NCBI GenBank assembly: GCA_023284085.1
Contig: JAKVHY010000009.1
Coordinates: 1 to 64,000 of the forward strand
Source of the DNA: Shewanella benthica
GTDB lineage: Bacteria; Pseudomonadota; Gammaproteobacteria; Enterobacterales; Shewanellaceae
Direction of reading: 5' to 3'
DNA length: 64,000 nucleotides
The notes under the pieces: model-generated
Database searches by the model: none
The model's input: the letters and a program-made list of their open reading frames with translations, nothing else
Told to the model about the DNA's origin: nothing
Position numbers and translations under genes: made by a program
Part shown: positions 1-64,000 of the stretch, one piece after another
How the letters are laid out: each line of letters starts with the position of its first letter
How positions within the stretch are numbered: the first letter of the stretch is position 1

Positions 1-327
1 AAGTAGAGGCACATATCCATCAGGGCCAGAGGTTAACCTCATAAACAGGCCGAATATATGGGTGCAATGAACTCTTCTCAAAATTGATATCAAATGTCTT
101 GCAAACGGGATGGGTCCATATATGCGGCTAAGCTTCAGCCTAGTTATTCGGGAGTACGGCCTAAGCTCCAAGGGCCTAACGCTAGTTTTGCAGATTTCCG
201 CATAGATGGCTGCAAAGCACACGGCATACAGGGCTTAATTAACCTGTTTGGTATCGAGTCTCCAGGACTCACCGCCAGCTTGGCAATCGCTAAATATGTA
301 GAAGCATTACTTGCAGAGGAAACATAA
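1..327 (+). pseudogene. C-terminal remnant of an FAD-dependent oxidoreductase (L-2-hydroxyglutarate oxidase-like)
   Basis: The frame from 94 to 327 reads like the C-terminal cap and FAD-contact end of the DAO-superfamily L-2-hydroxyglutarate dehydrogenase/oxidase group: [15 protein letters not shown], then [17 protein letters not shown] and TASLAIA. Upstream, the matching part (GPEVNLINRP, where relatives have GPDVxxIDxPDY) sits in another frame at about positions 20-60. The continuation in the downstream frame is cut by a TGA at 85-87. So at least one frameshift and one stop separate the pieces, and the rest lies beyond the left edge. The family oxidises L-2-hydroxyglutarate or similar hydroxy acids using FAD. 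Family assignment rests on these motifs; calling it broken rests on the visible shift and stop. A sequencing error is the alternative. Confidence 0.65.
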
Positions 328-482
328 ACACTTAGGTGGGAGTCTAACCAGATGAAGGTTAGCGCACTTTTTTAAAAGTGTCTGCGGTAATGCTGGATTG
401 GCGAAAATTGTACTAGATTTATAACTAGTGTAGTGCAGGATCTCTCTTATGGACAAGGTTATTGCTGGCTTGAGGTGTTCAT

Positions 483-926
483 ATGCGAAACGTCAGAATC
501 GATTGGTATCGGTTACTTGGTTATAGCTTACTTTTTTTACTTTTTTCCCTAATTGTGACCATAGGCTTTGTCTTTTCACTAACTGGCGAGCTAAAACAGT
601 TAACGCAAATTGAGGTTCAAATATCAGGTATTGAGTTAGCTTTTTCTTTGGCTATGTTAGTCAGCATTCCCGTTTTAATGTGTCGTTTTATCTTTTTCTT
701 CTACCGTATGGTAAAACTAGGTAGAAAGAGTGACATCGGCATCATCTGTTATCAAAATCTGTTTAATCCGTTCAATTTTCTTCTTTTCCCCAGTTTGCTC
801 AACTCAGATGGTCTAGTGTCGCGAAGGCGTTGCATTGTCAGCGTCTTACTATTACTCATACTATATGTTGTCGTCTTTTTCGATAGTGGTATAAAGCCTA
901 TGCTTTTAGGGGGGGGCACTTGGTAG
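483..926 (+). CDS. Hypothetical inner-membrane protein, about three to four membrane segments
   Basis: This 147-residue protein is not recognised. Hydrophobic stretches lie at about residues 12-34, 48-68 and 116-134, with a possible weaker one around 92-104. Basic loops (RMVKLGRKSD, SRRRC) lie between them, so it is probably an integral inner-membrane protein. The start ATG at 483 has GAGGTG a few bases upstream, which supports translation. The C-terminus is short and glycine-rich (LLGGGTW). It converges with the gene at 939-1892 across only 12 bases, with no terminator between them. No catalytic motif is visible and no function is proposed. Confidence 0.6.
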   Translation: MRNVRIDWYRLLGYSLLFLLFSLIVTIGFVFSLTGELKQLTQIEVQISGIELAFSLAMLVSIPVLMCRFIFFFYRMVKLGRKSDIGIICYQNLFNPFNFLLFPSLLNSDGLVSRRRCIVSVLLLLILYVVVFFDSGIKPMLLGGGTW

Positions 927-938
927 TTTCACTTTTTG

Positions 939-1892
939 CTAGCAAAAGATAAAAAAGTTAGCCATGACGAAAGTTTTAGCGGGCAAAAAGTTCTTCGAAC
1001 CGGTGAGAAACTTTTGAGATTCATCAATTCTTTTCAACAGGCTATCTCTGAGTTTCGTAGCCATCTTTCTCGGTTCATCTTCTATGTGCTTTAGTTTCCA
1101 CATTAGCTTGTGATAGTAGATCACTTTCTTACGCCTTAGGGTAAGCTTTCCCGTTGCATTACTCGACATGCCTTTGTGATAGTAAGATAAATTTCTTCTG
1201 TTTCTAATCAAGCGAGGAAAATCATCGACATCGAGTTCATCATGTACAAAATCGATGACCACTTTTTTGAGGAGGCCTAAGTCCCGTAAACCTCTAGCAA
1301 TTCTGTGGCCGATACCCGGGAATTTTAATTTTTGTATCTGGCAGGAATAACGTTTGACGTGAAGTCTATCGGATTTATTTAGGGGATCGTAAATGATGGT
1401 TAGCGGTATTTTACAACCACTGGCATCCTTGTTATAGCCACTATATTTTGTAGCCTTATCTACCTTTATAACTTTAGGATCCCAAGGAGCGAGCTCAGAC
1501 GAATAAGTGCTAAGGGGCATCAATAGTAAGGCTCTATCTAATCCTAGTGCATTGGCGTGTAGTGATACTGCAAAACCACCTCTACTGCTTCCATAACCTA
1601 TTTTGTCAGGAAACATGGCAATGAACTTTCCAAGCTGTTTGATAAAGTTTTGCAACTCTATTGAACGAAAGTAATCATCTTGCCCAGTATGGATAAATGA
1701 GATGACGTTTATCTGCTGTTTTTTGAAAAAATCAAATCCCCACAGCTTCACTTGTTCATTTGTCTCTTGTTCGGTTATCCACTCAGATCCGGGAGGGAAG
1801 GTTATCACTACAGGAGTATCTTTATTTATGAGTCGATATTGCACAATGACATCGCCAATGCGCAGACGAACATCTTGATGAAATTTTAACAA
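939..1892 (-). CDS. Alpha/beta-hydrolase-like protein of unknown substrate
   Basis: The 317-residue protein has the layout of an alpha/beta hydrolase. An early strand and oxyanion region (PVVITFPPG) is followed by the nucleophile elbow GYGSSRGGFA, where the second serine (in SxGG-like context) would be the nucleophile. A later YDPLNKSD could supply the acid, and FPGIGHRIA the histidine. About 100 basic residue-rich amino acids follow (RNRRNLSYYHKG, RRKKVIYYHK), which is not typical of the fold and could be a separate helical domain. Similar proteins occur in polysaccharide or surface-carbohydrate loci, but nothing here shows that. The fold is inferred; the substrate is unknown. Confidence 0.55.
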   Translation of the reverse strand: MLKFHQDVRLRIGDVIVQYRLINKDTPVVITFPPGSEWITEQETNEQVKLWGFDFFKKQQINVISFIHTGQDDYFRSIELQNFIKQLGKFIAMFPDKIGYGSSRGGFAVSLHANALGLDRALLLMPLSTYSSELAPWDPKVIKVDKATKYSGYNKDASGCKIPLTIIYDPLNKSDRLHVKRYSCQIQKLKFPGIGHRIARGLRDLGLLKKVVIDFVHDELDVDDFPRLIRNRRNLSYYHKGMSSNATGKLTLRRKKVIYYHKLMWKLKHIEDEPRKMATKLRDSLLKRIDESQKFLTGSKNFLPAKTFVMANFFIFC

Positions 1893-2282
1893 AATATGGC
1901 TACCTGTGATGATTAAGCGACGGGGATAAACCTGAGCCTAAAATGTTTGTTTCGTATTTTGGGGAGCATTGTATTTTTAATTCTTGCTTAAATTTACGGA
2001 AAAATTCAGAAAACGAGAGCTCGATCACAGTTTTAATCTTTACTGTTAACTCGTTGTATTTTCTTTGTTTTATTTGTTTTTCTGGTGTTCTTGTGGGTGG
2101 GGTATATGTGGTGTTGGTGTGGTTATCTTGCTTGGTTTTGAGCGTTTTAGCGTTATCTGGTCCATAACTGGTAGCACTTGTTACGGTTGGCTTTTTAATA
2201 TTAAGGCATAAAAAAAGGAGCCAAAGGCTCCTTTTCATTGATACTTCACTTAGCCTTTATGAGCTAGTGAGATTATCTTAAA
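1893..2282. other. Gene-free stretch between the hydrolase-like gene and deaD
   Basis: No supported gene. Short open frames exist on both strands, but they lack recognisable domains and their composition is skewed by a G/T-rich patch at about 2085-2160. The right end holds the deaD terminator (2210-2236). Confidence 0.5.
2210..2236 (-). terminator. Rho-independent terminator of deaD
   Basis: GGAGCC (2217-2222), a three-base loop and GGCTCC (2226-2231) form a stem that extends through A/T pairs. On the minus strand it is followed by seven T (2216-2210). It lies about 50 bases past the deaD stop codon. Confidence 0.85.
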
Positions 2283-4130
2283 TTAGCTCTCTTTAGGAGC
2301 GCCACCTTTACGATGTGGCTTTCTGTCACCAGTTGATGGGCGACGATCGCTCGAAGGTTTACGTGGGCGACGTGGCGGACGGCTATCTCCGCCGTCTGAA
2401 GGAAGCTCAGCACCTTCAGCTTCACGGATGTTCAGAGGTCTGCCACAAACACGTACTTTCCTAAGGTGTTGTAGTACATCCGCTGGCATTCCGGCAGGAA
2501 GGTCGATGGAGGTTATTTGATCGAATAACTGAATTTGGCCTATGTAACGGCTGTCGATGTTAGCTTCATTAGCTACTGCACCTACAATATTACCGACACC
2601 AACGCCATTGTCACGACCAACGTCTATGATGTAACGACACATCTTAACGTCTGGACTGTCTTTAAGTGAGTCAGCTGTACCTAAGTTGCTAGGAGTCGGG
2701 CGTGAATCACGACGTGGACGCTCGCTACGCTCACCACGAGAACCGCGGTCACCACGATCATTACGGTCACGAGAGTTACGATCATCTCGGCTATCACGTT
2801 GACGTTCGTGAATCGCTGGTAACTGTAGAGGACGGTCTTTCTGTACTTGCTGAAGCAGAGCGGCGGCAAGAAGATCTGTATCGACTTCTAGCTCTTGACA
2901 TAGCTTTGCTACTGCACCCTTCATGAAGTCCAAAGAGTCTTTAGCGATAATCTCGGCTACTTGCTCACCTAAGCGAGAAAGACGACGTTCAGTTACTGTC
3001 TCAGGGCTCGGGACGTCCATCGGAGAGATGCGGCTCTTAGTTGCACGTTCGATAGTGCGTAGCATACGCATTTCTCTGTGTGTAACGAAAAGAATTGCCA
3101 TACCTGTACGGCCTGCACGACCTGTACGACCAATACGGTGGACGTAAGCTTCAGTATCATATGGGATATCGTAGTTAACTACGTGTCCTATACGCTCAAC
3201 GTCAAGGCCACGAGCTGCGACGTCTGTTGCAATAATGATGTCTAACTTGCCGCGTTTAAGCAGATCAATTGCACGCTCACGTGCTTGTTGATTCATATCA
3301 CCGTGTAGAGGTGATGATGCGTAACCGCGAGCTTCTAATTTTTCAGCCAGTTCGACACAACTGTTACGAGTACGAACGAAGATGATAATACCTTCGGTCT
3401 TCTCAACTTCTAAAACACGTACCAGTGCTTCAAGTTTGTTGTGTTGTGAGACCTGAACGAAGCGCTGTTCAATGGTTTCAACTGTAGCTGTGGTAGCGGC
3501 AATCTTAACGTGAACGGGGTCGGTCAAATATTTATTAGCGACACGCTTAATTTGCTCTGGCATAGTGGCAGAGAAAAGAGCGAGTTGACGTTGCTTAGGC
3601 GTATGCTCAAGGATCCATTCGATATCGTCGATGAAGCCCATTTTAAGCATCTCATCGGCTTCGTCGAGTACCATAGCTTTTAGTGAATCTAGCTTTAGTG
3701 TGCCGCGACGCATATGGTCCATAACACGACCAGGCGTACCAACGATGACCTGAGGGCCACGTCTTAGGGCATTTAGCTGCTGTTGCATGCTCTGACCGCC
3801 GTAAATTGGCAGTACATGTAAGCCTTTAACAAATTTAGCGTAGGTAGCGAAGGCTTCGGCAACTTGCACCGCAAGTTCACGAGTCGGTGCTAAGACTAAA
3901 ATCTGCGGAGCATTAATTGCAGGGTCAATGGTGCTAAGTAGTGGCAGTGCGAAAGCACCAGTTTTACCTGTACCAGTCTGCGCCTGACCTAGTATGTCTT
4001 TACCCTCCATAAGAGGGATGATACTTGCGGATTGAATCGGAGTTGGCTTCTCATAGCCAAGCTCGTCAAGAGAACGCAAAAGAGGCTCGGCAAGACCGAG
4101 TTCGCGGAAAGTTAGTTCATTGGATGACAT
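2283..4130 (-). CDS. deaD: ATP-dependent RNA helicase DeaD (CsdA), cold-shock DEAD-box protein
   Basis: DEAD-box helicase that unwinds structured RNA in ribosome assembly and mRNA decay, especially in the cold. In order it shows a Q motif (FRELGLAEPLLRSL and PTPIQ), Walker A AQTGTGKT, PTREL, GTPGR, the DEAD box, SAT, and the second RecA domain with ARGLD and HRIGRTGR. After about residue 440 come an Arg/Asp/Gly-rich linker (RDDRNSRDRNDRGDRG) and a DbpA-type RNA-binding domain (CRYIIDVGRDNGVGVGNI), then a basic tail. The start at 4130 (MSSNELTF) is chosen because the Q-motif region begins there and an AAGG lies upstream. The frame stays open to 4271, but those 47 codons are unlike the family. 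Length 615 aa; E. coli DeaD is about 629. The bases upstream of 4130 could be a long cold-shock leader, which is inference. Confidence 0.95.
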   Translation of the reverse strand: MSSNELTFRELGLAEPLLRSLDELGYEKPTPIQSASIIPLMEGKDILGQAQTGTGKTGAFALPLLSTIDPAINAPQILVLAPTRELAVQVAEAFATYAKFVKGLHVLPIYGGQSMQQQLNALRRGPQVIVGTPGRVMDHMRRGTLKLDSLKAMVLDEADEMLKMGFIDDIEWILEHTPKQRQLALFSATMPEQIKRVANKYLTDPVHVKIAATTATVETIEQRFVQVSQHNKLEALVRVLEVEKTEGIIIFVRTRNSCVELAEKLEARGYASSPLHGDMNQQARERAIDLLKRGKLDIIIATDVAARGLDVERIGHVVNYDIPYDTEAYVHRIGRTGRAGRTGMAILFVTHREMRMLRTIERATKSRISPMDVPSPETVTERRLSRLGEQVAEIIAKDSLDFMKGAVAKLCQELEVDTDLLAAALLQQVQKDRPLQLPAIHERQRDSRDDRNSRDRNDRGDRGSRGERSERPRRDSRPTPSNLGTADSLKDSPDVKMCRYIIDVGRDNGVGVGNIVGAVANEANIDSRYIGQIQLFDQITSIDLPAGMPADVLQHLRKVRVCGRPLNIREAEGAELPSDGGDSRPPRRPRKPSSDRRPSTGDRKPHRKGGAPKES

Positions 4131-4378
4131 GGGTTGTAACCTTGTGGAATAGCAGAGTGCTCGTAAAGCACTTAGGTTTATAGACAGAAAATCAACCCCG
4201 TGTCGACTTCCCGCACCGAATAACGTATCAGTAAGCCGAACATTATAGCAGGGTGCAATTGGTATTACCAATTAAAGATGGTGTTTTAGCCCGTATAATC
4301 GATAGTTTCCTAGCAAATATTAAGCCAATTAATGAGTTAGCGGGTGGGGAATATAATTTATATTAGTAATTTTCATGT

Positions 4379-5569
4379 TTATTCTAACGTTAAACTGTCA
4401 ATAATCAGCAGTTGATAGGCCGATTCGCTTACAGCAGCCAGAAATTTAAGATCTATTTTTTCTATTGTATCACTACTGCTGTGATAATCATTGTGAGGTG
4501 GGACTCCAAAGTAGAGCCAGGGGATCCCGGCCTTATGCAGAGGATAGTGATCAGAGGCCCTCAGCCAGTCTACTTTCTGGACACTCCTACCCAGGGGACG
4601 GGGGTGTTTGGCTTTGATACACAGGCCTGTGGTGTCGGTTAATGTCCTCTTTATCTCATCAAAATGGGTAAAACCTCGCCGGCCTTCGAGATAGATAACA
4701 TAGGGTCGACCGGGACGGCCAATCATGTCCATGTTGATGGCCAACTCTATCTGTTCTATTTGTGGCGTTGCACTTAGCTGTTTGAGTTGTTCGACTAAGG
4801 CATAGCCACCAAAGAGGCCAGGCTCTTCGGCATCTGTTGCGACAAATAAGGTGTTGACTGACGCTAGTAACGACTCTTGCGATGGCTCTTGGGCCTGCTC
4901 TTGGCGTGGGTCAGGAAGAGGGGCTGAATCTATTCGATTATGTTTTGCGACTTGGCTGGCCACTTGCAATAATTTCGGCGATTCTTGGGGCGGCTTTTGC
5001 GATGAGTCAGCGAGACCGGCGTAACCGATTTTGTTGTGTTTTGCGACTTGACTGGCCACTTGTAACAGAGCGGCTACCCCGGAGGCGTTATCGTCTGCTC
5101 CTGGGTAAATTTTACGTCCTTTTTTACCTAAGTGATCGTAATGAGCCAGAATGATCCGCCATTTGTCTGTGGGCTCGGCGGCATAGATGACGCCGATCAT
5201 ATTGCTCCCCTGGCGCTCACCGAAGTTATATTGGTAGGTAAATGGCACTGAAAATTCATCTTTCCAGGGGGTAAGCCCTATTTCACGATATCGGTTAGCG
5301 ATATATTGCCTGGTTAACTCGGCCCCTAAGGTGTCGGTTTTTCTTCCCTCAAGTTCCGGGGAGGTGAGCTTGGCGATATCGGCGTGAAGCTGGTCTGTGT
5401 TGGCCCATTTTGCAGCAAGCTGAGTTTTGCATGAGGCATAGGAAAAGTGTGAGTGAGTACAGCCGGAGATGAGCTGGCTAGCTAACAGCAGAGTGACGAG
5501 CATAGCTAATTGTTGACATTTCAGCTTGGCACTCGTTAGACCATTAAACCTATGAGGAGTTGGATCCAT
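4379..5569 (-). CDS. M28-family zinc metallopeptidase, lipoprotein
   Basis: A 396-residue exported peptidase. A hydrophobic segment ends in the lipobox LISGC (Cys37), so the mature protein should be lipid-anchored. M28 (aminopeptidase/PA-fold) zinc ligands are visible: HYDH (143-146), GADDNASG (Asp159/Asp160 region), the DAEE pair with the catalytic Glu, MDMIGR with its Asp, and the last His in NDYHSSSDT. It probably removes N-terminal residues from peptides in the periplasm or at the outer membrane; the exact substrate is not visible. Residues 168-233 contain two tandem copies of a roughly 33-residue segment beginning LLQVASQVAKHN, inserted just after the GADDNASG ligand, where family members have a short loop. 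It may share transcription with uvrA upstream, about 200 bases away. Confidence 0.85.
   Translation of the reverse strand: MDPTPHRFNGLTSAKLKCQQLAMLVTLLLASQLISGCTHSHFSYASCKTQLAAKWANTDQLHADIAKLTSPELEGRKTDTLGAELTRQYIANRYREIGLTPWKDEFSVPFTYQYNFGERQGSNMIGVIYAAEPTDKWRIILAHYDHLGKKGRKIYPGADDNASGVAALLQVASQVAKHNKIGYAGLADSSQKPPQESPKLLQVASQVAKHNRIDSAPLPDPRQEQAQEPSQESLLASVNTLFVATDAEEPGLFGGYALVEQLKQLSATPQIEQIELAINMDMIGRPGRPYVIYLEGRRGFTHFDEIKRTLTDTTGLCIKAKHPRPLGRSVQKVDWLRASDHYPLHKAGIPWLYFGVPPHNDYHSSSDTIEKIDLKFLAAVSESAYQLLIIDSLTLE
4871..5068 (-). repeat. Tandem in-gene duplication in the M28 peptidase
   Basis: Codons 168-199 and 200-233 both begin with LLQVASQVAKHN followed by I after one residue (K or R). 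Both then run into a Pro/Gln/Ser-rich tail. The first 14 codons are nearly identical at DNA level; the tails have diverged. Confidence 0.8.
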
Positions 5570-5692
5570 CCCGTTCCTTGTTAATGCTGCCAGTCATTTT
5601 ATCTAACTTAACCCTATTTAAGCAGAGATACACTAGGTTTATCTTGGCAATTGGATAATGCAGTGAACCTGGAATTGAGTTTAGCTAATTAG

Positions 5693-5719
5693 AGGCCCAA
5701 GCCATATCGACTCGGGCCT
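5693..5719 (-). terminator. Possible terminator of uvrA
   Basis: AGGCCC (5693-5698) and GGGCCT (5714-5719) form a stem that can extend by three more pairs with one G-T wobble. The T tract that follows on the minus strand is poor, so a factor-dependent stop or a processed hairpin is also possible. Confidence 0.4.
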
Positions 5720-5770
5720 ACACTGATCTCAATTGTTAGTATTCACGCCTTGTGTTACTTCAGACTCGCA

Positions 5771-8605
5771 TCATTGCAGTAGTGGTTTAAGAAAACGTGC
5801 CGTATGGGACTCCGGATGTTGAGCGATCTCTTCCGGGGTGCCGCTGACCAATATAGTTCCACCTCCGGCGCCGCCTTCGGGTCCTAAGTCGATGACCCAG
5901 TCGGCAGTCTTGATGACGTCCAAGTTGTGTTCGATCACCACTATGGTATTACCACGGGATTTTAGTCTATGCAAGACGTCCAAGAGTAACTGGATATCGG
6001 CGAAGTGCAGTCCGGTTGTCGGCTCATCGAGAATATACAGAGTCTTACCCGTGTCTCTTTTCGATAGCTCCTTGGCAAGCTTGACGCGCTGGGCTTCACC
6101 GCCTGACAGGGTCGTCGCACTCTGACCTAAGCCAATGTAAGAGAGGCCGACTTCCATCAACATCTGCAGTTTTCGGGAGATGGCTGGCACAGCATCGAAG
6201 AAACCTCGTGCCTCCTCGACAGTCATAGATAACACCTCGTGAATGTTTTTACCCTTGTATTTCACCTCTAAGGTTTCACGGTTATATCGCTGGCTCTTAC
6301 AGTTGTCACAAGGGACATAAACATCCGGTAGGAAATGCATCTCAACTTTAATTAGACCATCGCCCTGACAGGCTTCACAGCGGCCGCCCTTGACGTTGAA
6401 AGAGAAACGTCCCGGCTTATAGCCTCGTGTGCGTGACTCTTGAGTCGCGGCAAACAGCTCACGTATCGGGGTGAAAATGCCAGTATAGGTGGCCGGATTG
6501 GATCTGGGCGTGCGACCAATAGGACTCTGATCGATATCGACCACCTTATCGCAGTGATCCATGCCCTCGATACTCTTATAAGGGGAGGGCTCATCGACGG
6601 TAGCACCATTGAGTTGTCTGTGGGCTATCTTGTAGAAGGTGTCGTTTATCAGTGTCGACTTGCCGGAACCTGATACACCGGTGACACAGGTGAACAGGCC
6701 GACCGGAATGGTTAAATCCACATCTTGAAGGTTGTTGCCGCTGGCCCCGAATAGCTCAATCACTTTGTCGCCGTCGTAAGCAACGCGTTCTTCACTGATA
6801 TGGATCTTTTTAGCGCCAGACAGATATTGGCCGGTGATCGAAGCCTCACAGTCGAGAATATCTTGCAGTGTGCCATCACAGATCACCTCGCCGCCATGGA
6901 TCCCGGCTCCGGGGCCGATATCGATAATGTGATCGGCCATCTTGATCGCATCTTCGTCGTGCTCGACGACGATCACCGTGTTACCTATGTCTCTTAGATG
7001 AACCAAGGTTTCCAGCAAGCGCTCATTATCTCTCTGGTGTAGGCCAATAGAAGGTTCGTCGAGTACATACATGACACCGACCAGTCCGGCACCAATCTGG
7101 CTGGCGAGTCTGATCCTCTGGGCCTCTCCGCCGGATAAAGTCTCCGCAGAACGGGATAGACTCAGATAATTGAGTCCCACATTGACCAGGAAGCCGAGTC
7201 TGTTGCGTACTTCCTTGAGGATCTTCTCTGCTATCTGACCCTTTTGACCTGGGAGTTCTAGACTGCTGAAGTAGTCCATCGCCTCGCCGATAGACCATTC
7301 GGTCAGTATCGGCAGGTTAAGATCTTTGATAAATACGTTTCTCGCCTCTTCCCGCAGACGAGAGCCACCACAGCTTTGACAGGACTGAGTATTGATGAAC
7401 TTAGCTAACTCTTCACGGACGGCATTTGACTCGGTTTCACGGTAACGACGATCCATGTTGTTGAGAATGCCTTCGAAAGGGTGGTTACGTACCACTACAT
7501 CCCCTCGGTCATTGATGTACTTGAAGGAAATGCTTTCCTTTCCGGATCCGTATAACACCAGCTTGCGTACGTCATCGGTCAGTTGCTGGTAGGGTGTTTC
7601 AATATCAAATTTATAGTGTTCGGCTAATGAACTGAGCATCTGAAAATAATAGAAGTTGCGTCTATCCCAGCCACGAATAGCGCCGCCAGCCAGGGACATT
7701 TCAGAATTCAATATCACGCGGTCTGCATCGAAAAACTGCTGTACACCTAAGCCATCACAGGTGCCACAGGCGCCAGCCGGATTATTGAAGGAGAATATTC
7801 TCGGCTCCAATTCGGCCATGGAATAACCACATTGTGGGCAGGCAAAGTTTGCAGAAAACAAGAGATCTTCTGTTTGGGTTTGTTTGTCATTATCCATAGA
7901 GGCGACAGTCGCAATGCCACCGGATAGCTCGAGTGCGGTTTCGAATGACTCGGCCAGGCGCTGCTTAATATCGTCTCGTACCTTGAAGCGGTCGACGACG
8001 ACTTCTATGGTGTGCTTCACATGTAACTCTAATTCTGGTGGATCGGTCAGATCGCAGACCTCCCCATCGATACGGGCACGAATAAACCCTTGAGCCGCCA
8101 GACTCTCGAGGAGTTTGACATGCTCGCCCTTGCGATTGTTGACCACGGGGGCCAGTAGCATTTGGCGGCTGCCTTCGGGCAACTCTATGACCTTATCGAC
8201 CATCTGACTGACCGTCTGCGCGGCGAGTGGTTGGCCATGGGTCGGACAACGGGGCTCACCGACACGGGCAAAAAGCAAGCGCAGATAGTCGTAGATCTCC
8301 GTGATAGTGCCTACGGTGGATCTGGGGTTGTGGGATGTGGATTTTTGTTCAATTGAGATGGCTGGGCTGAGGCCTTCAATCAGATCGACATCAGGCTTTT
8401 CCATCAGGCTTAAAAATTGGCGCGCATAGGCGGAGAGAGATTCGACATAGCGTCTCTGGCCTTCAGCATACAAGGTGTCGAAGGCCAGGGATGATTTTCC
8501 TGAGCCTGAAAGGCCGGTGATCACAATCAACTTGTTTCTGGGAATCGTTAAGTCGATGTTTTTTAGATTGTGGGTGCGGGCGCCACGTACTTCAATCTTG
8601 TCCAT
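5771..8605 (-). CDS. uvrA: UvrA, excinuclease ABC subunit A
   Basis: DNA-damage recognition ATPase of nucleotide excision repair; it loads UvrB at lesions. The 944 residues match the family length of about 940. It begins [17 protein letters not shown] and has two ABC ATPase modules. The first Walker A is GLSGSGKSS, with signature [16 protein letters not shown]. The second Walker A is GVSGSGKST, with signature [15 protein letters not shown]. Zinc-binding Cys pairs are visible as CPQCGYS with CGTCDG, as CQSCGG, and as CEACQGDG with [10 protein letters not shown]. The gene stands alone on the minus strand. No CTG-N10-CAG LexA box could be found between 8606 and 8700, although uvrA is SOS-controlled in many relatives. 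The 39-bp repeat array begins less than 100 bases upstream of the start. Confidence 0.97.
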
Positions 8606-8685
8606 CTGTCTCTCTGTACCGAATAAAAAAGAGATCGATTATCGCATAAAAAATGATAAAAGCGGAGCTGCTTTAACTCGAGTGA

Positions 8686-9140
8686 CAAGAGCGTTCGCAG
8701 GCTCACTTCTAGGACGCTGCGCTGCGAGTACGTTCGCAAGCTCACTTCTAGGACGCTGCGCTTCGAGTGCGTTCGTAAACTCACTTCTAGGACGCTGCGC
8801 TGCGAGTGCGTTCGTAAACTCACTTCTAGGACGCTGCGCTGCGAGTGCGTTCGTAAACTCACTTCTAGGACGCTGCGCTTCGAGTGCGTTCGTAAACTCA
8901 CTCCTAGGACGCTGCGCTGCGAGTACGTTCGTAAACTCACTTCTAGGACGCTTCGCTGCGAGTGCGTTCGTAAGCTCACTTCTAGGACGCTTCGCTGCGA
9001 GTGCGTTCGTAAACTCACTTCTAGGACGCTTCGCTGCGAGAGCGTTCGCAAGCTCACTTCGAGAACGCTTCGCTTCGAGTTCGTTCGCAAGCTCACTTCG
9101 AGGACGCTTTGCTGCGAGTGCGTTCGTAAACTCACTTCGA
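8686..9140. repeat. 39-bp tandem repeat array, twelve copies
   Basis: The hexamer CTCACT recurs exactly every 39 bases at 8702, 8741, 8780, 8819, 8858, 8897, 8936, 8975, 9014, 9053, 9092 and 9131. Each unit reads roughly TTCTAGGACGCTKCGCTKCG, then AGTGCGTTCGTAAACTCAC. Variation is concentrated at a few positions (CTGCG versus CTTCG, GTAAAC versus GCAAGC). The outermost copies at the right switch TTCTAGG to TTCGAGA/G. Because 39 is a multiple of three, long frames stay open on both strands; these look like artefacts. There are no unique spacers, so this is not a CRISPR. Confidence 0.95.
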
Positions 9141-9364
9141 GAACGGGAACAAGTTCCCTACGAGATAAGAGCAAAAGCTTTTTCTCGCAGCGGCTTTGCC
9201 GCGTTCTCGCAGGCCGTAGGCCATCCTCGCAGTGACGAAGTCACGTTCTAGCAGCGGCTTGCCGCGTTCTCGAAGGCCGTAGGCCGTCCTCGCAGTGACG
9301 AAGTCACGTCCTAGCAGCGGCTTGCCGCATTCTCGAAGGCCGCTTTTCTGTGGCTAAGTCACAT
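9141..9364. repeat. Modular hairpin array 1 (short inverted repeats joined by a common linker)
   Basis: A chain of small stem-loops follows the tandem array directly. The stems are: GGGAAC/GTTCCC at 9145-9158; GCGGC/GCCGC at 9190-9202, 9254-9265 and 9317-9328; GGCC-GTA-GGCC at 9212-9222 and 9275-9285; and GTGAC-GAA-GTCAC at 9232-9244 and 9295-9307. A last imperfect GTGGC/GTCAC lies near 9350-9361. Linkers between stems resemble CGTTCTCGCA or CGTTCTAGCA. The trio of stems repeats with a period of 63-64 bases. Confidence 0.9.
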
Positions 9365-9465
9365 TTTCATCATCTCGAAGCTGCATTCAGTTAGCTGCTT
9401 TGCGCTTATAAACTGCTTCGTGATAACATGCGCGACTTATTTATGACTTCAGATCAGGGCGGAAT

Positions 9466-10833
9466 ATGGCCAATAACGGACTCTCAAAGACTGAGACAAA
9501 AGTCGCGTTTTCATTAGCCGGTGTATTTGGTTTGCGAATGATGGGCTTATTTATGATCATGCCTGTCTTTGCATTATACGGGCAACATCTCGAAGGTTTT
9601 TCACCGCTTTGGGTAGGAATAGCCATAGGTGCATATGGTCTGACGCAAGCCGCTCTACAGATCCCCATGGGGATTCTATCGGATAAGTTTGGCCGTAAAC
9701 CTATCATCCTCATAGGTCTGGTAGTGTTTGCTATCGGTAGCTTGGTCGCGGCCAATGCCGAGACGATTTATGGTGTCGTTGCTGGTCGAGCAATACAGGG
9801 AATGGGGGCGATTGCCTCAGCGGTGTTAGCCTTGGCTGCCGATTTAACTCGGGATGAGCAGCGCACTAAGGTGATGGCGATTATCGGCATGTGCATAGGT
9901 TTCTCCTTCGCGCTGTCGTTATTGGTCGGGCCTATCGTTGCCCAGTATGTTGGTTTATCGGGCCTATTTGCCTTGACGGCGTGTCTGGCGGTACTAGGCA
10001 TGTTGATCGTTCAGTTTCTGGTGCCGACTCCCATCACGCACGCGCCGAAAGGTGACACAGTGGCGACGCCTACCAAGTTAAAGGCCATGATCACCGACCC
10101 ACAACTATTCAGACTCGATGCAGGAATATTCATTCTACACTTAGTGCTGACGGCAGTATTTGTGGCCTTGCCACTGGATTTGGTGGATGCAGGCTTAGTG
10201 AAAGAGAAGCACTGGATGCTCTATTTCCCAGCCTTTATCGCTGCATTCTTCCTTATGGTGCCGTTGATCGTTATCGGGGTGAAGAAGAAAAATACTAAGG
10301 CCACTTTTCAGGTATCTCTGTTGGTCATGATGTTGGCCTTAGCTTTGATGGCGCTATTTACCCACAACCTAATGGTATTGAGTATCGCTGTGGTGCTATT
10401 TTTTACCGGTTTTAACTATCTGGAAGCCTCACTGCCCAGTTTGATCGCCAAGTTTTGTCCGGTGGGAGATAAGGGCTCTGCCATGGGAGTTTACTCTACC
10501 AGTCAATTTCTCGGTGCCTTCTGTGGTGGCTTACTCGGTGGCGGTGCATTTCAATTATTGGGTGCCGTCGGGGTATTTTCGGCCGCTCTGTGCTTGATGA
10601 CTGTCTGGTTGTTGTTGACCTTAGGCATGGAGAATCCTGTGTTGCTTAAGAGCTATACCCTTGAAGCAACAGTAGAAGGTAAAGAACAGGCCAAGGCGAT
10701 GGCAAGTGAGTTGTCGCAATTAACCGGAGTTGCCGAGGCGATAGTTGTCTTAGAAGAGAGAGTCGCATATTTAAAAGTTGATGAGCATTTCGATTTAAGA
10801 GAAGCGCGAGCTGTGTTAGGCTCTGTCAGCTAA
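9466..10833 (+). CDS. yajR: YajR-type major facilitator transporter with C-terminal YAM domain
   Basis: A 455-residue MFS transporter; E. coli YajR is 454. Twelve hydrophobic segments span about residues 15-385. The family loop motif A appears after TM2 as GILSDKFGRKP, and a motif-B-like arginine as GRAIQGMGA. After TM12 comes a soluble domain of about 70 residues (KEQAKAMASELSQLTGV, then AIVVLEERVAYLKVD). It matches the ferredoxin-like YAM domain that distinguishes YajR from ordinary drug pumps. The physiological substrate of YajR is uncertain, and proton-driven export is the usual assumption. The start ATG has GGGCGGA just upstream. ssb follows 77 bases downstream on the same strand. Confidence 0.88.
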   Translation: MANNGLSKTETKVAFSLAGVFGLRMMGLFMIMPVFALYGQHLEGFSPLWVGIAIGAYGLTQAALQIPMGILSDKFGRKPIILIGLVVFAIGSLVAANAETIYGVVAGRAIQGMGAIASAVLALAADLTRDEQRTKVMAIIGMCIGFSFALSLLVGPIVAQYVGLSGLFALTACLAVLGMLIVQFLVPTPITHAPKGDTVATPTKLKAMITDPQLFRLDAGIFILHLVLTAVFVALPLDLVDAGLVKEKHWMLYFPAFIAAFFLMVPLIVIGVKKKNTKATFQVSLLVMMLALALMALFTHNLMVLSIAVVLFFTGFNYLEASLPSLIAKFCPVGDKGSAMGVYSTSQFLGAFCGGLLGGGAFQLLGAVGVFSAALCLMTVWLLLTLGMENPVLLKSYTLEATVEGKEQAKAMASELSQLTGVAEAIVVLEERVAYLKVDEHFDLREARAVLGSVS

Positions 10834-10910
10834 CTCGCCTGTTCGGATATAGTGTTTCGAAGCGGGCGTAAAATTTATAGTAATTAGTAAGAATATCTCA
10901 GGAGATTTCA

Positions 10911-11600
10911 ATGGCCAGTCGTGGTGTCAATAAGGTAATTTTGGTCGGTAACTTAGGGAAAGACCCTGAAGTTCGTTACATGCCAAATGGCAATGCCGTA
11001 GCCAACTTTACAGTGGCGACGAGTGAGTCTTGGAAAGACCAACAAGGTCAACAACAAGAGCGCACCGAGTGGCACAATATCGTCATGTACCGTCGCTTAG
11101 CTGAAGTCGCTGGCGAGTACCTGAAAAAAGGTTCAAAAGTTTATATCGAAGGTAAATTGCAGACCAGTAAGTGGCAAGATCAAGCAACTGGTCAAGACCG
11201 TTATAAGACTGAGATCAATGCTAACGAGATGCAGATGCTCGATAGCCGTGGTCAAGGTGGCGGACAGCAAGGTGGCTATGGTCAGCAGCAGGCTCAGCAG
11301 CAACAGTCAGGTGGTTACCAGCAGGCGCCTCAACAGCAACAGCCTCAACAGCAGCGTCAGCAGGCTCCACAGCAGCAAGCATCACAGCAAAGCGGTTATG
11401 GTCAGCAACAGGCTGCACCACAACAGCAGGCTCCAGCTTATGCGCCCAAGCCTCAGCAAGGAGCGCAACAAGCACCACAGCAGGCGGCTCCTAAAGCGGC
11501 TCCACAGCAACGTCCTGCGCCTCAGCCACAACAGGCCGCGCCGCAACAGAATTTTACACCGGATCTTGATGACGGTTGGGATGATGATATCCCGTTCTAG
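10911..11600 (+). CDS. ssb: Single-stranded DNA-binding protein
   Basis: SSB coats single-stranded DNA during replication, repair and recombination. It has an N-terminal OB fold ([20 protein letters not shown], later [14 protein letters not shown] and [12 protein letters not shown]) over residues 1-110. A long Gln/Pro/Ala/Gly-rich linker follows (about residues 118-212), then the conserved acidic tip DDDIPF that docks partner proteins. At 229 residues it is longer than E. coli SSB (178) because of the glutamine-rich linker. AGGAG lies upstream of the ATG. In many gammaproteobacteria ssb is divergent from uvrA; here yajR and a repeat block stand between them. Confidence 0.97.
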
Positions 11601-11669
11601 ATCCCTGTAATTACAGAAGTGTCAAAATTAAAGTAAGCTAGAACATACTGGTTATGCTTGATAAAGAAA

Positions 11670-11691
11670 CCTCGCGAATGCGGGGTTTTTT
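11670..11691 (+). terminator. Rho-independent terminator of ssb
   Basis: CCTCGC (11670-11675), loop GAAT and GCGGGG (11680-11685, one wobble pair) are followed by six T. Confidence 0.85.
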
Positions 11692-11843
11692 ATGCTTGAA
11701 GTTCTTATCATAATAGACATTGATGTCATCCATATGAAGTTGATTAAGACATTGGTCGAGAAAGTGTCTTAGGTTGTATCTTCCTCTTTCAGCCTCTGGA
11801 AAATTGTTGGTGATGAGTTAAGAATTTATTTAGCATCTATGGG

Positions 11844-12368
11844 CTAATGTCTGTGAGCTTCTTGGTTTTTTCCAATTCCGCTAGCGAGCTCGAGTTGAGT
11901 GATGATCTGTTGGAACTCTCCCCTGATATCCCTCATCTGAGCCTGTACCAGTTGGCTGGATTGTCTTAACGTCGCAGGCATGTTTCTTAGGTATTTCTTG
12001 CCTGTCTCAGTGCGGTAGAAGGCGGCGATATCCTTAAGCTCCTGCTCCGCGTAAGTACTGGTATAGAGCGCAATAAACTCAGGCTGGATCTGTTCCCAGT
12101 TGAGCCGCTTGTTAGCGAGCTCGAAGGCTTGCTCCCTGTATCTGGTCTCAATCTCTCTATGTGCTCTCTTTAAGGGCAGATCTTTCACCAGGTGAGCGTA
12201 ACTGGCCTTGAGTTGATGCATGGCTTGGGGGATGACGTCTTGGGCTAAGGTGGCATCTAACACTGCCTGAGCAGCCGCTCGATGAGACTGACTGATCTCA
12301 TTATTATCGGCAGCGAAAGCGCTATTAGAAAATAGGATGGCTAAGGTTAAAATATATTTCTTCATCAC
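11844..12368 (-). CDS. Exported DUF2059 protein
   Basis: The 174-residue protein begins with a signal peptide (MMKKYILTLAILFSNSAFAA, cut after AFA). The mature part is all-helical and carries the DUF2059 signature near its C-terminus: an aromatic, then FYRTETGKKYLRNMP. DUF2059 proteins are periplasmic and of unknown function. AGGAG lies five bases before the first ATG; the second ATG directly after it is equally usable. It follows the collagenase gene on the same strand after 52 bases without an obvious terminator, so the two may be co-transcribed, though a functional link is not shown. Confidence 0.8.
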   Translation of the reverse strand: MMKKYILTLAILFSNSAFAADNNEISQSHRAAAQAVLDATLAQDVIPQAMHQLKASYAHLVKDLPLKRAHREIETRYREQAFELANKRLNWEQIQPEFIALYTSTYAEQELKDIAAFYRTETGKKYLRNMPATLRQSSQLVQAQMRDIRGEFQQIITQLELASGIGKNQEAHRH

Positions 12369-12420
12369 AACTCCTGATGATGCAGGAACCTAGCTCCTAG
12401 GATCTAGGTTCCTGCATTAA

Positions 12421-15400
12421 TTACTTCAGATCAGCCTGAATGGCCACTCCCGAACTCGCTTGTTCACTCTGTAGAGTGATGTAGTACCAACCTTCAAGCG
12501 GATTCGTCACAGTGAATGACTCACTGGTGCTGCCCGCGTTAGTCGATGATGCCGAGTTAGACTGAGCACTAGGCCAGCTAGTGCCACCATAAAGACTCAC
12601 ATCGCCAGTTCCATGACCTGTGCTTACGGTAAGTTCAGTGCTGCTGGCATCGATCCACATGCTGTAGTAGTTCATACCATCGGCGCTACAGAGCGCCTCA
12701 GCGGATGTGAGTCGTCCATCACTGACAGGGTTGAGTGTCTGACAGGCATCATCGATATTAGCGTTCGCTGGTGGTGTCACTGGCACAGTGGTGCCGCCAC
12801 CTAAGCTAACTTTGATGGTCGTGCCGCTATACTCGCTAACGGTATCGACCACTATGTAGCGCCAGCCTCTGTTCGCCGTCACTTGAATCGACTCCTGGTT
12901 ACCCGCATTAGTCGAGCGGGCGTGCGCATTGTTAGCATCGGCCCAGGTATCCGCGTTGTAATACAGGCTCGCATCGCCGGTTCCACCCGATGTAGTGATG
13001 GTCAGTTGAGTATTATCTTCCTCGACATAAACATAGAAGCTGCTGCTACCACCACTGATACATTCATCTTTACCGAATGTCAGTTGGCCATAACTCATGG
13101 TCGCAGCGCCACAGTCCAGAGCCGGATCTGGATTCGGAGTGGTTCCACCGCCTTGAGCCGGATCGGGATCGGCAAACACCTCAGTTGTGCTCATTAAGAG
13201 GTCGAGTCCGCCGAAGTCACCTGAGAGGGTTATATAATGCCAATACTCATTTGGATTCAGAGTGACCTGTATCACCTCATGGTTACCATTGCCTATGCCG
13301 AAACCATCATTAACCTCACCGCTAGCCCAACCTGTGGTGCTGTAATAGATATCGGCATCGCCCCAACCGCCGCCCGTCTTGATCCATAGGGTCTGGTTGC
13401 TTCGGTCGACGTTGGCGAAGGCAAAGCTGGCTCTGCCATCTTGTGAGTCGATACACTCCATGGGCTGATCTATGACCAGAGATGCATCAGGCGTGTAGCG
13501 ATAGGTTTCATTGGTCACTGTACATGGCGAGTAGTCCTTACTTATGCTCGAAACCGGGCCCACCCAGTTGCCATCTGTGCCACTCGCCAGCGCGGCCGCA
13601 TCGGATGGCCCGTGATCGACTATGCCGTTATCTAGAGTACTTAAACCACTGGTTAGCCAGCCTGCCCACTCGTTGTCATAGCGAGTGCCGATAGCGTCCA
13701 TAAAGTCTTGATATTCTGTGTATTGATCGTTTCTCAGGTAGGCTAAAATCTGATCCACATCGGCTTTATGATTCTCAAACATGAAGCGTACCGCCAGATA
13801 ACCCCAGCGATAGATACGGTCCTGACCCGAGTTGTAGTTATTCTTGAATATGGTTGAAAGTGGGAATTCTCCGGTTTCACCCATAGTGATCGCCCTAGTG
13901 TTGGCATCACGGTAAGAGATGTATTCGGCTAAACCTTCGATCCACCAGATGGTATTGGCCGAGATCGCACGGCCGAAATCACCCTGCAGGTTATAGCGGC
14001 CATCTAAGTAATGTACGTATTCGTGTTGTAGATTCCAGATGTGGAAATCGGGTCTGCGCCACTCGGCCTCATAGGCGATAAAACGTGCCTGATTTTTAAG
14101 ACCGGCTGGTGAGCCTTCCAGATACATGCCGCCATTGTTGGTGGCGATGCCGAAGAAGGTACCGGCATAGGACTGGTAGTCGCTCGAACTGTCAAATACG
14201 ACCAGCTCCAAGGCGCCGTTATTGTCATTTGTGACAGGAGTGCGGTTAGTGGCCAACTTGGTATGGAAGTAATTCTCCTGATTGCCGAGCACACCACATG
14301 CCCAATCCGCCTGATCTCGATACATACTCTGAGCCCGCATCTTCAGCGTTGATGAGCACTCCCAGTTGAAGGTCAGTGTTTCAGCCTCGAGCTGCGCCTT
14401 GAAGCCACAGATATCATAATAGTTACAGTTACTGCGATCATAATAATCGGCCATCTCGGCGGCGGCCATCCAGACCACTTTGGAGGCATCGTTCTTACTG
14501 CTGCTGTCGAGTACCGCCTTGACCAAGGTGGTGACTCGGCTCTTCATCTCAGGGATGTGATACAGACGAGACATCTCACGCACGGCATTGGTCAGCACAT
14601 ATTCGGCATCTGTACCCACCAGGTGACGATTGGCTAATTGGAAGTTATTCAGGGCATCGAGAATGCTATGGTCAGTGGCAAATAGTGCCTTCATGGGGTC
14701 ATCCCACTGGGCGCGGAACAGGGTCGTGAAAACCGAGTTCGCGGCGGCATTCATGCCGAAGTTAACTTCCCAGCTGGCATCAAAGCGGGTAAGCACCTCT
14801 TTGGTGATGTGATTGAAGTCGGCGCCGAGTCCTATGGAGTCGATAAGGATCAGAGTTTCCTTCAGTACGCCTGAGTTCTCCGTAGATACGGTCCAGATAT
14901 TGCCATTGTTGAACAGGGCTGTTATCTGAATCTTGATGTCAGACTTAACAGCGCTCGAGTAGGCAGGTACATCGCTCGGGCTATAGAACTGCACATATAG
15001 AGCGGCGCGTTGAAAATAGATCAGTGACTCGATGCCTGTGGTATCAACTCCGGTATAGCCAGGTGCACGGTCACGCACGGCTGCGGCGACAGTGCGCATA
15101 GTAGACTCACTGAATAGCGCCGTGGCATCCGGGCCTTTCAGGTTGTAGAGCGGGCTGACACATTGAGGATCTGAGTTAGCAAGCTCAGTGATCAGAGCAT
15201 TACCGCTGAGACCGATAAATGCGCTGCAACCAGTAGCGGCCATAGGGCCACTGAGTCCGATGGGACCCGGCGATGCGAGGGCCGATTCTGTGTTGGCCCA
15301 GGGAGAGCCGGCTCGAGTCAGGGCTGAGACTAGACTCGATGCTAGTGTGGGTGAAGTTAAGGATGCTGAGAGCTGATCCGAGGCTAGATTAGTCTCGTCA

Positions 15401-15474
15401 TGACTCGCTGTGTTACTCATTACACTGAAGCTTGTTGCTAAGCCAAGTGCGACGACCAGGGTGTTAAGTTTCAT
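12421..15474 (-). CDS. Secreted M9-family collagenase with three PPC domains
   Basis: A 1017-residue extracellular zinc protease of the Vibrio/Clostridium collagenase family (M9). A signal peptide (MKLNTLVVALGLATSFSVMS) is followed by the M9 N-terminal activator region (about residues 80-380) and the catalytic domain. The zinc motif is HEYVH (His484, Glu485, His488) in HEYVHYLDGRYNLQGDF, with the third ligand Glu about 30 residues later in WWIEGLAEYIS. After about residue 640 there are three bacterial pre-peptidase C-terminal (PPC) domains, each with a GxGDADIYY-like core (GGGWGDADIYY, SGGTGDASLYY, GHGTGDVSLY), separated by Pro/Asp-rich linkers. PPC domains bind collagen or are removed after secretion. 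GGAG precedes the ATG. It fits a marine organism that degrades animal detritus. Confidence 0.92.
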   Translation of the reverse strand: MKLNTLVVALGLATSFSVMSNTASHDETNLASDQLSASLTSPTLASSLVSALTRAGSPWANTESALASPGPIGLSGPMAATGCSAFIGLSGNALITELANSDPQCVSPLYNLKGPDATALFSESTMRTVAAAVRDRAPGYTGVDTTGIESLIYFQRAALYVQFYSPSDVPAYSSAVKSDIKIQITALFNNGNIWTVSTENSGVLKETLILIDSIGLGADFNHITKEVLTRFDASWEVNFGMNAAANSVFTTLFRAQWDDPMKALFATDHSILDALNNFQLANRHLVGTDAEYVLTNAVREMSRLYHIPEMKSRVTTLVKAVLDSSSKNDASKVVWMAAAEMADYYDRSNCNYYDICGFKAQLEAETLTFNWECSSTLKMRAQSMYRDQADWACGVLGNQENYFHTKLATNRTPVTNDNNGALELVVFDSSSDYQSYAGTFFGIATNNGGMYLEGSPAGLKNQARFIAYEAEWRRPDFHIWNLQHEYVHYLDGRYNLQGDFGRAISANTIWWIEGLAEYISYRDANTRAITMGETGEFPLSTIFKNNYNSGQDRIYRWGYLAVRFMFENHKADVDQILAYLRNDQYTEYQDFMDAIGTRYDNEWAGWLTSGLSTLDNGIVDHGPSDAAALASGTDGNWVGPVSSISKDYSPCTVTNETYRYTPDASLVIDQPMECIDSQDGRASFAFANVDRSNQTLWIKTGGGWGDADIYYSTTGWASGEVNDGFGIGNGNHEVIQVTLNPNEYWHYITLSGDFGGLDLLMSTTEVFADPDPAQGGGTTPNPDPALDCGAATMSYGQLTFGKDECISGGSSSFYVYVEEDNTQLTITTSGGTGDASLYYNADTWADANNAHARSTNAGNQESIQVTANRGWRYIVVDTVSEYSGTTIKVSLGGGTTVPVTPPANANIDDACQTLNPVSDGRLTSAEALCSADGMNYYSMWIDASSTELTVSTGHGTGDVSLYGGTSWPSAQSNSASSTNAGSTSESFTVTNPLEGWYYITLQSEQASSGVAIQADLK

Positions 15475-15897
15475 GGGGTCTCCATTATTGTTGATTGCTC
15501 CAGAGGCCTATTTGACCTAGGAGTTAACTGTCTGCTGAGCAGATCTTGTTAGTGTTGTAGATATAAAGAAGTGACCACATGCATGACATCCGACTATGCA
15601 ACACTTTCCTCAGGTGATGGTGTAACAAAAAAGTAACAATATAGGTAAGGGATATAATATACAATGCAAATCTGATCGTTTTTTGTTCGAGTTGAGATTT
15701 AATTTATCGAGGTTTTGTTTAACTAACTGAGTTTTATGTGATTTTAAAATCAATAATAAACCAGAGTTTGATTATTGAGCATTTACTGATGAGAGGATGC
15801 TGAGTTAATAGATGAAAACCACCTATTTCGAATCTATTGATTCGATTCATTAAGGGGTGTATGTATAACAAATCATAAATAGAATTCTAAACTGACT
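15475..15897. other. Divergent promoter region, collagenase / quinone oxidoreductase
   Basis: No gene seen. The stretch is A/T-rich and must hold both divergent promoters. The one clear element is a perfect inverted repeat CGAATC-TATT-GATTCG at 15829-15844, 54 bases before the oxidoreductase start; it could be an operator. Confidence 0.5.
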
Positions 15898-16941
15898 ATG
15901 CCTAACACCTCGCTCCCCCTAGATTATCTTCATGTTGATTTCGAGCATCCCGGTGACGCCGATGTGATGTTTCTCAAGCGTTCTCCCTTGCCTGAACTTG
16001 CCAAAGACCAGGTATTAATCAAGGTCGCCTATGCCGGTATCAACGGTCCCGATGTCGCTCAAAGGAAGGGAGCCTATCCGCCGCCTAAAGATGCGAGTCC
16101 TATCTTGGGTCTGGAAGTGGCGGGAGAGGTCTGCGCTCTTGGAGCTGAGGTGAGCCAATGGCAACTAGGCGACAAGGTCACGGCCTTAGTGCCTGGTGGT
16201 GGCTATGGCGAGTATGTGGCTACCCATAGTTCTCATTGCTTACCTATCCCTCAGGGGTGGACTCTGGAGCAAGCCGCCGCTATCCCGGAAACTTTCTTCA
16301 CCGTGTGGGGTAATCTGTTTATGCGAGCGGGTTTTCAATCCGGAGAGACCGTGCTTATTCATGGTGGTTCAGGCGGGATTGGTAGCGCGGCGATAGCCTT
16401 AGCTAAAGCATTCGGAGCCAGAGTCATAGCCACATCGGGCAGCGATGACAAATGTGACTATTGTCTGAGTCTGGGAGCCGATTTAGCCCTCAATTATCAG
16501 GAAGATTTTGTGCAACCCGTGATGGAATACACCTCAAACTTGGGGGTGAACTTGGTATTCGATATCGCCGGTGGGGATTTTATCAACCAAAATTTGAAGG
16601 CGCTAGCTGTCGATGGACGCATGGTGTCTGTGGCCATGCAAAGAGGGCCACAGGCGCAAGTGGACATATTTAGGATTATGGCTAAGCGGATCACCTGGAC
16701 AGGCTCAACATTGAGGCCTCAGAGTGTAGAAGCTAAGGCCAATATAGCTTCAGAGTTACGGCAAAAGGTCTGGCCATTACTGGCGCTAACTCGAGATGGT
16801 GAATCCAGTGGCAATAAGCTAGTACCAAATATATCGGCTCGATTTTCTCTTGCAGACAGTGTCGGAGCGCATCAACTGATGGAGTCGGGTCGGCACAGAG
16901 GTAAAATTGTGTTATCGGTCCATGGAGAAGAGTCGGATTGA
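15898..16941 (+). CDS. Zinc-independent NAD(P)H quinone oxidoreductase, MDR superfamily
   Basis: A 347-residue medium-chain dehydrogenase/reductase of the quinone oxidoreductase / PIG3 type. The N-terminal GroES-like half has YAGINGPDVAQRKGAYPPP and GLEVAGEV. The Rossmann half has the nucleotide-binding GGSGGIGSAAIALAKAFGA and later FDIAGGDF. The structural and catalytic zinc ligands of alcohol dehydrogenases are absent, as expected for this branch. It should reduce quinones or enones with NADPH in the cytoplasm. The ribosome binding site before 15898 is weak, so a slightly later start is possible. A dyad at 15829-15844 may mark a repressor site. It stands alone on its strand. Confidence 0.85.
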   Translation: MPNTSLPLDYLHVDFEHPGDADVMFLKRSPLPELAKDQVLIKVAYAGINGPDVAQRKGAYPPPKDASPILGLEVAGEVCALGAEVSQWQLGDKVTALVPGGGYGEYVATHSSHCLPIPQGWTLEQAAAIPETFFTVWGNLFMRAGFQSGETVLIHGGSGGIGSAAIALAKAFGARVIATSGSDDKCDYCLSLGADLALNYQEDFVQPVMEYTSNLGVNLVFDIAGGDFINQNLKALAVDGRMVSVAMQRGPQAQVDIFRIMAKRITWTGSTLRPQSVEAKANIASELRQKVWPLLALTRDGESSGNKLVPNISARFSLADSVGAHQLMESGRHRGKIVLSVHGEESD

Positions 16942-17132
16942 AATATTTTTTGTAATATAGCCGAAATATAACTGCCATAGGGCTAGTTCACTATAGCTTA
17001 TGGGTTTCCGTGGTTTATTTATTGTAGATTAAATTATTTTTACACAAAAAAACTTGAATAATTGAGTCTTTAAGCTAAATTCGATATTGACTGATATATT
17101 CAAAATGTGTTGATTTAAGGGTATTGGCATAT

Positions 17133-17570
17133 ATGTATAACACAACAAAAACACCAGTATGGTATGGCGAATTAAGAACGGCTCGAGGCAATGCAATTGT
17201 CATTCATGATAAGCATTTTCCTGAAGCTAAAGCGGGTCGTATTTATCTTTATAATGCAGTGAGAGATACCATTATCGAGTATGCCGAAGAGATAGTCTCG
17301 GGTAATCTGCATGATCTCGATAAGGTAAAGATCAAGGCTGCCGAAGATGCCTACGGCGCAGCCTGGGACTCGGCTCGTTCAGAATTTATGGAGAAGCATC
17401 AGGGCTGGGTCGATGCGAATGCTACTAAGCATAAGCCTCTTATTACTAAGGCAAAGGCTAAATCAAAAAAGCGAGATGAGGTCGATGCGGCCTCATCAGA
17501 TAATGAGCCTGGCTCTGAGAGCCTGGACAGAGAGTTTGCTAATGGTTGGTCCGGCGGGCTCGAAGAATAG
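17133..17570 (+). CDS. Hypothetical cytoplasmic protein with charged Lys/Asp-rich tail
   Basis: Not recognised. About 145 residues. The N-terminal 50 residues look beta-rich (TPVWYGELRTARGNAIVIHD, RIYLYNAVRDTIIEY). A helical middle follows (KIKAAEDAYGAAWDSARSEF), then a disordered charged tail (KAKAKSKKRDEVDAASSDNE) ending GWSGGLEE. There is no signal peptide or membrane segment. The ATG at 17133 is preferred over a TTG at 17124, because the upstream AAGGG is too close to the TTG. A good terminator follows at 17618, so the gene is probably monocistronic. Confidence 0.6.
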   Translation: MYNTTKTPVWYGELRTARGNAIVIHDKHFPEAKAGRIYLYNAVRDTIIEYAEEIVSGNLHDLDKVKIKAAEDAYGAAWDSARSEFMEKHQGWVDANATKHKPLITKAKAKSKKRDEVDAASSDNEPGSESLDREFANGWSGGLEE

Positions 17571-17617
17571 CTATTCGAAAAGTAGCTTGTCGAAGAGCTG
17601 TTTATCGAAAGAGGCCA

Positions 17618-17645
17618 AGCGCCTAAAGCCTAGGCGCTTTTGCTT
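17618..17645 (+). terminator. Terminator after the hypothetical gene at 17133
   Basis: AGCGCCTA (17618-17625) and TAGGCGCT (17631-17638) form an 8-bp stem with a five-base loop, followed by a short T-rich stretch. It sits just past the convergent galM end and may help there too. Confidence 0.75.
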
Positions 17646-17651
17646 ATTGTT

Positions 17652-18686
17652 TTAAACAGTATGAAACTCGTAGCGACTGATATGGTGGTACACCTCTGCT
17701 GGTTTTATCCAGGGATCGGCCTCCAGAGTGGGCTGATTGGCACCGTTGGGAAGTTGTTGAGGCTCGATACAGATGGCGTGATGTGCTTTTAACGCCTTGC
17801 CCCCTTTGCCTGGGTTACCCTCAAGGTAATTGGCTCCGTAAATCTGCACACTGGGCTGATTGGTATATAGCGTCATACTTCTACCGGACTCAGGTGCGCT
17901 GAGGCAGCCAAAGCGAGTCATTTCTGAGCCTGAACCGTTTGTTAGGTAGCAGTGATCTATTCCGGATGTGGAGACCAACTCATCATTATTTTGGGCGATA
18001 GAGAAGGCTTTAGAACGGCGGAAATCCAGCAGAGAACCCGAAGCATCTTTCATTCCTGTGGGAATACCTGAGTCGTCCAGAGTCAGCATGCTGGTGGTAT
18101 CTATCTGTAATTGATGCGCTGCGTTACTCGTTGAACCACTGCCCTCAAGATTGAAATAACTATGTTGAGTCAAGCTAATGGGACAAGGCTTATTGACGGC
18201 GGCAAAGATCTCCATATAGAGATTATTTCCCACCAATCGATAATCTAACTGCACGTTACAGATCCCCGGGAAGCCCATATCGCCATCGGGACTGACTAAG
18301 TTAAGGCGAACGCCATCTGGGAGCTGACCCATATGCCAGTGCTTACGATTAAAGCCCTCGCTCCCCCCATGGAGGCAATGACTCGCCTGATTGATATCTA
18401 AGTGATATTCATCTTCACCGAAACTCATCTTGCCATTGGCTATGCGATTGGCATATCTGCCGGCAATGGCACCTAAGTGAGCGTCTTGTTTGAGGTAATC
18501 TTCGATAGAGTCACAGCCAAGCACGATATTGCCTCGCTCGCCATGTCGATCCGGAGTCCACAAGGAACGTATGATGCCGCCTAAGCTCAATACTTCCATG
18601 GCTATGATGCCATTATCTATCCTGACACGTTCGATTTGACCGCCACGAGGATCGGTCCAGGAGTCTAGCGGGCGAAAACGTACCAT
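17652..18686 (-). CDS. galM: Galactose mutarotase (aldose 1-epimerase)
   Basis: GalM interconverts the alpha and beta anomers of galactose so that galactokinase can use the alpha form. The 344 residues match the family length (about 345). Visible family features are GRYANRIANGKMSF, the substrate-binding SHCLHGG, the catalytic-base histidine region SLTQHSYFNLEG, the aspartate region GIDHCYL, and the catalytic glutamate in CIEPQQLPNG. Substrate contacts near NHC/QPN-type motifs are present. GGATATCTC precedes the ATG. It lies 75 bases downstream of galK on the same strand and is the last gene of the leftward sugar cluster. Confidence 0.93.
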   Translation of the reverse strand: MVRFRPLDSWTDPRGGQIERVRIDNGIIAMEVLSLGGIIRSLWTPDRHGERGNIVLGCDSIEDYLKQDAHLGAIAGRYANRIANGKMSFGEDEYHLDINQASHCLHGGSEGFNRKHWHMGQLPDGVRLNLVSPDGDMGFPGICNVQLDYRLVGNNLYMEIFAAVNKPCPISLTQHSYFNLEGSGSTSNAAHQLQIDTTSMLTLDDSGIPTGMKDASGSLLDFRRSKAFSIAQNNDELVSTSGIDHCYLTNGSGSEMTRFGCLSAPESGRSMTLYTNQPSVQIYGANYLEGNPGKGGKALKAHHAICIEPQQLPNGANQPTLEADPWIKPAEVYHHISRYEFHTV

Positions 18687-18761
18687 GAGATATCCTTAAA
18701 TTGAATTATGTACAGCCAATATTTTGCTTCCTAGGCCCTGGATTCTAATAACCTTAGTCTG

Positions 18762-19928
18762 TTAATAAACCTCTTCATCTACTCGGGTCGCGCCAGCGCT
18801 GGCCGAACAGAGGTAAACTGTGGCTTCTAATCCTGTCTTTGTTGCGTATTGACTCTCAACCGCTTCGACCACAGCATCGGTCAAGGCATGATCCACTAAG
18901 GCAACGATACAACCACCAAAGCCTCCACCTGTCATTCTCACGCCGCCACGGTCGCCTATGACTTGTGAGATGATGTCGACTAAGGTATCGATTTCGGGCA
19001 CTGTGATCTCGAAATCATCACGCATAGAGGCGTGGGATTGAGCCATCAGCTCGCTTAATTTAGGTATATTGCCCGCCTCTAATGCATGGCTGGCATGTTG
19101 CGTTCTGCGGTTTTCCGTCAGTACGTGTCGTGCTCGCCTATAGCTGACATCGGACAGCTCAGATTTAGCGGCTTCAAGTTGGCAGAGATCGACATGCCTC
19201 AGACTTTCGACGCCGAAGTGATCGGCGACTTCTTCGCATTGCTCGCGTCTTAGGTTGTACTCAGAGTCGACCAGTCCGCGCTGAACATTTGAGTTCACTA
19301 TGATAAGGCTCAGGCTGTCGGGAATATGCACCGGCTCGCTGTCTAGGTCTTCACAATCTATCAGTAGGGCATGATCTTGCTCGCCCAGGGCGCTGATCAT
19401 CTGATCCATGATACCGCAGGCACAGCCTACGTATTGATTTTCACCGCGCTGAGCCATCTGGGCTACGGCGAGGGGTGAGAGTCTAAGCTGGCTGCAATCA
19501 TTGACTGCGGTGCCGAAGGCTACTTCTAAGGCCGCCGATGATGAGAGGCCTGCACCTAAGGGCACATTGCCAACCACTGAGATATCGAGTCCTTTCGCCG
19601 TGAGTCCGGCTGCTGCCATGGCTGCAGTAAACCCTTTTAGGTAATTAACCCAGCCATCATCAGGATTCATGGTGCCTTCTTGACCGAAGGTCCACTCTTT
19701 TATTTCACCGGGGAAGGCATCGGATACGGCGCGATAGAGACTATCATCCCGACGCTTTACTGCGATAATCGTATGGAAGTTGATGGCGGCGGGCAAGACA
19801 AAGCCGTCATTGTAATCGGTATGTTCTCCGATCAAGTTCACCCGGCCTGGAGCCAGGTAAAGATCGTCTGCTGTTGTGCCAAAGGTTTGCACAAATAATT
19901 TGTTCGCGCGCTGTGCGGGATTCGACAT
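18762..19928 (-). CDS. galK: Galactokinase
   Basis: GalK phosphorylates alpha-D-galactose at C1 with ATP, the first committed step of the Leloir pathway. At 388 residues it is near E. coli GalK (382). All three GHMP-kinase signatures are visible: the galactokinase motif GRVNLIGEHTDYNDGFVLP at about residue 28, the ATP loop PLGAGLSSSAALEVA at about 125, and the C-terminal GGGFGGC. The catalytic Asp region CGIMDQMIS is intact. It is followed by galM and separated from the upstream symporter gene by a terminator and about 350 bases, so it probably has its own promoter. galT and galE, needed for the next steps, are not in the window. Confidence 0.95.
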   Translation of the reverse strand: MSNPAQRANKLFVQTFGTTADDLYLAPGRVNLIGEHTDYNDGFVLPAAINFHTIIAVKRRDDSLYRAVSDAFPGEIKEWTFGQEGTMNPDDGWVNYLKGFTAAMAAAGLTAKGLDISVVGNVPLGAGLSSSAALEVAFGTAVNDCSQLRLSPLAVAQMAQRGENQYVGCACGIMDQMISALGEQDHALLIDCEDLDSEPVHIPDSLSLIIVNSNVQRGLVDSEYNLRREQCEEVADHFGVESLRHVDLCQLEAAKSELSDVSYRRARHVLTENRRTQHASHALEAGNIPKLSELMAQSHASMRDDFEITVPEIDTLVDIISQVIGDRGGVRMTGGGFGGCIVALVDHALTDAVVEAVESQYATKTGLEATVYLCSASAGATRVDEEVY

Positions 19929-20050
19929 GCTTTAAAGCTTCCCTTATAAATTGTTTGCTCAATAACTGCCATGAGGCAGGCGTTTAAATACGGCACTTGT
20001 TGACCGCTTCATTTTACTTGTTAGCTAGCTTATGTATCGCCAGCTAAATG

Positions 20051-20067
20051 TGTAAATAAATATTACA
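20051..20067. promoter_or_regulatory. Candidate operator dyad upstream of galK
   Basis: Five-base arms TGTAA and TTACA flank seven A/T bases, about 125 bases upstream of galK. The half-site resembles those of LacI-family operators, but the centre is not CG, so this is a weak call. Confidence 0.3.
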
Positions 20068-20211
20068 TAGGTTTTTATAGCATGAGTAAGCCGAGGCTGT
20101 AACGGAGTTTTTTCGACATTTTTATGCAAAACAGACTAATTGATCCGTTTATAGTGGTTTTTACCCTTTTTTATAGGTTAACCCTTAGGTTTGAGGTGAT
20201 ATTTCAGCATA

Positions 20212-20248
20212 GAAAAAAGAGCGATGGCTCAGCAGTAACGCTCGCTCT
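20212..20248 (-). terminator. Terminator of the sodium/sugar symporter gene
   Basis: AGAGCGA (20218-20224) pairs with TCGCTCT (20242-20248) around a 17-base loop. Read on the minus strand, it is followed by six T. Confidence 0.75.
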
Positions 20249-20283
20249 ATTTCATCAAGACGCTGTGGTTTAATCCTATCGAC

Positions 20284-21708
20284 CTAGCTCTGGGTGGCTG
20301 CGATAGGTGTGACTACTTGATCGCCGAAGACAAATTTGCTCAGTAACAGGGTGACCAAGATAGTCGCAAATAGGGTGATCGCCATCATATGTATGAAGTG
20401 TAACGGGCTCCAAACGAAGGTGAATACGGCGTATATCAGTACACCGAAGACCAGGCCAATCTTGATCGCCTTAGCGTTAACATTCTTAAACACCAAGGCG
20501 CAGATAAAGGCGGCTAACACCGGCATAGAGTAGAGACCATTGAGTTTCTGCAGCAAGGATATGATGCTCTCGGATTGTGCAAAAACAGGTACCAGAGAGA
20601 CCGAGATTAAGGTGAACACTAAGGCGACACGGGTGCCTATCTTACGCACGTCAGCATTGGGGTTGATGTAGTTCTGGTGAATATCACAGGTATAGAGGGC
20701 CGCCGCCGAGTTAAGGCAAGAGTTAAATGAGCTCAGCACAGCGCCGGCAATCACGGCCGCGAAGGCGCCGGATAACCAAGACGGCAATAAGTCTCCCACC
20801 AACCTTCCATAGGCGACATCGCCTACGTCACCATATAACTTGAAGGCGACAATTCCGGGTAGCACGACAATGAAAGGCACGATTAACTTCATCACCACGG
20901 CGGCATAAAGGCCTTTCTGTGCTTCTTCCACCGATTTGGCGGCCAGGGCTCTCTGGGTTATCACCATATTGGTTCCCCAGTAGAAAATTTGAATGAAGAC
21001 CATGCCTGTCAACAAGGTATGCCAGGGGATATCTGAGTTATCATCGCCAATAAGCGTGATGCGCTCAATCGGGATGCCCGAGAGATCCCAGTTAATCGCG
21101 TTCATGGCTAGGTATGAGACAACAATGCCCATGGCTATCAGACCTATGCCGTTTAAGGTGTCTGATATGGCAATGGCTCTGAGACCACCGAAGATGGCAT
21201 AGACGGCACCGACAACGGCGAAGATAATGGCCAGCATGACGACGGATATCTGCAGGCCAAACATAGACTTCATAAACAGTGAGCCGGTGTAGAGCACGAC
21301 AGGTAGCAAGATGAAGGCATAGCCCAGCATAAAGAGTACCGAGACCATGGCGCGAATGCCCTTATCATTGTACTTGCGCTCTAGCAGCTCTGTGGTGGTG
21401 GTACAATTGTATTTGTAATAGATAGGGATGAGCCATTTAGCCAAGATGATCAGGCCAACGGCGGCACCAATTTCCCACCAGGCAACCAGTAACGCCTGAG
21501 CGCCGTTCATGCCAACGATCTGCTCGGCACTGATGTTGGTCATCATCAAGGAGCCTGCTACAACGACCCAACTCAGGCCGCCGCCAGCTAAAAAGTAATC
21601 TTTGCTGTCGCTGGTGTCTCGTTTGATGTTGCGACATTTGAGATAGGTAATGAGTCCCACCGTCGCCGTCAGGCCAAAAAATATGACCAGTTGAATGATC
21701 TGTTCCAT
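20284..21708 (-). CDS. Sodium/solute symporter (SSS family), probable galactose importer
   Basis: A 474-residue SSS-family transporter in the vSGLT group, with about 13-14 membrane segments. N-terminal hallmarks are present: DYFLAGGGLSWVVVAGSLMMTNISAEQIVGMNGAQA, given here only as a guide to residues 40-72, with the AEQ-x-G motif after TM1 and the Ser/Asn sodium-site region. Also visible are GGLRAIAISDTLNG and the conserved SSFNSCLNSAAALYTCDI in TM8. It imports sugar with sodium; galactose or glucose is inferred from its place between lacZ and galK. GGAAATCAAC precedes the ATG. A terminator follows the gene. Confidence 0.88.
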   Translation of the reverse strand: MEQIIQLVIFFGLTATVGLITYLKCRNIKRDTSDSKDYFLAGGGLSWVVVAGSLMMTNISAEQIVGMNGAQALLVAWWEIGAAVGLIILAKWLIPIYYKYNCTTTTELLERKYNDKGIRAMVSVLFMLGYAFILLPVVLYTGSLFMKSMFGLQISVVMLAIIFAVVGAVYAIFGGLRAIAISDTLNGIGLIAMGIVVSYLAMNAINWDLSGIPIERITLIGDDNSDIPWHTLLTGMVFIQIFYWGTNMVITQRALAAKSVEEAQKGLYAAVVMKLIVPFIVVLPGIVAFKLYGDVGDVAYGRLVGDLLPSWLSGAFAAVIAGAVLSSFNSCLNSAAALYTCDIHQNYINPNADVRKIGTRVALVFTLISVSLVPVFAQSESIISLLQKLNGLYSMPVLAAFICALVFKNVNAKAIKIGLVFGVLIYAVFTFVWSPLHFIHMMAITLFATILVTLLLSKFVFGDQVVTPIAATQS

Positions 21709-21804
21709 GTTGATTTCCTTTTTCTTATTCTATTTATGCACTAAATACTGCTGAGGAAAGTTATCCTATGATCGTTAAAATCAGCAGGATAACTCAGGCT
21801 CCGA

Positions 21805-25083
<3,279 letters not shown>

Positions 25084-25095
25084 TTATTCTGGTAC

Positions 25096-26172
25096 TCATT
25101 GCCTGCTCCAGACAATGGCAATATGCTTTAGATCCGGGCTGACTGCGATTCTTGAGGCGTTAACATGCTGCTTTGAGGGCTGCAGCAGAGTCGCGACGGC
25201 TTGCCAAGCGTTATCAGCATCACTCTTTACTGATGTAGATTCCCGTGCAGATGTAGATGGCCAGGCCCTGAGGTGGTTATCATCTATGTTGAAGATCCAG
25301 CCGTTACTGCTCCAGGCGTAATCTTCGCTGCCCTTATCGACGGAGATCAAAGGTGTGTGACTGCTGGAAAGTGGGTCGAAACGCTTGATGACACGGTCGC
25401 CATCTTGTTGCTTATGCAGGTAGCTGAAGGCTTTATCGTTGGGAATTATATGTATGCTGCGTCCGGCGTTTGCCACCACAAAATGACGTTCATCGGCGCC
25501 GGATATCGACTCATCAGACAAGGAACTGGCTTCGAAATAGAGGCTATATGCATAACGTGCCCAGAGTAAGGTGCCGAGTTCGGCATGGTGAGCAAAGTAG
25601 CCCGTTGGGATCATACTATTGATGGCGCGGGTTCTGGGTTTGTTGGCCTCTTGCTGCCAAACACTCTGGTGGGGCACGCCTTGTTCGACGATATAACGAA
25701 TTCCATCTGTGGCTGCTGATGATTGTTTACCTGACGGCTTATGGGTCAGTGGCTGGGGTGAGTATTCACTCTCATCTGGTGTAAATGTCAGTTGTTCTAT
25801 CTGAGGTGCAGCGTTTTTATCTAAGTAGTATCGAAAGATGTCGTTGTGCTCAGCGCCCCGATCCGATGCAAATACCAGACTCTGGCTGTCGGCGCTAAAT
25901 GCGGGCTGATTGTCATAGCCGTCTCGATTCGATACCGGCTTTGGGGCACCGAGCTGCCAGCTGGCAGTTTGCTTATCCAACTGGAGAGGATAGATCCAAA
26001 TATCATAGCCAGCGGCGATTGAAGGGGAGGTGACCAAGGTGGTGGATAGCGCAACTAAAGCGCAGAGCACGGCTTGAAACAGCACATTAGACCGCTTCTC
26101 CAGGCTAGAGGAGTTAGCGCGCCGTGGAGTGGTTATATTATTTTGTGTTGAGTCTGTATCGGCTTGGTTCAC
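25096..26172 (-). CDS. Exported TolB-like beta-propeller (PD40) protein of the sugar cluster
   Basis: A 358-residue protein, first gene of the leftward sugar cluster. After a hydrophobic segment (VLFQAVLCALVALSTTLV, cut near SIAA) it shows PD40/WD40-like propeller blades: NQPAFSADSQSLVFASDRGAEHNDIF is typical (residues about 88-115), and SPDLKHIAIVW ends the protein. Such proteins are periplasmic; some are transducers or binding scaffolds. No enzyme residues are visible. The start shown is a GTG at 26172, directly after a 33-bp dyad; a later GTG at the signal peptide is possible. Its position next to lacZ suggests a role in sugar sensing or binding, which is inference. Confidence 0.65.
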   Translation of the reverse strand: MNQADTDSTQNNITTPRRANSSSLEKRSNVLFQAVLCALVALSTTLVTSPSIAAGYDIWIYPLQLDKQTASWQLGAPKPVSNRDGYDNQPAFSADSQSLVFASDRGAEHNDIFRYYLDKNAAPQIEQLTFTPDESEYSPQPLTHKPSGKQSSAATDGIRYIVEQGVPHQSVWQQEANKPRTRAINSMIPTGYFAHHAELGTLLWARYAYSLYFEASSLSDESISGADERHFVVANAGRSIHIIPNDKAFSYLHKQQDGDRVIKRFDPLSSSHTPLISVDKGSEDYAWSSNGWIFNIDDNHLRAWPSTSARESTSVKSDADNAWQAVATLLQPSKQHVNASRIAVSPDLKHIAIVWSRQ

Positions 26173-26177
26173 AGCAA

Positions 26178-26210
26178 GGTATTTCCCATCTTATGCAGAT
26201 AGGAAATACC
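26178..26210. promoter_or_regulatory. 33-bp dyad at the start of the lac/gal cluster
   Basis: GGTATTTCC (26178-26186) mirrors GGAAATACC (26202-26210). Inner ATCT and AGAT continue the symmetry around TATGC, with only one mismatched pair. It lies 6 to 38 bases upstream of the GTG start and overlaps the predicted transcription start, so it could be a repressor site or an mRNA hairpin. Confidence 0.6.
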
Positions 26211-26239
26211 ATACTAGATTGTTAGGATAATGTATACAA
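26211..26239 (-). promoter_or_regulatory. Predicted sigma-70 promoter of the lac/gal cluster
   Basis: On the minus strand, TTGTAT (26239-26234), a 17-base spacer and TAGTAT (26216-26211). The -35 box is part of a GTATAC palindrome. Match to consensus is moderate; the spacing is optimal. Confidence 0.45.
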
Positions 26240-26262
26240 TGTCTGTTTTTATTGAGTGTACA

Positions 26263-27888
26263 TTAACCCTTATTCTTTATCTCTTCGGCGTTAGACCTAG
26301 CCACATGGGACTCTGGCAGCAGGTCGTTGACCACATGATCGACAAAACCGGCACCGGCGGCTTCATAGAGGTTATAGATACTGTGGACACCAGATTCCTT
26401 TAAAGACTCCCCATCTTCAGTATATTGCACGATGGCACTTAGCTTGCCCTTGTAATCTAGCCTGCGTAGCTGTTCGGCGGCAAACAAGTTACCTATATGG
26501 TGGGGCATGGCTAGCAGTACCAGTTCCAGATTGGGAGCATGTTCGAGTTTCTCCCAAAAATCGGTATCTGAGGCGTCTCCCTGAACCACGTGACGTCCTA
26601 GGCCCTGATGATAGTCGACCAGATCCTGTTTATGTTCTATGCCTAAGATCTCGCCATCGAACTTGGCTGCTAATTCATCATAGGCGCCGCTGCCTATTCG
26701 CCCCATGCCTAAGATTAGAAAGCGGGGATTGCCTACTGGGATCTGACGATCTTCAGGGTGAAGAGGATGCTTTTCAAGCTGCTGTAATCGGCCTTGGTAT
26801 TTCTGATATAGACGACTGGAAATTGCATTTAAAGGTGCCGCCAACAGGAAGCTGATGCTCAAGGCGACAGCCAAGATCACCATCCATTGGGGGGGCAGCC
26901 AGCCCTTGCTGGTGGCTACCGCCGCGACGATCAAGCCAAACTCACTATAGTTACCTAAGTTAAATGAGGTCATGAGTGAGGTACGGGATCTGAGTTTGAA
27001 ACGGGTAAGAAGATAGAGAAACAGTCCTATCTTCAATGGGATCACTAACACTAAGATGGTCGCCAGACCTATATCTGACATGCTAGGCAGGCCGTTGAGA
27101 CCGACAGTCAGGAAGAAGGCGACCAGGAAGAGTTCCTTAAAGTAGAACAGGGACTTTGCCAGCTCAGAAGACTTGGGGTGACCCGCGAGTAAGATGCCGA
27201 TGATCAGGGCGCCTAGGTCGGGTTTCAGGCCGACAGCTTCAAATAACCAGCCACCGAGAACCAAGGCCATGACCAGGCCAAATAGTACTAAGAGTTCACC
27301 GTGACCTACACGGTCGAAAGCCTTGTAAATAAGCGGCTTAGCAAAGGGAAGTAGGAGTAAACCGAAGGCCCACACCGAGGGGATGTCCCCCTTTGATATC
27401 GTCAGGAAGGCGACGGCGAAGATATCCTGCATGATGAGAATACCTATGGCGACCCGTCCATAGAGAGACTGCATGTCACCCTTATCTTCCAGCACTTTTA
27501 CCGCAAAGATGGTACTGGAGAAGCTCAAGGCGAAGGCTAGCAGGGCTAGCTGATTGAAATCCAGGCCTGTGAGTTGATCTAGCCCTATCATGCCTAAGAG
27601 CTTAAGCAGTGGGATGAAAAATAGCATGGAGCCCATCATGTGTAGGCTGGAACCAGCCCAAACCTCGGCTTTAAATAGGCTCCTGATGTCTAACTTCAGG
27701 CCGATGGCGAAGAGCAGTAGGGTGACACCTAACTCGGCGAGTTGCTCGAGCAGGGGCAGGCTGGACTCATCTATGCCAAACAGAAATAGTACAAAACCCG
27801 CAACGAGATAGCCTATCAAGGGCGGCAAGCCAACTCGGCTGACAAGCATGCCACAGGCCAGAGTGATGATTAGGATGGCGGGTTCCAT
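26263..27888 (-). CDS. CPA2-family cation:proton antiporter with TrkA-N domain (YbaL/KefB-like)
   Basis: A 541-residue membrane protein. About 12 transmembrane segments (residues 1-375) form a CPA2 monovalent cation/proton antiporter, with GLPPLIGYLVAGF at the start and ALSFSSTIFAVKVLEDK in the ion-pathway region. From about residue 400 there is a cytosolic Rossmann TrkA-N domain (LILGMGRIGSGAYDEL) that senses NAD(H) or a similar ligand. There is no Kef-type C-terminal extension. It probably moves K+ or Na+ in exchange for protons. AGGAGAAAC precedes the ATG. It lies upstream of the sugar cluster on the same strand, but that cluster has its own predicted promoter. dsbD lies upstream behind a strong palindrome. 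Confidence 0.85.
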   Translation of the reverse strand: MEPAILIITLACGMLVSRVGLPPLIGYLVAGFVLFLFGIDESSLPLLEQLAELGVTLLLFAIGLKLDIRSLFKAEVWAGSSLHMMGSMLFFIPLLKLLGMIGLDQLTGLDFNQLALLAFALSFSSTIFAVKVLEDKGDMQSLYGRVAIGILIMQDIFAVAFLTISKGDIPSVWAFGLLLLPFAKPLIYKAFDRVGHGELLVLFGLVMALVLGGWLFEAVGLKPDLGALIIGILLAGHPKSSELAKSLFYFKELFLVAFFLTVGLNGLPSMSDIGLATILVLVIPLKIGLFLYLLTRFKLRSRTSLMTSFNLGNYSEFGLIVAAVATSKGWLPPQWMVILAVALSISFLLAAPLNAISSRLYQKYQGRLQQLEKHPLHPEDRQIPVGNPRFLILGMGRIGSGAYDELAAKFDGEILGIEHKQDLVDYHQGLGRHVVQGDASDTDFWEKLEHAPNLELVLLAMPHHIGNLFAAEQLRRLDYKGKLSAIVQYTEDGESLKESGVHSIYNLYEAAGAGFVDHVVNDLLPESHVARSNAEEIKNKG

Positions 27889-27972
27889 GTTTCTCCTGAA
27901 GGGGTTTGAGTTAACTACCTCTTATTGTATAAGAATTTGATGAAGTTTAAACAAATATTATGCCAAAGAAGA

Positions 27973-28000
27973 ACAAGCTAGATCTTAAGATCTAGCTTGT
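27973..28000 (-). terminator. Perfect 28-bp palindrome after dsbD, probable terminator
   Basis: ACAAGCTAGATCTT is followed directly by its exact reverse complement, 10 bases beyond the dsbD stop. On the minus strand TTCTTCTTT follows. The perfect symmetry with no designed loop is unusual for a terminator, but the position fits one. Confidence 0.6.
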
Positions 28001-28010
28001 AGGACCCGTA

Positions 28011-29852
28011 TCACTGGCTCAGGAGTATATCTAAGTGCTTGGAAAACGCTGCAGGTTTCATAAAACCTGTGACTCTTAAGTCGTCCCGGCTCTGGCCCGA
28101 TGCGTCAAACATCAGTAGCGTAGGCAGACCCAGCACATCATAATGTTCCAGCAGTTCGATATCGATATCATCATTCTTGGTGACGTCAGCCTGAAGGAAG
28201 ACAATGTTAGCCAGACGCGCCTGAACCTGAGGGTCTTTGAAGGTAATGGCCTCAAACTCCTTACAGGCCACACACCAATCGGCATAGAGGTCTAACATCA
28301 CAGGCTTGCCCTGAGCCGCGGCTTTTGCTACTTCGGCGTTCAAGTCATCCAGAGACTTGATGCGCTGATGAGATATGTGTTGCTCTGAGACTGCCGATGC
28401 GCCTGGGCCTTGATGACCCAAGTGAGTCATCACAGCCTGAAAGCCGTAGGAGAAGCTGGCAAGTAGCATCAAGGTCAGCAGAACCGCACGGGTCGTTTGT
28501 TTCCAGTTAAACTCGGTGAGCTTGTTTTGGTGCATCAGGTAGCCGACTAAGGTGACTCCCCAGATGGACCAGAAGATATCAGAGATGAGTCCTGGCCAGA
28601 TCCGGCCTATCATGACGATAGAAACGGCGATGAGCAGGAAGCCAAAGACGGTCTTGATGACATCCATCCAGTGGCCGGCTCTTGGCAGTAACTTACCACC
28701 TGAAGTACCTATGATCAGCAGAGGTAAGCCCATGCCCATGCTTAACACATACAGGGCCAGGAAGCCTTGTAGCAGATCTCCTGTTTGTGCCACATACACG
28801 AGTGCGCCGGATAGGGGGGCGGTAGTACAAGGTGAGGCGACGAGGCCCGAGATAACTCCCATCATGAAGACGCCAATCACATTGCCGCCTTTCTGGTTAT
28901 TGGAGAATTTGTTCATCTTCTCCTGCCATTTGGACGGCAGTTTTAGCTCATAGAGGCCAAACATCGATAGGCTGAGTACGAAGAACAAGATAGCCAGCAC
29001 TATCAGTACCGCTGGGTGTTGCAGCGCGGCCTGATACTTCATTCCCGCCGAGGCGACCACGAGTCCGAGCAATGAGTAAGTGATCGCCATGCCCTGGACG
29101 TAGACCATTGACAGGCTGAAGGCCTTGGCCGTAGACAGTTTCTTGCCTTGACCGACTATGATCCCGGATAGGATAGGGTACATGGGAAACACGCAAGGAG
29201 TCAGCGCTAAGCCGATACCGAGTCCGAAGAAGATGACAAGAGTCCACAACAGGCTGTCACCGGACAACATCTGGCTCAGACTATCTTGCTGGGTGATCGG
29301 AGCCTGGGAGCTTGTCGAGTCGGCAATGACTTGCGTATCAACAAGTTTCTCACCTGTGGGAAGCTCGCCGGTGAGTAAACCGTCATTGGCTTCGACCTTA
29401 CTGAGTAAGGCGTTTTTCTTGGTCGGAGGGAAACATAGCTTACCTTCGGCACAACCCATAAATGTGACGTTAACTGTGCCGCCTTCGATAGCCTCTCGGA
29501 TGGCGATGGGAATCTCGACATAAGAGTAATAGACCTCTTGCTTGCCAAAATAGTCATCTGTGTGATCTTTTCCCTGTGGAATAGATATCTCACCCAATGT
29601 TGCACCATCGGCTTCAAATTTGAGCTTGTCGCGGTACATGTAATAACCATCGGCAATGACCCAACTGACAGTGAGCCGCTCATCTTCTTGTTTGAAATCG
29701 AAGACGAAGGCTTCATCCACAGGCATCAACTTAGGTTCACCTTTGAGGAAGTCGAACTTATTGCTGCTGAAGATCCCCTCGCTGTGAGCTAACGGCGTTA
29801 ACAGCAGGGAAGTAAAAATTAATGAAATAGCTAAGGTGACTAATTTTTTCAT
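28011..29852 (-). CDS. dsbD: DsbD, transmembrane thiol:disulfide interchange protein
   Basis: DsbD carries electrons from cytoplasmic thioredoxin across the inner membrane to periplasmic DsbC/DsbG and cytochrome c maturation. All three modules are intact. A signal peptide is followed by the periplasmic alpha domain with Cys134 and Cys140 (FMGCAEGKLCFPP). The eight-segment membrane domain has LTPCVFPMYPIL and ASPCTTAPLSGALVY. The C-terminal thioredoxin domain has YADWCVACKEFE. The start at 29852 (MKKLVTLAISL) gives a normal signal peptide; the frame is open eight codons further. It follows cutA after 84 bases, a common gammaproteobacterial pairing. It is relevant to a cell making multihaem cytochromes such as the one at 44647. 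Confidence 0.95.
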   Translation of the reverse strand: MKKLVTLAISLIFTSLLLTPLAHSEGIFSSNKFDFLKGEPKLMPVDEAFVFDFKQEDERLTVSWVIADGYYMYRDKLKFEADGATLGEISIPQGKDHTDDYFGKQEVYYSYVEIPIAIREAIEGGTVNVTFMGCAEGKLCFPPTKKNALLSKVEANDGLLTGELPTGEKLVDTQVIADSTSSQAPITQQDSLSQMLSGDSLLWTLVIFFGLGIGLALTPCVFPMYPILSGIIVGQGKKLSTAKAFSLSMVYVQGMAITYSLLGLVVASAGMKYQAALQHPAVLIVLAILFFVLSLSMFGLYELKLPSKWQEKMNKFSNNQKGGNVIGVFMMGVISGLVASPCTTAPLSGALVYVAQTGDLLQGFLALYVLSMGMGLPLLIIGTSGGKLLPRAGHWMDVIKTVFGFLLIAVSIVMIGRIWPGLISDIFWSIWGVTLVGYLMHQNKLTEFNWKQTTRAVLLTLMLLASFSYGFQAVMTHLGHQGPGASAVSEQHISHQRIKSLDDLNAEVAKAAAQGKPVMLDLYADWCVACKEFEAITFKDPQVQARLANIVFLQADVTKNDDIDIELLEHYDVLGLPTLLMFDASGQSRDDLRVTGFMKPAAFSKHLDILLSQ

Positions 29853-29936
29853 GGTTGCTTGGTTTCTTGTTTCCATTTAATACATAGGGTGAATCAATAT
29901 AACTAGCGGTATTTTTTGTGCTAATACTGTAATTAG

Positions 29937-30260
29937 TTAAGCGCTAGTCACTTCATTTACCCAGTTTATATATTCAGGTAAGCCATCATTGATTGGTATG
30001 GCTATGATTTCGGGCACCTGGTAAGGGTGCTGCTGGCTAATGGTTTGCTCTAAAGCTGAATAGCAAGCTTGGGTGCATTTTATCTGTAACTGATATTCCT
30101 GCTCTTCACATACTTTATCTTGCCAAAGATAGATCGAAGTGACTGGTGCCGATATCTGTATGCAGGCAGCAAGTTTATTTTCGACTAATTCTTTAGCCAG
30201 CTCAATCGCGCTTTCTTTTGAAGGGAAAGTCGTGATGACTAACAGCAGTTTGTTTTGCAT
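29937..30260 (-). CDS. cutA: CutA1 divalent-cation tolerance protein
   Basis: A 107-residue CutA1 protein, a small trimeric ferredoxin-like protein. Family features are the N-terminal LLVITTFPSKESAIELAKELVENKLAAC (residues 5-32, pattern only), the QISAPVTSIYLWQ strand with the conserved Trp, and the C-terminal HPYQVPEIIAIPI. The protein was linked to copper tolerance in E. coli, but its true role is uncertain. It is upstream of dsbD on the same strand and probably in one transcript with it. No signal peptide. Confidence 0.93.
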   Translation of the reverse strand: MQNKLLLVITTFPSKESAIELAKELVENKLAACIQISAPVTSIYLWQDKVCEEQEYQLQIKCTQACYSALEQTISQQHPYQVPEIIAIPINDGLPEYINWVNEVTSA

Positions 30261-30568
30261 CTTATCGCCTATTATTTAATCTAGATTAAAATTGCGTTAA
30301 GCTAGTATTGTTAAACTATTCGTTTTATCGCACTCAGAGAAATTGAATTTTCTGCAGCGGTTTACGTCTGTTTAAGGGGCATACTCTACGACTTTTAATT
30401 CATGCTTGCATTAAGACATCGCTAAAATAGTGAGCTTATCCATGAATCGTCCAGTCGACCCTGGTGAAATTGCCTGTGTTGTACTTGAAAATAGACCCGA
30501 AAACCCCCATTTAGGTTTCATATTGGGTAAAATAATGTTTATTCATCGTCAGTATTTGTGAGGTCAGT
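30261..30568. other. Divergent region cutA / fxsA
   Basis: No gene seen. It contains a near-consensus heat-shock promoter facing fxsA (30484-30512). The cutA promoter was not identified. Confidence 0.5.
30484..30512 (+). promoter_or_regulatory. Sigma-32 (heat-shock) promoter of fxsA
   Basis: CTTGAAA at 30484-30490 and CCCCATTT at 30505-30512, separated by 14 bases, match the RpoH consensus closely. The expected transcript start is near 30519, 50 bases before the fxsA start codon. Confidence 0.75.
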
Positions 30569-31165
30569 GTGTTTTTTCTTTTATTAGTTATTTTCGTTCT
30601 GGTGCCAGTCATTGAACTGAATGTACTGATCAGTGTGGGTGAATCTTTAGGTAGCTGGACTACCGTAGGTTTGGTCTTCTTCACTGCTATCGTCGGTGTC
30701 TCTCTGGTCCGCAGTCAAGGGATCAGCACCTTAATGCAGGTACAGCAGAAGCTGTCACGAGGTGAGGCTCCCGGGCAAGAGATCGTCGAAGGTATGATGC
30801 TGGCAGTCGCCGGTTTACTGCTATTGATCCCTGGGTTCGTTACCGATTTTATCGGTCTGGTGCTCTTGACGCCCTTCACTCGTATTCCTGTCGCCGGTTT
30901 TCTCTATAAACGTATGCAGGTGAAAGTTGCTGCCAATGGTGGATTTCAAGCTGGCTTTGGTCCGGGTGGTCCAAATCAAGGCGGCAATCCATTCGCTAAT
31001 CAAGGACAAGGCCAAGGTCCTAGTCAGGGCAGGAATCCCGAAGGTGGCGATACCTTCGATGGGGACTTCGAGCATAAGCTCGACCCCAGCGACAAGCTTC
31101 CCGAGATTGATCATATCCAGGATGGTAAAGATGAAAATAAGGGAGACAAAGAGCCTAGGAACTAG
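30569..31165 (+). CDS. fxsA: FxsA-family membrane protein
   Basis: A 198-residue FxsA-family inner-membrane protein. Hydrophobic segments lie at about residues 1-20, 25-45, 75-95 and 97-110. The family core FFLLLVIFVLVPVIEL, GVSLVRSQG and LLLIPGFVTDFIGLVLLTP is clear. E. coli FxsA blocks exclusion of phage T7 by the F plasmid; its normal role is unknown. After residue 120 there is a Gly/Gln/Asn-rich hydrophilic tail (FGPGGPNQGGNPFANQGQ), longer than in E. coli. The start is a GTG with GAGGTCA upstream. It usually neighbours groES-groEL; here it converges on a protein kinase gene, but it keeps a heat-shock promoter. Confidence 0.9.
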   Translation: MFFLLLVIFVLVPVIELNVLISVGESLGSWTTVGLVFFTAIVGVSLVRSQGISTLMQVQQKLSRGEAPGQEIVEGMMLAVAGLLLLIPGFVTDFIGLVLLTPFTRIPVAGFLYKRMQVKVAANGGFQAGFGPGGPNQGGNPFANQGQGQGPSQGRNPEGGDTFDGDFEHKLDPSDKLPEIDHIQDGKDENKGDKEPRN

Positions 31166-31171
31166 AACCTA

Positions 31172-31244
31172 GGATTCTAGGAACGGATTTTCGGATTCTA
31201 GGAACTGATTTTCGGATTCTAGGAACTGATTTTCGGATTCTTCG
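31172..31244. repeat. 21-bp tandem repeat at the convergent fxsA/kinase boundary
   Basis: GGATTCTAGGAACTGATTTTC recurs with a period of 21 bases, starting at 31172, 31193 and 31214 (the first copy with G for T), plus a partial copy at 31235. The kinase stop codon and its last eight or so codons lie inside it. Confidence 0.9.
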
Positions 31245-33051
31245 GATAAAAATACTCTTCCCTGCTGTTTATGTGGCTGAATTTACGCGTATTCTTGTAG
31301 GGGAGTTTCATAAATCCAGATACTCCTTTTCCCTGGATCTTACCCACATGACTCAATATTCTTTTTAAACTGGCGCGAAATGCCGCCTGCTTTCTGGGAT
31401 TGAGTAATCTTAGATAGCTGTGTATTTTCATATGATTAGGTAGTACTTCGAAGATGATGCAGCCTGTGTGGTGGATCCTATTTATCCAGGCCAGTTCGGT
31501 CATTATCTCAGGGGGGAGTTCAAGGTTTTCATCCGGATCTCTGCCATCTTCAAAGTAGGAGTGCAGGCGAGACTTATCTTCCTGTGAGGGGGCACTGCCG
31601 ACCTCAAATGGTAGCTGCTGCTCAGGGTCGATATCGAACGGTGTGCTGGTATTTTCCCGTTCCAGGTGGAGTGTGTCCCGGGCATTGAAGAAACAAGCCT
31701 TGAAGACACCAATGCGGCGAATGCCTCTGGCCAGAGTCACCATATTATTAACGGCTAGTATTAGTGCTTGTTTCTCATTGGCCTTGTAGAGAGCCAGATT
31801 TGAGTCCACAAAAATGCCGGTTTCTCGCCAATGGATAGCTAAGCCTCCAACTATCGAGTATTGACTCAAGCGTCCGACAGCGGCGATAAAACCTTTCTCT
31901 GTATCTCCCATGCCCGCCATGAAATTACGGTAATATTTTTCCAGTTGCAGGTCGTCCATCTTCTCGATGGGATCTTCCGTGTTGTGCTCCTTAAGAAATG
32001 ACTTCCTGGAGCTATAGATTACCGTTTCTACATCTCGGCCTTCAGGTAGCTCCCAAATAGGTATCTCTTCAATTAATGCAGGCCTCGAGATATCAGGCAG
32101 ATGCAGTCTATGGCTGTGAAGCATACTCTTGAGGAAGTAGTCACCGGCACGCTTACGTTGCTCGGGGTCATCACTGAGCATGCCGTCTAAGGTCCTGGCT
32201 AGCTCTACCGGTAGGCCGATTGAGGTGGCTTTAATGACCTTGCTGCCAAAACGGCTGGATTGTCCGGATGCGATGGCATAAAGGGTCGCTGCCACACCTT
32301 GCTCATCGAAGCGAGTGCTGGACAGTGCACCGCTCAGCTGCTCTTCACCGATAAAGTAGACGTCGCCCATTCTGGCGTTGGTATGCTGATGATCACTTGA
32401 GAGCAGGTCCATGACGTTACCATTGACCGGATTTCCTTGAGCGTCTCGTTGGGCGAACACGGCCGAGCCCCAATCTATGAGGGATAGGTGATTATTTTTG
32501 ACGTCATAGACCAAATTCGAAGGCTTAATATCACCATGAACTAAGGGCCGGCCATGATGAAGATACTGAAGTACATAGGCAAGCTGCCTGGCGATACTCA
32601 TCACCATATGAGCGGGCAATGCACCCCGTTTGAGGCAGAGCTGTTCCAGATCTTCCCCCGGTGCCCTGGCCATGACCAATATTCCTTGCTGACCGGCATG
32701 GGCAAACTTGATGGCTGGTGGGACATTAGGATGCTTGACCTGAGCCAGCATGAAGGCTTCCTCTTCCAGCCTGTCTTGCACATTCTGTGGCAAGGTGACC
32801 CGAGAGAATTTAAACACATGGGACTCACCCTGAGGATTTATCCCAGCGAACACGAAACCATAGGCGCCTTTACCTATGAGTTCTAAGCCGACATAGCCCA
32901 ATTTTCCCAATTGTTGCTTACATAGTCTTATCCAAGCCCTGTGCTTTCGCGCATCGTTAGCCTTGAGCAGATAGATGGATTGCTCTTCAGATATATAGAA
33001 GTGCTGCAGTTGAGGAGTGGGTTCAGGAGTCGTCTTTTTTGATGTGGCCAT
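31219..33051 (-). CDS. Hanks-type serine/threonine protein kinase with long C-terminal extension
   Basis: A 610-residue cytoplasmic kinase. The N-terminal catalytic domain spans about residues 50-320. It has a glycine loop GKGAYGFV (60-67), the ATP lysine Lys81 in VFKFSR, the catalytic loop HGDIKPSN (Asp174, Lys176, Asn179) and the metal-binding Asp193 in DWG. Two positions differ from the textbook eukaryotic-like motif (HGD for HRD, DWG for DFG), but all catalytic residues are kept. The next 290 residues are not recognised and show no membrane segment, so unlike PknB this kinase is probably soluble. No phosphatase or FHA partner is adjacent. The last residues (PKNPKISS) are encoded by a 21-bp tandem repeat. 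Target unknown. Confidence 0.85.
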   Translation of the reverse strand: MATSKKTTPEPTPQLQHFYISEEQSIYLLKANDARKHRAWIRLCKQQLGKLGYVGLELIGKGAYGFVFAGINPQGESHVFKFSRVTLPQNVQDRLEEEAFMLAQVKHPNVPPAIKFAHAGQQGILVMARAPGEDLEQLCLKRGALPAHMVMSIARQLAYVLQYLHHGRPLVHGDIKPSNLVYDVKNNHLSLIDWGSAVFAQRDAQGNPVNGNVMDLLSSDHQHTNARMGDVYFIGEEQLSGALSSTRFDEQGVAATLYAIASGQSSRFGSKVIKATSIGLPVELARTLDGMLSDDPEQRKRAGDYFLKSMLHSHRLHLPDISRPALIEEIPIWELPEGRDVETVIYSSRKSFLKEHNTEDPIEKMDDLQLEKYYRNFMAGMGDTEKGFIAAVGRLSQYSIVGGLAIHWRETGIFVDSNLALYKANEKQALILAVNNMVTLARGIRRIGVFKACFFNARDTLHLERENTSTPFDIDPEQQLPFEVGSAPSQEDKSRLHSYFEDGRDPDENLELPPEIMTELAWINRIHHTGCIIFEVLPNHMKIHSYLRLLNPRKQAAFRASLKRILSHVGKIQGKGVSGFMKLPYKNTRKFSHINSREEYFYPKNPKISS

Positions 33052-33413
33052 TGAGGAAGATAACGCTCATTCGCTGAAGTAAGATCGAGAACCAGTTTAT
33101 ACCCAAACGACCTCGAAATACAAAGTGCGAGGCTCATAGCTATCAGTCAGTAAATCCATGCAACCGCTTTTTTCAACATACAGCTTAACCCACTATCTTG
33201 GTATTGTTGTTGAGATAGTTCTTGAGTTAGCTTCTTAATATGGTTTTTGTCTCCTAAGACATTTTTTCGGGGCCGTTATTGACCTACATCAATTCAGCTT
33301 TAAACCTTGGGATGTAATCTTTTAGTTAATAAAGTGCTTAACTCACAGCGAGTCGCTTGCACTAAAAATTAGCCTCAAGCCTTGCAGCGAGGCCTCATTG
33401 AAGAGGAGGGCAT
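33052..33413. other. Divergent intergenic region, kinase / Cys-rich gene
   Basis: No gene or clear regulatory element was seen. It must hold both divergent promoters. GAGGAGG sits just before the next start at 33414. Confidence 0.5.
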
Positions 33414-33767
33414 ATGCCGGAGATGGATAAGGCCCAATTAATTGAATTACTAGAATTTCCCAGAAAACGCATCTTACAATCTATGGAGCTGAACTCTTGC
33501 CCCCATGCTGGATTTTTCAATACCAGCGATGAGCAATGCCTCAATTGCCATCAAGGCATGGAATGCACCTGGATGAACCATAATGATGAGTTGGTCGCGG
33601 TTGAGGAGAAGTCGGTGAAAGAGATTAAGCAGCAGTTGCTTATCGCCGTCGATTTTATCGACTCTAATCTCACACCGCATCATCTGTCTAGACGAAACTG
33701 TGAATGTGATAATTGTTCTTGGCTGAGGAAGACGCAAAAGCTGTTGGCGATAGATTATTCTGACTAA
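33414..33767 (+). CDS. Conserved small Cys/His-rich protein, probably zinc-binding
   Basis: A 117-residue cytoplasmic protein with paired cysteines. There is an N-terminal set, CPHAGFF then CLNCHQGMECTW, and a C-terminal set, HHLSRRNCECDNCSWL. They bracket a helical segment (EKSVKEIKQQLLIAVDFID). The spacing suggests one or two zinc sites; the CLNCH is CxxCH, but there is no signal peptide, so haem attachment is unlikely. I do not recognise a named family. A strong GAGGAGG ribosome binding site lies upstream. It is followed by tpm on the same strand after 153 bases. Confidence 0.7.
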   Translation: MPEMDKAQLIELLEFPRKRILQSMELNSCPHAGFFNTSDEQCLNCHQGMECTWMNHNDELVAVEEKSVKEIKQQLLIAVDFIDSNLTPHHLSRRNCECDNCSWLRKTQKLLAIDYSD

Positions 33768-33920
33768 TCTATGAAGTCAGACATTTAAGCTAGGCTTTAC
33801 ACATAAGCCGAGTTCCTATTAGAGTATCGACCAATGATAGCTCCTGCTCTTCAACCCTTGAGTACTTATTCGTACCGGGCTGAAGGCAAATTAATACAAT
33901 TGGTATAATAGGACAGGTAT

Positions 33921-34595
33921 ATGGAACCCGGTTTTTGGCATGACAAGTGGGATGCAAAGCATCTAGGTTTTCACTTGGGTGAGGTCAATGCATTATTGAT
34001 AAAATACTGGCCAGAATTAGCTTTAGGCAGTGATAGCCCTGGCTGTGACATCAATGTGTTTGTTCCCCTGTGTGGTAAGTCCCTCGATATGTGTTACTTA
34101 GCCGAGCAGGGCCACAACGTCCTTGGTTGTGAATTGAGTAAGAAGGCGGTCGAGCAGTTTTTCTCTGAAAATAACTTGCCTCACCAAATTGAGCCGTCAG
34201 ATCCCATTAATAAGTTCACCACCGAGCAGGTGACCATATTACAAGGTGATCTATTTACCTTAGCTCCCGAGCAGTTTACCGAAATTAATGCATTTTATGA
34301 TCGCGCCGCATTAATCGCTTGGCCCGAGTCTATGCGCCTCGCCTATGTAGATAAGATTTCTGCACTCATCCCCCCTAAGAGTGTTGGCTTGTTGATCACT
34401 TTAGATTATCTCCAAGAGGCGCTGAAAGGCCCACCATTTGCTGTGTCTAATGACTGGGTGATGGCGAATATGTCAGATACATTCGAGATAGAGTTGCTCA
34501 GCTGTGATGATGCACTGGCCGACAATCAAAGATTCGTGAATAAGGGTGTGCCTTGGCTGACTGAGTCGGTTTATAAGCTAGTCAGAAAAGGGTAG
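33921..34595 (+). CDS. tpm: Thiopurine S-methyltransferase
   Basis: A 224-residue SAM-dependent methyltransferase of the TPMT family, close to the bacterial length (about 218). It begins [20 protein letters not shown], the conserved N-terminal substrate-lid region. Then comes [21 protein letters not shown], the SAM-binding loop, and [14 protein letters not shown]. Bacterial TPMTs methylate thiopurines and can methylate selenium and tellurium compounds, giving metalloid tolerance. The stop codon is followed within five bases by the second hairpin array, so its mRNA probably carries the array as a 3' tail up to the terminator at 35004. Confidence 0.93.
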
Positions 34596-34599
34596 GGGG

Positions 34600-34980
34600 C
34601 GAGAACGCTGCGCTTCGAGAGCGTTCGCAGGCTCACTTCGAGGTCGCCAACACGTTGGCTACGGGTAAGAGCAACAGCCTTTGACCTGTCTTTTCCTCGC
34701 AGTCGCGCAGCGACGTCCTCGAAGGCGCTTTTCAGCCGTTCTAGCAGTGACAAAGTCACGCTCTAGCAGCGGCTTGCCGCGTTCTGTAGGGCAAAGCCCG
34801 TTCTCTGAGGCGCTTTCCAGCCGTTCTAGCAGTGACAAAGTCACGTTCTAGCAGCAGCTTTGCTGCGATCTCGCAGGCCGTAGGCCGCCCTCGCAGTGAC
34901 GAAGTCACGCTCTCGCAGCGGCTTGCCGCGTTCTGTAGGGCGAAGCCCGTTCTAGCAGCAGCTTTGCTGCGTTCTCGAAT
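34600..34980. repeat. Modular hairpin array 2
   Basis: Same construction as 9141-9364. The stems are: AACGCT/AGCGTT (34604-34625); GCCAAC/GTTGGC (34646-34659); GTCGC-GCA-GCGAC (34702-34714); GTGAC-AAA-GTCAC (34747-34759 and 34832-34844); GTGAC-GAA-GTCAC (34896-34908); GCGGC-TT-GCCGC (34769-34780 and 34918-34929); GGGC-AAA-GCCC and GGGC-GAA-GCCC (34789-34799, 34938-34948); GCAGC-TTT-GCTGC (34854-34866, 34958-34970); and GGCC-GTA-GGCC (34876-34886). Linkers again resemble GTTCTAGCA or GTTCTCGCA. The left end (34600-34645) contains one relic of the 39-bp tandem unit. Confidence 0.92.
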
Positions 34981-35003
34981 AATCATCTCTTTTTCTAAGG
35001 CAA

Positions 35004-35033
35004 CAAAAAAGCGACCATATGGTCGCTTTTTTT
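35004..35033. terminator. Bidirectional terminator, tpm / porin
   Basis: The perfect 16-bp palindrome GCGACCATATGGTCGC (35011-35026) is flanked by A6 on the left and T7 on the right. It can end both the rightward tpm/array transcript and the leftward porin transcript. Confidence 0.88.
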
Positions 35034-35053
35034 GCTAAATTCGCGAAGCGAAA

Positions 35054-36082
35054 TTAGAAGTTGTAACGTACACCAACAGTTAATACGTTGTCGTCTTCTA
35101 GGTCAATTTTCATACCAGAAAGCTTGTAATCACCTTCGTACATAGCGTAGTGGCCATATACCATAGTCGATTTAGCGACCTTGTAGTCAGCACCAACAAT
35201 GATAGAGGTGATATTTACATCAGTAGTTTCTGTAGTCTGGATTCCTGAACGCTTAGCGTATAGACCTAGACCAGCTTCATCTTTACCGTACTCAGCTTTA
35301 AGGTTAACGCCGTTTAGGTTGTAAGATACGTTTACAAAGTAAGTGTTACCTTCAAGATTTGGCTTACTGATGCTTTCAGAGTTCTGGAATAAACCGCCTA
35401 GCTTGAAGCCAGCCAATTTAACTTGAGCAACACCACGGTAAGCATCCATTCCAGCGATGCCTTTGTTGTATGCACCAGCAACGTAGAAATTTTGCGCTTT
35501 AAGCTTCTTATCACCGATAGTCGTGCTTAATGCGTACTGATCATCAGCGTCTTCAACACCAGCTTGATTGTTGTCAGTCATCAGGTAAGTTGCGTTAAGC
35601 GTTACTAGATCAGCAATCTTTGGCGAGTAATACCAGATACCATCAGCTACACGTGATTGTGCACCGACTAGACGATCGATATCTGCGTTGCTGTTACCAA
35701 ATAGATCGATTCCGCCTTCGGCTTGCTTGAATACAGAGTCGTTACGACCAACAAGTACGGTACCTGCATTGGTCTTAAGACCTAGGTAAGTGTTACGCGC
35801 CTTGAACACATCGCTATTAGAAGAAGTGTTTTCGACCTGGAATTCCATCTGATAGATGATGTCGAAACCTTTAGCGATAGTCTCGCTACCTTTAACACCC
35901 ACGTGAGAGAAGTTGTTTTCTAGAACTGTACCTTCTTTGTTTTCACGTGAAGTTAGGCCAGTATCTGAGTTCGTCACAGATAGATCCAGACGACCGTAGA
36001 AGTTAGGTCCCTCGGCTAGCGCGCCGAATGATGCCAGAGTTAAAACCGATGCAACAGATGCAGAGATTAGAGTTTTTTTCAT
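35054..36082 (-). CDS. General outer-membrane porin (Gram-negative porin family), copy 1
   Basis: A 342-residue trimeric-porin-type protein. The signal peptide is MKKTLISASVASVLTLASFG with cleavage near ALA-EGPNFYG. The mature part begins with the family strand NFYGRLDLSVTNSD, has GVKGSETIAKGFDIIYQMEF and the pore-loop region GRNDSVFKQAEGGIDLFGN, and ends in an aromatic (VGVRYNF), as the outer-membrane sorting signal requires. It allows diffusion of small polar solutes. The start at 36082 is supported by GGGAGC upstream and by the signal peptide; the frame extends 12 codons further. It is about half identical by eye to copy 2 at 36594, and the two are probably transcribed separately. Confidence 0.92.
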   Translation of the reverse strand: MKKTLISASVASVLTLASFGALAEGPNFYGRLDLSVTNSDTGLTSRENKEGTVLENNFSHVGVKGSETIAKGFDIIYQMEFQVENTSSNSDVFKARNTYLGLKTNAGTVLVGRNDSVFKQAEGGIDLFGNSNADIDRLVGAQSRVADGIWYYSPKIADLVTLNATYLMTDNNQAGVEDADDQYALSTTIGDKKLKAQNFYVAGAYNKGIAGMDAYRGVAQVKLAGFKLGGLFQNSESISKPNLEGNTYFVNVSYNLNGVNLKAEYGKDEAGLGLYAKRSGIQTTETTDVNITSIIVGADYKVAKSTMVYGHYAMYEGDYKLSGMKIDLEDDNVLTVGVRYNF

Positions 36083-36593
36083 GTTTAAGTGCTCCCAAGA
36101 ACCTAAGTTCTTTTCCATTTTATAATGGTTATTTATGGTTTATTGCTCTTGCTGCAAGGGTCCATCCTTGTAACAAACATGGGGCCGAATCTTACAGTTT
36201 TATGCCAATAAAATTGTGGGCTAGATCAAAGTTTTACAGTCAAAGGATTGGTTCAACAAGAATTTGTGACAAATTTGACCTTTTAGCCTATATTTCGTCC
36301 AAACGCTGGAAATATAGCAATATTACCACCGCTTAATGTGTGCTATATGCTTTAAATTTAATTTAGCTGTAGCTTTATGAGTTAACGCTAAATTATCAAC
36401 TCGATTGCAATATCTCGTCATTAAATTGTTTAAAAAGTAATCGGTTACTGCAGTGAAAGATATTTACTAGTTACAAGAGATTGAGCTATGTGGTGTTTCT
36501 GGTGGGCGGCATGTGAGCATGTCTCACTAGTTTGAATATAAGAAAGGCGACTTTAAAAGTCGCCTCGTTTGGAAATAGGACTCCTGATTGGGA
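36083..36593. other. Region between the two porin genes
   Basis: No gene seen. It is A/T-rich and holds the promoter of porin copy 1 and, at its right end, the terminator of copy 2 (36541-36566). No regulator site could be named with confidence. Confidence 0.5.
36541..36566 (-). terminator. Terminator of porin copy 2
   Basis: AGGCGACTT (36545-36553) pairs with AAGTCGCCT (36557-36565). On the minus strand TTCTT follows. It lies about 30 bases past the stop codon. Confidence 0.75.
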
Positions 36594-37652
36594 TTAGAAG
36601 TCGAAGCGCATACCTATAGTGAATAGTTCATCGCTTAGATCGTGTGTTGCTGTGCTGTTTAGCTTTAAATCACCATCATATTTCGTGTAATGACCATAGA
36701 TCAGTGTGCTCTTACTTAAGCGATAATCGGCACCGACACTGAACTGTTGTAGATCGACATCAGAAACTTGCTCTAAGTTTCCATCACTATTACCTATAGC
36801 GCGGCTAACGAACTGACCGAGACCCGAATTATCATTACCATACATGGCTTTTAGCTTAAGATTACCTATTAGGTAAGCGGCACTCACAAAGTAAGTGTCA
36901 CCTTCAAGGTGCGCGAGTTTGTCATCCAGGCTTTCGGTATTTTGATAGAAACCACCCAAGATCAGATCGCCAAATTTGACTTGAGCGACACCTCTGTAAG
37001 CTTTAACGTCATCTATACCGTCATTATATGCCGCTGCAAGATAGTAGTTTTGTGCTTTTAGTGCCTTGTCACCTAAGGTTGCACTTAAGGCATACATGTT
37101 GTCAGGTGCGATACGTTCTTCACCGTCGTAAGTAACATAGTTATCTTCAACAAGGTAAGTTACGTTTAGTGTCACCAGATCGGCAATTTTAGGTGAATAG
37201 TAAGTGATACCATCGGCTGTACGAGACTGACCCGCAGCCAGGAGATCGATATCTGAGTTGGTGTTACCGAAGAGGTCGAAGCCACCTTCAGATGCTTTAA
37301 ATACCGTATCGTTACGGCCTATTAATGCTGTACCCGCGACAGTTCTTAAGCCTAGATATGTATTACGTGCTGCGAACGTATCACCTGAGTTGTCGAAGTT
37401 ACTCACACCAAATTCCATCTGATAGATAACTTCCAGATCATCATTGATTCTCTCTGTGCCTTTAACCCCTAACCAAGAGAAGTTATTTTCAATAATGGTG
37501 CCATTTTTCTGATTTTGGGTCGCAACTCCTGTGTCAGAATGAGTAAAAGCAAGATCGGCACGACCATAAAAATGTGGGCCATCTGCAAGTGCAGAAAAAG
37601 AAGTTATCGCTAGAGTCGATAAAATAGTGGCGGACAGAACAGTTTTCTTCAT
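36594..37652 (-). CDS. General outer-membrane porin, copy 2
   Basis: A 352-residue paralogue of the porin at 35054. The signal peptide MKKTVLSATILSTLAITSFS is followed by ALADGPHFYGRADLAF. It shares GVKGTERINDDLEVIYQMEF, RNTYLGLRTVAGTALIGRND and FDLFGNTNSDIDLL with copy 1, and ends IGMRFDF with the C-terminal phenylalanine. The start at 37652 has AGGAAGA upstream; the frame is open 19 codons further, but those precede the signal peptide. Loops differ from copy 1, which suggests different solute preference or expression conditions. Both copies have their own terminators. Confidence 0.92.
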   Translation of the reverse strand: MKKTVLSATILSTLAITSFSALADGPHFYGRADLAFTHSDTGVATQNQKNGTIIENNFSWLGVKGTERINDDLEVIYQMEFGVSNFDNSGDTFAARNTYLGLRTVAGTALIGRNDTVFKASEGGFDLFGNTNSDIDLLAAGQSRTADGITYYSPKIADLVTLNVTYLVEDNYVTYDGEERIAPDNMYALSATLGDKALKAQNYYLAAAYNDGIDDVKAYRGVAQVKFGDLILGGFYQNTESLDDKLAHLEGDTYFVSAAYLIGNLKLKAMYGNDNSGLGQFVSRAIGNSDGNLEQVSDVDLQQFSVGADYRLSKSTLIYGHYTKYDGDLKLNSTATHDLSDELFTIGMRFDF

Positions 37653-38175
37653 GTGGGTCTTCCTGTTGCTAGTTTTTATCATCAACCGGGGAGTTGATGA
37701 GCATTTCATTGGGTTCTAGATTCAAAACTTATTAGGGGCGACAATACGGTTAAATATGACGCTGACATTCTGTATGTTTCGAACTGATTCTGTCATAAAT
37801 AAGGAACCAACCTATGAGATGTTGGTCACACTTGGTGGATCTATAGCTGGTTGTATCACATTATTTTACAAGGTTTATTTGTCGTGTGTTTAAATTACTA
37901 ACAAGGGAATCTTGGCTTTTTCTGATGCTTAATAATTGATGACTTTTATTAACTGACGTGACTGTCTTTTGCGCCTTACTTGCAAAGCTTCACTGGAAAT
38001 AAGACAGGAATTTTTAGTCTTTATTTATCAAATGAGATAATATCTGCCGGCTTATACCTTTATGTCACGAATACTCGACTTTCAGCACTATACTATCTGA
38101 GTGGGGTGAGTGAGATAGGGGAATTAGCTAGCCTCATTCTACAAGTTACCATTTATTTTTTGTTTGGAGATTTCG
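37653..38175. other. Divergent intergenic region, porin copy 2 / tcdA
   Basis: No supported gene. It is A/T-rich with no clear dyad; promoter elements for both genes must lie here. A short open frame at 37980-38210 has no coding features. Confidence 0.5.
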
Positions 38176-39012
38176 TTGGAAAATCAAGTGCATTCAGAAG
38201 CGTATCTTAATCGATTTGCCGGTATTGGTCGTCTATATGGTCAAAAGGCATTAACGCTATTTTCTCAATCCCATGTTGCTGTTGTAGGCATAGGTGGTGT
38301 TGGCACTTGGGTTGCTGAGTCTTTGGCCAGGAGTGGTATAGGTGAAATTACTCTCATCGATCTTGATGATATCTGCGTAACTAATACCAATCGTCAAATC
38401 CATGCCTTGAAGCAGACCATAGGCGAGTCTAAGGTTGAAGTTATGGCTCAACGTATTCTGCAGATTAACCCTGAGTGCAAGGTGAATCAGGTTGAGGATT
38501 TCATCACTACAGACAATCTAGGTGAATATTTTATTGGTAAGAAGTACGCCAGAGAAGATCAAACTGATGTTTTAGATTATGTTGTCGATTGTATAGATGC
38601 AGTGAAACCTAAAGCGGCGATGATAGCTTGGTGCAAGAGACAGAAGTTGCCTTTAGTGACTGTGGGCGGTGCGGGCGGGCAAGTTGACCCGACGCAGGTT
38701 CAAATATCAGATCTTGCTAAGACATATCAAGACCCATTGTTAGCTAAAGTGCGTAATTTATTGAGGCGTGAGTATAATTTTTCTAAAAATTTACAGCGTC
38801 GATTCAGTATCGAAGCCGTGTTCTCTACTGAGCAACTGGTGTACCCTCAGGCTGACGGTAGTGTCTGTAACAGCAAGGCGAATGTCGATGGCAGCATGCG
38901 TATGGACTGCGCCTCAGGCTTCGGCGCAGTGACGGTTGTCACCGGGACATTTGGGTTTGTCGCCGCAAGTAGAGTCCTTATTAAGCTCGCAAATAAGGCT
39001 AATCAGTCATAA
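38176..39012 (+). CDS. tcdA: tRNA threonylcarbamoyladenosine dehydratase
   Basis: TcdA (CsdL) is an E1-like enzyme that uses ATP to dehydrate t6A37 of ANN-decoding tRNAs into the cyclic form ct6A. Visible are the nucleotide loop VVGIGGVGTWVAESLARSG, the ATP-binding IDLDDICVTNTNRQ, VDCIDAVKPK, and the substrate region GGAGGQVDPTQ. YPQADGSVC and the C-terminal RMDCASGFGA with FGFVAASR are further family blocks. The 278 residues match E. coli (268). A TTG at 38176 is preferred because GGAG lies six bases upstream; an earlier TTG at 38164 has no site. No sulfur-relay partner genes (csdA, csdE) are adjacent. Confidence 0.92.
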   Translation: MENQVHSEAYLNRFAGIGRLYGQKALTLFSQSHVAVVGIGGVGTWVAESLARSGIGEITLIDLDDICVTNTNRQIHALKQTIGESKVEVMAQRILQINPECKVNQVEDFITTDNLGEYFIGKKYAREDQTDVLDYVVDCIDAVKPKAAMIAWCKRQKLPLVTVGGAGGQVDPTQVQISDLAKTYQDPLLAKVRNLLRREYNFSKNLQRRFSIEAVFSTEQLVYPQADGSVCNSKANVDGSMRMDCASGFGAVTVVTGTFGFVAASRVLIKLANKANQS

Positions 39013-39138
39013 ATCTTAGAGTACTTGTTTTAAGAGCGTTAGATCTTAAAATAATCTTTCAAACTTTGATCAAAATCTAAAGTTAACCATAAGCGGCTTG
39101 ATAAACTCGAATCACTTTTATTCTTGGCACTTAAGATT

Positions 39139-40398
39139 ATGACAAGTACTGTAATTAACAACTCAGTGGCACAGGCGTTACTCACTCGATTTATTGAATA
39201 TGTAAAATTCGATACACAATCAGACGCTAAAAACCCTGCGTGTCCTAGTACCCCCTCACAACTTGTTTTCGCACACCATTTAAAGCAAGAGCTAGAATCT
39301 ATTGGCTTTCATCATGTGAGCTTGTCAACGATGGGCTACCTGACTGCGAGTGTACCTGCGACAGCTGAAGGCATTCCTTGTATCGGCTTTATAGCGCATT
39401 TAGATACCGCCCCTGACTTTAATGGTGCCAATGTTAATCCACAGATAATCAGTAACTATGATGGGGAAGATATACTGCTGGGTGAGCATCAGTTGCTGAG
39501 TACTGAGCAATTTTCTAGCCTGCTTGATTATAAAGGGAAAACGTTAATCACTTCAGATGGAACAAGTCTTTTAGGTGGAGATAATAAGGCTGGAATTGTA
39601 GAAATAATCTCGGCTTTACACTATTTATTAGCACACCCTGAGATCCCTCATGGCGAAATCCGTTTATGCTTTACTCCTGATGAGGAGATAGGCAGAGGCG
39701 CTGATAACTTTGATGTTGAGGCCTTTGGTGCCAAGTGGGCATATACTGTTGATGGCGGTCAGCTTGGCGAGCTGGAGTTTGAAAACTTCAATGCCGCGAC
39801 AGCAGTTATCACAGCAAAAGGCAATAATTGTCATCCAGGTTCTGCCTATGAAGTGATGGTGAATGCACAAACTATGGTAGCAAAATTTCATGCCAAGATG
39901 CCGCTGCATGACACTCCTGAAGGAAGCAGAGACTATGATGGTTTTTTCCACCTTATGAATATGCAGGGACAGACAGAAGAAGCTGAGCTGACTTATCTTA
40001 TTAGAGACTTCGATGAGGAGCTATTTGAAAAACGCAAAAAATGGCTAGCAGACCGTGTGGCCAGTTTTAACGGCGATCTTGTATTAGGCAGCTTAGATAT
40101 AGAGATCACAGACAGCTACTACAATATGAAGCAACAGATATTACCTCACCCACATATCATAGACATTGCTAAGCAGGCGATGATAAATCAAGGTATTACG
40201 CCAATTATCAAGCCGATAAGAGGAGGAACTGATGGTTCAAGACTTTCTTATATGGGCCTACCTTGTCCTAATATCTTCACCGGGGGACATAACTTTCATG
40301 GTAAGCATGAATATATCTGTTTAGAGTCTATGGAAGCCGCTGTAGAGGTAATTATAGATATTTGTCAGATCACAGCTAAAAAATACCAAAATCAATAA
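39139..40398 (+). CDS. pepT: Peptidase T (tripeptide aminopeptidase)
   Basis: PepT removes the N-terminal residue from tripeptides in the cytoplasm using two zinc ions (M20 family). The 419 residues match E. coli (408). Metal and catalytic residues are visible: IAHLDTAPD, SLLGGDNKAGI, FTPDEEIGRGA (catalytic Glu), YTVDGG and, near the end, FTGGHNFHGKHE. PIRGGTDGSRLSYMGLPCPN is the substrate-loop signature. The ATG at 39139 is preferred over a TTG at 39124. It converges with a sensor kinase gene 18 bases downstream, with no obvious terminator between them. Confidence 0.94.
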   Translation: MTSTVINNSVAQALLTRFIEYVKFDTQSDAKNPACPSTPSQLVFAHHLKQELESIGFHHVSLSTMGYLTASVPATAEGIPCIGFIAHLDTAPDFNGANVNPQIISNYDGEDILLGEHQLLSTEQFSSLLDYKGKTLITSDGTSLLGGDNKAGIVEIISALHYLLAHPEIPHGEIRLCFTPDEEIGRGADNFDVEAFGAKWAYTVDGGQLGELEFENFNAATAVITAKGNNCHPGSAYEVMVNAQTMVAKFHAKMPLHDTPEGSRDYDGFFHLMNMQGQTEEAELTYLIRDFDEELFEKRKKWLADRVASFNGDLVLGSLDIEITDSYYNMKQQILPHPHIIDIAKQAMINQGITPIIKPIRGGTDGSRLSYMGLPCPNIFTGGHNFHGKHEYICLESMEAAVEVIIDICQITAKKYQNQ

Positions 40399-40416
40399 GT
40401 GATGTAGCCCATACCG

Positions 40417-42048
40417 CTATGCCGATACCGCATCAGTATGCTCATCTGAGGTTTGGGTGGGCAAAAGAGGGAAAGAGATCAGGAAGCAAGCGCCACCGAG
40501 TTCACATTTTGGCTCAAATCTGATGTTTCCTTTTAGCAAAATAGCGGCATTATAAGCGGCCGAGAGTCCAAGCCCTGTTCCGCCTTCATTACGTGAAGTG
40601 GTATAGAAGGGTTCGAAAATATGAGTTGCCGCATCTCTAGATATCCCTGAACCATTGTCTTGTATTGAGATATTGATATTACTATCGACTAACTTCGCCC
40701 GGATGATGATGATGCTCTTATCCACCTTCTTAAATGCATGAGTATATGCGTTGGAGAGAATATTGGTGGTGATCTGCTTCAGCAGACTCAAGTTGGTTTC
40801 TATCTCTAATTCAGGGGCAAGATCAAACTGTACTTCGACCTCTTGTTTATCGAAGAGGATCTTCATGGATTCATGACTATCTATGAGAGCCTGCCTTAGA
40901 TTGAATGTCTTCAATTCTTCCTGACTCTGCTGGGCTGCTACTGTCTTAAACTTCTGTATTAGGGTGCTTGCCTTAGTGATATTACTGACAATTAACTCAC
41001 AACTCTGCTGATACTCTTCTAATATGGCATTAATTTCCTCTAAGGTCGTGTTCTCACCATGTATGAGTAAGATCAACTCTTCGATATGTACAAGCTGAGA
41101 GGTTGCAGCAGTTAAACAGATCCCTATGGGAGTGTTAATTTCGTGTGCGACTCCAGAGACTAAGCCTCCCAATGCAGCCATCTTTTCCTGTTCGACTAGT
41201 ACCTCTTGAGCCCGTTTTAACACCAAGAGAGATTGCTCTAGCTCTTGAGTTCTCTCCTTTACTTGTCTTGCCAACTCCTCTTTATAGCTGGTTTCGAGGG
41301 CTAATAACCTCTCTCTATCGGTTAATGCGTCTTGCAGTTCCTGTTTCGATTTTTTGATGTCCGAAAATGAAGTTCTCAGTTGTTGTTGCATGGTATTAAT
41401 CGCCGATGAGACTTGATGGAATTCGTCTCCCTGCTTATTGTTCTGATCGAACGTTAGCGGTTCAAAGGGGCTATCGAGATCTAATCGCTGACAATAAAGG
41501 CTGAGCGTGTGTAGGTGCCTTGCGACCATGTGCCAGACTAAAAAGAGGATAAAACCTGCGACGAAAAATGTTTTTATGGCATTAGAAAGTAAGATGATGA
41601 TGGCTCTATCTAGCAGTTTTTCGTAAACCGCTTTAAGATCCGCTTGAATCAGTAAGGTGCCAACAGCAATGTTATTCCTTCCAGAGCTATAGAAGAGATC
41701 GAATGTTTTTTCTATGGTATTTTCCGGCGTTGGGCTGCCCGAGGTCCAGACCTGACCGCTATCATCGTTGATTGAAATATAGGTGATGTCGGGGAGCTGA
41801 ATCAAGCCATTAAGTTGAGTGTTTATCAATTTTTCATCTATCACCCAGATACTAGCCGCTAGCACATCTAAATTAACTTTTTCGATACTGGTAAATTGGC
41901 GAGTGATACGATTGACATCGCCTTTATAGTCATTTATCAGTTGAAAACCTGTGGTGATCAAGGTGATTAATGAACTAAATAATATAATTGATATTGTTAG
42001 TTTTCGGCCTATCTGGCTTTTGATTAATCTGCGAGTAAAAGTATGCAT
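40417..42048 (-). CDS. Membrane sensor histidine kinase (orphan)
   Basis: A 543-residue sensor kinase. A transmembrane segment lies at about residues 18-40. A periplasmic domain of about 110 residues (VNLDVLAASIWVIDEKLINT, DITYISINDDSGQVW) is followed by a second membrane segment at about 150-172 and a HAMP-like linker. A coiled coil of about 60 residues (ELQDALTDRERLLALETSYK) comes next, then the kinase core: H box GVAHEINTPIG, N box ITTNILSNAYTHAF, G1 DNGSGI, F box FEPFYTT, and G2 GTGLGLSAAY. No response regulator gene is adjacent, so the partner is elsewhere. The signal sensed is unknown. Confidence 0.88.
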   Translation of the reverse strand: MHTFTRRLIKSQIGRKLTISIILFSSLITLITTGFQLINDYKGDVNRITRQFTSIEKVNLDVLAASIWVIDEKLINTQLNGLIQLPDITYISINDDSGQVWTSGSPTPENTIEKTFDLFYSSGRNNIAVGTLLIQADLKAVYEKLLDRAIIILLSNAIKTFFVAGFILFLVWHMVARHLHTLSLYCQRLDLDSPFEPLTFDQNNKQGDEFHQVSSAINTMQQQLRTSFSDIKKSKQELQDALTDRERLLALETSYKEELARQVKERTQELEQSLLVLKRAQEVLVEQEKMAALGGLVSGVAHEINTPIGICLTAATSQLVHIEELILLIHGENTTLEEINAILEEYQQSCELIVSNITKASTLIQKFKTVAAQQSQEELKTFNLRQALIDSHESMKILFDKQEVEVQFDLAPELEIETNLSLLKQITTNILSNAYTHAFKKVDKSIIIIRAKLVDSNINISIQDNGSGISRDAATHIFEPFYTTSRNEGGTGLGLSAAYNAAILLKGNIRFEPKCELGGACFLISFPLLPTQTSDEHTDAVSA

Positions 42049-42283
42049 GGATCCTTTGCTTGAGCATTGAAAGCTAAATTAGACTTGCTCACTTTCGCCT
42101 TCGAATAATGTCAAAGTAAGCATCCCTCCATAAGCATAGTCTGCCAATCGCCTATTGAGTGACTTAGTGGCTTAAAAATTAACAAAAAATCCTAAATATT
42201 GGCAATCAATATTATTAGTCAATTTGTGGCATTAATTTTGCTTTAATTTACTTAAGTACAGGTTTTTGACACTAGGTATCCTC

Positions 42284-42895
42284 ATGCAGAAAATAAACAC
42301 ACAGATATTTAAACCATCGGTTCCTAAACAGCTGATTTTCAGCTCTATGCTTTGGTTAGCTATCGTGAGCGGGGTCTTGTTATTCGTACCTGTAGGTATT
42401 TTGACGGCAGTGAACTTAGAAGTCGTGGTTAGTGCTAACTCTTCTTTCATTGGCTTAGGTTTTATCATAGGTATCGCTTATCTAATTACTCAAGTGGTGA
42501 GTTATTTCTTAGATGAGGCCATCGGTGCGTTAAAAGCAAAGCGGACTATTGAAATCATCGAGGAGAAGGTGCGGCTCTTGGATCCGACTGAACGCGCTCT
42601 TTTACGTGAGTTTTTTCTTCAGGGTGAGACTGTCTTGACTCTACCGCAAAATGAACCCGCGGTTAAAAGCCTACTAACGACGAACATCATCGAGCTGTTA
42701 GGAAATCAAAAGCATTATGCAATACAGGGCTCTACGGCTGATTATAAGATTTCGATGCGAGCGAGAATTTATCTGAATCGACAAGTACTAAGATTGCCGG
42801 TTGGAGAGCCAAGTCAGGAAGAGATGCTAAATCTGATTAAAGCCAGGCCAACTTTTGCTAATAATGTCACAGGCCCAAGAAAACACGCTGCCTAA
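42284..42895 (+). CDS. Membrane protein of the superinfection-exclusion protein B (SieB) family
   Basis: About 203 residues. Two membrane segments (about residues 20-42 and 55-78, LWLAIVSGVLLFVPVGIL and FIGLGFIIGIAYLITQVVSY) are followed by a cytosolic domain. That domain has the pattern LDPTERALLREFFLQGETVLTLP, then a winged-helix-like stretch ending in MRARIYLNRQVLRLPVGEP. This resembles chromosomal SieB-type proteins named after the P22/lambda exclusion protein, which aborts growth of superinfecting phage. The chromosomal proteins have not been shown to do this as far as I know. The start ATG at 42284 has AGGT upstream; a TTG at 42266 lacks one. It is divergent from the sensor kinase. Confidence 0.6.
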   Translation: MQKINTQIFKPSVPKQLIFSSMLWLAIVSGVLLFVPVGILTAVNLEVVVSANSSFIGLGFIIGIAYLITQVVSYFLDEAIGALKAKRTIEIIEEKVRLLDPTERALLREFFLQGETVLTLPQNEPAVKSLLTTNIIELLGNQKHYAIQGSTADYKISMRARIYLNRQVLRLPVGEPSQEEMLNLIKARPTFANNVTGPRKHAA

Positions 42896-42946
42896 ATACC
42901 TAGTAGGCTGAGATATTTTAAATACTCTACATCGAGTGTAAAGATA

Positions 42947-42963
42947 GGGGGCGATATGCCCCC
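42947..42963. terminator. Short G/C hairpin between convergent genes
   Basis: GGGGGC (42947-42952) pairs with GCCCCC (42958-42963). On the minus strand TATCTTTA follows. It could end the DUF3149 transcript and perhaps the SieB-like one. The T tract is poor. Confidence 0.4.
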
Positions 42964-43018
42964 ACTGCATTAGGGAAAGCACCTGTTTAAGTGCCACCCC
43001 ATCGAAATCGTTTTTTGC

Positions 43019-43147
43019 TTATTCCGGCTTAGACTTTTGAATAAACATCCACATCAGGTATCCCATGATGCCTATGGTGCAAAAAATAACGGTCATTGAC
43101 ATCAGTCCGATTGCGTTGCCAAACATCAAATCTAACCAGAAAGCCAT
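43019..43147 (-). CDS. Small DUF3149-type membrane protein, 42 residues
   Basis: A small gene. The protein starts MAFWLDLMFGNAIGLMSMTV, continues as a single hydrophobic segment with GIMGYLMWMF, and ends in a basic tail IQKSKPE. This is the composition and layout of DUF3149, a family of about 40-residue membrane proteins of unknown function in gammaproteobacteria. AGAGGATTTCACT precedes the ATG, so GAGG is well placed. Alone on its strand, between the SieB-like gene and the tRNA. Confidence 0.75.
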   Translation of the reverse strand: MAFWLDLMFGNAIGLMSMTVIFCTIGIMGYLMWMFIQKSKPE

Positions 43148-43423
43148 AGTGAAATCCTCTTTCAAAAATTATGTTTATATCCCTAACCTAATCTGGTTTT
43201 AATGTCAGCTTGCTGATCTCGATCAATAATCGCTCCGAATCATTATCAAATTACATTGTTTTTGTTAAAACTATGGTTTACATCTGTTTTTGCTTATTTA
43301 GCTTGCGTAAGTAGGAGCGGCACAAGGCGATAGATATGTACTCATTAATCTGACTGTACTTGTATGTAGAGTATAAGATAAGAGTGAAAATTGTTCGGTC
43401 AGTTATTTTCTACTGTTAAAGAC

Positions 43424-43451
43424 TTGCCATTAGTCGTCTCAAAGGTATAAT
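43424..43451 (+). promoter_or_regulatory. Promoter of tRNA-Leu
   Basis: TTGCCA (43424-43429), 16 bases, then TATAAT (43446-43451), followed by a G/C-rich discriminator (GCCGACAC) typical of stringently controlled stable-RNA promoters. The tRNA begins about 40 bases past the predicted start. Confidence 0.75.
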
Positions 43452-43500
43452 GCCGACACTTACTGAGGTCTTAGCTATCTTGGTTGGTCTATTTGATTAA

Positions 43501-43585
43501 GCCGGTGTGGTGGAATTGGTAGACACGACGGATTCAAAATCCGTTGCTTTCGAGCGTGACGGTTCAAGTCCGTCCTCCGGTACCA
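43501..43585 (+). tRNA. tRNA-Leu, anticodon CAA
   Basis: Class II tRNA with an 85-base body including encoded CCA. The anticodon stem ACGGA/TCCGT holds loop TTCAAAA (anticodon CAA, reads UUG). A long variable arm is present (GCTTTCGAGC region). The T arm is GACGG-TTCAAGT-CCGTC. D-loop GG is in AATTGGTAGACA. In the acceptor stem G1 pairs with T72, as in some E. coli Leu tRNAs, and position 6 faces a T-T mismatch. Confidence 0.97.
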
Positions 43586-43597
43586 ATCGAATAAAGG

Positions 43598-43622
43598 AAC
43601 CTGCCATTGTGCAGGTTTTTTG
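43598..43622 (+). terminator. Terminator of tRNA-Leu
   Basis: AACCTGC (43598-43604) pairs with GCAGGTT (43611-43617), then a T tract. Confidence 0.85.
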
Positions 43623-43922
43623 TATCTGACGTATAGTAAACCTTCTAATAACCCTTTCTATCTTTTCATTTTAAAGTACCAGAATAGCCACCTTTGCATG
43701 AGTTCCCCACTAAGTCCTGTTTGAAATATATTTACGTTGATCAAAATGGAGTAAGTGTTTGGTGTTTGATAAGAGTTGGTTGTATTAGCTTTATTCGTTT
43801 TTGTTTAAGAGCTATCAATTGTATAAGATGCTATTTGATGGTCTTCAGTAAATCAGTGATGAGTATTACGGCACTGTTGAGCAACTTTTAATAAATTCCT
43901 GAGCGAGCTGGCTTAGGCGGGT
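43623..43922. other. Gene-free stretch after tRNA-Leu
   Basis: No supported gene. A 65-codon open frame at 43694-43891 is Cys/Ile-rich, has no ribosome binding site and looks random. No integrase or att-like duplication of the tRNA 3' end was found here. Confidence 0.5.
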
Positions 43923-44501
43923 TTATGACCAAATTCGCCAATTGCTATAGGTGGTTTTGCTGGTATCTGTAATGAGCCGTATCATTAGGGTAAAGCGCAC
44001 ATCGATAACGCCATCGGACGCGCCTGCCACCGTTAGCCACTTGCCCAGCTTCAGTGGCCGCCACTTGCCTTCGGATTGTTTAATGCCCTCCTCACCTTCA
44101 TCCAAGGTCACCATGCGATTTGGATTTTTCTGGTAGCCCCTAGAGGCGTCGATTTGGGTTATCCGGTACTCATAAACCCCGTCATTTCCTGTTGAACCAG
44201 CGGGCAGCCACCGGCCCAGATTATTCAACCAGTCAGAGTCTGAGCTGAGTGCGCCGTCAGGATTCCAAAACAGAGCAAAGCCATCATTGGCTAGGTGGAT
44301 TTCGGCTCTGGAAAGCAGAGGTGCTGGCGCGATGTAGGGCGTAGCCAATCTTTTAGGGCCATCGATTTCAGTGGCCAAGATATGGGGCGACTGAAGAGTT
44401 CGGGAGTCTGTAGACTGCTGTAGTTGCGGGCCAGACCAGCAAAATATCGAGGTAATTAAGATGAGTGAGGCCACTAGTAGGGTTGGGATCTTGTTTATCA
44501 T
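43923..44501 (-). CDS. Exported protein of unknown function
   Basis: A 192-residue protein, not recognised. The N-terminus is a signal peptide or anchor (MINKIPTLLVASLILITSIF, then CWSGPQ). The mature part is polar and looks beta-rich, with many Trp (ALFWNPDGALSSDSDWLNNL, GKWRPLKLGKWLTVAG, YSNWRIWS at the end). It is separated from the decahaem cytochrome upstream by that gene's terminator, so it probably has its own promoter. No cofactor or catalytic motif is seen. Confidence 0.6.
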   Translation of the reverse strand: MINKIPTLLVASLILITSIFCWSGPQLQQSTDSRTLQSPHILATEIDGPKRLATPYIAPAPLLSRAEIHLANDGFALFWNPDGALSSDSDWLNNLGRWLPAGSTGNDGVYEYRITQIDASRGYQKNPNRMVTLDEGEEGIKQSEGKWRPLKLGKWLTVAGASDGVIDVRFTLMIRLITDTSKTTYSNWRIWS

Positions 44502-44553
44502 TGCGAGCGCCTATCATGCTTTGGTGACTTACTGAAAGCCTAGGATAAGGAAC

Positions 44554-44577
44554 AAAAAAACCGCTAACAGTAAGCGG
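44554..44577 (-). terminator. Terminator of the decahaem cytochrome gene
   Basis: CCGCT (44561-44565) pairs with AGCGG (44573-44577) across a seven-base loop. On the minus strand seven T follow. A second, T-less dyad (GAGTGACT/AGTCACTC, 44597-44628) lies between it and the stop codon. Confidence 0.8.
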
Positions 44578-44646
44578 ATTTAAGTATCAAGGTGTTGAGT
44601 GACTCTCGGCTAAAGCGTTGAGTCACTCCTACTTGCCTTTAGGGTG

Positions 44647-47148
44647 TTATTTGTTAAACATACCGTGAACAGTATCAACCGCGGTAACACTGCCAATGGC
44701 ATGACAAGTGGCACAAGATTCGGTGCCCGTTGCCGCTGCTTCAGTTTCAGCATTGAATTGAGCGCCATTTTGAACCATGTGGCTCAGTAGTTGCTGCTCG
44801 GCGGCGGTGATGGTCACGGGAACCTGAGGGAACTCGTTGTTATCATAGCCAATGCCGTTGCTGCTTAGGTCTTTGGTCAGCAGAGTAGCGCCAAAGCCAT
44901 CAAGACGCACCTTACCGTCTGCGCCAATGAGTCCAGGACCTACGCTGAGGTGACAAGAACTACACACTGCGGCAATTGGGCTGGTGAACTTAGCACCGGT
45001 ATTGTCCAGAGAGTTACCTAGCTTCTTACCGTTTAACTCTTCATCGGCGTTGGTGTCTGGGGTACGAGTGATCGACGGACGAGAATTCTGTGCCAATGGC
45101 AAATCAATCTGGTCGGCGTCGTGACACTGGCTACAGTCGCTGATTGGAGCTGGGTAGAACTCGTGACGACCTACCATGTCGAAGTTGTTCTCGGCATCTA
45201 TAAATAGATAGTTCGAGTGAGTCTTGTGAATTTCGAACTTCAGGTCACTGATGCCACCTTCACGCGGTGAATCGGCCGGAGAACGGGCGAAACGGTTGGC
45301 GTTATGACAAGCCTTACACTGAGTCGGGTCATCGGAACGACGGCTGTCGTGCTGAATCACGGCTTCGTGACAGGTGCCACACTTGTCGAAGTTGGCGCCG
45401 AACTTCAATTCGAAGTCAGGGTTGATGGCTAATGAGGCCGCATCGAAGAAGTTGTTCACCACGGTTGATGGGGTGGAGATCTTCTCTAGGGCGTTATTGT
45501 CTTCACAATTCACCAACGTATTGTCACTGTCGACACAGACACTAGAGGAGATAAAGCTGGCCAATATGTTGCCACTGGTCAGCTGTTCGCCCCCATTGAT
45601 GTTGGTATCTCGTGCGGTATCCCAGTTACAGATGATGTCACCAGTGGTGGCACCAATACGACACTGCTCGTTATTATCCAGTTCGAATGAGTTCGGCGTG
45701 TTCTTGGCGACGTGGGTTTCGAAGCCTTCGCCGTTGTCCCAGTTCAAGATCAGGCGCACGCTGTTTTTATACTGGAGGAACTCGTCGTCTAGGGTAATGC
45801 CCGTACCGTCTTTGGTTACGCGAACGTGAACATCGTAAGCGGTAGGCGTGGTGGCAACCAGAGATTCAACTTCGAATTTCACTCCGTAGTCGATACCAGC
45901 ATTTTTCTTACCGATGGCATTCACGGTGTGAACGTTTTCAACAGAGGCGGAAGAGTTTTCACCGTGACAGGTTAGACAAGTACCGTTTTCTACTGGGAAG
46001 GTGAAGTGCTGCTGGCTATCAGGTTTGACCGTTAGCATAACTTCGTTGAAGGCAATGTCGTCGTGACAAGAAGCACATGTCTCGATAGTCGGATTGGTCT
46101 TCCAGTTGCCGCCATCTGTGGTCACAACGGCTGCCAAATCGGCATTGAGATCCAGATCTGCATCATCGGCATGACAGTTAGTGCAGTTTCTGATGTCCTG
46201 TGGGTAGTTGATGCCGTCGGTGGTACCTTTGTTGTTCAGTACCCAGATGCCATCGTTTTCGGCGAAGATCTTTTCCTTGTTACCGCTCTTGGTGAAGATG
46301 CTGTACTTGTTACCTTCATTGGCCAGAGTCGGCAAGTCGATGCCGTGGTGAAGCTTGTGCACCATCACTTTTAGATCCAGACTTTCGCCACTGATCGGGT
46401 CGGTGGTGTCTGGGTTGTGACAAGTCACACAGTTGTCGGTATCGATGCGGTTGCCGCCATGGAATGCCATTTCAGTATGACACTCATTACAGCTCTCTAC
46501 GGTAACGATATTACGAGTCACTACATCGGCGGCACCGGAAGGCACCCAATCGAAGGTGATATTGGCAACGGGGTAGTTGTCAGAGTTACGAATCTCTAAA
46601 CCAATTCTGTGGGTTAGATCTTCTTCCCAAGCAATGGTTTCGCCACTCACTGGGTCAACGGCATTAAGCACGTCGTTGGCGAAGGTGTATTGGTAAGTAC
46701 CGTCTAGGTTATCGACCAGCTCACCGTTTTCATCGGCGTCGCCATCTCTTTCGTTGGTGGCAAGGCTAACATTGCCCACATCTGGGTAATTGGTAGGGTC
46801 GATATCTGTCGATTTACGCAGGAAGCTGGTCCAGTTGTAGGCATCGCCATTGTCATCGGCAACCAGCTTAATCACGTTAACGCGCAGACCGGTGATGCCT
46901 ACTAGCGGCGTACCGTTTTGGTCTTCGGCTCTGAAGCTAAATGTCAGCTTGCCGTCGACGATGCTGGCCTCAGCAATAGAAGCGGTTAATTCAGCGGCGG
47001 TAAACACCGTATAAGGGGAATTTTCACCCGGAGTGCCTGGAGTACCAGGAGCGCCTGGGGCACCGTCGGCACCGTCGCCACAGCCCGAGAGAACCATAGC
47101 GGCAAAGAGAGGCGCGATACGACTAACCTTCTTTAAATTTTTGAACAT
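44647..47148 (-). CDS. Outer-membrane decahaem c-type cytochrome, OmcA/MtrC family lipoprotein
   Basis: An 833-residue surface cytochrome for extracellular electron transfer to metals or other solid acceptors. The signal peptide (MFKNLKKVSRIAPLFAAMVL) ends in lipobox LSGC. A collagen-like Gly-Ala-Pro/Gly-Thr-Pro tether follows, then beta-barrel domains alternating with two five-haem blocks. Ten CxxCH motifs are visible in order: CNECH, CVTCH, CTNCH, CASCH, CLTCH, CGTCH, CKACH, CSQCH, CSSCH and CATCH. Length is above MtrC (671) and OmcA (735). The start at 47148 has AAGG upstream and gives a normal lipoprotein signal; the frame opens 16 codons earlier. No mtrA- or mtrB-type partner lies beside it, so its electron donor is encoded elsewhere. 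Confidence 0.93.
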   Translation of the reverse strand: MFKNLKKVSRIAPLFAAMVLSGCGDGADGAPGAPGTPGTPGENSPYTVFTAAELTASIAEASIVDGKLTFSFRAEDQNGTPLVGITGLRVNVIKLVADDNGDAYNWTSFLRKSTDIDPTNYPDVGNVSLATNERDGDADENGELVDNLDGTYQYTFANDVLNAVDPVSGETIAWEEDLTHRIGLEIRNSDNYPVANITFDWVPSGAADVVTRNIVTVESCNECHTEMAFHGGNRIDTDNCVTCHNPDTTDPISGESLDLKVMVHKLHHGIDLPTLANEGNKYSIFTKSGNKEKIFAENDGIWVLNNKGTTDGINYPQDIRNCTNCHADDADLDLNADLAAVVTTDGGNWKTNPTIETCASCHDDIAFNEVMLTVKPDSQQHFTFPVENGTCLTCHGENSSASVENVHTVNAIGKKNAGIDYGVKFEVESLVATTPTAYDVHVRVTKDGTGITLDDEFLQYKNSVRLILNWDNGEGFETHVAKNTPNSFELDNNEQCRIGATTGDIICNWDTARDTNINGGEQLTSGNILASFISSSVCVDSDNTLVNCEDNNALEKISTPSTVVNNFFDAASLAINPDFELKFGANFDKCGTCHEAVIQHDSRRSDDPTQCKACHNANRFARSPADSPREGGISDLKFEIHKTHSNYLFIDAENNFDMVGRHEFYPAPISDCSQCHDADQIDLPLAQNSRPSITRTPDTNADEELNGKKLGNSLDNTGAKFTSPIAAVCSSCHLSVGPGLIGADGKVRLDGFGATLLTKDLSSNGIGYDNNEFPQVPVTITAAEQQLLSHMVQNGAQFNAETEAAATGTESCATCHAIGSVTAVDTVHGMFNK

Positions 47149-47355
47149 ATTACTTACCTTTTTATTATCATCATCATTTTTGGTTTGGTGTTGCAACTGT
47201 CTATCAATCTGCAGCTCGTTATCTACACCGAGAAATCTTTCAATAAAGGAGCTGATGTCATTAGCGCTTCAAGCGATACCGAATGATGAACAGTTAAAGT
47301 TTTAGTTTATGCTTCGTTGGTCGATGCATTAATTCTTTAGTCTCGTAGGCCCAAG

Positions 47356-47457
47356 TTAGGAAACCACCGGAAAACACTTACTTCCGATGGCCCCAGACTT
47401 AATAGGGATTGTTTCCAAAGCGAATGGCGGTAGCCAACATATGTGGGGAAGGATCAT
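47356..47457 (-). CDS. Putative 33-residue leader peptide upstream of the decahaem cytochrome
   Basis: A short frame whose ATG (47457) is preceded by AAAGGAGGTGA. This is a full-length match to the 16S anti-Shine-Dalgarno end, far better than any other start in the window. The product begins MILPHICWLPPFALETIP and ends KCFPVVS; it has two Cys, one Trp and several Pro. The coding part can fold: CCATCGGAA and TTCCGGTGG near the 3' end form a 9-bp stem with wobble pairs. It lies 207 bases upstream of the cytochrome start on the same strand. It could be a regulatory leader or a small protein. I do not recognise the peptide. Confidence 0.45.
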   Translation of the reverse strand: MILPHICWLPPFALETIPIKSGAIGSKCFPVVS

Positions 47458-47542
47458 TTCGCTCACCTCCTTTCGAGGGTCGCGATTATCGTTCTATGTA
47501 CGCAAAGTTAAAAGATGAGCAAAATTAACAAATAAAGTCGAT

Positions 47543-47562
47543 CTGATAACTTTACTTATCAG
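47543..47562. promoter_or_regulatory. Candidate operator upstream of the leader frame
   Basis: A perfect inverted repeat CTGATAA-CTTTAC-TTATCAG with 7-bp arms, about 85 bases upstream of the leader ATG, is where a regulator of the cytochrome transcript could bind. The regulator is not identified. Confidence 0.4.
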
Positions 47563-47624
47563 GTGTTAAGTATCTCGTTGTTTTATATTATTTTTATTTC
47601 GTTAATTCGAGAGTGGTAAATTGA

Positions 47625-48345
47625 GGTTCTGTTGCAAAAACGTCGAGTCAGCTATCGAGAACTCGAAGAGATGCTCGGTGAGCGAGGTATCAATGTTGAC
47701 CAGAGCACAATTTATCTCTGGGCTGAGAACGTTATGCTTCAGAAATAGAAATACGATTGAGATGGTATTGGAAGCCCAAAGCGGGATTGAGCTGGAAGGT
47801 AGATGAAACCTATATTAAAGTGAAAGGTGTCAGGTAAATGAGTGTATCTTTATCGGGCTATAGATAAACAAGGCCATACCGTTGATTTTTATTTATCGTC
47901 CAGACGTAATGATGAGGCGGTTAAGCAGGTTTTTTGTAATAGATTGAAATAGCTGAGATTTTTAAAGTGTTCCTTTCACCATAAATACTGACAAGGCCGC
48001 CTCCTACGGCGTCGTCAATACGGAGTTAAAGAAAGCAGGAAAATGTCCTGAAGCGCTTGAGCACCGGAAAATTAAATATCTAAACAATGCGCTAGAAGCG
48101 GATCATGGAAAATTAAAAAGGCTCATCGATTCAGTGCGAGGATTCAAATCGATGAAGACTGCTTATGCCACTATCAAAGGATTTGAAGTGATGCACATGT
48201 TTAAAAAGGACAGTTCAAGACCTGGTTATTTGGTCAAAAAATAGAAGGAGAGATCCGTTTAATTATCAATGTACTGATAAACTATTAATCACCAGCCAGA
48301 TCATCGGAGCACTTTCGGGCTAAGATCAATCTTTGCAACAAAGCC
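47625..48345 (+). mobile_element. IS6-family insertion sequence, internally deleted remnant
   Basis: The left end GGTTCTGTTGCAAA (47625-47638) and right end TTTGCAACAAAGCC (48332-48345) are imperfect inverted copies of the IS6/IS26-type terminal repeat. Transposase sequence starts at once after the left end, so the 5' part of the element is deleted. The 8 bases flanking each end (TAAATTGA and CTAAAAGA) do not match, so there is no intact target duplication. Confidence 0.85.
47639..48244 (+). pseudogene. IS6-family transposase, broken
   Basis: Fragments of a DDE transposase appear in several frames. First is RVSYRELEEMLGERGINVDQ with STIYLWAE. Then KVDETYIKVKG (first catalytic Asp), YLYRAIDKQGHTVDFYLS with SRRNDEAVK. 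Then NTDKAASYG (second Asp), and EALEHRKIKYLNNALEADHG with KLKRLIDSVRGFKSM (catalytic Glu region), ending at a TAG at 48242-48244. The N-terminal helix-turn-helix region is missing, and at least two frameshifts and a stop interrupt the frame. It cannot make active transposase. It borders the copper island on its left side. Confidence 0.9.
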
Positions 48346-48395
48346 CTAAAAGAAGATTGCTAGTTCATTGAGAACTAGCAATCCAATAGCGTAAT

Positions 48396-49631
48396 CTAGA
48401 ACTTGTAGATCAGCCTGGTTCTTAAGTCTGTCGCATCTTTTTCGTTATCTTCAAAATCCAAGATTGAAAAATCAACCGATACAACAAAATTATCTAGCTC
48501 GCCATCTAAGCCATACAAGAAGTTAATTGTCCATTCATCTAAATCCTTACCTAATGCTGGGTTGTCAAAGCTGGTATATCTTAATTTCCCTGACAAGCCA
48601 TCATTTTTGTACCCTACACCGATTTGAAAAGAATCAGTTCCAGCCTCAAACGCATAAACCCCTGCCGTTTTTGTTGTGCTTGTATACTGATAGTAAGCAC
48701 CTTGTCCTAACCCTCGAAAGACCCGGCTTTCACCGGATATTCCACTCACTGTGGTATAGGCGGCAAAAATGTCAAAATGGTATTTACTGGCACCAAACTT
48801 GACACCATAGAGATCATTGCTGGCTAGGCTCGAGTCATCCCATGAGCTTGTATAGTACTGAGTGGCCACATAACTCTTTAAATCGATCGGTAAAGTGTAT
48901 TCAATATCAGCGTACACAGCTTGAACTTCATCAACTACATTCGCATACTGAGCCTGTATCTTAAAGCCTTGGTGGTATGAACTGGCTAGCTGAGCAAACC
49001 ACATACCATCTTCACCAATATCATAAAAATCACCCGGCCTACCGGTTCCATTTTCCTCATACCTCACAAAGGCATTATCACCATAATAGGACTTGTCAGT
49101 ACGCGTTTGATATTTAGAGACAAAACCAGCAGAGACTTGTATATCTTCTATGCTGGCGTTGCGAATTTGATACATTTCAAAGGATTCTTTAATAAATCGT
49201 GAACCCGAATTGGCAATTAACGGCGATGAAAAATGCTGCCGGCCTCCTTTAAATGAAGTATTGTCAAAGGTATATTGCAAATATGACTCCGAGAGGACCG
49301 CACCTTCTGCATCCATATTGCCAGCAGTTTTGCCGTCATCATCATAGATACTCGTGACATAAGCGCCTTGAAATTCGCCGCCAATTTTAAAACCGTTTAA
49401 GACAGACGTACTAAAGTTTATATTACCTCCATTTACCAAAATTTGACTGTCACTTTTACCTTTGCCATCGAATGTTTGTGAAAAGTAGTATGACTTTAAT
49501 GCGCCACCGACATCTCCTGATCCAAACCACTCTTTAATATTTGAAGCATTATCGTCAGCCACTGCGATGTTGCTGAACCCGATTAAGCCTGTTATTACAA
49601 TTGCCAATCTATTTTTGTTAATTTTGTTCAT
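48396..49631 (-). CDS. Outer-membrane porin, OprD-like, in the copper island
   Basis: A 411-residue outer-membrane beta-barrel. The signal peptide MNKINKNRLAIVITGLIG ends near AVA-DDNASN. The mature protein starts with SGDVGGALKSYYFSQTFDGK, like OprD / epsilon-type major outer-membrane porins, has KGGRQHFSSPLIANSGSRFIKESFEMY in the conserved region (residue pattern only), and ends LRTRLIYKF with C-terminal Phe. The specific solute is unknown. The start at 49631 gives a proper signal peptide; 27 further codons are open upstream. It follows cueP with 31 bases between them, so the two are probably one transcript. A porin paired with a copper-binding periplasmic protein suggests a link to metal uptake or efflux. 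Confidence 0.72.
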   Translation of the reverse strand: MNKINKNRLAIVITGLIGFSNIAVADDNASNIKEWFGSGDVGGALKSYYFSQTFDGKGKSDSQILVNGGNINFSTSVLNGFKIGGEFQGAYVTSIYDDDGKTAGNMDAEGAVLSESYLQYTFDNTSFKGGRQHFSSPLIANSGSRFIKESFEMYQIRNASIEDIQVSAGFVSKYQTRTDKSYYGDNAFVRYEENGTGRPGDFYDIGEDGMWFAQLASSYHQGFKIQAQYANVVDEVQAVYADIEYTLPIDLKSYVATQYYTSSWDDSSLASNDLYGVKFGASKYHFDIFAAYTTVSGISGESRVFRGLGQGAYYQYTSTTKTAGVYAFEAGTDSFQIGVGYKNDGLSGKLRYTSFDNPALGKDLDEWTINFLYGLDGELDNFVVSVDFSILDFEDNEKDATDLRTRLIYKF

Positions 49632-49662
49632 AGTATTACCATCATTTTTTTGAAAAACAAAA

Positions 49663-50271
49663 TTATTGATGAGCCTTATGATCCATTCCATTTGGATCAG
49701 CTCGTACTTCATTTTTGGTTTTAAATTTCATACTGGTAATACAAGTTCGTTCTCCCGTATGAGTCGAGATGGTCTCTTTCGCTTCAAGGTAAATTTCCGT
49801 ATTACTTCCATAATGAATACTTACATTTAAGGTTTTATTCCTAGGTAGCCAAAGATCAATGAAGCCATCATTTCCAGTGTTGATTTTTTCATTTTTTATT
49901 GTTTTGCCACTTTCTGCATCTTTAATAACTAAATGCATATCCTTATTTATCAGTTCGCCGGTACAGCCGGTTGGCACATGGTTAGTACAAGGATGAGTCG
50001 TATTAATCCATGGTGCTATAGAAACAAAAAACGTGTCATAAGGAATTTCAACCGAAGAATGACTTCCATCAGAGAAACTGGCTGAAATTTCTTTAGAGGT
50101 TATTTGTACTTTAATATTTTGATTATTCTTGTACCACTTTCTCGCTTGTTCAACGGCTTCAATGTGATTTAACGATTGAAACTCTTGTGCTTGTGTAAGC
50201 GTAGTGTTCGCGTCTGCATGTGTAGAAATTATGAGTGTAAGCATTAAGCTTAGGGAGATTATTTTTAACAT
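49663..50271 (-). CDS. cueP: CueP-family periplasmic copper-binding protein
   Basis: A 202-residue protein that matches Salmonella CueP: a signal peptide (MLKIISLSLMLTLIISTHADA), the region PYDTFFVSIAPWINTTHPC, and the motif PTGCTGEL holding paired cysteines. GFIDLWLPRNKTLNVSIHYG and TCITSMKF complete the family pattern, and a third Cys lies in TCITS. CueP binds copper in the periplasm and can pass it to superoxide dismutase; in Salmonella it supports copper resistance. The C-terminus is extended (ADPNGMDHKAHQ) with Met and His that could add a metal site. It precedes the porin gene. No CueR-type operator was identified. Confidence 0.85.
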   Translation of the reverse strand: MLKIISLSLMLTLIISTHADANTTLTQAQEFQSLNHIEAVEQARKWYKNNQNIKVQITSKEISASFSDGSHSSVEIPYDTFFVSIAPWINTTHPCTNHVPTGCTGELINKDMHLVIKDAESGKTIKNEKINTGNDGFIDLWLPRNKTLNVSIHYGSNTEIYLEAKETISTHTGERTCITSMKFKTKNEVRADPNGMDHKAHQ

Positions 50272-50301
50272 GTTTAGTCTACTCTTTTTAAATTAAATAT
50301 G

Positions 50302-50334
50302 ATTATTCAATCACCATATGGTTGCTTGAATAAT
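50302..50334. promoter_or_regulatory. Inverted repeat upstream of cueP
   Basis: ATTATTCAA (50302-50310) mirrors TTGAATAAT (50326-50334), with ACCATATGGT palindromic in the centre but offset by one base. It is 31-63 bases upstream of the cueP start and could be an operator or an mRNA hairpin. Confidence 0.45.
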
Positions 50335-50561
50335 AAAATCGAAACAGTTTTGTTGTATTTGTAATTAGCCGATGCTAGCCAGACTTGTATCTGTTCAACA
50401 TAGTGGTTGTGCAGTAATTAATTCCGCCTCTGTTAGAGCGGCATAACACTCTACATAGGTAAAATTAAATCTGATATTTAACTTCGATGATCCCTTCAGC
50501 AAGGTCATAGAAAAGATGAAATTATCTGACTGTATAAGCACTGTTGGCCAGCGGCCAAATG

Positions 50562-50930
50562 TTATTTTGGAGGTCTATAATTTTCTGAGGGGATGTGACG
50601 TGCCGACCTTGACGAGTTTGACACGAATTTATTAAAGGTAGAATATTGATGGGACATATTTAATGTAGAGGGTAATACAAATGCCATTCCACATGAGATA
50701 GTGGGACAGGTGCACATTCCATCACAATTTTCACCCTTGTCCATATTTGGCATTTTTAGTACAAGCATATATGAAGCATCATTGTGCTCCATATTATTAG
50801 AGTTAGATGTCACAACATTATTCATAGCTCCATATAAACAAGAAGATGCCACACTATATCCTATTGCTTGGTTCGAAAACGCTAGCAATAAAATGAAAGC
50901 AGTGAACACTCTTCTAAAGCACATATTCAC
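50562..50930 (-). CDS. Small exported Cys-rich protein, paralogue of 53018-53371
   Basis: A 122-residue protein. A signal peptide (MNMCFRRVFTAFILLLAFSN, cleaved near GYS) is followed by a Met/Asn-rich segment, then a cysteine cluster CDGMCTCPTISCGMAFVLP, and the C-terminus SENYRPPK. The same order (Met/Asp-rich segment, CDxxCTCP, C-terminal NYRPP) occurs in the gene at 53018-53371. It is probably a periplasmic metal-binding protein of the copper island; the metal is inferred. The start is a GTG at 50930 with AAGG upstream. A CRP-like site lies 110 bases upstream. Confidence 0.6.
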   Translation of the reverse strand: MNMCFRRVFTAFILLLAFSNQAIGYSVASSCLYGAMNNVVTSNSNNMEHNDASYMLVLKMPNMDKGENCDGMCTCPTISCGMAFVLPSTLNMSHQYSTFNKFVSNSSRSARHIPSENYRPPK

Positions 50931-51039
50931 AATGCAGCCTTTGTTGTTTTATATAAATCATAACCCTAAAAGTCCTAAGTACCCTAGATATATAATAATT
51001 AAATCTGGAATAGATTATGACAGGAGTATATTTTTGAGC

Positions 51040-51055
51040 TGTGATATTTATCACA
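51040..51055. promoter_or_regulatory. CRP-type binding site
   Basis: TGTGA-TATTTA-TCACA matches the CRP core consensus in both half-sites. It is about 110 bases upstream of the GTG at 50930, so it may act on that gene. Confidence 0.6.
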
Positions 51056-51200
51056 ACAAAATAGGTTTAAGGTAAAAACCCTGTACCACTCCGCTATAAG
51101 ATATTCTATTTAGAAATATCTACTAAAACCAGAAAGTTCTTTTACTGTACAATATATAAAGTTGTAAATTTAAGCGGGCGCACCTGTATGGGGAGCATCT

Positions 51201-51242
51201 ACGGGGAAATTCTAAACTAATAGGTTTTTAATATTTCCCCGT
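51201..51242. repeat. Perfect 10-bp inverted repeat at the end of the CopA remnant
   Basis: ACGGGGAAAT (51201-51210) mirrors ATTTCCCCGT (51233-51242) around 22 A/T-rich bases, in which AAAC and GTTT can pair. It starts four bases past the remnant's stop. No T tract, so a fossil terminator or an element end are both possible. Confidence 0.55.
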
Positions 51243-51245
51243 GCC

Positions 51246-51491
51246 TTACTCGTGGTGACTTTGAGCATTATCGCTTGCTAAATTTGGAACTAATAAAAAC
51301 TTATGCAGCACGGCGAAGAGCAAAATGATAGAGGTAAAACTCAACTTAATGATTATGGCAAGCTCATGGAGTAAACCACGCATTAAGGTGATGTCCGCAC
51401 TTTCAATCGCCACATCCGTACCTATTCAGATAGCAAAACTTACCTTAGCCGCTACGGCAGCCGCAGTGGCTTTATTATCGTCAGTTAACAT
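51246..51491 (-). pseudogene. Remnant of a copper-translocating P-type ATPase (CopA/SilP type)
   Basis: Read on the minus strand, the frame gives MLTDDNKATAAAVAAKVSFA. This is the P-domain motif MLTGDN with its flank, but fused directly to FAI-stop-IGTDVAIESADITLMRG. In intact CopA proteins about 45 residues, including the MVGDGINDAPAL hinge motif, lie between these blocks, so they are deleted here. The G of GTGT has become a stop (TGA for GGA), and the next Thr is Ile. The hydrophobic LSFTSIILLFAVLHKF after it fits the last membrane helices. The gene had coded for Cu+ or Ag+ export across the inner membrane; the N-terminal two thirds are gone. Confidence 0.85.
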
Positions 51492-51550
51492 GAAAATCCT
51501 GACTCTTTGACTATAAACCTAGGTTTTAGATACAGGGCAGCAAGTTTTAT

Positions 51551-51584
51551 TAAAAAGCTTAGGGGCATTGAAATGATGCCCCTG
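51551..51584 (-). terminator. Terminator of the DUF2057 gene
   Basis: AGGGGCAT (51561-51568) pairs with ATGCCCCT (51576-51583). On the minus strand AAGCTTTTT follows. It is about 12 bases past the stop codon. Confidence 0.8.
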
Positions 51585-51595
51585 AGGTAGAAAGA

Positions 51596-52033
51596 TTATT
51601 GATTAATCATCATTTCACTGTGCTGCTTCATGATGATTGCCATCAGTTGTTCATGATTAACTAAACTGACGGACTCATTTTTAATGCTGACACTATTAAG
51701 TGTGATGACGGGCGAGGAGATGAATTCTTCAGCTTCAGTGATTGACAATATTTCACCTGTACTGATTTGAATATCTTCATCTTTTTTAATGTTTACACTC
51801 CAATATAGAGGTTTAGATTTAATAAAATTGGTGTCATCTGCTCCAGCAGAAAAATCTTCAATCAATTTTAGTTCTATTAAATGCTGACCTGGCTGCAGCG
51901 TCACTTGATGGGAATTGGCCATTGCTTTCCCATCAACAGCTTGTACGACTATGTAGTCGGGAAAAGAGATGGTTGCAGCTAAAGATGCTGAACTGATAAC
52001 AGTTAAAAGCGAAGCTAAGATTAGTTTTCTCAT
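51596..52033 (-). CDS. DUF2057 (YccT-like) exported protein
   Basis: A 145-residue protein with signal peptide MRKLILASLLTVISSASLAA. The mature part has ISFPDYIVVQAVDGKAMAN, QVTLQPGQHLIELKLIEDF and SKPLYWSV, the DUF2057/YccT pattern (beta-rich, Pro-Gly turn, SKP). YccT is an exported protein of poorly known role, with one report of biofilm effects in relatives. The start at 52033 has GGAG upstream; the frame is open nine codons earlier. It lies within the copper island, but nothing shows a metal role. A terminator follows. Confidence 0.75.
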   Translation of the reverse strand: MRKLILASLLTVISSASLAATISFPDYIVVQAVDGKAMANSHQVTLQPGQHLIELKLIEDFSAGADDTNFIKSKPLYWSVNIKKDEDIQISTGEILSITEAEEFISSPVITLNSVSIKNESVSLVNHEQLMAIIMKQHSEMMINQ

Positions 52034-52124
52034 GTATAGAACTCCAATAAATGCTGGCATAACAAAATTACGCCTAAAAAGAATATTTAGATTAACAACT
52101 GAAAGTGGTTGAAATTAAACAGTA

Positions 52125-52508
52125 TTAAGCAAGTGGAGGAGGTGTTTGGCTGGTTAATGTAACGGGGGTAGAGGTCCATGATGAAATGAAGACTTTCACA
52201 CTTAAAAGCTGGGATTGAATAATTGAATTTATAAGGGGTTCTATAAATGCTTGAGAGATGGTCAGGCAATGAACAAAGCAACTAGCATTGCCACCGTCAC
52301 AACAATCGGCACCGTTAGACATATTCCGACAATCATGGGCTTTCATACCATTAGCGCCACCCATTGTCGATGTCATTGCCATACTCGGCATTTGCAACGA
52401 TACCACTGAACTTTCAGACAGGTTAGTAATAGGCATAGCTAAAGCGGGAACCATAGACTGGCTCAATAATGATATAACTATTGTTAACACCATCAACCAC
52501 TTCGACAC
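52125..52508 (-). CDS. Small exported Met/Cys/His-rich protein
   Basis: A 127-residue protein. The signal peptide (MSKWLMVLTIVISLLSQSMV) is followed by LQMPSMAMTSTMGGANGM and then HDCRNMSNGADCCDGGNASC with FVHC. The dense Met, Cys and His suggest soft-metal (Cu or Ag) binding in the periplasm. It resembles small copper-locus proteins in layout, but no family is recognised with certainty. The start is a GTG at 52508 with AGGG seven bases upstream. It is divergent from the similar small gene at 53018 across 509 bases. Confidence 0.6.
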   Translation of the reverse strand: MSKWLMVLTIVISLLSQSMVPALAMPITNLSESSVVSLQMPSMAMTSTMGGANGMKAHDCRNMSNGADCCDGGNASCFVHCLTISQAFIEPLINSIIQSQLLSVKVFISSWTSTPVTLTSQTPPPLA

Positions 52509-53017
52509 TTATTAGCCCTAGAGAAATTATCCATGCTAAATAGTATATACCACTATGAAAAATAAAATTGACACAGATCATAAAAGTATCTTAAATGACA
52601 ATTTTAGGTATTTTACTGTTGGTAAGTTTATTCATTACTCGATTTTTATGCTTGTGTCGTAAGCTCTATATATCATCAATCAAGTCGAAACTCGGGCAGA
52701 TTTATGAGCTTGATCACTCATTTTCTTGAATCCTTGTTCGCTGTATTGACTTCTCTCAGTGTCATAGAGGATTGAATTTTTTCTTTTCGACATTAAATAT
52801 ATTTTTGGCTTTATAGATTGCTTCAAAATAATTATAAAATAAGTAGTTTCTATTAGAGCGAATTGCTAAATCAGCTTTGGTTTGTATTTCTAGCCACAAA
52901 CATCTTATTTTTAACTAATTCAAGCTTGCACTGTCATGATGTTGAGCTTATGCTTGCGTTAGTTTATTCAACATTCACCAATATTTGGTATTCGACGTGA
53001 CTCTAAGTAAGGGAAAC
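52509..53017. other. Divergent A/T-rich region inside the copper island
   Basis: No gene seen. Strongly A/T-rich; holds promoters of two divergent small-protein genes. No clear CueR, CusR or CopR-type operator could be read. Confidence 0.45.
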
Positions 53018-53371
53018 ATGCTTGCTGTTGTGCTTCTCCTGTTGGCCTTTATCGGCCAAGCGGTTGCGGCTGCCGGTGTTCCTTGCCAAATGAATATGCA
53101 AATCACCTCATTGTCCAACTTAATGGATATGGACAGCGGCGCTCAATTTACTCATGGTGATATGGACGCTTCAAGCCAATCCGGTGAATGTGATGACTGT
53201 GACCAGATCTGTACTTGCCCGATGAATGGGTGCGCCTCGATGATGGTATTAGTAACTAACTTAACACCGTCTGAATTACTGAAAGCTTCATCGGTGCAGA
53301 TTGTATCAAACAATTTTTCTATTCAAACTCCCTATCCAGCGACCAACTATCGTCCTCCGATAACCTGCTAA
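53018..53371 (+). CDS. Small exported Cys-rich protein, paralogue of 50562-50930
   Basis: A 117-residue protein. A signal peptide (MLAVVLLLLAFIGQAVAA) leads to a Met/Asp-rich segment (MNMQITSLSNLMDMDSGAQF), a cysteine cluster CDDCDQICTCPMNGC, and the C-terminus ATNYRPPITC. It shares plan and the CxCP and NYRPP motifs with the gene at 50562-50930. It probably binds metal in the periplasm. The ATG at 53018 has AAGGG five bases upstream; an earlier TTG at 52985 is unlikely. The DUF411 gene follows on the same strand after about 315 bases. Confidence 0.6.
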   Translation: MLAVVLLLLAFIGQAVAAAGVPCQMNMQITSLSNLMDMDSGAQFTHGDMDASSQSGECDDCDQICTCPMNGCASMMVLVTNLTPSELLKASSVQIVSNNFSIQTPYPATNYRPPITC

Positions 53372-53686
53372 TACAGGATAGAACTGTCTTGATTTTGACC
53401 GTTTTCTATTCATTTCTTGTATTTTAGCGGGAGATTTTCACTCCCTAATTATGATTTTTGATGTATCGACATCGGCTCTGATCTTATATCTAACCGACTA
53501 AGTAATAGGGATTTTATCCGTAAAATCAGTTTCAACAGTAAACGTGTATTGAAGTAACTAAACCGATTGGTATTAGTTGTATTTCTTTAATCTGTGACGC
53601 TCTGCTGTATCTGTTTTTAGCTTGAATCAATGCCTGCTCTTAGTTCATTTAGATATTCCCTGATCGGAGATCCCCAGGGGGATATT
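53372..53686. other. Gene-free stretch before the DUF411-cus operon
   Basis: No gene seen; probably contains the promoter of the DUF411-efflux operon. No clear dyad or -10/-35 pair could be supported. Confidence 0.45.
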
Positions 53687-54211
53687 ATGCTTTCTTATAA
53701 AACACTTACAATGCCTGTCATTGCTATTAGTGTATCGATATTCATTACAGCTTGTACTGATCCAACTAACGGTCCGGCCCAAACTGTAAGCGCGATTCAA
53801 CAAGCTCACTCTCAGATTTTAACCGTATATAAAAATGCCTCATGTGGTTGCTGTGGTATGTGGGCGACAAACATGGATACTAACGGTTTTAAAACCATCT
53901 CGGTTAATCGGGACAATCTCACGGGGTTTAAAGCCTCAAAAGGGATCGAACCCAGATATCAGTCTTGTCATACGGCACTGTCCAGAGAGGGATTTGTGTT
54001 TGAGGGGCATGTTCCCGCGAAATTTATTAAGCAATTCCTCGAAGAGAAACCAGAAGGTGCCATTGGGCTGAGTGTACCCGGTATGCCTGTGGGCAGCCCC
54101 GGCATGGAACAGGGAGATCAATTTGTGCCATATAAGGTGGTGTTACTGAAAGCGGATGGTTCTGTTAGCGACTATGCAGAAGTCAATTCGCTGAAGGAGC
54201 AATATCAATGA
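53687..54211 (+). CDS. DUF411 lipoprotein, metal-resistance associated
   Basis: About 174 residues. A signal segment ends in the lipobox-like ITAC, so it may be a lipoprotein. The domain is DUF411: VYKNASCGCCGMWATNM with the CxCC cysteines, SCHTALSREGFVFEGHVPA, and GLSVPGMPVGSPGME. The Cys, His and Met positions look like soft-metal ligands. DUF411 genes usually lie beside copper or silver efflux genes; their exact role is unknown. The start at 53687 has GGGGGA upstream; 19 earlier codons are open. Its stop overlaps the start of the next gene (ATGA), which indicates tight co-expression with the pump. Confidence 0.85.
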   Translation: MLSYKTLTMPVIAISVSIFITACTDPTNGPAQTVSAIQQAHSQILTVYKNASCGCCGMWATNMDTNGFKTISVNRDNLTGFKASKGIEPRYQSCHTALSREGFVFEGHVPAKFIKQFLEEKPEGAIGLSVPGMPVGSPGMEQGDQFVPYKVVLLKADGSVSDYAEVNSLKEQYQ

Positions 54212-55632
54212 CCCGAATATCACTTTTAAAAGTATTCCCTCTATTCCTTTTGACTGTTTTACTTGCCGAGCAAGGTATTCAGACCGTTCAAGGGGCAGAG
54301 GTTAAATCGATAACGCACGACGGTTTCACACTCGAGATGGCCGTAAAGTCGGCTCAGCGAAATGATCCCTGGCTGGTAGGTAATCGCCACACTCAAGATG
54401 CTTATGAATCAAAAAGTATCGCCGCCGGAACTTTGCCGGATCCTAAGATTAATATCGGTCTGGCAAATATGCCCCTGGATACTTTTGATTTTGGTCAGGA
54501 AGGCATGACTCAATTTAAGGTGGGCGTATCACAGATGTTCCCTCGCGGGGATAGTTTAGCGCTTAGACAGCAGCAACTTGAGTTAATTGCCAGTCAGTAT
54601 CCGTTTCAAAGAGAAGACCGTAAGGCCAAAGTTGTCGTCACGAGCGGGCAGCTTTGGTTGGATGTTTACAAGGCTCAGGAGAGTATCGCCTTAATCGAGA
54701 GTAATCGATCCCTTTTCGAGCAGCTGTCTGATATCGCCCAGGCGAGTTATTCAACTGCCCTCGGGAAATCAAGACTGCAAGATATTGTCAGAGCTCAGCT
54801 TGAGGTGACGCGTATTGATGATCGTCTCAATGTGCTTGAACAGGAGTTGGATACAGATACGCAGCGACTGTCTCAATGGACGAGTCACTATTTTGTTGAT
54901 GAATTTTCCAACGACACTCAGCTCGATAACGGAGAAGAGGTGAAAATGGCAACTCCGCTACCCGCAATCAAGCTGCTTTATCCCGAGTTGTATATAGGAC
55001 GGCAGGTGCAACCACAAACTTTGTTTGAGTATTTTTCTCATCATCCTTCTGTCAATGCTATCGAAAAAATCATTCAGGCGAGTAGTAAAGGCATTGAGCT
55101 GTCGAAACAGAAGTTCAAACCTGAATGGGGAGTGAATGCGGGTTACGGTTACAGAGCAGATGATCCTATGGGCAACGAACGCGCCGATCTTTTTACGGTA
55201 GGAGTGAGCTTCGACCTGCCGCTTTTCACTTCTGATAAACAGGACCGGGAAGTGCAGGCCGCCGTATCTCATGCTGAATCGGTTAAGACTCTTAAGTGGC
55301 TTCGCCTCAGGGAAATGATGGCGGCATTCGGCGCCGCAAAGGCGCAACTTTTAAGACTTGAGCAACGTCAGCATCGCTATCGGAGCGAACTCTTGCCTCA
55401 AATGAAAGATCAATCGGATGCGTCCCTGTCAGCCTATACCAATGATGATGGTGATTTTGCCGAAGTGGTTCGCGCCTTAATCGCAGAATTAAACGCACAG
55501 CTCGATGATCTCAGTATCGATGTCAATATTCAAAAAACAAAAGTTCAATTAAATTACTTCCTTATGAGCACCCCCGACCAGATTATCTTGAGTGGTAACG
55601 GTGCTATGGAAAGTGATGGAGACAAAAAATGA
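54208..55632 (+). CDS. TolC-family outer-membrane channel of the Cus-type efflux system
   Basis: A 474-residue outer-membrane efflux protein. The signal peptide is MTRISLLKVFPLFLLTVLLA. The mature part has the TolC/OEP two-repeat helical pattern with AGTLPDPKINIGLANMPLDT in the first half, QASSKGIELSKQKFKPEW in the second, and GVSFDLPLF. It forms the outer-membrane duct for the CusB/CusA pair that follows. AAGGAG lies upstream of the ATG. Start and stop overlap its neighbours by four bases on both sides, so the operon is compact: DUF411, this channel, adaptor, pump. Confidence 0.85.
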   Translation: MTRISLLKVFPLFLLTVLLAEQGIQTVQGAEVKSITHDGFTLEMAVKSAQRNDPWLVGNRHTQDAYESKSIAAGTLPDPKINIGLANMPLDTFDFGQEGMTQFKVGVSQMFPRGDSLALRQQQLELIASQYPFQREDRKAKVVVTSGQLWLDVYKAQESIALIESNRSLFEQLSDIAQASYSTALGKSRLQDIVRAQLEVTRIDDRLNVLEQELDTDTQRLSQWTSHYFVDEFSNDTQLDNGEEVKMATPLPAIKLLYPELYIGRQVQPQTLFEYFSHHPSVNAIEKIIQASSKGIELSKQKFKPEWGVNAGYGYRADDPMGNERADLFTVGVSFDLPLFTSDKQDREVQAAVSHAESVKTLKWLRLREMMAAFGAAKAQLLRLEQRQHRYRSELLPQMKDQSDASLSAYTNDDGDFAEVVRALIAELNAQLDDLSIDVNIQKTKVQLNYFLMSTPDQIILSGNGAMESDGDKK

Positions 55633-57380
55633 ATAAAAATTTAAACATATTCGGTTTATTGGTTTTAGGTGTAACGATAGGTGCTGTTGGCACATTTTCT
55701 TATTTAAGTTTGAGTGGTTCTATTGCAGACACTCAGCAGACCGGAGCAGCGGCTCTAGATGAGCCCCTCTATTGGGTTGCCCCTATGGATCCCAATTACA
55801 CGTCCGATAAAGCGGGAAAGTCCCCCATGGGTATGGATCTAATCCCTGTCTACAAGAAGGAGTTGGGTAGCATAGATGCAGGGCCTGGAACCATACTAAT
55901 CTCGCCCGAAGTGGTCAATAATCTGGGGGTTCGTACGGCCAAAGTCGAGCTGGGCTTACTGCACACTAAAATCGAGACCGTGGGTTATGTGAAATATGAT
56001 GAAGACCAGTTGGTCCATGTCCACCCTAGGGTCGAAGGTTGGATAGAGAAGCTCTATATTAAAGCCGCCGGTGATCGAGTCACAGAGGGCCAACCCTTGT
56101 ATGAGATCTATTCACCGGCGCTCGTTAATGCCCAAGAGGAGTTTCTGCTTGCACTGGATAGAAAAAATTCACGCCTGATCCAGGCATCCAGAAACAGATT
56201 GAAGGCCTTACAGCTACCCCAAAATGCTATCACCGAATTAAAGAGAAGCAGAAAGGTTAAGCAAAACATTACCTTCTTCGCTCCGCAAGGTGGCGTTGTC
56301 GACAATCTTAATATTCGCGAAGGATTTTTTGTTAAACCCGGCAATACCTTGCTCTCTATCGGTAGCTTAGATCAGGTATGGGTGGACGCCGAAATTTTCG
56401 AGCGTCAATCATCCCTGGTATCGACAGGTCTGGCGGTTAGCATGACGCTGGATTATCTGCCGGGTAAGATTTGGCAGGGTAAGGTCGACTATGTTTATCC
56501 CACCTTAGATCAACAGACTCGTACCCTTAAGGTGAGGTTGCGCTTCGATAACGAACAATGGGAACTGAAACCCAACATGTTTGCTAAGGTGACCATTCAC
56601 GCCGAGGGTGAAGAGGTGTTGAAGGTGCCTAAGGAAGCCATCATTCGTACGGGTAGCTCGGATCGTGTGGTGCTTGCGCTTGGTGAAGGCCGCTTTAAGT
56701 CGATAGCCGTGAAGGTTGGACGCTACGATGAAAAATTTGCCGAAATTCTATCCGGTGTCTATGCCGGCGACATTGTCGTGTCTTCGGCCCAGTTCCTGCT
56801 TGATTCAGAGTCCAGTAAGACCTCTGATTTTAAACGCATGAATAGCCAGGATGAAGATGTTAGCCCGGCTCCTACAACCGTATGGGTAGAGGCCAGCATC
56901 AATAGCCTGATGGCGGGACATCGTATGCTTAATCTGGATCATCAAGCCATCGCCGAATGGGACTGGCCCGCTATGACCATGGACTTTACCGTCGCCGACT
57001 CGGTCGACTTTTCTACACTACAACCGGGGTTAACTCTGCATGTCGAACTCAGCAAGTCTGCCGATGGCAATGTCGAGGTTGTGACCGTACATATTCCCGA
57101 CAGCGATGCATCGCAAAGTGATGACTCAGGTAATAGCGCCTCCACTTCAGGTGTGGTTAATTCGGTCATGGCTGCTCATAGAATGGTCAATATCAGTCGT
57201 GGTCCGATAGAAAAATGGAACCGCCCTGCGGCAGAGGTGAACTTTATGGTGAGTGACACGGTAGACATGTCGGCATTTAAAGTCGGAGCCAAGTTTCATT
57301 TCAGCTTCGAGAATCGTGATGGTCAATTTATCATCACCACAATCAAGCCCATGCAGATGTCTAACGTCAGCGCTGAATAA
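55629..57380 (+). CDS. cusB: CusB-type periplasmic adaptor with two C-terminal CusF-like domains
   Basis: A 583-residue adaptor (membrane fusion) protein for a heavy-metal RND pump. After an N-terminal anchor there is a heavy-metal binding segment (YWVAPMDPNYTSDKAGKSPM, then GMDLIPVYKKE). The HlyD-like lipoyl and barrel domains follow (VGYVKYDEDQLVHVHPRVEG, FAPQGGVVDNLNIREG). Two CusF-like OB domains are fused at the end. The first (about residues 417-490) keeps the metal residues in HQAIAEWDWPAMTMDF. The second (about 507-583) has RGPIEKWNRPAAEVNF, where the His and both Met are lost. The fusion is a self-contained metal chaperone. It overlaps the channel gene by four bases; cusA follows 11 bases downstream. 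Confidence 0.92.
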   Translation: MNKNLNIFGLLVLGVTIGAVGTFSYLSLSGSIADTQQTGAAALDEPLYWVAPMDPNYTSDKAGKSPMGMDLIPVYKKELGSIDAGPGTILISPEVVNNLGVRTAKVELGLLHTKIETVGYVKYDEDQLVHVHPRVEGWIEKLYIKAAGDRVTEGQPLYEIYSPALVNAQEEFLLALDRKNSRLIQASRNRLKALQLPQNAITELKRSRKVKQNITFFAPQGGVVDNLNIREGFFVKPGNTLLSIGSLDQVWVDAEIFERQSSLVSTGLAVSMTLDYLPGKIWQGKVDYVYPTLDQQTRTLKVRLRFDNEQWELKPNMFAKVTIHAEGEEVLKVPKEAIIRTGSSDRVVLALGEGRFKSIAVKVGRYDEKFAEILSGVYAGDIVVSSAQFLLDSESSKTSDFKRMNSQDEDVSPAPTTVWVEASINSLMAGHRMLNLDHQAIAEWDWPAMTMDFTVADSVDFSTLQPGLTLHVELSKSADGNVEVVTVHIPDSDASQSDDSGNSASTSGVVNSVMAAHRMVNISRGPIEKWNRPAAEVNFMVSDTVDMSAFKVGAKFHFSFENRDGQFIITTIKPMQMSNVSAE

Positions 57381-57391
57381 AGGAGAGTAAA

Positions 57392-60300
57392 ATGGTTGAG
57401 TCCATTATTCAATGGTCGATTAAGAATCGCTTCTTCGTGCTATTGGGCGCGGCATTCATAGTCGGTCTCGGGTTGTTTTCATTGAAAAACACCCCAGTAG
57501 ATGCCTTGCCCGATCTGTCGGATGTACAGGTCATCGTTAAGACAACTTTTCCCGGCCAGGCACCTCAGGTGGTCGAAGATCAGGTAACCTATCCGTTGAC
57601 GACAGCCATGTTGTCGGTACCCGGCGCGGTCACGGTGAGAGGATATTCCTTCTTCGGTGACTCTTATGTCTATGTGATCTTCGATGATGATACCGATCTC
57701 TATTGGGCTCGAAGCCGAGTGCTGGAATATCTGAGCCAGGTGGCACCGTCACTGCCCGCTAATGCCAAACCACAATTGGGGCCTGACGCCACGGGAGTGG
57801 GCTGGGTTTACCTGTATGCCCTGGTTGATAAAACGGGCAAGCACGATATTAGTGAGTTGCGCAGTTTACAGGATTGGTTTCTAAAGTTTGAGCTGCAAAC
57901 CGTTCCGGGTGTGTCTGAAGTCTCCTCCTTGGGCGGCATGGTCAAGCAATATCAGGTGAGAGTCGATCCCGACAAGCTACGTGCCTTCGGTATTCCTTTG
58001 TCACTGGTACAGACGGCAATCCAGCGAGGCAATCAGGAAATTGGTGCCTCTGTGGTCGAGATGGCCGAGGCCGAATACATGGTTCGCGCCACGGGTTATC
58101 TGCAGAGTGTGGAAGATATTGGCAATGTCCCACTCGGTGTCAATAACAATGGTACGCCGTTACTGCTTAAAGATATCGCCGAAATTGGCATTGGGCCACA
58201 GATGCGACGCGGCGTGGTCGAGCTCAACGGTGAAGGCGAAACTGTCGGCGGCATTATCGTGATGCGCTTCGGCGAAAATGCCCAGAAGACCATCGATGGT
58301 GTCAAAGCCAAACTGGAACAACTGAAGAAGGGATTGCCCGAAGGTGTCGAAGTCGTCACGGTTTATGATCGTAGCGGTCTAATCGAGCGTGCGGTGAAAA
58401 ACCTAGGCTTCAAGTTACTGGAAGAATTTCTGGTGGTTGCCTTAGTCTGTATGGTGTTTCTGTTCCATTTTCGCTCCTCACTGGTCGCTATCGTTAGCCT
58501 GCCTGTCGGCATCTTGGCCGCCTTTTCCGTCATGTATTTCCAGGGTCTGAATGCCAATATCATGTCGCTTGGTGGCATCGCCATCGCCATCGGAGCCATG
58601 ATCGACGGTGCGATCGTGATGATCGAAAACATGCATAAACACATGGAGAAAACCCCGTTAACAGATGAGAACCGCTGGCAAATTGTCGCCGATTCCGCCA
58701 AGGAGGTGGGGCCGGCCCTGTTTTTCAGCTTGTTGATCATCACGGTGAGTTTCGTGCCGGTATTCACCCTAGAGGCGCAAGAGGGACGCATGTTTGCCCC
58801 GCTCGCGTTTACCAAGACTTATGCCATGGCCGCTTCGGCGATATTGGCCATTACCTTAGTGCCGGTATTGATGGGGTATTTCATTCGTGGCAAGGTGATG
58901 CCCGAACATAAGAATCCTATCAACCGCCTGCTTACGGCGGCCTATATGCCTGTGTTGCGCAAGGTTCTGGAATTCCCTAAGTCGACCCTGATGATGGCTC
59001 TGGTCGTACTGGGTATTGGTGTTTGGCCTCTGGAGCACATAGGTAGCGAGTTTATTCCCCCTCTGGATGAGGGCGATCTGATGTATATGCCAACCACCTA
59101 TCCTGGGATCTCCATCGGCAAGGCGCGTGAGCTGCTACAGCAGACAGATAAGTTAATTTATACGGTCCCGGAGGTGAAAACTGTGTTCGGTAAGGTAGGC
59201 AGAGCGGATTCGGCGACCGATCCTGCACCTTTGACCATGATCGAAACCTTTATTCAGCTCAAACCTAGGAGTGAATGGCGCGAGGGCGTCACCTTGGCAA
59301 GCCTGAAGAAAGAGCTCGATACTCTGGTTAAATTTCCAGGCGTGACAAACGCCTGGGTGATGCCGATTAAGACCCGTATCGACATGCTCGCGACCGGGAT
59401 CAAGACCCCGGTGGGGATCAAGATTGCCGGTCCCGAACTGGGCGTGATTCAGGAAATTGGTAAAGATCTGGAGCGTATTCTTAAGGATGTACCTGGTACG
59501 GCTTCGGTCTACTCCGAACGTGTGGCCGGCGGTCGTTATATTAAGATCGACATTCAGAGAGAAAAAGCGGCCAGGTACGGACTCAATATCGCCGATGTCC
59601 AGCAAGTTATTGCAACCGCCATTGGCGGGATGAATGTCACTCAGACTGTAGAGGGCTTGGAGCGATACCCAGTCAATCTGCGCTATCCCCAGGATTACCG
59701 TAACTCACCCGAGCAGCTGGCGACGCTTCCTATCATCACCTCACAAGGTCTGCGGATCTCCCTGGCCGATGTGGCTAACATAGTGATCGAAGATGGCCCC
59801 CCAGGGATTAAGAGTGAAAATGCGCGGCTTAATGGCTGGGCCTACATAGACATAGAGGGTATCGATATCGGTAGCTATGTGGTCGAAGCCCAGAGAGTTG
59901 TTGATGAGCAGCTGAAGCTTCCGGCCGGCTATTCTATTGCCTGGTCGGGTCAGTATGAGTATATGCAGCGCGCCAAGGCTAAACTGACCTACGTGGTGCC
60001 ATTAACCTTAGCGATCATCATACTCTTGCTGTATATGAACTTTCGTAACTTCGTTGAAGTTGGCATCATCATGGGGACGTTGCCGTTCGCCATGGTGGGC
60101 AGTGTTTGGTTGATGTATCTGCAAGGATTTAACTTCTCGGTTGCGGTCGGTGTCGGTTTCATTGCGCTGGCGGGAGTCGCGGTTGAAATTGGGGTCATCA
60201 TGTTGGTCTATCTTAATCAGGGCTATGCACGGATGATAAATGATTGCGAAGCAAGAGGCTTGGTCCCTAGCGAGAGCGAATTGAGGCAAGCCGTGCTACA

Positions 60301-60520
60301 TGGGGCTGGCATGCGAGTCAGACCTGTGATGATGACGGCCGCCGCGATTGTTGCTGGCTTGTTACCTATCCTGTATGGCACAGGAACGGGTTCGGAAGTG
60401 ATGAGCCGCATCGCGGCTCCTATGGTTGGCGGCATGATTAGTGCCGTTGCGCTTACCTTAGTCGTCGTTCCGGTTGTTTTCTACCTTTGGAGAAGCACTC
60501 AGTTACGAAGACAAGGTTGA
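57392..60520 (+). CDS. cusA: CusA-type heavy-metal RND efflux pump
   Basis: A 1042-residue HME-RND transporter; CusA of E. coli is 1047. Twelve membrane segments and two large periplasmic domains are visible. N-terminal SLKNTPVDALPDLSDVQVIV is the family signature. GGIAIAIGAMIDGAIVMIEN is the conserved TM4 stretch, with its charged relay residues. Candidate Cu+/Ag+ methionines appear at DEGDLMYMPTT, DPAPLTMIETF and TRIDMLATG, equivalent to the CusA Met triad, so monovalent copper or silver is the likely substrate. GGAG precedes the ATG. It is the last gene of the DUF411-channel-adaptor-pump operon. Confidence 0.95.
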   Translation: MVESIIQWSIKNRFFVLLGAAFIVGLGLFSLKNTPVDALPDLSDVQVIVKTTFPGQAPQVVEDQVTYPLTTAMLSVPGAVTVRGYSFFGDSYVYVIFDDDTDLYWARSRVLEYLSQVAPSLPANAKPQLGPDATGVGWVYLYALVDKTGKHDISELRSLQDWFLKFELQTVPGVSEVSSLGGMVKQYQVRVDPDKLRAFGIPLSLVQTAIQRGNQEIGASVVEMAEAEYMVRATGYLQSVEDIGNVPLGVNNNGTPLLLKDIAEIGIGPQMRRGVVELNGEGETVGGIIVMRFGENAQKTIDGVKAKLEQLKKGLPEGVEVVTVYDRSGLIERAVKNLGFKLLEEFLVVALVCMVFLFHFRSSLVAIVSLPVGILAAFSVMYFQGLNANIMSLGGIAIAIGAMIDGAIVMIENMHKHMEKTPLTDENRWQIVADSAKEVGPALFFSLLIITVSFVPVFTLEAQEGRMFAPLAFTKTYAMAASAILAITLVPVLMGYFIRGKVMPEHKNPINRLLTAAYMPVLRKVLEFPKSTLMMALVVLGIGVWPLEHIGSEFIPPLDEGDLMYMPTTYPGISIGKARELLQQTDKLIYTVPEVKTVFGKVGRADSATDPAPLTMIETFIQLKPRSEWREGVTLASLKKELDTLVKFPGVTNAWVMPIKTRIDMLATGIKTPVGIKIAGPELGVIQEIGKDLERILKDVPGTASVYSERVAGGRYIKIDIQREKAARYGLNIADVQQVIATAIGGMNVTQTVEGLERYPVNLRYPQDYRNSPEQLATLPIITSQGLRISLADVANIVIEDGPPGIKSENARLNGWAYIDIEGIDIGSYVVEAQRVVDEQLKLPAGYSIAWSGQYEYMQRAKAKLTYVVPLTLAIIILLLYMNFRNFVEVGIIMGTLPFAMVGSVWLMYLQGFNFSVAVGVGFIALAGVAVEIGVIMLVYLNQGYARMINDCEARGLVPSESELRQAVLHGAGMRVRPVMMTAAAIVAGLLPILYGTGTGSEVMSRIAAPMVGGMISAVALTLVVVPVVFYLWRSTQLRRQG

Positions 60521-60589
60521 ATCGATAAGTTATATGCAGGAATGGAATGACTCAGCCTGCTGAGGTAGAGGCCCTGGGAGGGTAAAAGT

Positions 60590-60612
60590 GGATAGGGGAG
60601 GTAAACCTATCC
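60590..60612 (+). terminator. Possible terminator of the cus operon
   Basis: GGATAGG (60590-60596) pairs with CCTATCC (60606-60612), about 70 bases past cusA, followed by a weakly T-rich stretch. Low confidence. Confidence 0.35.
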
Positions 60613-60707
60613 TCACCTTGTTCTCTCTGGTGTTTCGCATTACTAGGTTATGAAATTTGCAGCTCAACTTAAATAGCAGAGTTAAATACTCTCATTAGGA
60701 GTTCAGT

Positions 60708-60959
60708 ATGAAGGTTAAGAAAATCACAGCCATTATCGGGGGATATGCAGATTGAAGATGTTGAGCATGCACTCGAGCAGCTGATCGCCCCGAATTTAAA
60801 GCCTGTATGAATTACTTTCGGGAAGGCGATACTCTCATCATGCTAGACCAGGATATTGATACTGGCACATCCACGGATATATGGCGTTTTTATTCCAGCG
60901 CAGATTATTACCATAGAATATATTGGAGAAGGGGGGAGGATGAAGTTGTCCTCGAGTGA
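60708..60959 (+). pseudogene. Twice-frameshifted small gene of unknown family
   Basis: An excellent AGGAG lies six bases before the ATG at 60708, but the frame ends after 15 codons (MKVKKITAIIGGYAD). A shift at a run of five G (60738-60742) would continue as DMQIEDVEHALEQLIAPNLK. A second shift near 60805 gives MNYFREGDTLIMLDQDIDTG, ending IYWRRGEDEVVLE at 60959. Joined, these make one acidic protein of about 82 residues with no break in coding look. I do not recognise the family. Confidence 0.5.
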
Positions 60960-61030
60960 TTTAGCGATTGTTGAGCAGTCATCATAACTGGTTAGCTTAT
61001 TATAACTATTATTGTCATTTTTAGTATTTA

Positions 61031-61054
61031 ACAGGGAGAGATGACCCTCCCTGT
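61031..61054 (-). terminator. Hairpin after the M50 protease gene
   Basis: ACAGGGAG (61031-61038) pairs with CTCCCTGT (61047-61054), 17 bases beyond the stop. The T tract on the minus strand is broken (TTAAATACT). Confidence 0.55.
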
Positions 61055-61070
61055 TTCTGCTAAGCCTTAG

Positions 61071-62204
61071 TTAACTTTGTAAAATTTTCAGTGGTAAGCC
61101 CAGCATGTCATCTCCCGATCCTGCTAGATACCAGATGATGGCTATAAGTGCTCCTACGGTGAGAAAATACCAAATAGTTGAGAATATCTGTCCATACCTG
61201 TCCAGGGGTAACAAGTGACTCTGGTGGCGTGTCTTCCATTCGAATACTATCTCTAAACTGCCGATGAGCAGCAGGAATCCCAATAGTGCCAGGCCTAAGG
61301 TGTAGCTCAAGTAAATACCAACGGCAGCCCCGGCGACACAGGCGCCCAGACCCAAGACGCTGTTCATCGAAAAGCTGATGCTCTTTAATATGTGTCCACC
61401 GTCTAGTGGCAGTATGGGTAATAGATTAAATAGGTTTAATAGTGCGTTAAATGCGGCCAGACCGGCGAAAATTTCGTTACCAGTCAACCAGTAGGCTATC
61501 AAAGCCATGATGGACATGAGTAGGCCGAATGTGGGTCCCATGATAGATATCACCACGTCTTGCCAACGGGTATTGATCTTCTCGTCGCTCAGCGCCAGCC
61601 CTCCCATGAATGGGATCAGGTAGATGCCCTTGGTTTTCATGCCAAAATATTTCATGGCTCTGATATGGCCGTATTCGTGAAATACCAGGCAGGCGATCAA
61701 GGCTAAAGCAAATTGGAAGGAGAATAACCAGGAATATGCGGCAACACTGGCGCCGGCTAAAACCACCTTAATGACTTTGACGCTCTTAAGCAGCTTGAAC
61801 CCCAAGGAAGCCAGGCCGACTAGACTGACTTTTCGTTTCGCTTCGATAGGCTTGACCGGCACTTGCCGCTCGATATCTTTGGTGTTTCTAGTGCCGCTAT
61901 TGATGACCTGATCATCTTTTATCAAGCGATAATCTAAGCTAAATGGCTGCCAGATAAGATTGATCTCAAGGCTTATCTTTATAGCTTGGCTGGCTACTGC
62001 TTGTTCAATGCTTGTATCCGGGTCGCTGTTGACCGGATTGATTTGTGTGGCGAGTTCAAACTCATGAGTTTTTAGCCTCTCATTATCCGCAGATGCTTGT
62101 TTGACAGAGACTAAGGTCTCTCCCCAAAAAAGTTGTTGCCAACCCGCCATAGAGCCTTCTAATCTCAGTTCCTTGCCTAAACAATCAATTCTTAATAATT
62201 CCAC
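61071..62204 (-). CDS. M50-family (site-2 type) membrane metalloprotease
   Basis: A 377-residue intramembrane protease of the S2P clan. The N-terminal 150 residues are soluble and unrecognised. Membrane segments begin near residue 140. The zinc motif HEYGH (His176, Glu177, His180) lies in a membrane helix, and the third ligand Asp268 lies in LPLDGGH; both are intact. Six or so membrane segments follow the standard S2P layout, with no PDZ domain visible. Such enzymes cut transmembrane substrates such as anti-sigma factors; its target is unknown. FapA lies upstream on the same strand with about 200 bases between. Confidence 0.82.
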   Translation of the reverse strand: MELLRIDCLGKELRLEGSMAGWQQLFWGETLVSVKQASADNERLKTHEFELATQINPVNSDPDTSIEQAVASQAIKISLEINLIWQPFSLDYRLIKDDQVINSGTRNTKDIERQVPVKPIEAKRKVSLVGLASLGFKLLKSVKVIKVVLAGASVAAYSWLFSFQFALALIACLVFHEYGHIRAMKYFGMKTKGIYLIPFMGGLALSDEKINTRWQDVVISIMGPTFGLLMSIMALIAYWLTGNEIFAGLAAFNALLNLFNLLPILPLDGGHILKSISFSMNSVLGLGACVAGAAVGIYLSYTLGLALLGFLLLIGSLEIVFEWKTRHQSHLLPLDRYGQIFSTIWYFLTVGALIAIIWYLAGSGDDMLGLPLKILQS

Positions 62205-62402
62205 AAATGTTCTCTTAACTCTTTTGGTTATTAATCAGTTTTTATAAAAAGATTATGCATGTAAAACGGGTGGGAAGCGAGAGGGGATAAGTCGATTTTA
62301 ATGAGGTGAGGTGACGAGAGTATGGAGGAGGAAGAGCAGACAATATGACTGCTCTTGCCTCTATTTTTTACTCAATAAATCTGAGTCATTAGACTTGGCT
62401 CA

Positions 62403-64000
62403 TTAGCCGCGATTATTATAATCGAAGACTATCTCTTGATCTTGATTGAATACCATACAGGTACTGTGTTCTCTCTGAGTTCGGTTAAAGGCTTTACCTA
62501 TATGAATCTCGACATTGGCAAAAATGTATTTATGAGCCTCTATGCGGTTGTCTTGGTAGTAGCTATCAATTTCCTGTTTGATGACCTCATATTCAATCTC
62601 TTCCCTTGCGAGTTCATTGGTGATACGTTGCTTTTCATCCAGCATCATCTGAACTTGTTCCACCATAATCTCATCATTTTGCCATTCACTCTTTGGAGGC
62701 AATTTCCTGATCCGAGCGGTGATCTCTAATTTCGCCACAACCATAGCCTTAATACCTTGATCTAGCTCTTTGAGGTTTGCCTTCAAGTCGCCTTGTTGCA
62801 TGGCACAAAAAACTTCCGTTTTAGTGCCGGCAGTAGCGCCTATGATAACGGCTTTAAGTCCCTTGTCGGCTTTAACTATTCCGCCGACTAGATCGCCTCT
62901 TCGGCCATTGGCATCGCTGACTGTGAGCTTCTGTGTGGTCTTGGTATAACTGTGCAGTAGCTGTTTAGTGACGAGTATCTCACCCTGAGCATCGAGATTT
63001 GAATATTGGATGAATTGTGCGCAAATCTGGCCCTTAGCCGTGATCTTAGTTGATAGCTCATTTTCTTTGAGCTGTCTGCCTATGATCCCCTTACTGACAA
63101 TCACATCGCCTTCGGCAATTAAGGTCGATGAATCGACAAACCCCATAACGGTAATGTCCCCAGAGCTTTTGACCACCATGCCCTCGTGTACATCTCCAGT
63201 GATCATTACGCTGCCTTTAAAGTCAACGTTGCCATAACCGACATCGACATTTTTAATATTGAGTACATCATCGACTTTCATGCTTGTCTTAGTCTCAACG
63301 GGTTGGCCTGCAACCGTTGCGATCAGGTGATTCAAATTTGCAGGATCCAGCGCGGCTCCTTCTCCTTCGGTGAGTTTGAGATCTTTGCCGGGGACGGAGG
63401 GGAGCACTTCACCATGTATGTCATAGCCTTTAGTCCCTGGTGTTGCTGGGTGTTTTACCATCAAGAGATCTTTAGGCTTCACCATGATAACTGCGCCTAA
63501 ATTACGCATGTCTACTGTGCCATCTTTTCTCTCTTGGGGTTGCAGTAAGCGCTCTCTGGCTAGGGGAACTTTACGTTCGAGTCTGGCGTTGGTGCCGTTG
63601 ACACAGGGCTTACCTGAGGCGATGACACTGCGGCAAGTCTTACCCGGTTGAAGTTGTGTTAGTTGTTTCAATAGCGACTGAATCTTAACTTTGCTCAGCC
63701 CCATGCCGACGTTATTGGTTTTTAGTGACTTCAAGATATCCTGGATGGTGACTTCCTCCCCCCCCCAGGCGGCTGTGAGTTGCATCTGTGCACTCATCTT
63801 ATCTTCACTTATCTCGACTTCTATTAATCCATCGCGCCGCTCGGCAATCTGAAAAAATTGTTCGAATTGACCGTCATCTTGACCACAGACTTGATTGACC
63901 TGGATCACGGCCTGTTGAATGTTAGGTTCAAGGGGGAAAAGACAATCGAAATCGGGGAGCGTTAAGAGGGTGAAGATAGCCTCTTCGGTGAGTGGACCAT
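62403..64000 (-). CDS. FapA / DUF342-family protein, 5' end beyond the window
   Basis: The frame stays open to the right edge, so the start is outside. The visible 532 codons include the in-frame stretch PLTEEAIFTLLTLPDFDCLF, then the DUF342 / FapA core. Hallmarks are repeated Val/Gly-rich beta-helix turns (KGSVMITGDVHEGMVVKSSG, DITVMGFVDSSTLIAEGDVI), GGIVKADKGLKAVIIGATAG, and a C-terminal coiled coil (QMMLDEKQRITNELAREEIE). DUF342 proteins are cytoplasmic; some in Vibrio and Shewanella affect flagellar or glucose-linked control, but the biochemical role is uncertain. A GTG at 63908 is an internal codon, not a supported start. Confidence 0.85.
   Translation of the reverse strand, partial: GPLTEEAIFTLLTLPDFDCLFPLEPNIQQAVIQVNQVCGQDDGQFEQFFQIAERRDGLIEVEISEDKMSAQMQLTAAWGGEEVTIQDILKSLKTNNVGMGLSKVKIQSLLKQLTQLQPGKTCRSVIASGKPCVNGTNARLERKVPLARERLLQPQERKDGTVDMRNLGAVIMVKPKDLLMVKHPATPGTKGYDIHGEVLPSVPGKDLKLTEGEGAALDPANLNHLIATVAGQPVETKTSMKVDDVLNIKNVDVGYGNVDFKGSVMITGDVHEGMVVKSSGDITVMGFVDSSTLIAEGDVIVSKGIIGRQLKENELSTKITAKGQICAQFIQYSNLDAQGEILVTKQLLHSYTKTTQKLTVSDANGRRGDLVGGIVKADKGLKAVIIGATAGTKTEVFCAMQQGDLKANLKELDQGIKAMVVAKLEITARIRKLPPKSEWQNDEIMVEQVQMMLDEKQRITNELAREEIEYEVIKQEIDSYYQDNRIEAHKYIFANVEIHIGKAFNRTQREHSTCMVFNQDQEIVFDYNNRG

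Follow-up and report, generated by a model that had tools for sequence, protein, structure and literature searches.

The BOX elements of pneumococcus are modular repeats of intergenic DNA whose inner modules vary in number, a design that recurs in the arrays discussed here; their sequences differ from those of the array units. GTAG-tagged REPs, BIMEs and REPINs, which occur with RAYT (TnpA-REP) transposases, are like the arrays in being short, palindromic, intergenic repeats that cluster, lie near gene 3′ ends and form inverted pairs, and their descriptions give a REP stem of 5-13 bp (PMC3733652) or a basal stem of 7-20 nt (PMC6006769). CGTC-tagged REPs resemble the arrays as palindromic repeats without a dedicated transposase and have stems of 8-9 bp and loops of 4-5 nt (PMC3733652). 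A physical counterpart comes from work with oligonucleotides, where a GNA loop closed by two or more G-C pairs gives an extraordinarily stable DNA mini-hairpin and GCGAAGC has a Tm of 78 °C (PMC4686876).

The element downstream of tpm in the window (the whole 64,000-nucleotide stretch of Shewanella benthica DNA that was analysed) is best read as a member of a REP/BIME-like DNA repeat family in which the linker, not the stem, is conserved. In contrast to GTAG REPs as portrayed in PMC3733652 and PMC6006769, the arrays keep their linker while the stem varies, follow a fixed left-centre-right plan and have stems of 2-6 bp, some of which reach the 5 bp of the REP range and none 7. They also lack the GTAG or GTGG expected 0-2 nt 5′ of a REP hairpin, with only 37 of 319 linkers ending in GTA before the stem G, and the array repeat is not the one bordering the RAYT genes read. 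From the CGTC-tagged repeats (PMC3733652) the arrays differ in their shorter stems and their loops of mostly 2-3 nt. A description of this array family was not found in the open-access literature searched, and one may be in print elsewhere.

The first repeat begins about 3 nt past the tpm stop codon, and the repeats extend to about 34985 (Table 1). Sixteen short units make up the element, the majority being a conserved linker with a small hairpin, and they are laid out as a mosaic of left sub-array, centre and right sub-array. Left linkers have the family form CTGCGAGAACG; right linkers are CGTTCTAGCAG and similar, with the family form CGTTCTCGCAG, which is the reverse complement of the left one. 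A previous sequence-only reading of this DNA had reported that the linkers of another array recur after the tpm stop, which they do, but it missed the reversal between the two parts. The centre is GGTAAGAGCAACAGCC, for which several other copies have AAGAGCAAAAGCTTTT instead, and linkers lie 20-22 bp apart across much of the right half. That reading had also placed several of the same stems there, and the counts agree: nine perfect hairpins (stem of at least 5 bp, loop of 2-4) fall within 34598-34985, whereas 2000 dinucleotide shuffles have a mean of 1.69 (sd 1.18) and never hold more than 7. GCGGC-TT-GCCGC is found at 34769-34780 and 34918-34929, and GCAGC-TTT-GCTGC at 34854-34866 and 34958-34970. 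The paired G-to-A and C-to-T change reported between these stems is real because the first GCGGC and the first GCAGC unit sit at the ends of two copies, 90% identical, of a 62-nt direct repeat; the loop has changed as well.

Table 1. Features of the element downstream of tpm and of its second copy in the window.
Feature	Position	Strand	Details
tpm (thiopurine S-methyltransferase / TPMT family)	33921-34595	+	
Whole repeat element downstream of tpm	34598-34985	+	
Left sub-array	34600-34660	-	linkers of reverse complement type
Left sub-array linkers	34613-34623; 34636-34646		CTTCGAGAGCG; CTTCGAGGTCG
Left sub-array hairpins	34619-34634; 34646-34659		GAGCGTTCGCAGGCTC; GCCAACACGTTGGC
Mini-hairpin GCGCAGC	34607-34613	-	in left sub-array
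Centre	34664-34694	.	start is GGTAAGAGCAACAGCCTTTGACC
Right sub-array	34695-34985	+	10 linker matches, 13 units
Right sub-array linker matches	34714, 34737, 34759, 34822, 34844, 34866, 34886, 34908, 34948, 34970		
Right sub-array units GTCGC	34702		
Right sub-array units GGCGC	34724, 34809		
Right sub-array units GTGAC	34747, 34832, 34896		
Right sub-array units GCGGC	34769, 34918		
Right sub-array units GGGC	34789, 34938		
Right sub-array units GCAGC	34854, 34958		
Right sub-array units GGCC	34876		
14-bp perfect palindrome and T-run	35005-35032	.	probable terminator, common to tpm and convergent porin gene
Porin gene	35054-36118	-	convergent to tpm
Second copy	8680-9345	+	same plan; 23 left and 7 right linkers
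uvrA	5771-8605	-	flanks second copy, divergent from MFS gene
MFS gene	9466-10833	+	flanks second copy, divergent from uvrA

The strong terminator at which the array was said to end is probably a T-tailed palindrome, missed by one terminator scan and recovered by a second, but it starts about 20 nt beyond the array. The palindrome and its T-run also occur in the two other genomes read at the tpm site, and because the array lies between the tpm stop and the shared terminator in all three, its transcription together with tpm is plausible. Beyond the terminator, two similar porin-like genes stand in tandem on the minus strand, the second at 36594-37709. Rfam at gathering score returned only a tRNA from the window and no known RNA family for the element. 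A phage or plasmid origin was considered and set aside, blastn against phage and plasmid collections having given no match.

Maintenance of base pairing was assessed on 24 distinct 13-nt units picked by their flanking linkers and not by their pairing. In this set 96.7% of cells are paired and 27 cells are changed on both sides, compared with 7.8 in shuffles; the covariation score is 0.634, compared with 0.215 in shuffles and at most 0.203 for slid partners. The number of pairs with a double change (three of five) is no higher than in shuffles (2.6). All 24 units keep the outer G-C, and 22 of 24 close the loop with C-G. Stem covariation is therefore supported as real and pairing as maintained, as had been proposed. 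The further step from maintained pairing to a 3′ UTR RNA is weaker. Covarying stems are present, as a structural RNA in a 3′ UTR would need, but covariation cannot separate RNA from DNA folding, arm templating or unit exchange; since a unit may be swapped as a whole, or one arm may serve as template for the other, the paired changes are not independent RNA-selected events. Stem mismatches number 9 G-T and 2 A-C (two-sided binomial 0.065; 8:2 by distinct unit, p 0.11), an excess that leans towards G-U tolerance on small counts. The global fold, in which left linkers would pair with right linkers, scores a modest z -2.28 as RNA, -2.06 as DNA and -0.90 as RNA of the opposite strand, and the copy at 8686 scores z -2.00.

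Loops, which had been described as varying freely, obey a rule across the family. Among 319 linker-flanked interiors surveyed, 232 are simple hairpins with at most one mispair, having stems of 2-6 bp and loops of 2-3 nt, and 230 of these close the loop with C-G. GNA accounts for 158 of the 193 triloops and TNC for none; it is seen on 13 of 18 triloop stems and on none of the 17 triloop units whose stem is GCAGC or GCGGC. Longer units, most of which share a C-GNA-G core, often have A-T one pair further from the loop than the closing pair. The other 87 interiors are not simple hairpins, and 53 of them are of the left type GTGAG..GAAC. Seven-nt interiors read GCG(A/C/T)AGC in 63 of 72 cases (GCGAAGC 37, GCGCAGC 21, GCGTAGC 5), exactly the sequence type of the d(GCGNAGC) mini-hairpins in PMC4686876, which concerns a physical motif studied in oligonucleotides whereas the array is a repeat family. 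No report of natural chromosomal arrays of these mini-hairpins was found in the literature searched. Many array units carry the GNA loop on at least two G-C pairs that marks a DNA mini-hairpin. The predicted energy of GCGAAGC is +2.0 kcal/mol as RNA and +1.2 kcal/mol with the Vienna DNA parameters, which hold no special mini-hairpin stability, so the stability argument rests on the published measurement (PMC4686876). Two-bp units are predicted to be unfolded as RNA. CGNAG is present in many linkers too, which makes shared origin an alternative to selection as the source of the loop rule.

The related array that had been noted about 25 kb away is found between uvrA and the MFS gene, and the S. 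benthica genome holds five further loci. There are 23 matches at these seven loci, the post-tpm locus included, and the remaining six show the same left-centre-right plan or its broken or repeated form. Six of the seven arrays begin at most 31 nt from a stop codon pointing at the array; the seventh, at uvrA/MFS, sits between divergent genes, and that divergent site is occupied by the element in five genomes (S. benthica and four others). At least 55 of 152 family genomes match, all of them Shewanella and none outside the genus, the match counts being lower bounds with four candidates scored per genome. One exact 23-nt unit is present in 2 of 394 order genomes, both of the window's genus, a narrow pattern that misses most sampled members of the genus, and all 20 stretches with one exact unit in named genomes are from Shewanella. 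Junctions occupied by the family are shared by as many as twelve related species. In some species the form is simpler, combining CCTAGCA linkers with GCGAAGC or GTGACGAAGTCAC hairpins, and linker spacing is 16 bp in other species. The arrays form regional clusters, with a few copies outside them: all eight pattern matches of G048 fall at 692-761 kb (69 kb) on a single strand, and four of the five matches of G094 fall within 76 kb, likewise on one strand.

Array sites are old and their contents young. The array after tpm (the tpm/porin site) is present in three genomes, other sites are occupied in one to five, and the metL-metF array occurs in nine genomes of the site survey as well as in G115, G106 and G146. 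The tpm ends of the S. benthica genome and G035 are identical at 576 of 600 positions, yet the array intervals measure 404 and 229 nt, and the uvrA site has 23 left linkers in one genome and 6 in another. Arrays within G115 share 0.389 of their 18-mers, compared with 0.048 for orthologous sites; in the S. benthica genome the five clustered arrays average about 0.12, and clustered versus two distant arrays share 0.01. Within-genome likeness exceeds orthologous likeness in only two of six genomes (G048 and G115), while in the S. benthica genome, G094, G144 and G035 orthologous sites are on average more alike. Local copying between arrays is therefore evident in one genome and patchy in the others. 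At the junction of the TraF_2-family and TauE genes (Pfam names), where the stop codons converge, the gap is 0-9 bp in five genomes without an array and 191-665 bp, filled by an array, in nine. This pattern suggests that arrays were inserted into a tiny gap or grew inside it. The other four of the 18 loci read are those of G028 and G030, with gaps of 59 and 67 bp, of G036, where the 303 bp hold no linkers, and of G115, which breaks off. G092 and G046 were excluded; five of 20 genomes had no match and G044 had a weak match only. No target-site duplication was recognised at the junctions inspected. The motif AGAAGGGCG opens the left ends of many arrays (e.g., L105-L108, L118 and L140) and is a possible end signal; 22 of its 29 copies lie beside linkers, compared with 0 of 12 for the reversed motif. 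A search for facing pairs of the motif found none, so we make no claim of a transposon end.

We place slightly on the probable side the explanation that the element is one copy of genus-wide intergenic arrays of linkers and mini-hairpins that fold on single-stranded DNA, the folding driving slippage, arm correction and local copying. The hairpin units would fold on single-stranded DNA in the cell, and folding would in turn drive slippage of the array, arm-to-arm correction and copying between nearby arrays, perhaps through replication slippage plus local template switching or recombination. In transcripts that span it, an array would for the most part be a passenger, although 3′-end formation may have recruited some copies. 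The arrays are most likely a DNA-level phenomenon, possibly selfish and probably not the product of resident RAYT transposases. In favour of DNA folding are the loop rule, the turnover in array length, the local copying in G115, the same-strand clusters, the filled versus near-empty junctions and the divergent uvrA/MFS site; the loop rule, the two-bp units, the divergent site and the inverted half-arrays fit DNA better than RNA. Against it stand the GCAGC and GCGGC triloops that never carry GNA, the interiors that are not simple hairpins and homogenisation above orthologous likeness in a minority of genomes, while metL-metF and the G-T excess favour RNA. If DNA folding is correct, the arrays are a natural multi-species record of how DNA mini-hairpins fold in the chromosomes of living cells; they also caution that covarying stems alone do not establish a functional RNA.

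The alternative that survives best, though we regard it as rather unlikely, is an RNA element: transcription of arrays at gene 3′ ends would yield chains of hairpins able to block 3′ exonucleases or to replace intrinsic terminators. Its best evidence comes from the gap between metL (here the aspartokinase/homoserine dehydrogenase gene upstream of metF) and metF, where an intrinsic terminator follows metL at 0 of 11 sites with an array versus 8 of 9 without. The comparison covers 20 of 32 genomes, the 12 in which metL and metF were not recognised as neighbours having been dropped; one of these 12, G115, has an array there without a terminator. The Fisher value of 7e-5 overstates the case because the genomes are related. 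Four of the 11 array sites have a T-tailed palindrome near metF (met-box), which was not counted because all 20 genomes carry this operator-like sequence; if these palindromes count, terminators stand at 4 of 11 array sites. Terminators occur in 39 of 220 gaps of the same regions, a baseline that led us to drop a general loss of terminators at arrays and keep the matched comparison only. Some arrays may have taken over 3′-end formation, and stem covariation, the proximity of six of the seven S. benthica arrays to a stop codon and the mismatch excess also speak for RNA. An element always downstream in sense does not agree with the divergent uvrA/MFS site in five genomes, nor does an RNA role agree with two-bp units predicted to be unfolded, the terminator retained beside the tpm array in three of three genomes, a modest global fold or TraF_2/TauE relatives without an array, which leave no room for a terminator. 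With array or plain terminator on the same gene pair among relatives, metL-metF makes a repeat takeover of termination directly testable.

We think it unlikely, as a bolder form of DNA folding, that the arrays are self-propagating intergenic DNA whose replicator is the folded, extraordinarily stable single-stranded mini-hairpin itself, multiplied by slippage and template switching at replication forks. If true, paired stem changes would arise with no selection on RNA, and same-strand regional clusters and transposase-free spread would follow.

Mobilisation of ordinary REP-type repeats by a RAYT transposase seems improbable for the arrays, although they are intergenic, palindromic, clustered and at times in inverted pairs, and a Y1_Tnp gene is present in 15 of 20 genomes searched. 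Six of the seven RAYT-like genes with flanks read are bordered by a different, canonical GTAG repeat and L155 by none seen, and at none of these seven loci does the array repeat border the RAYT gene as in a REPtron. Array units lie near two RAYT-like genes (L151 and L162), in L162 outside the GTAG repeats, and five genomes with array matches have no Y1_Tnp match. The flanking GTAG repeats and the Y1_Tnp-less genomes thus disfavour present mobilisation by RAYT, as does the rarity of GTA at linker ends. The GTAG repeats (such as GTAGGAGCGGCTTTAGCCGCGA and GTAGGTCGGCATTTATGCCGTC) are a second family in the same genomes: they border L009, L157, L163 and L164 and, in another type, L151 and L162. 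At L162 and L107 this second family adjoins the array units or is interspersed with them.

It is likewise doubtful that the linker is a site for a DNA-binding protein with hairpins as spacers, since the conserved linkers, their regular spacing in the right half and the same-strand clusters are matched against paired stem changes and a loop rule left unexplained, 16-bp spacing in other species and a cluster whose distance from dnaA (the position marker) is 0.7-0.9 Mb in G048, G094, G144 and G131, whereas in G093 it is close to the middle of the chromosome. Leading-strand orientation fits many arrays in complete genomes; it fails for sites in G144 (4.49 Mb), G146 and G131 (2.2 Mb), and the same strand bias is seen in genes, so orientation was not used as evidence. 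Several genomes have a longer insert (GGGTGAATATGGTGAAGCCATTAGCTCATGAAC...) within left sub-arrays, not always at the same site, as in L017 (G115) at about 1400-1500 and in arrays of G144 and G106. In L127 (G092) a two-unit repeat of 36-38 nt is present in about 13 tandem copies that look perfect (about 9417-10214), which makes it a strong candidate for a variable-number locus.
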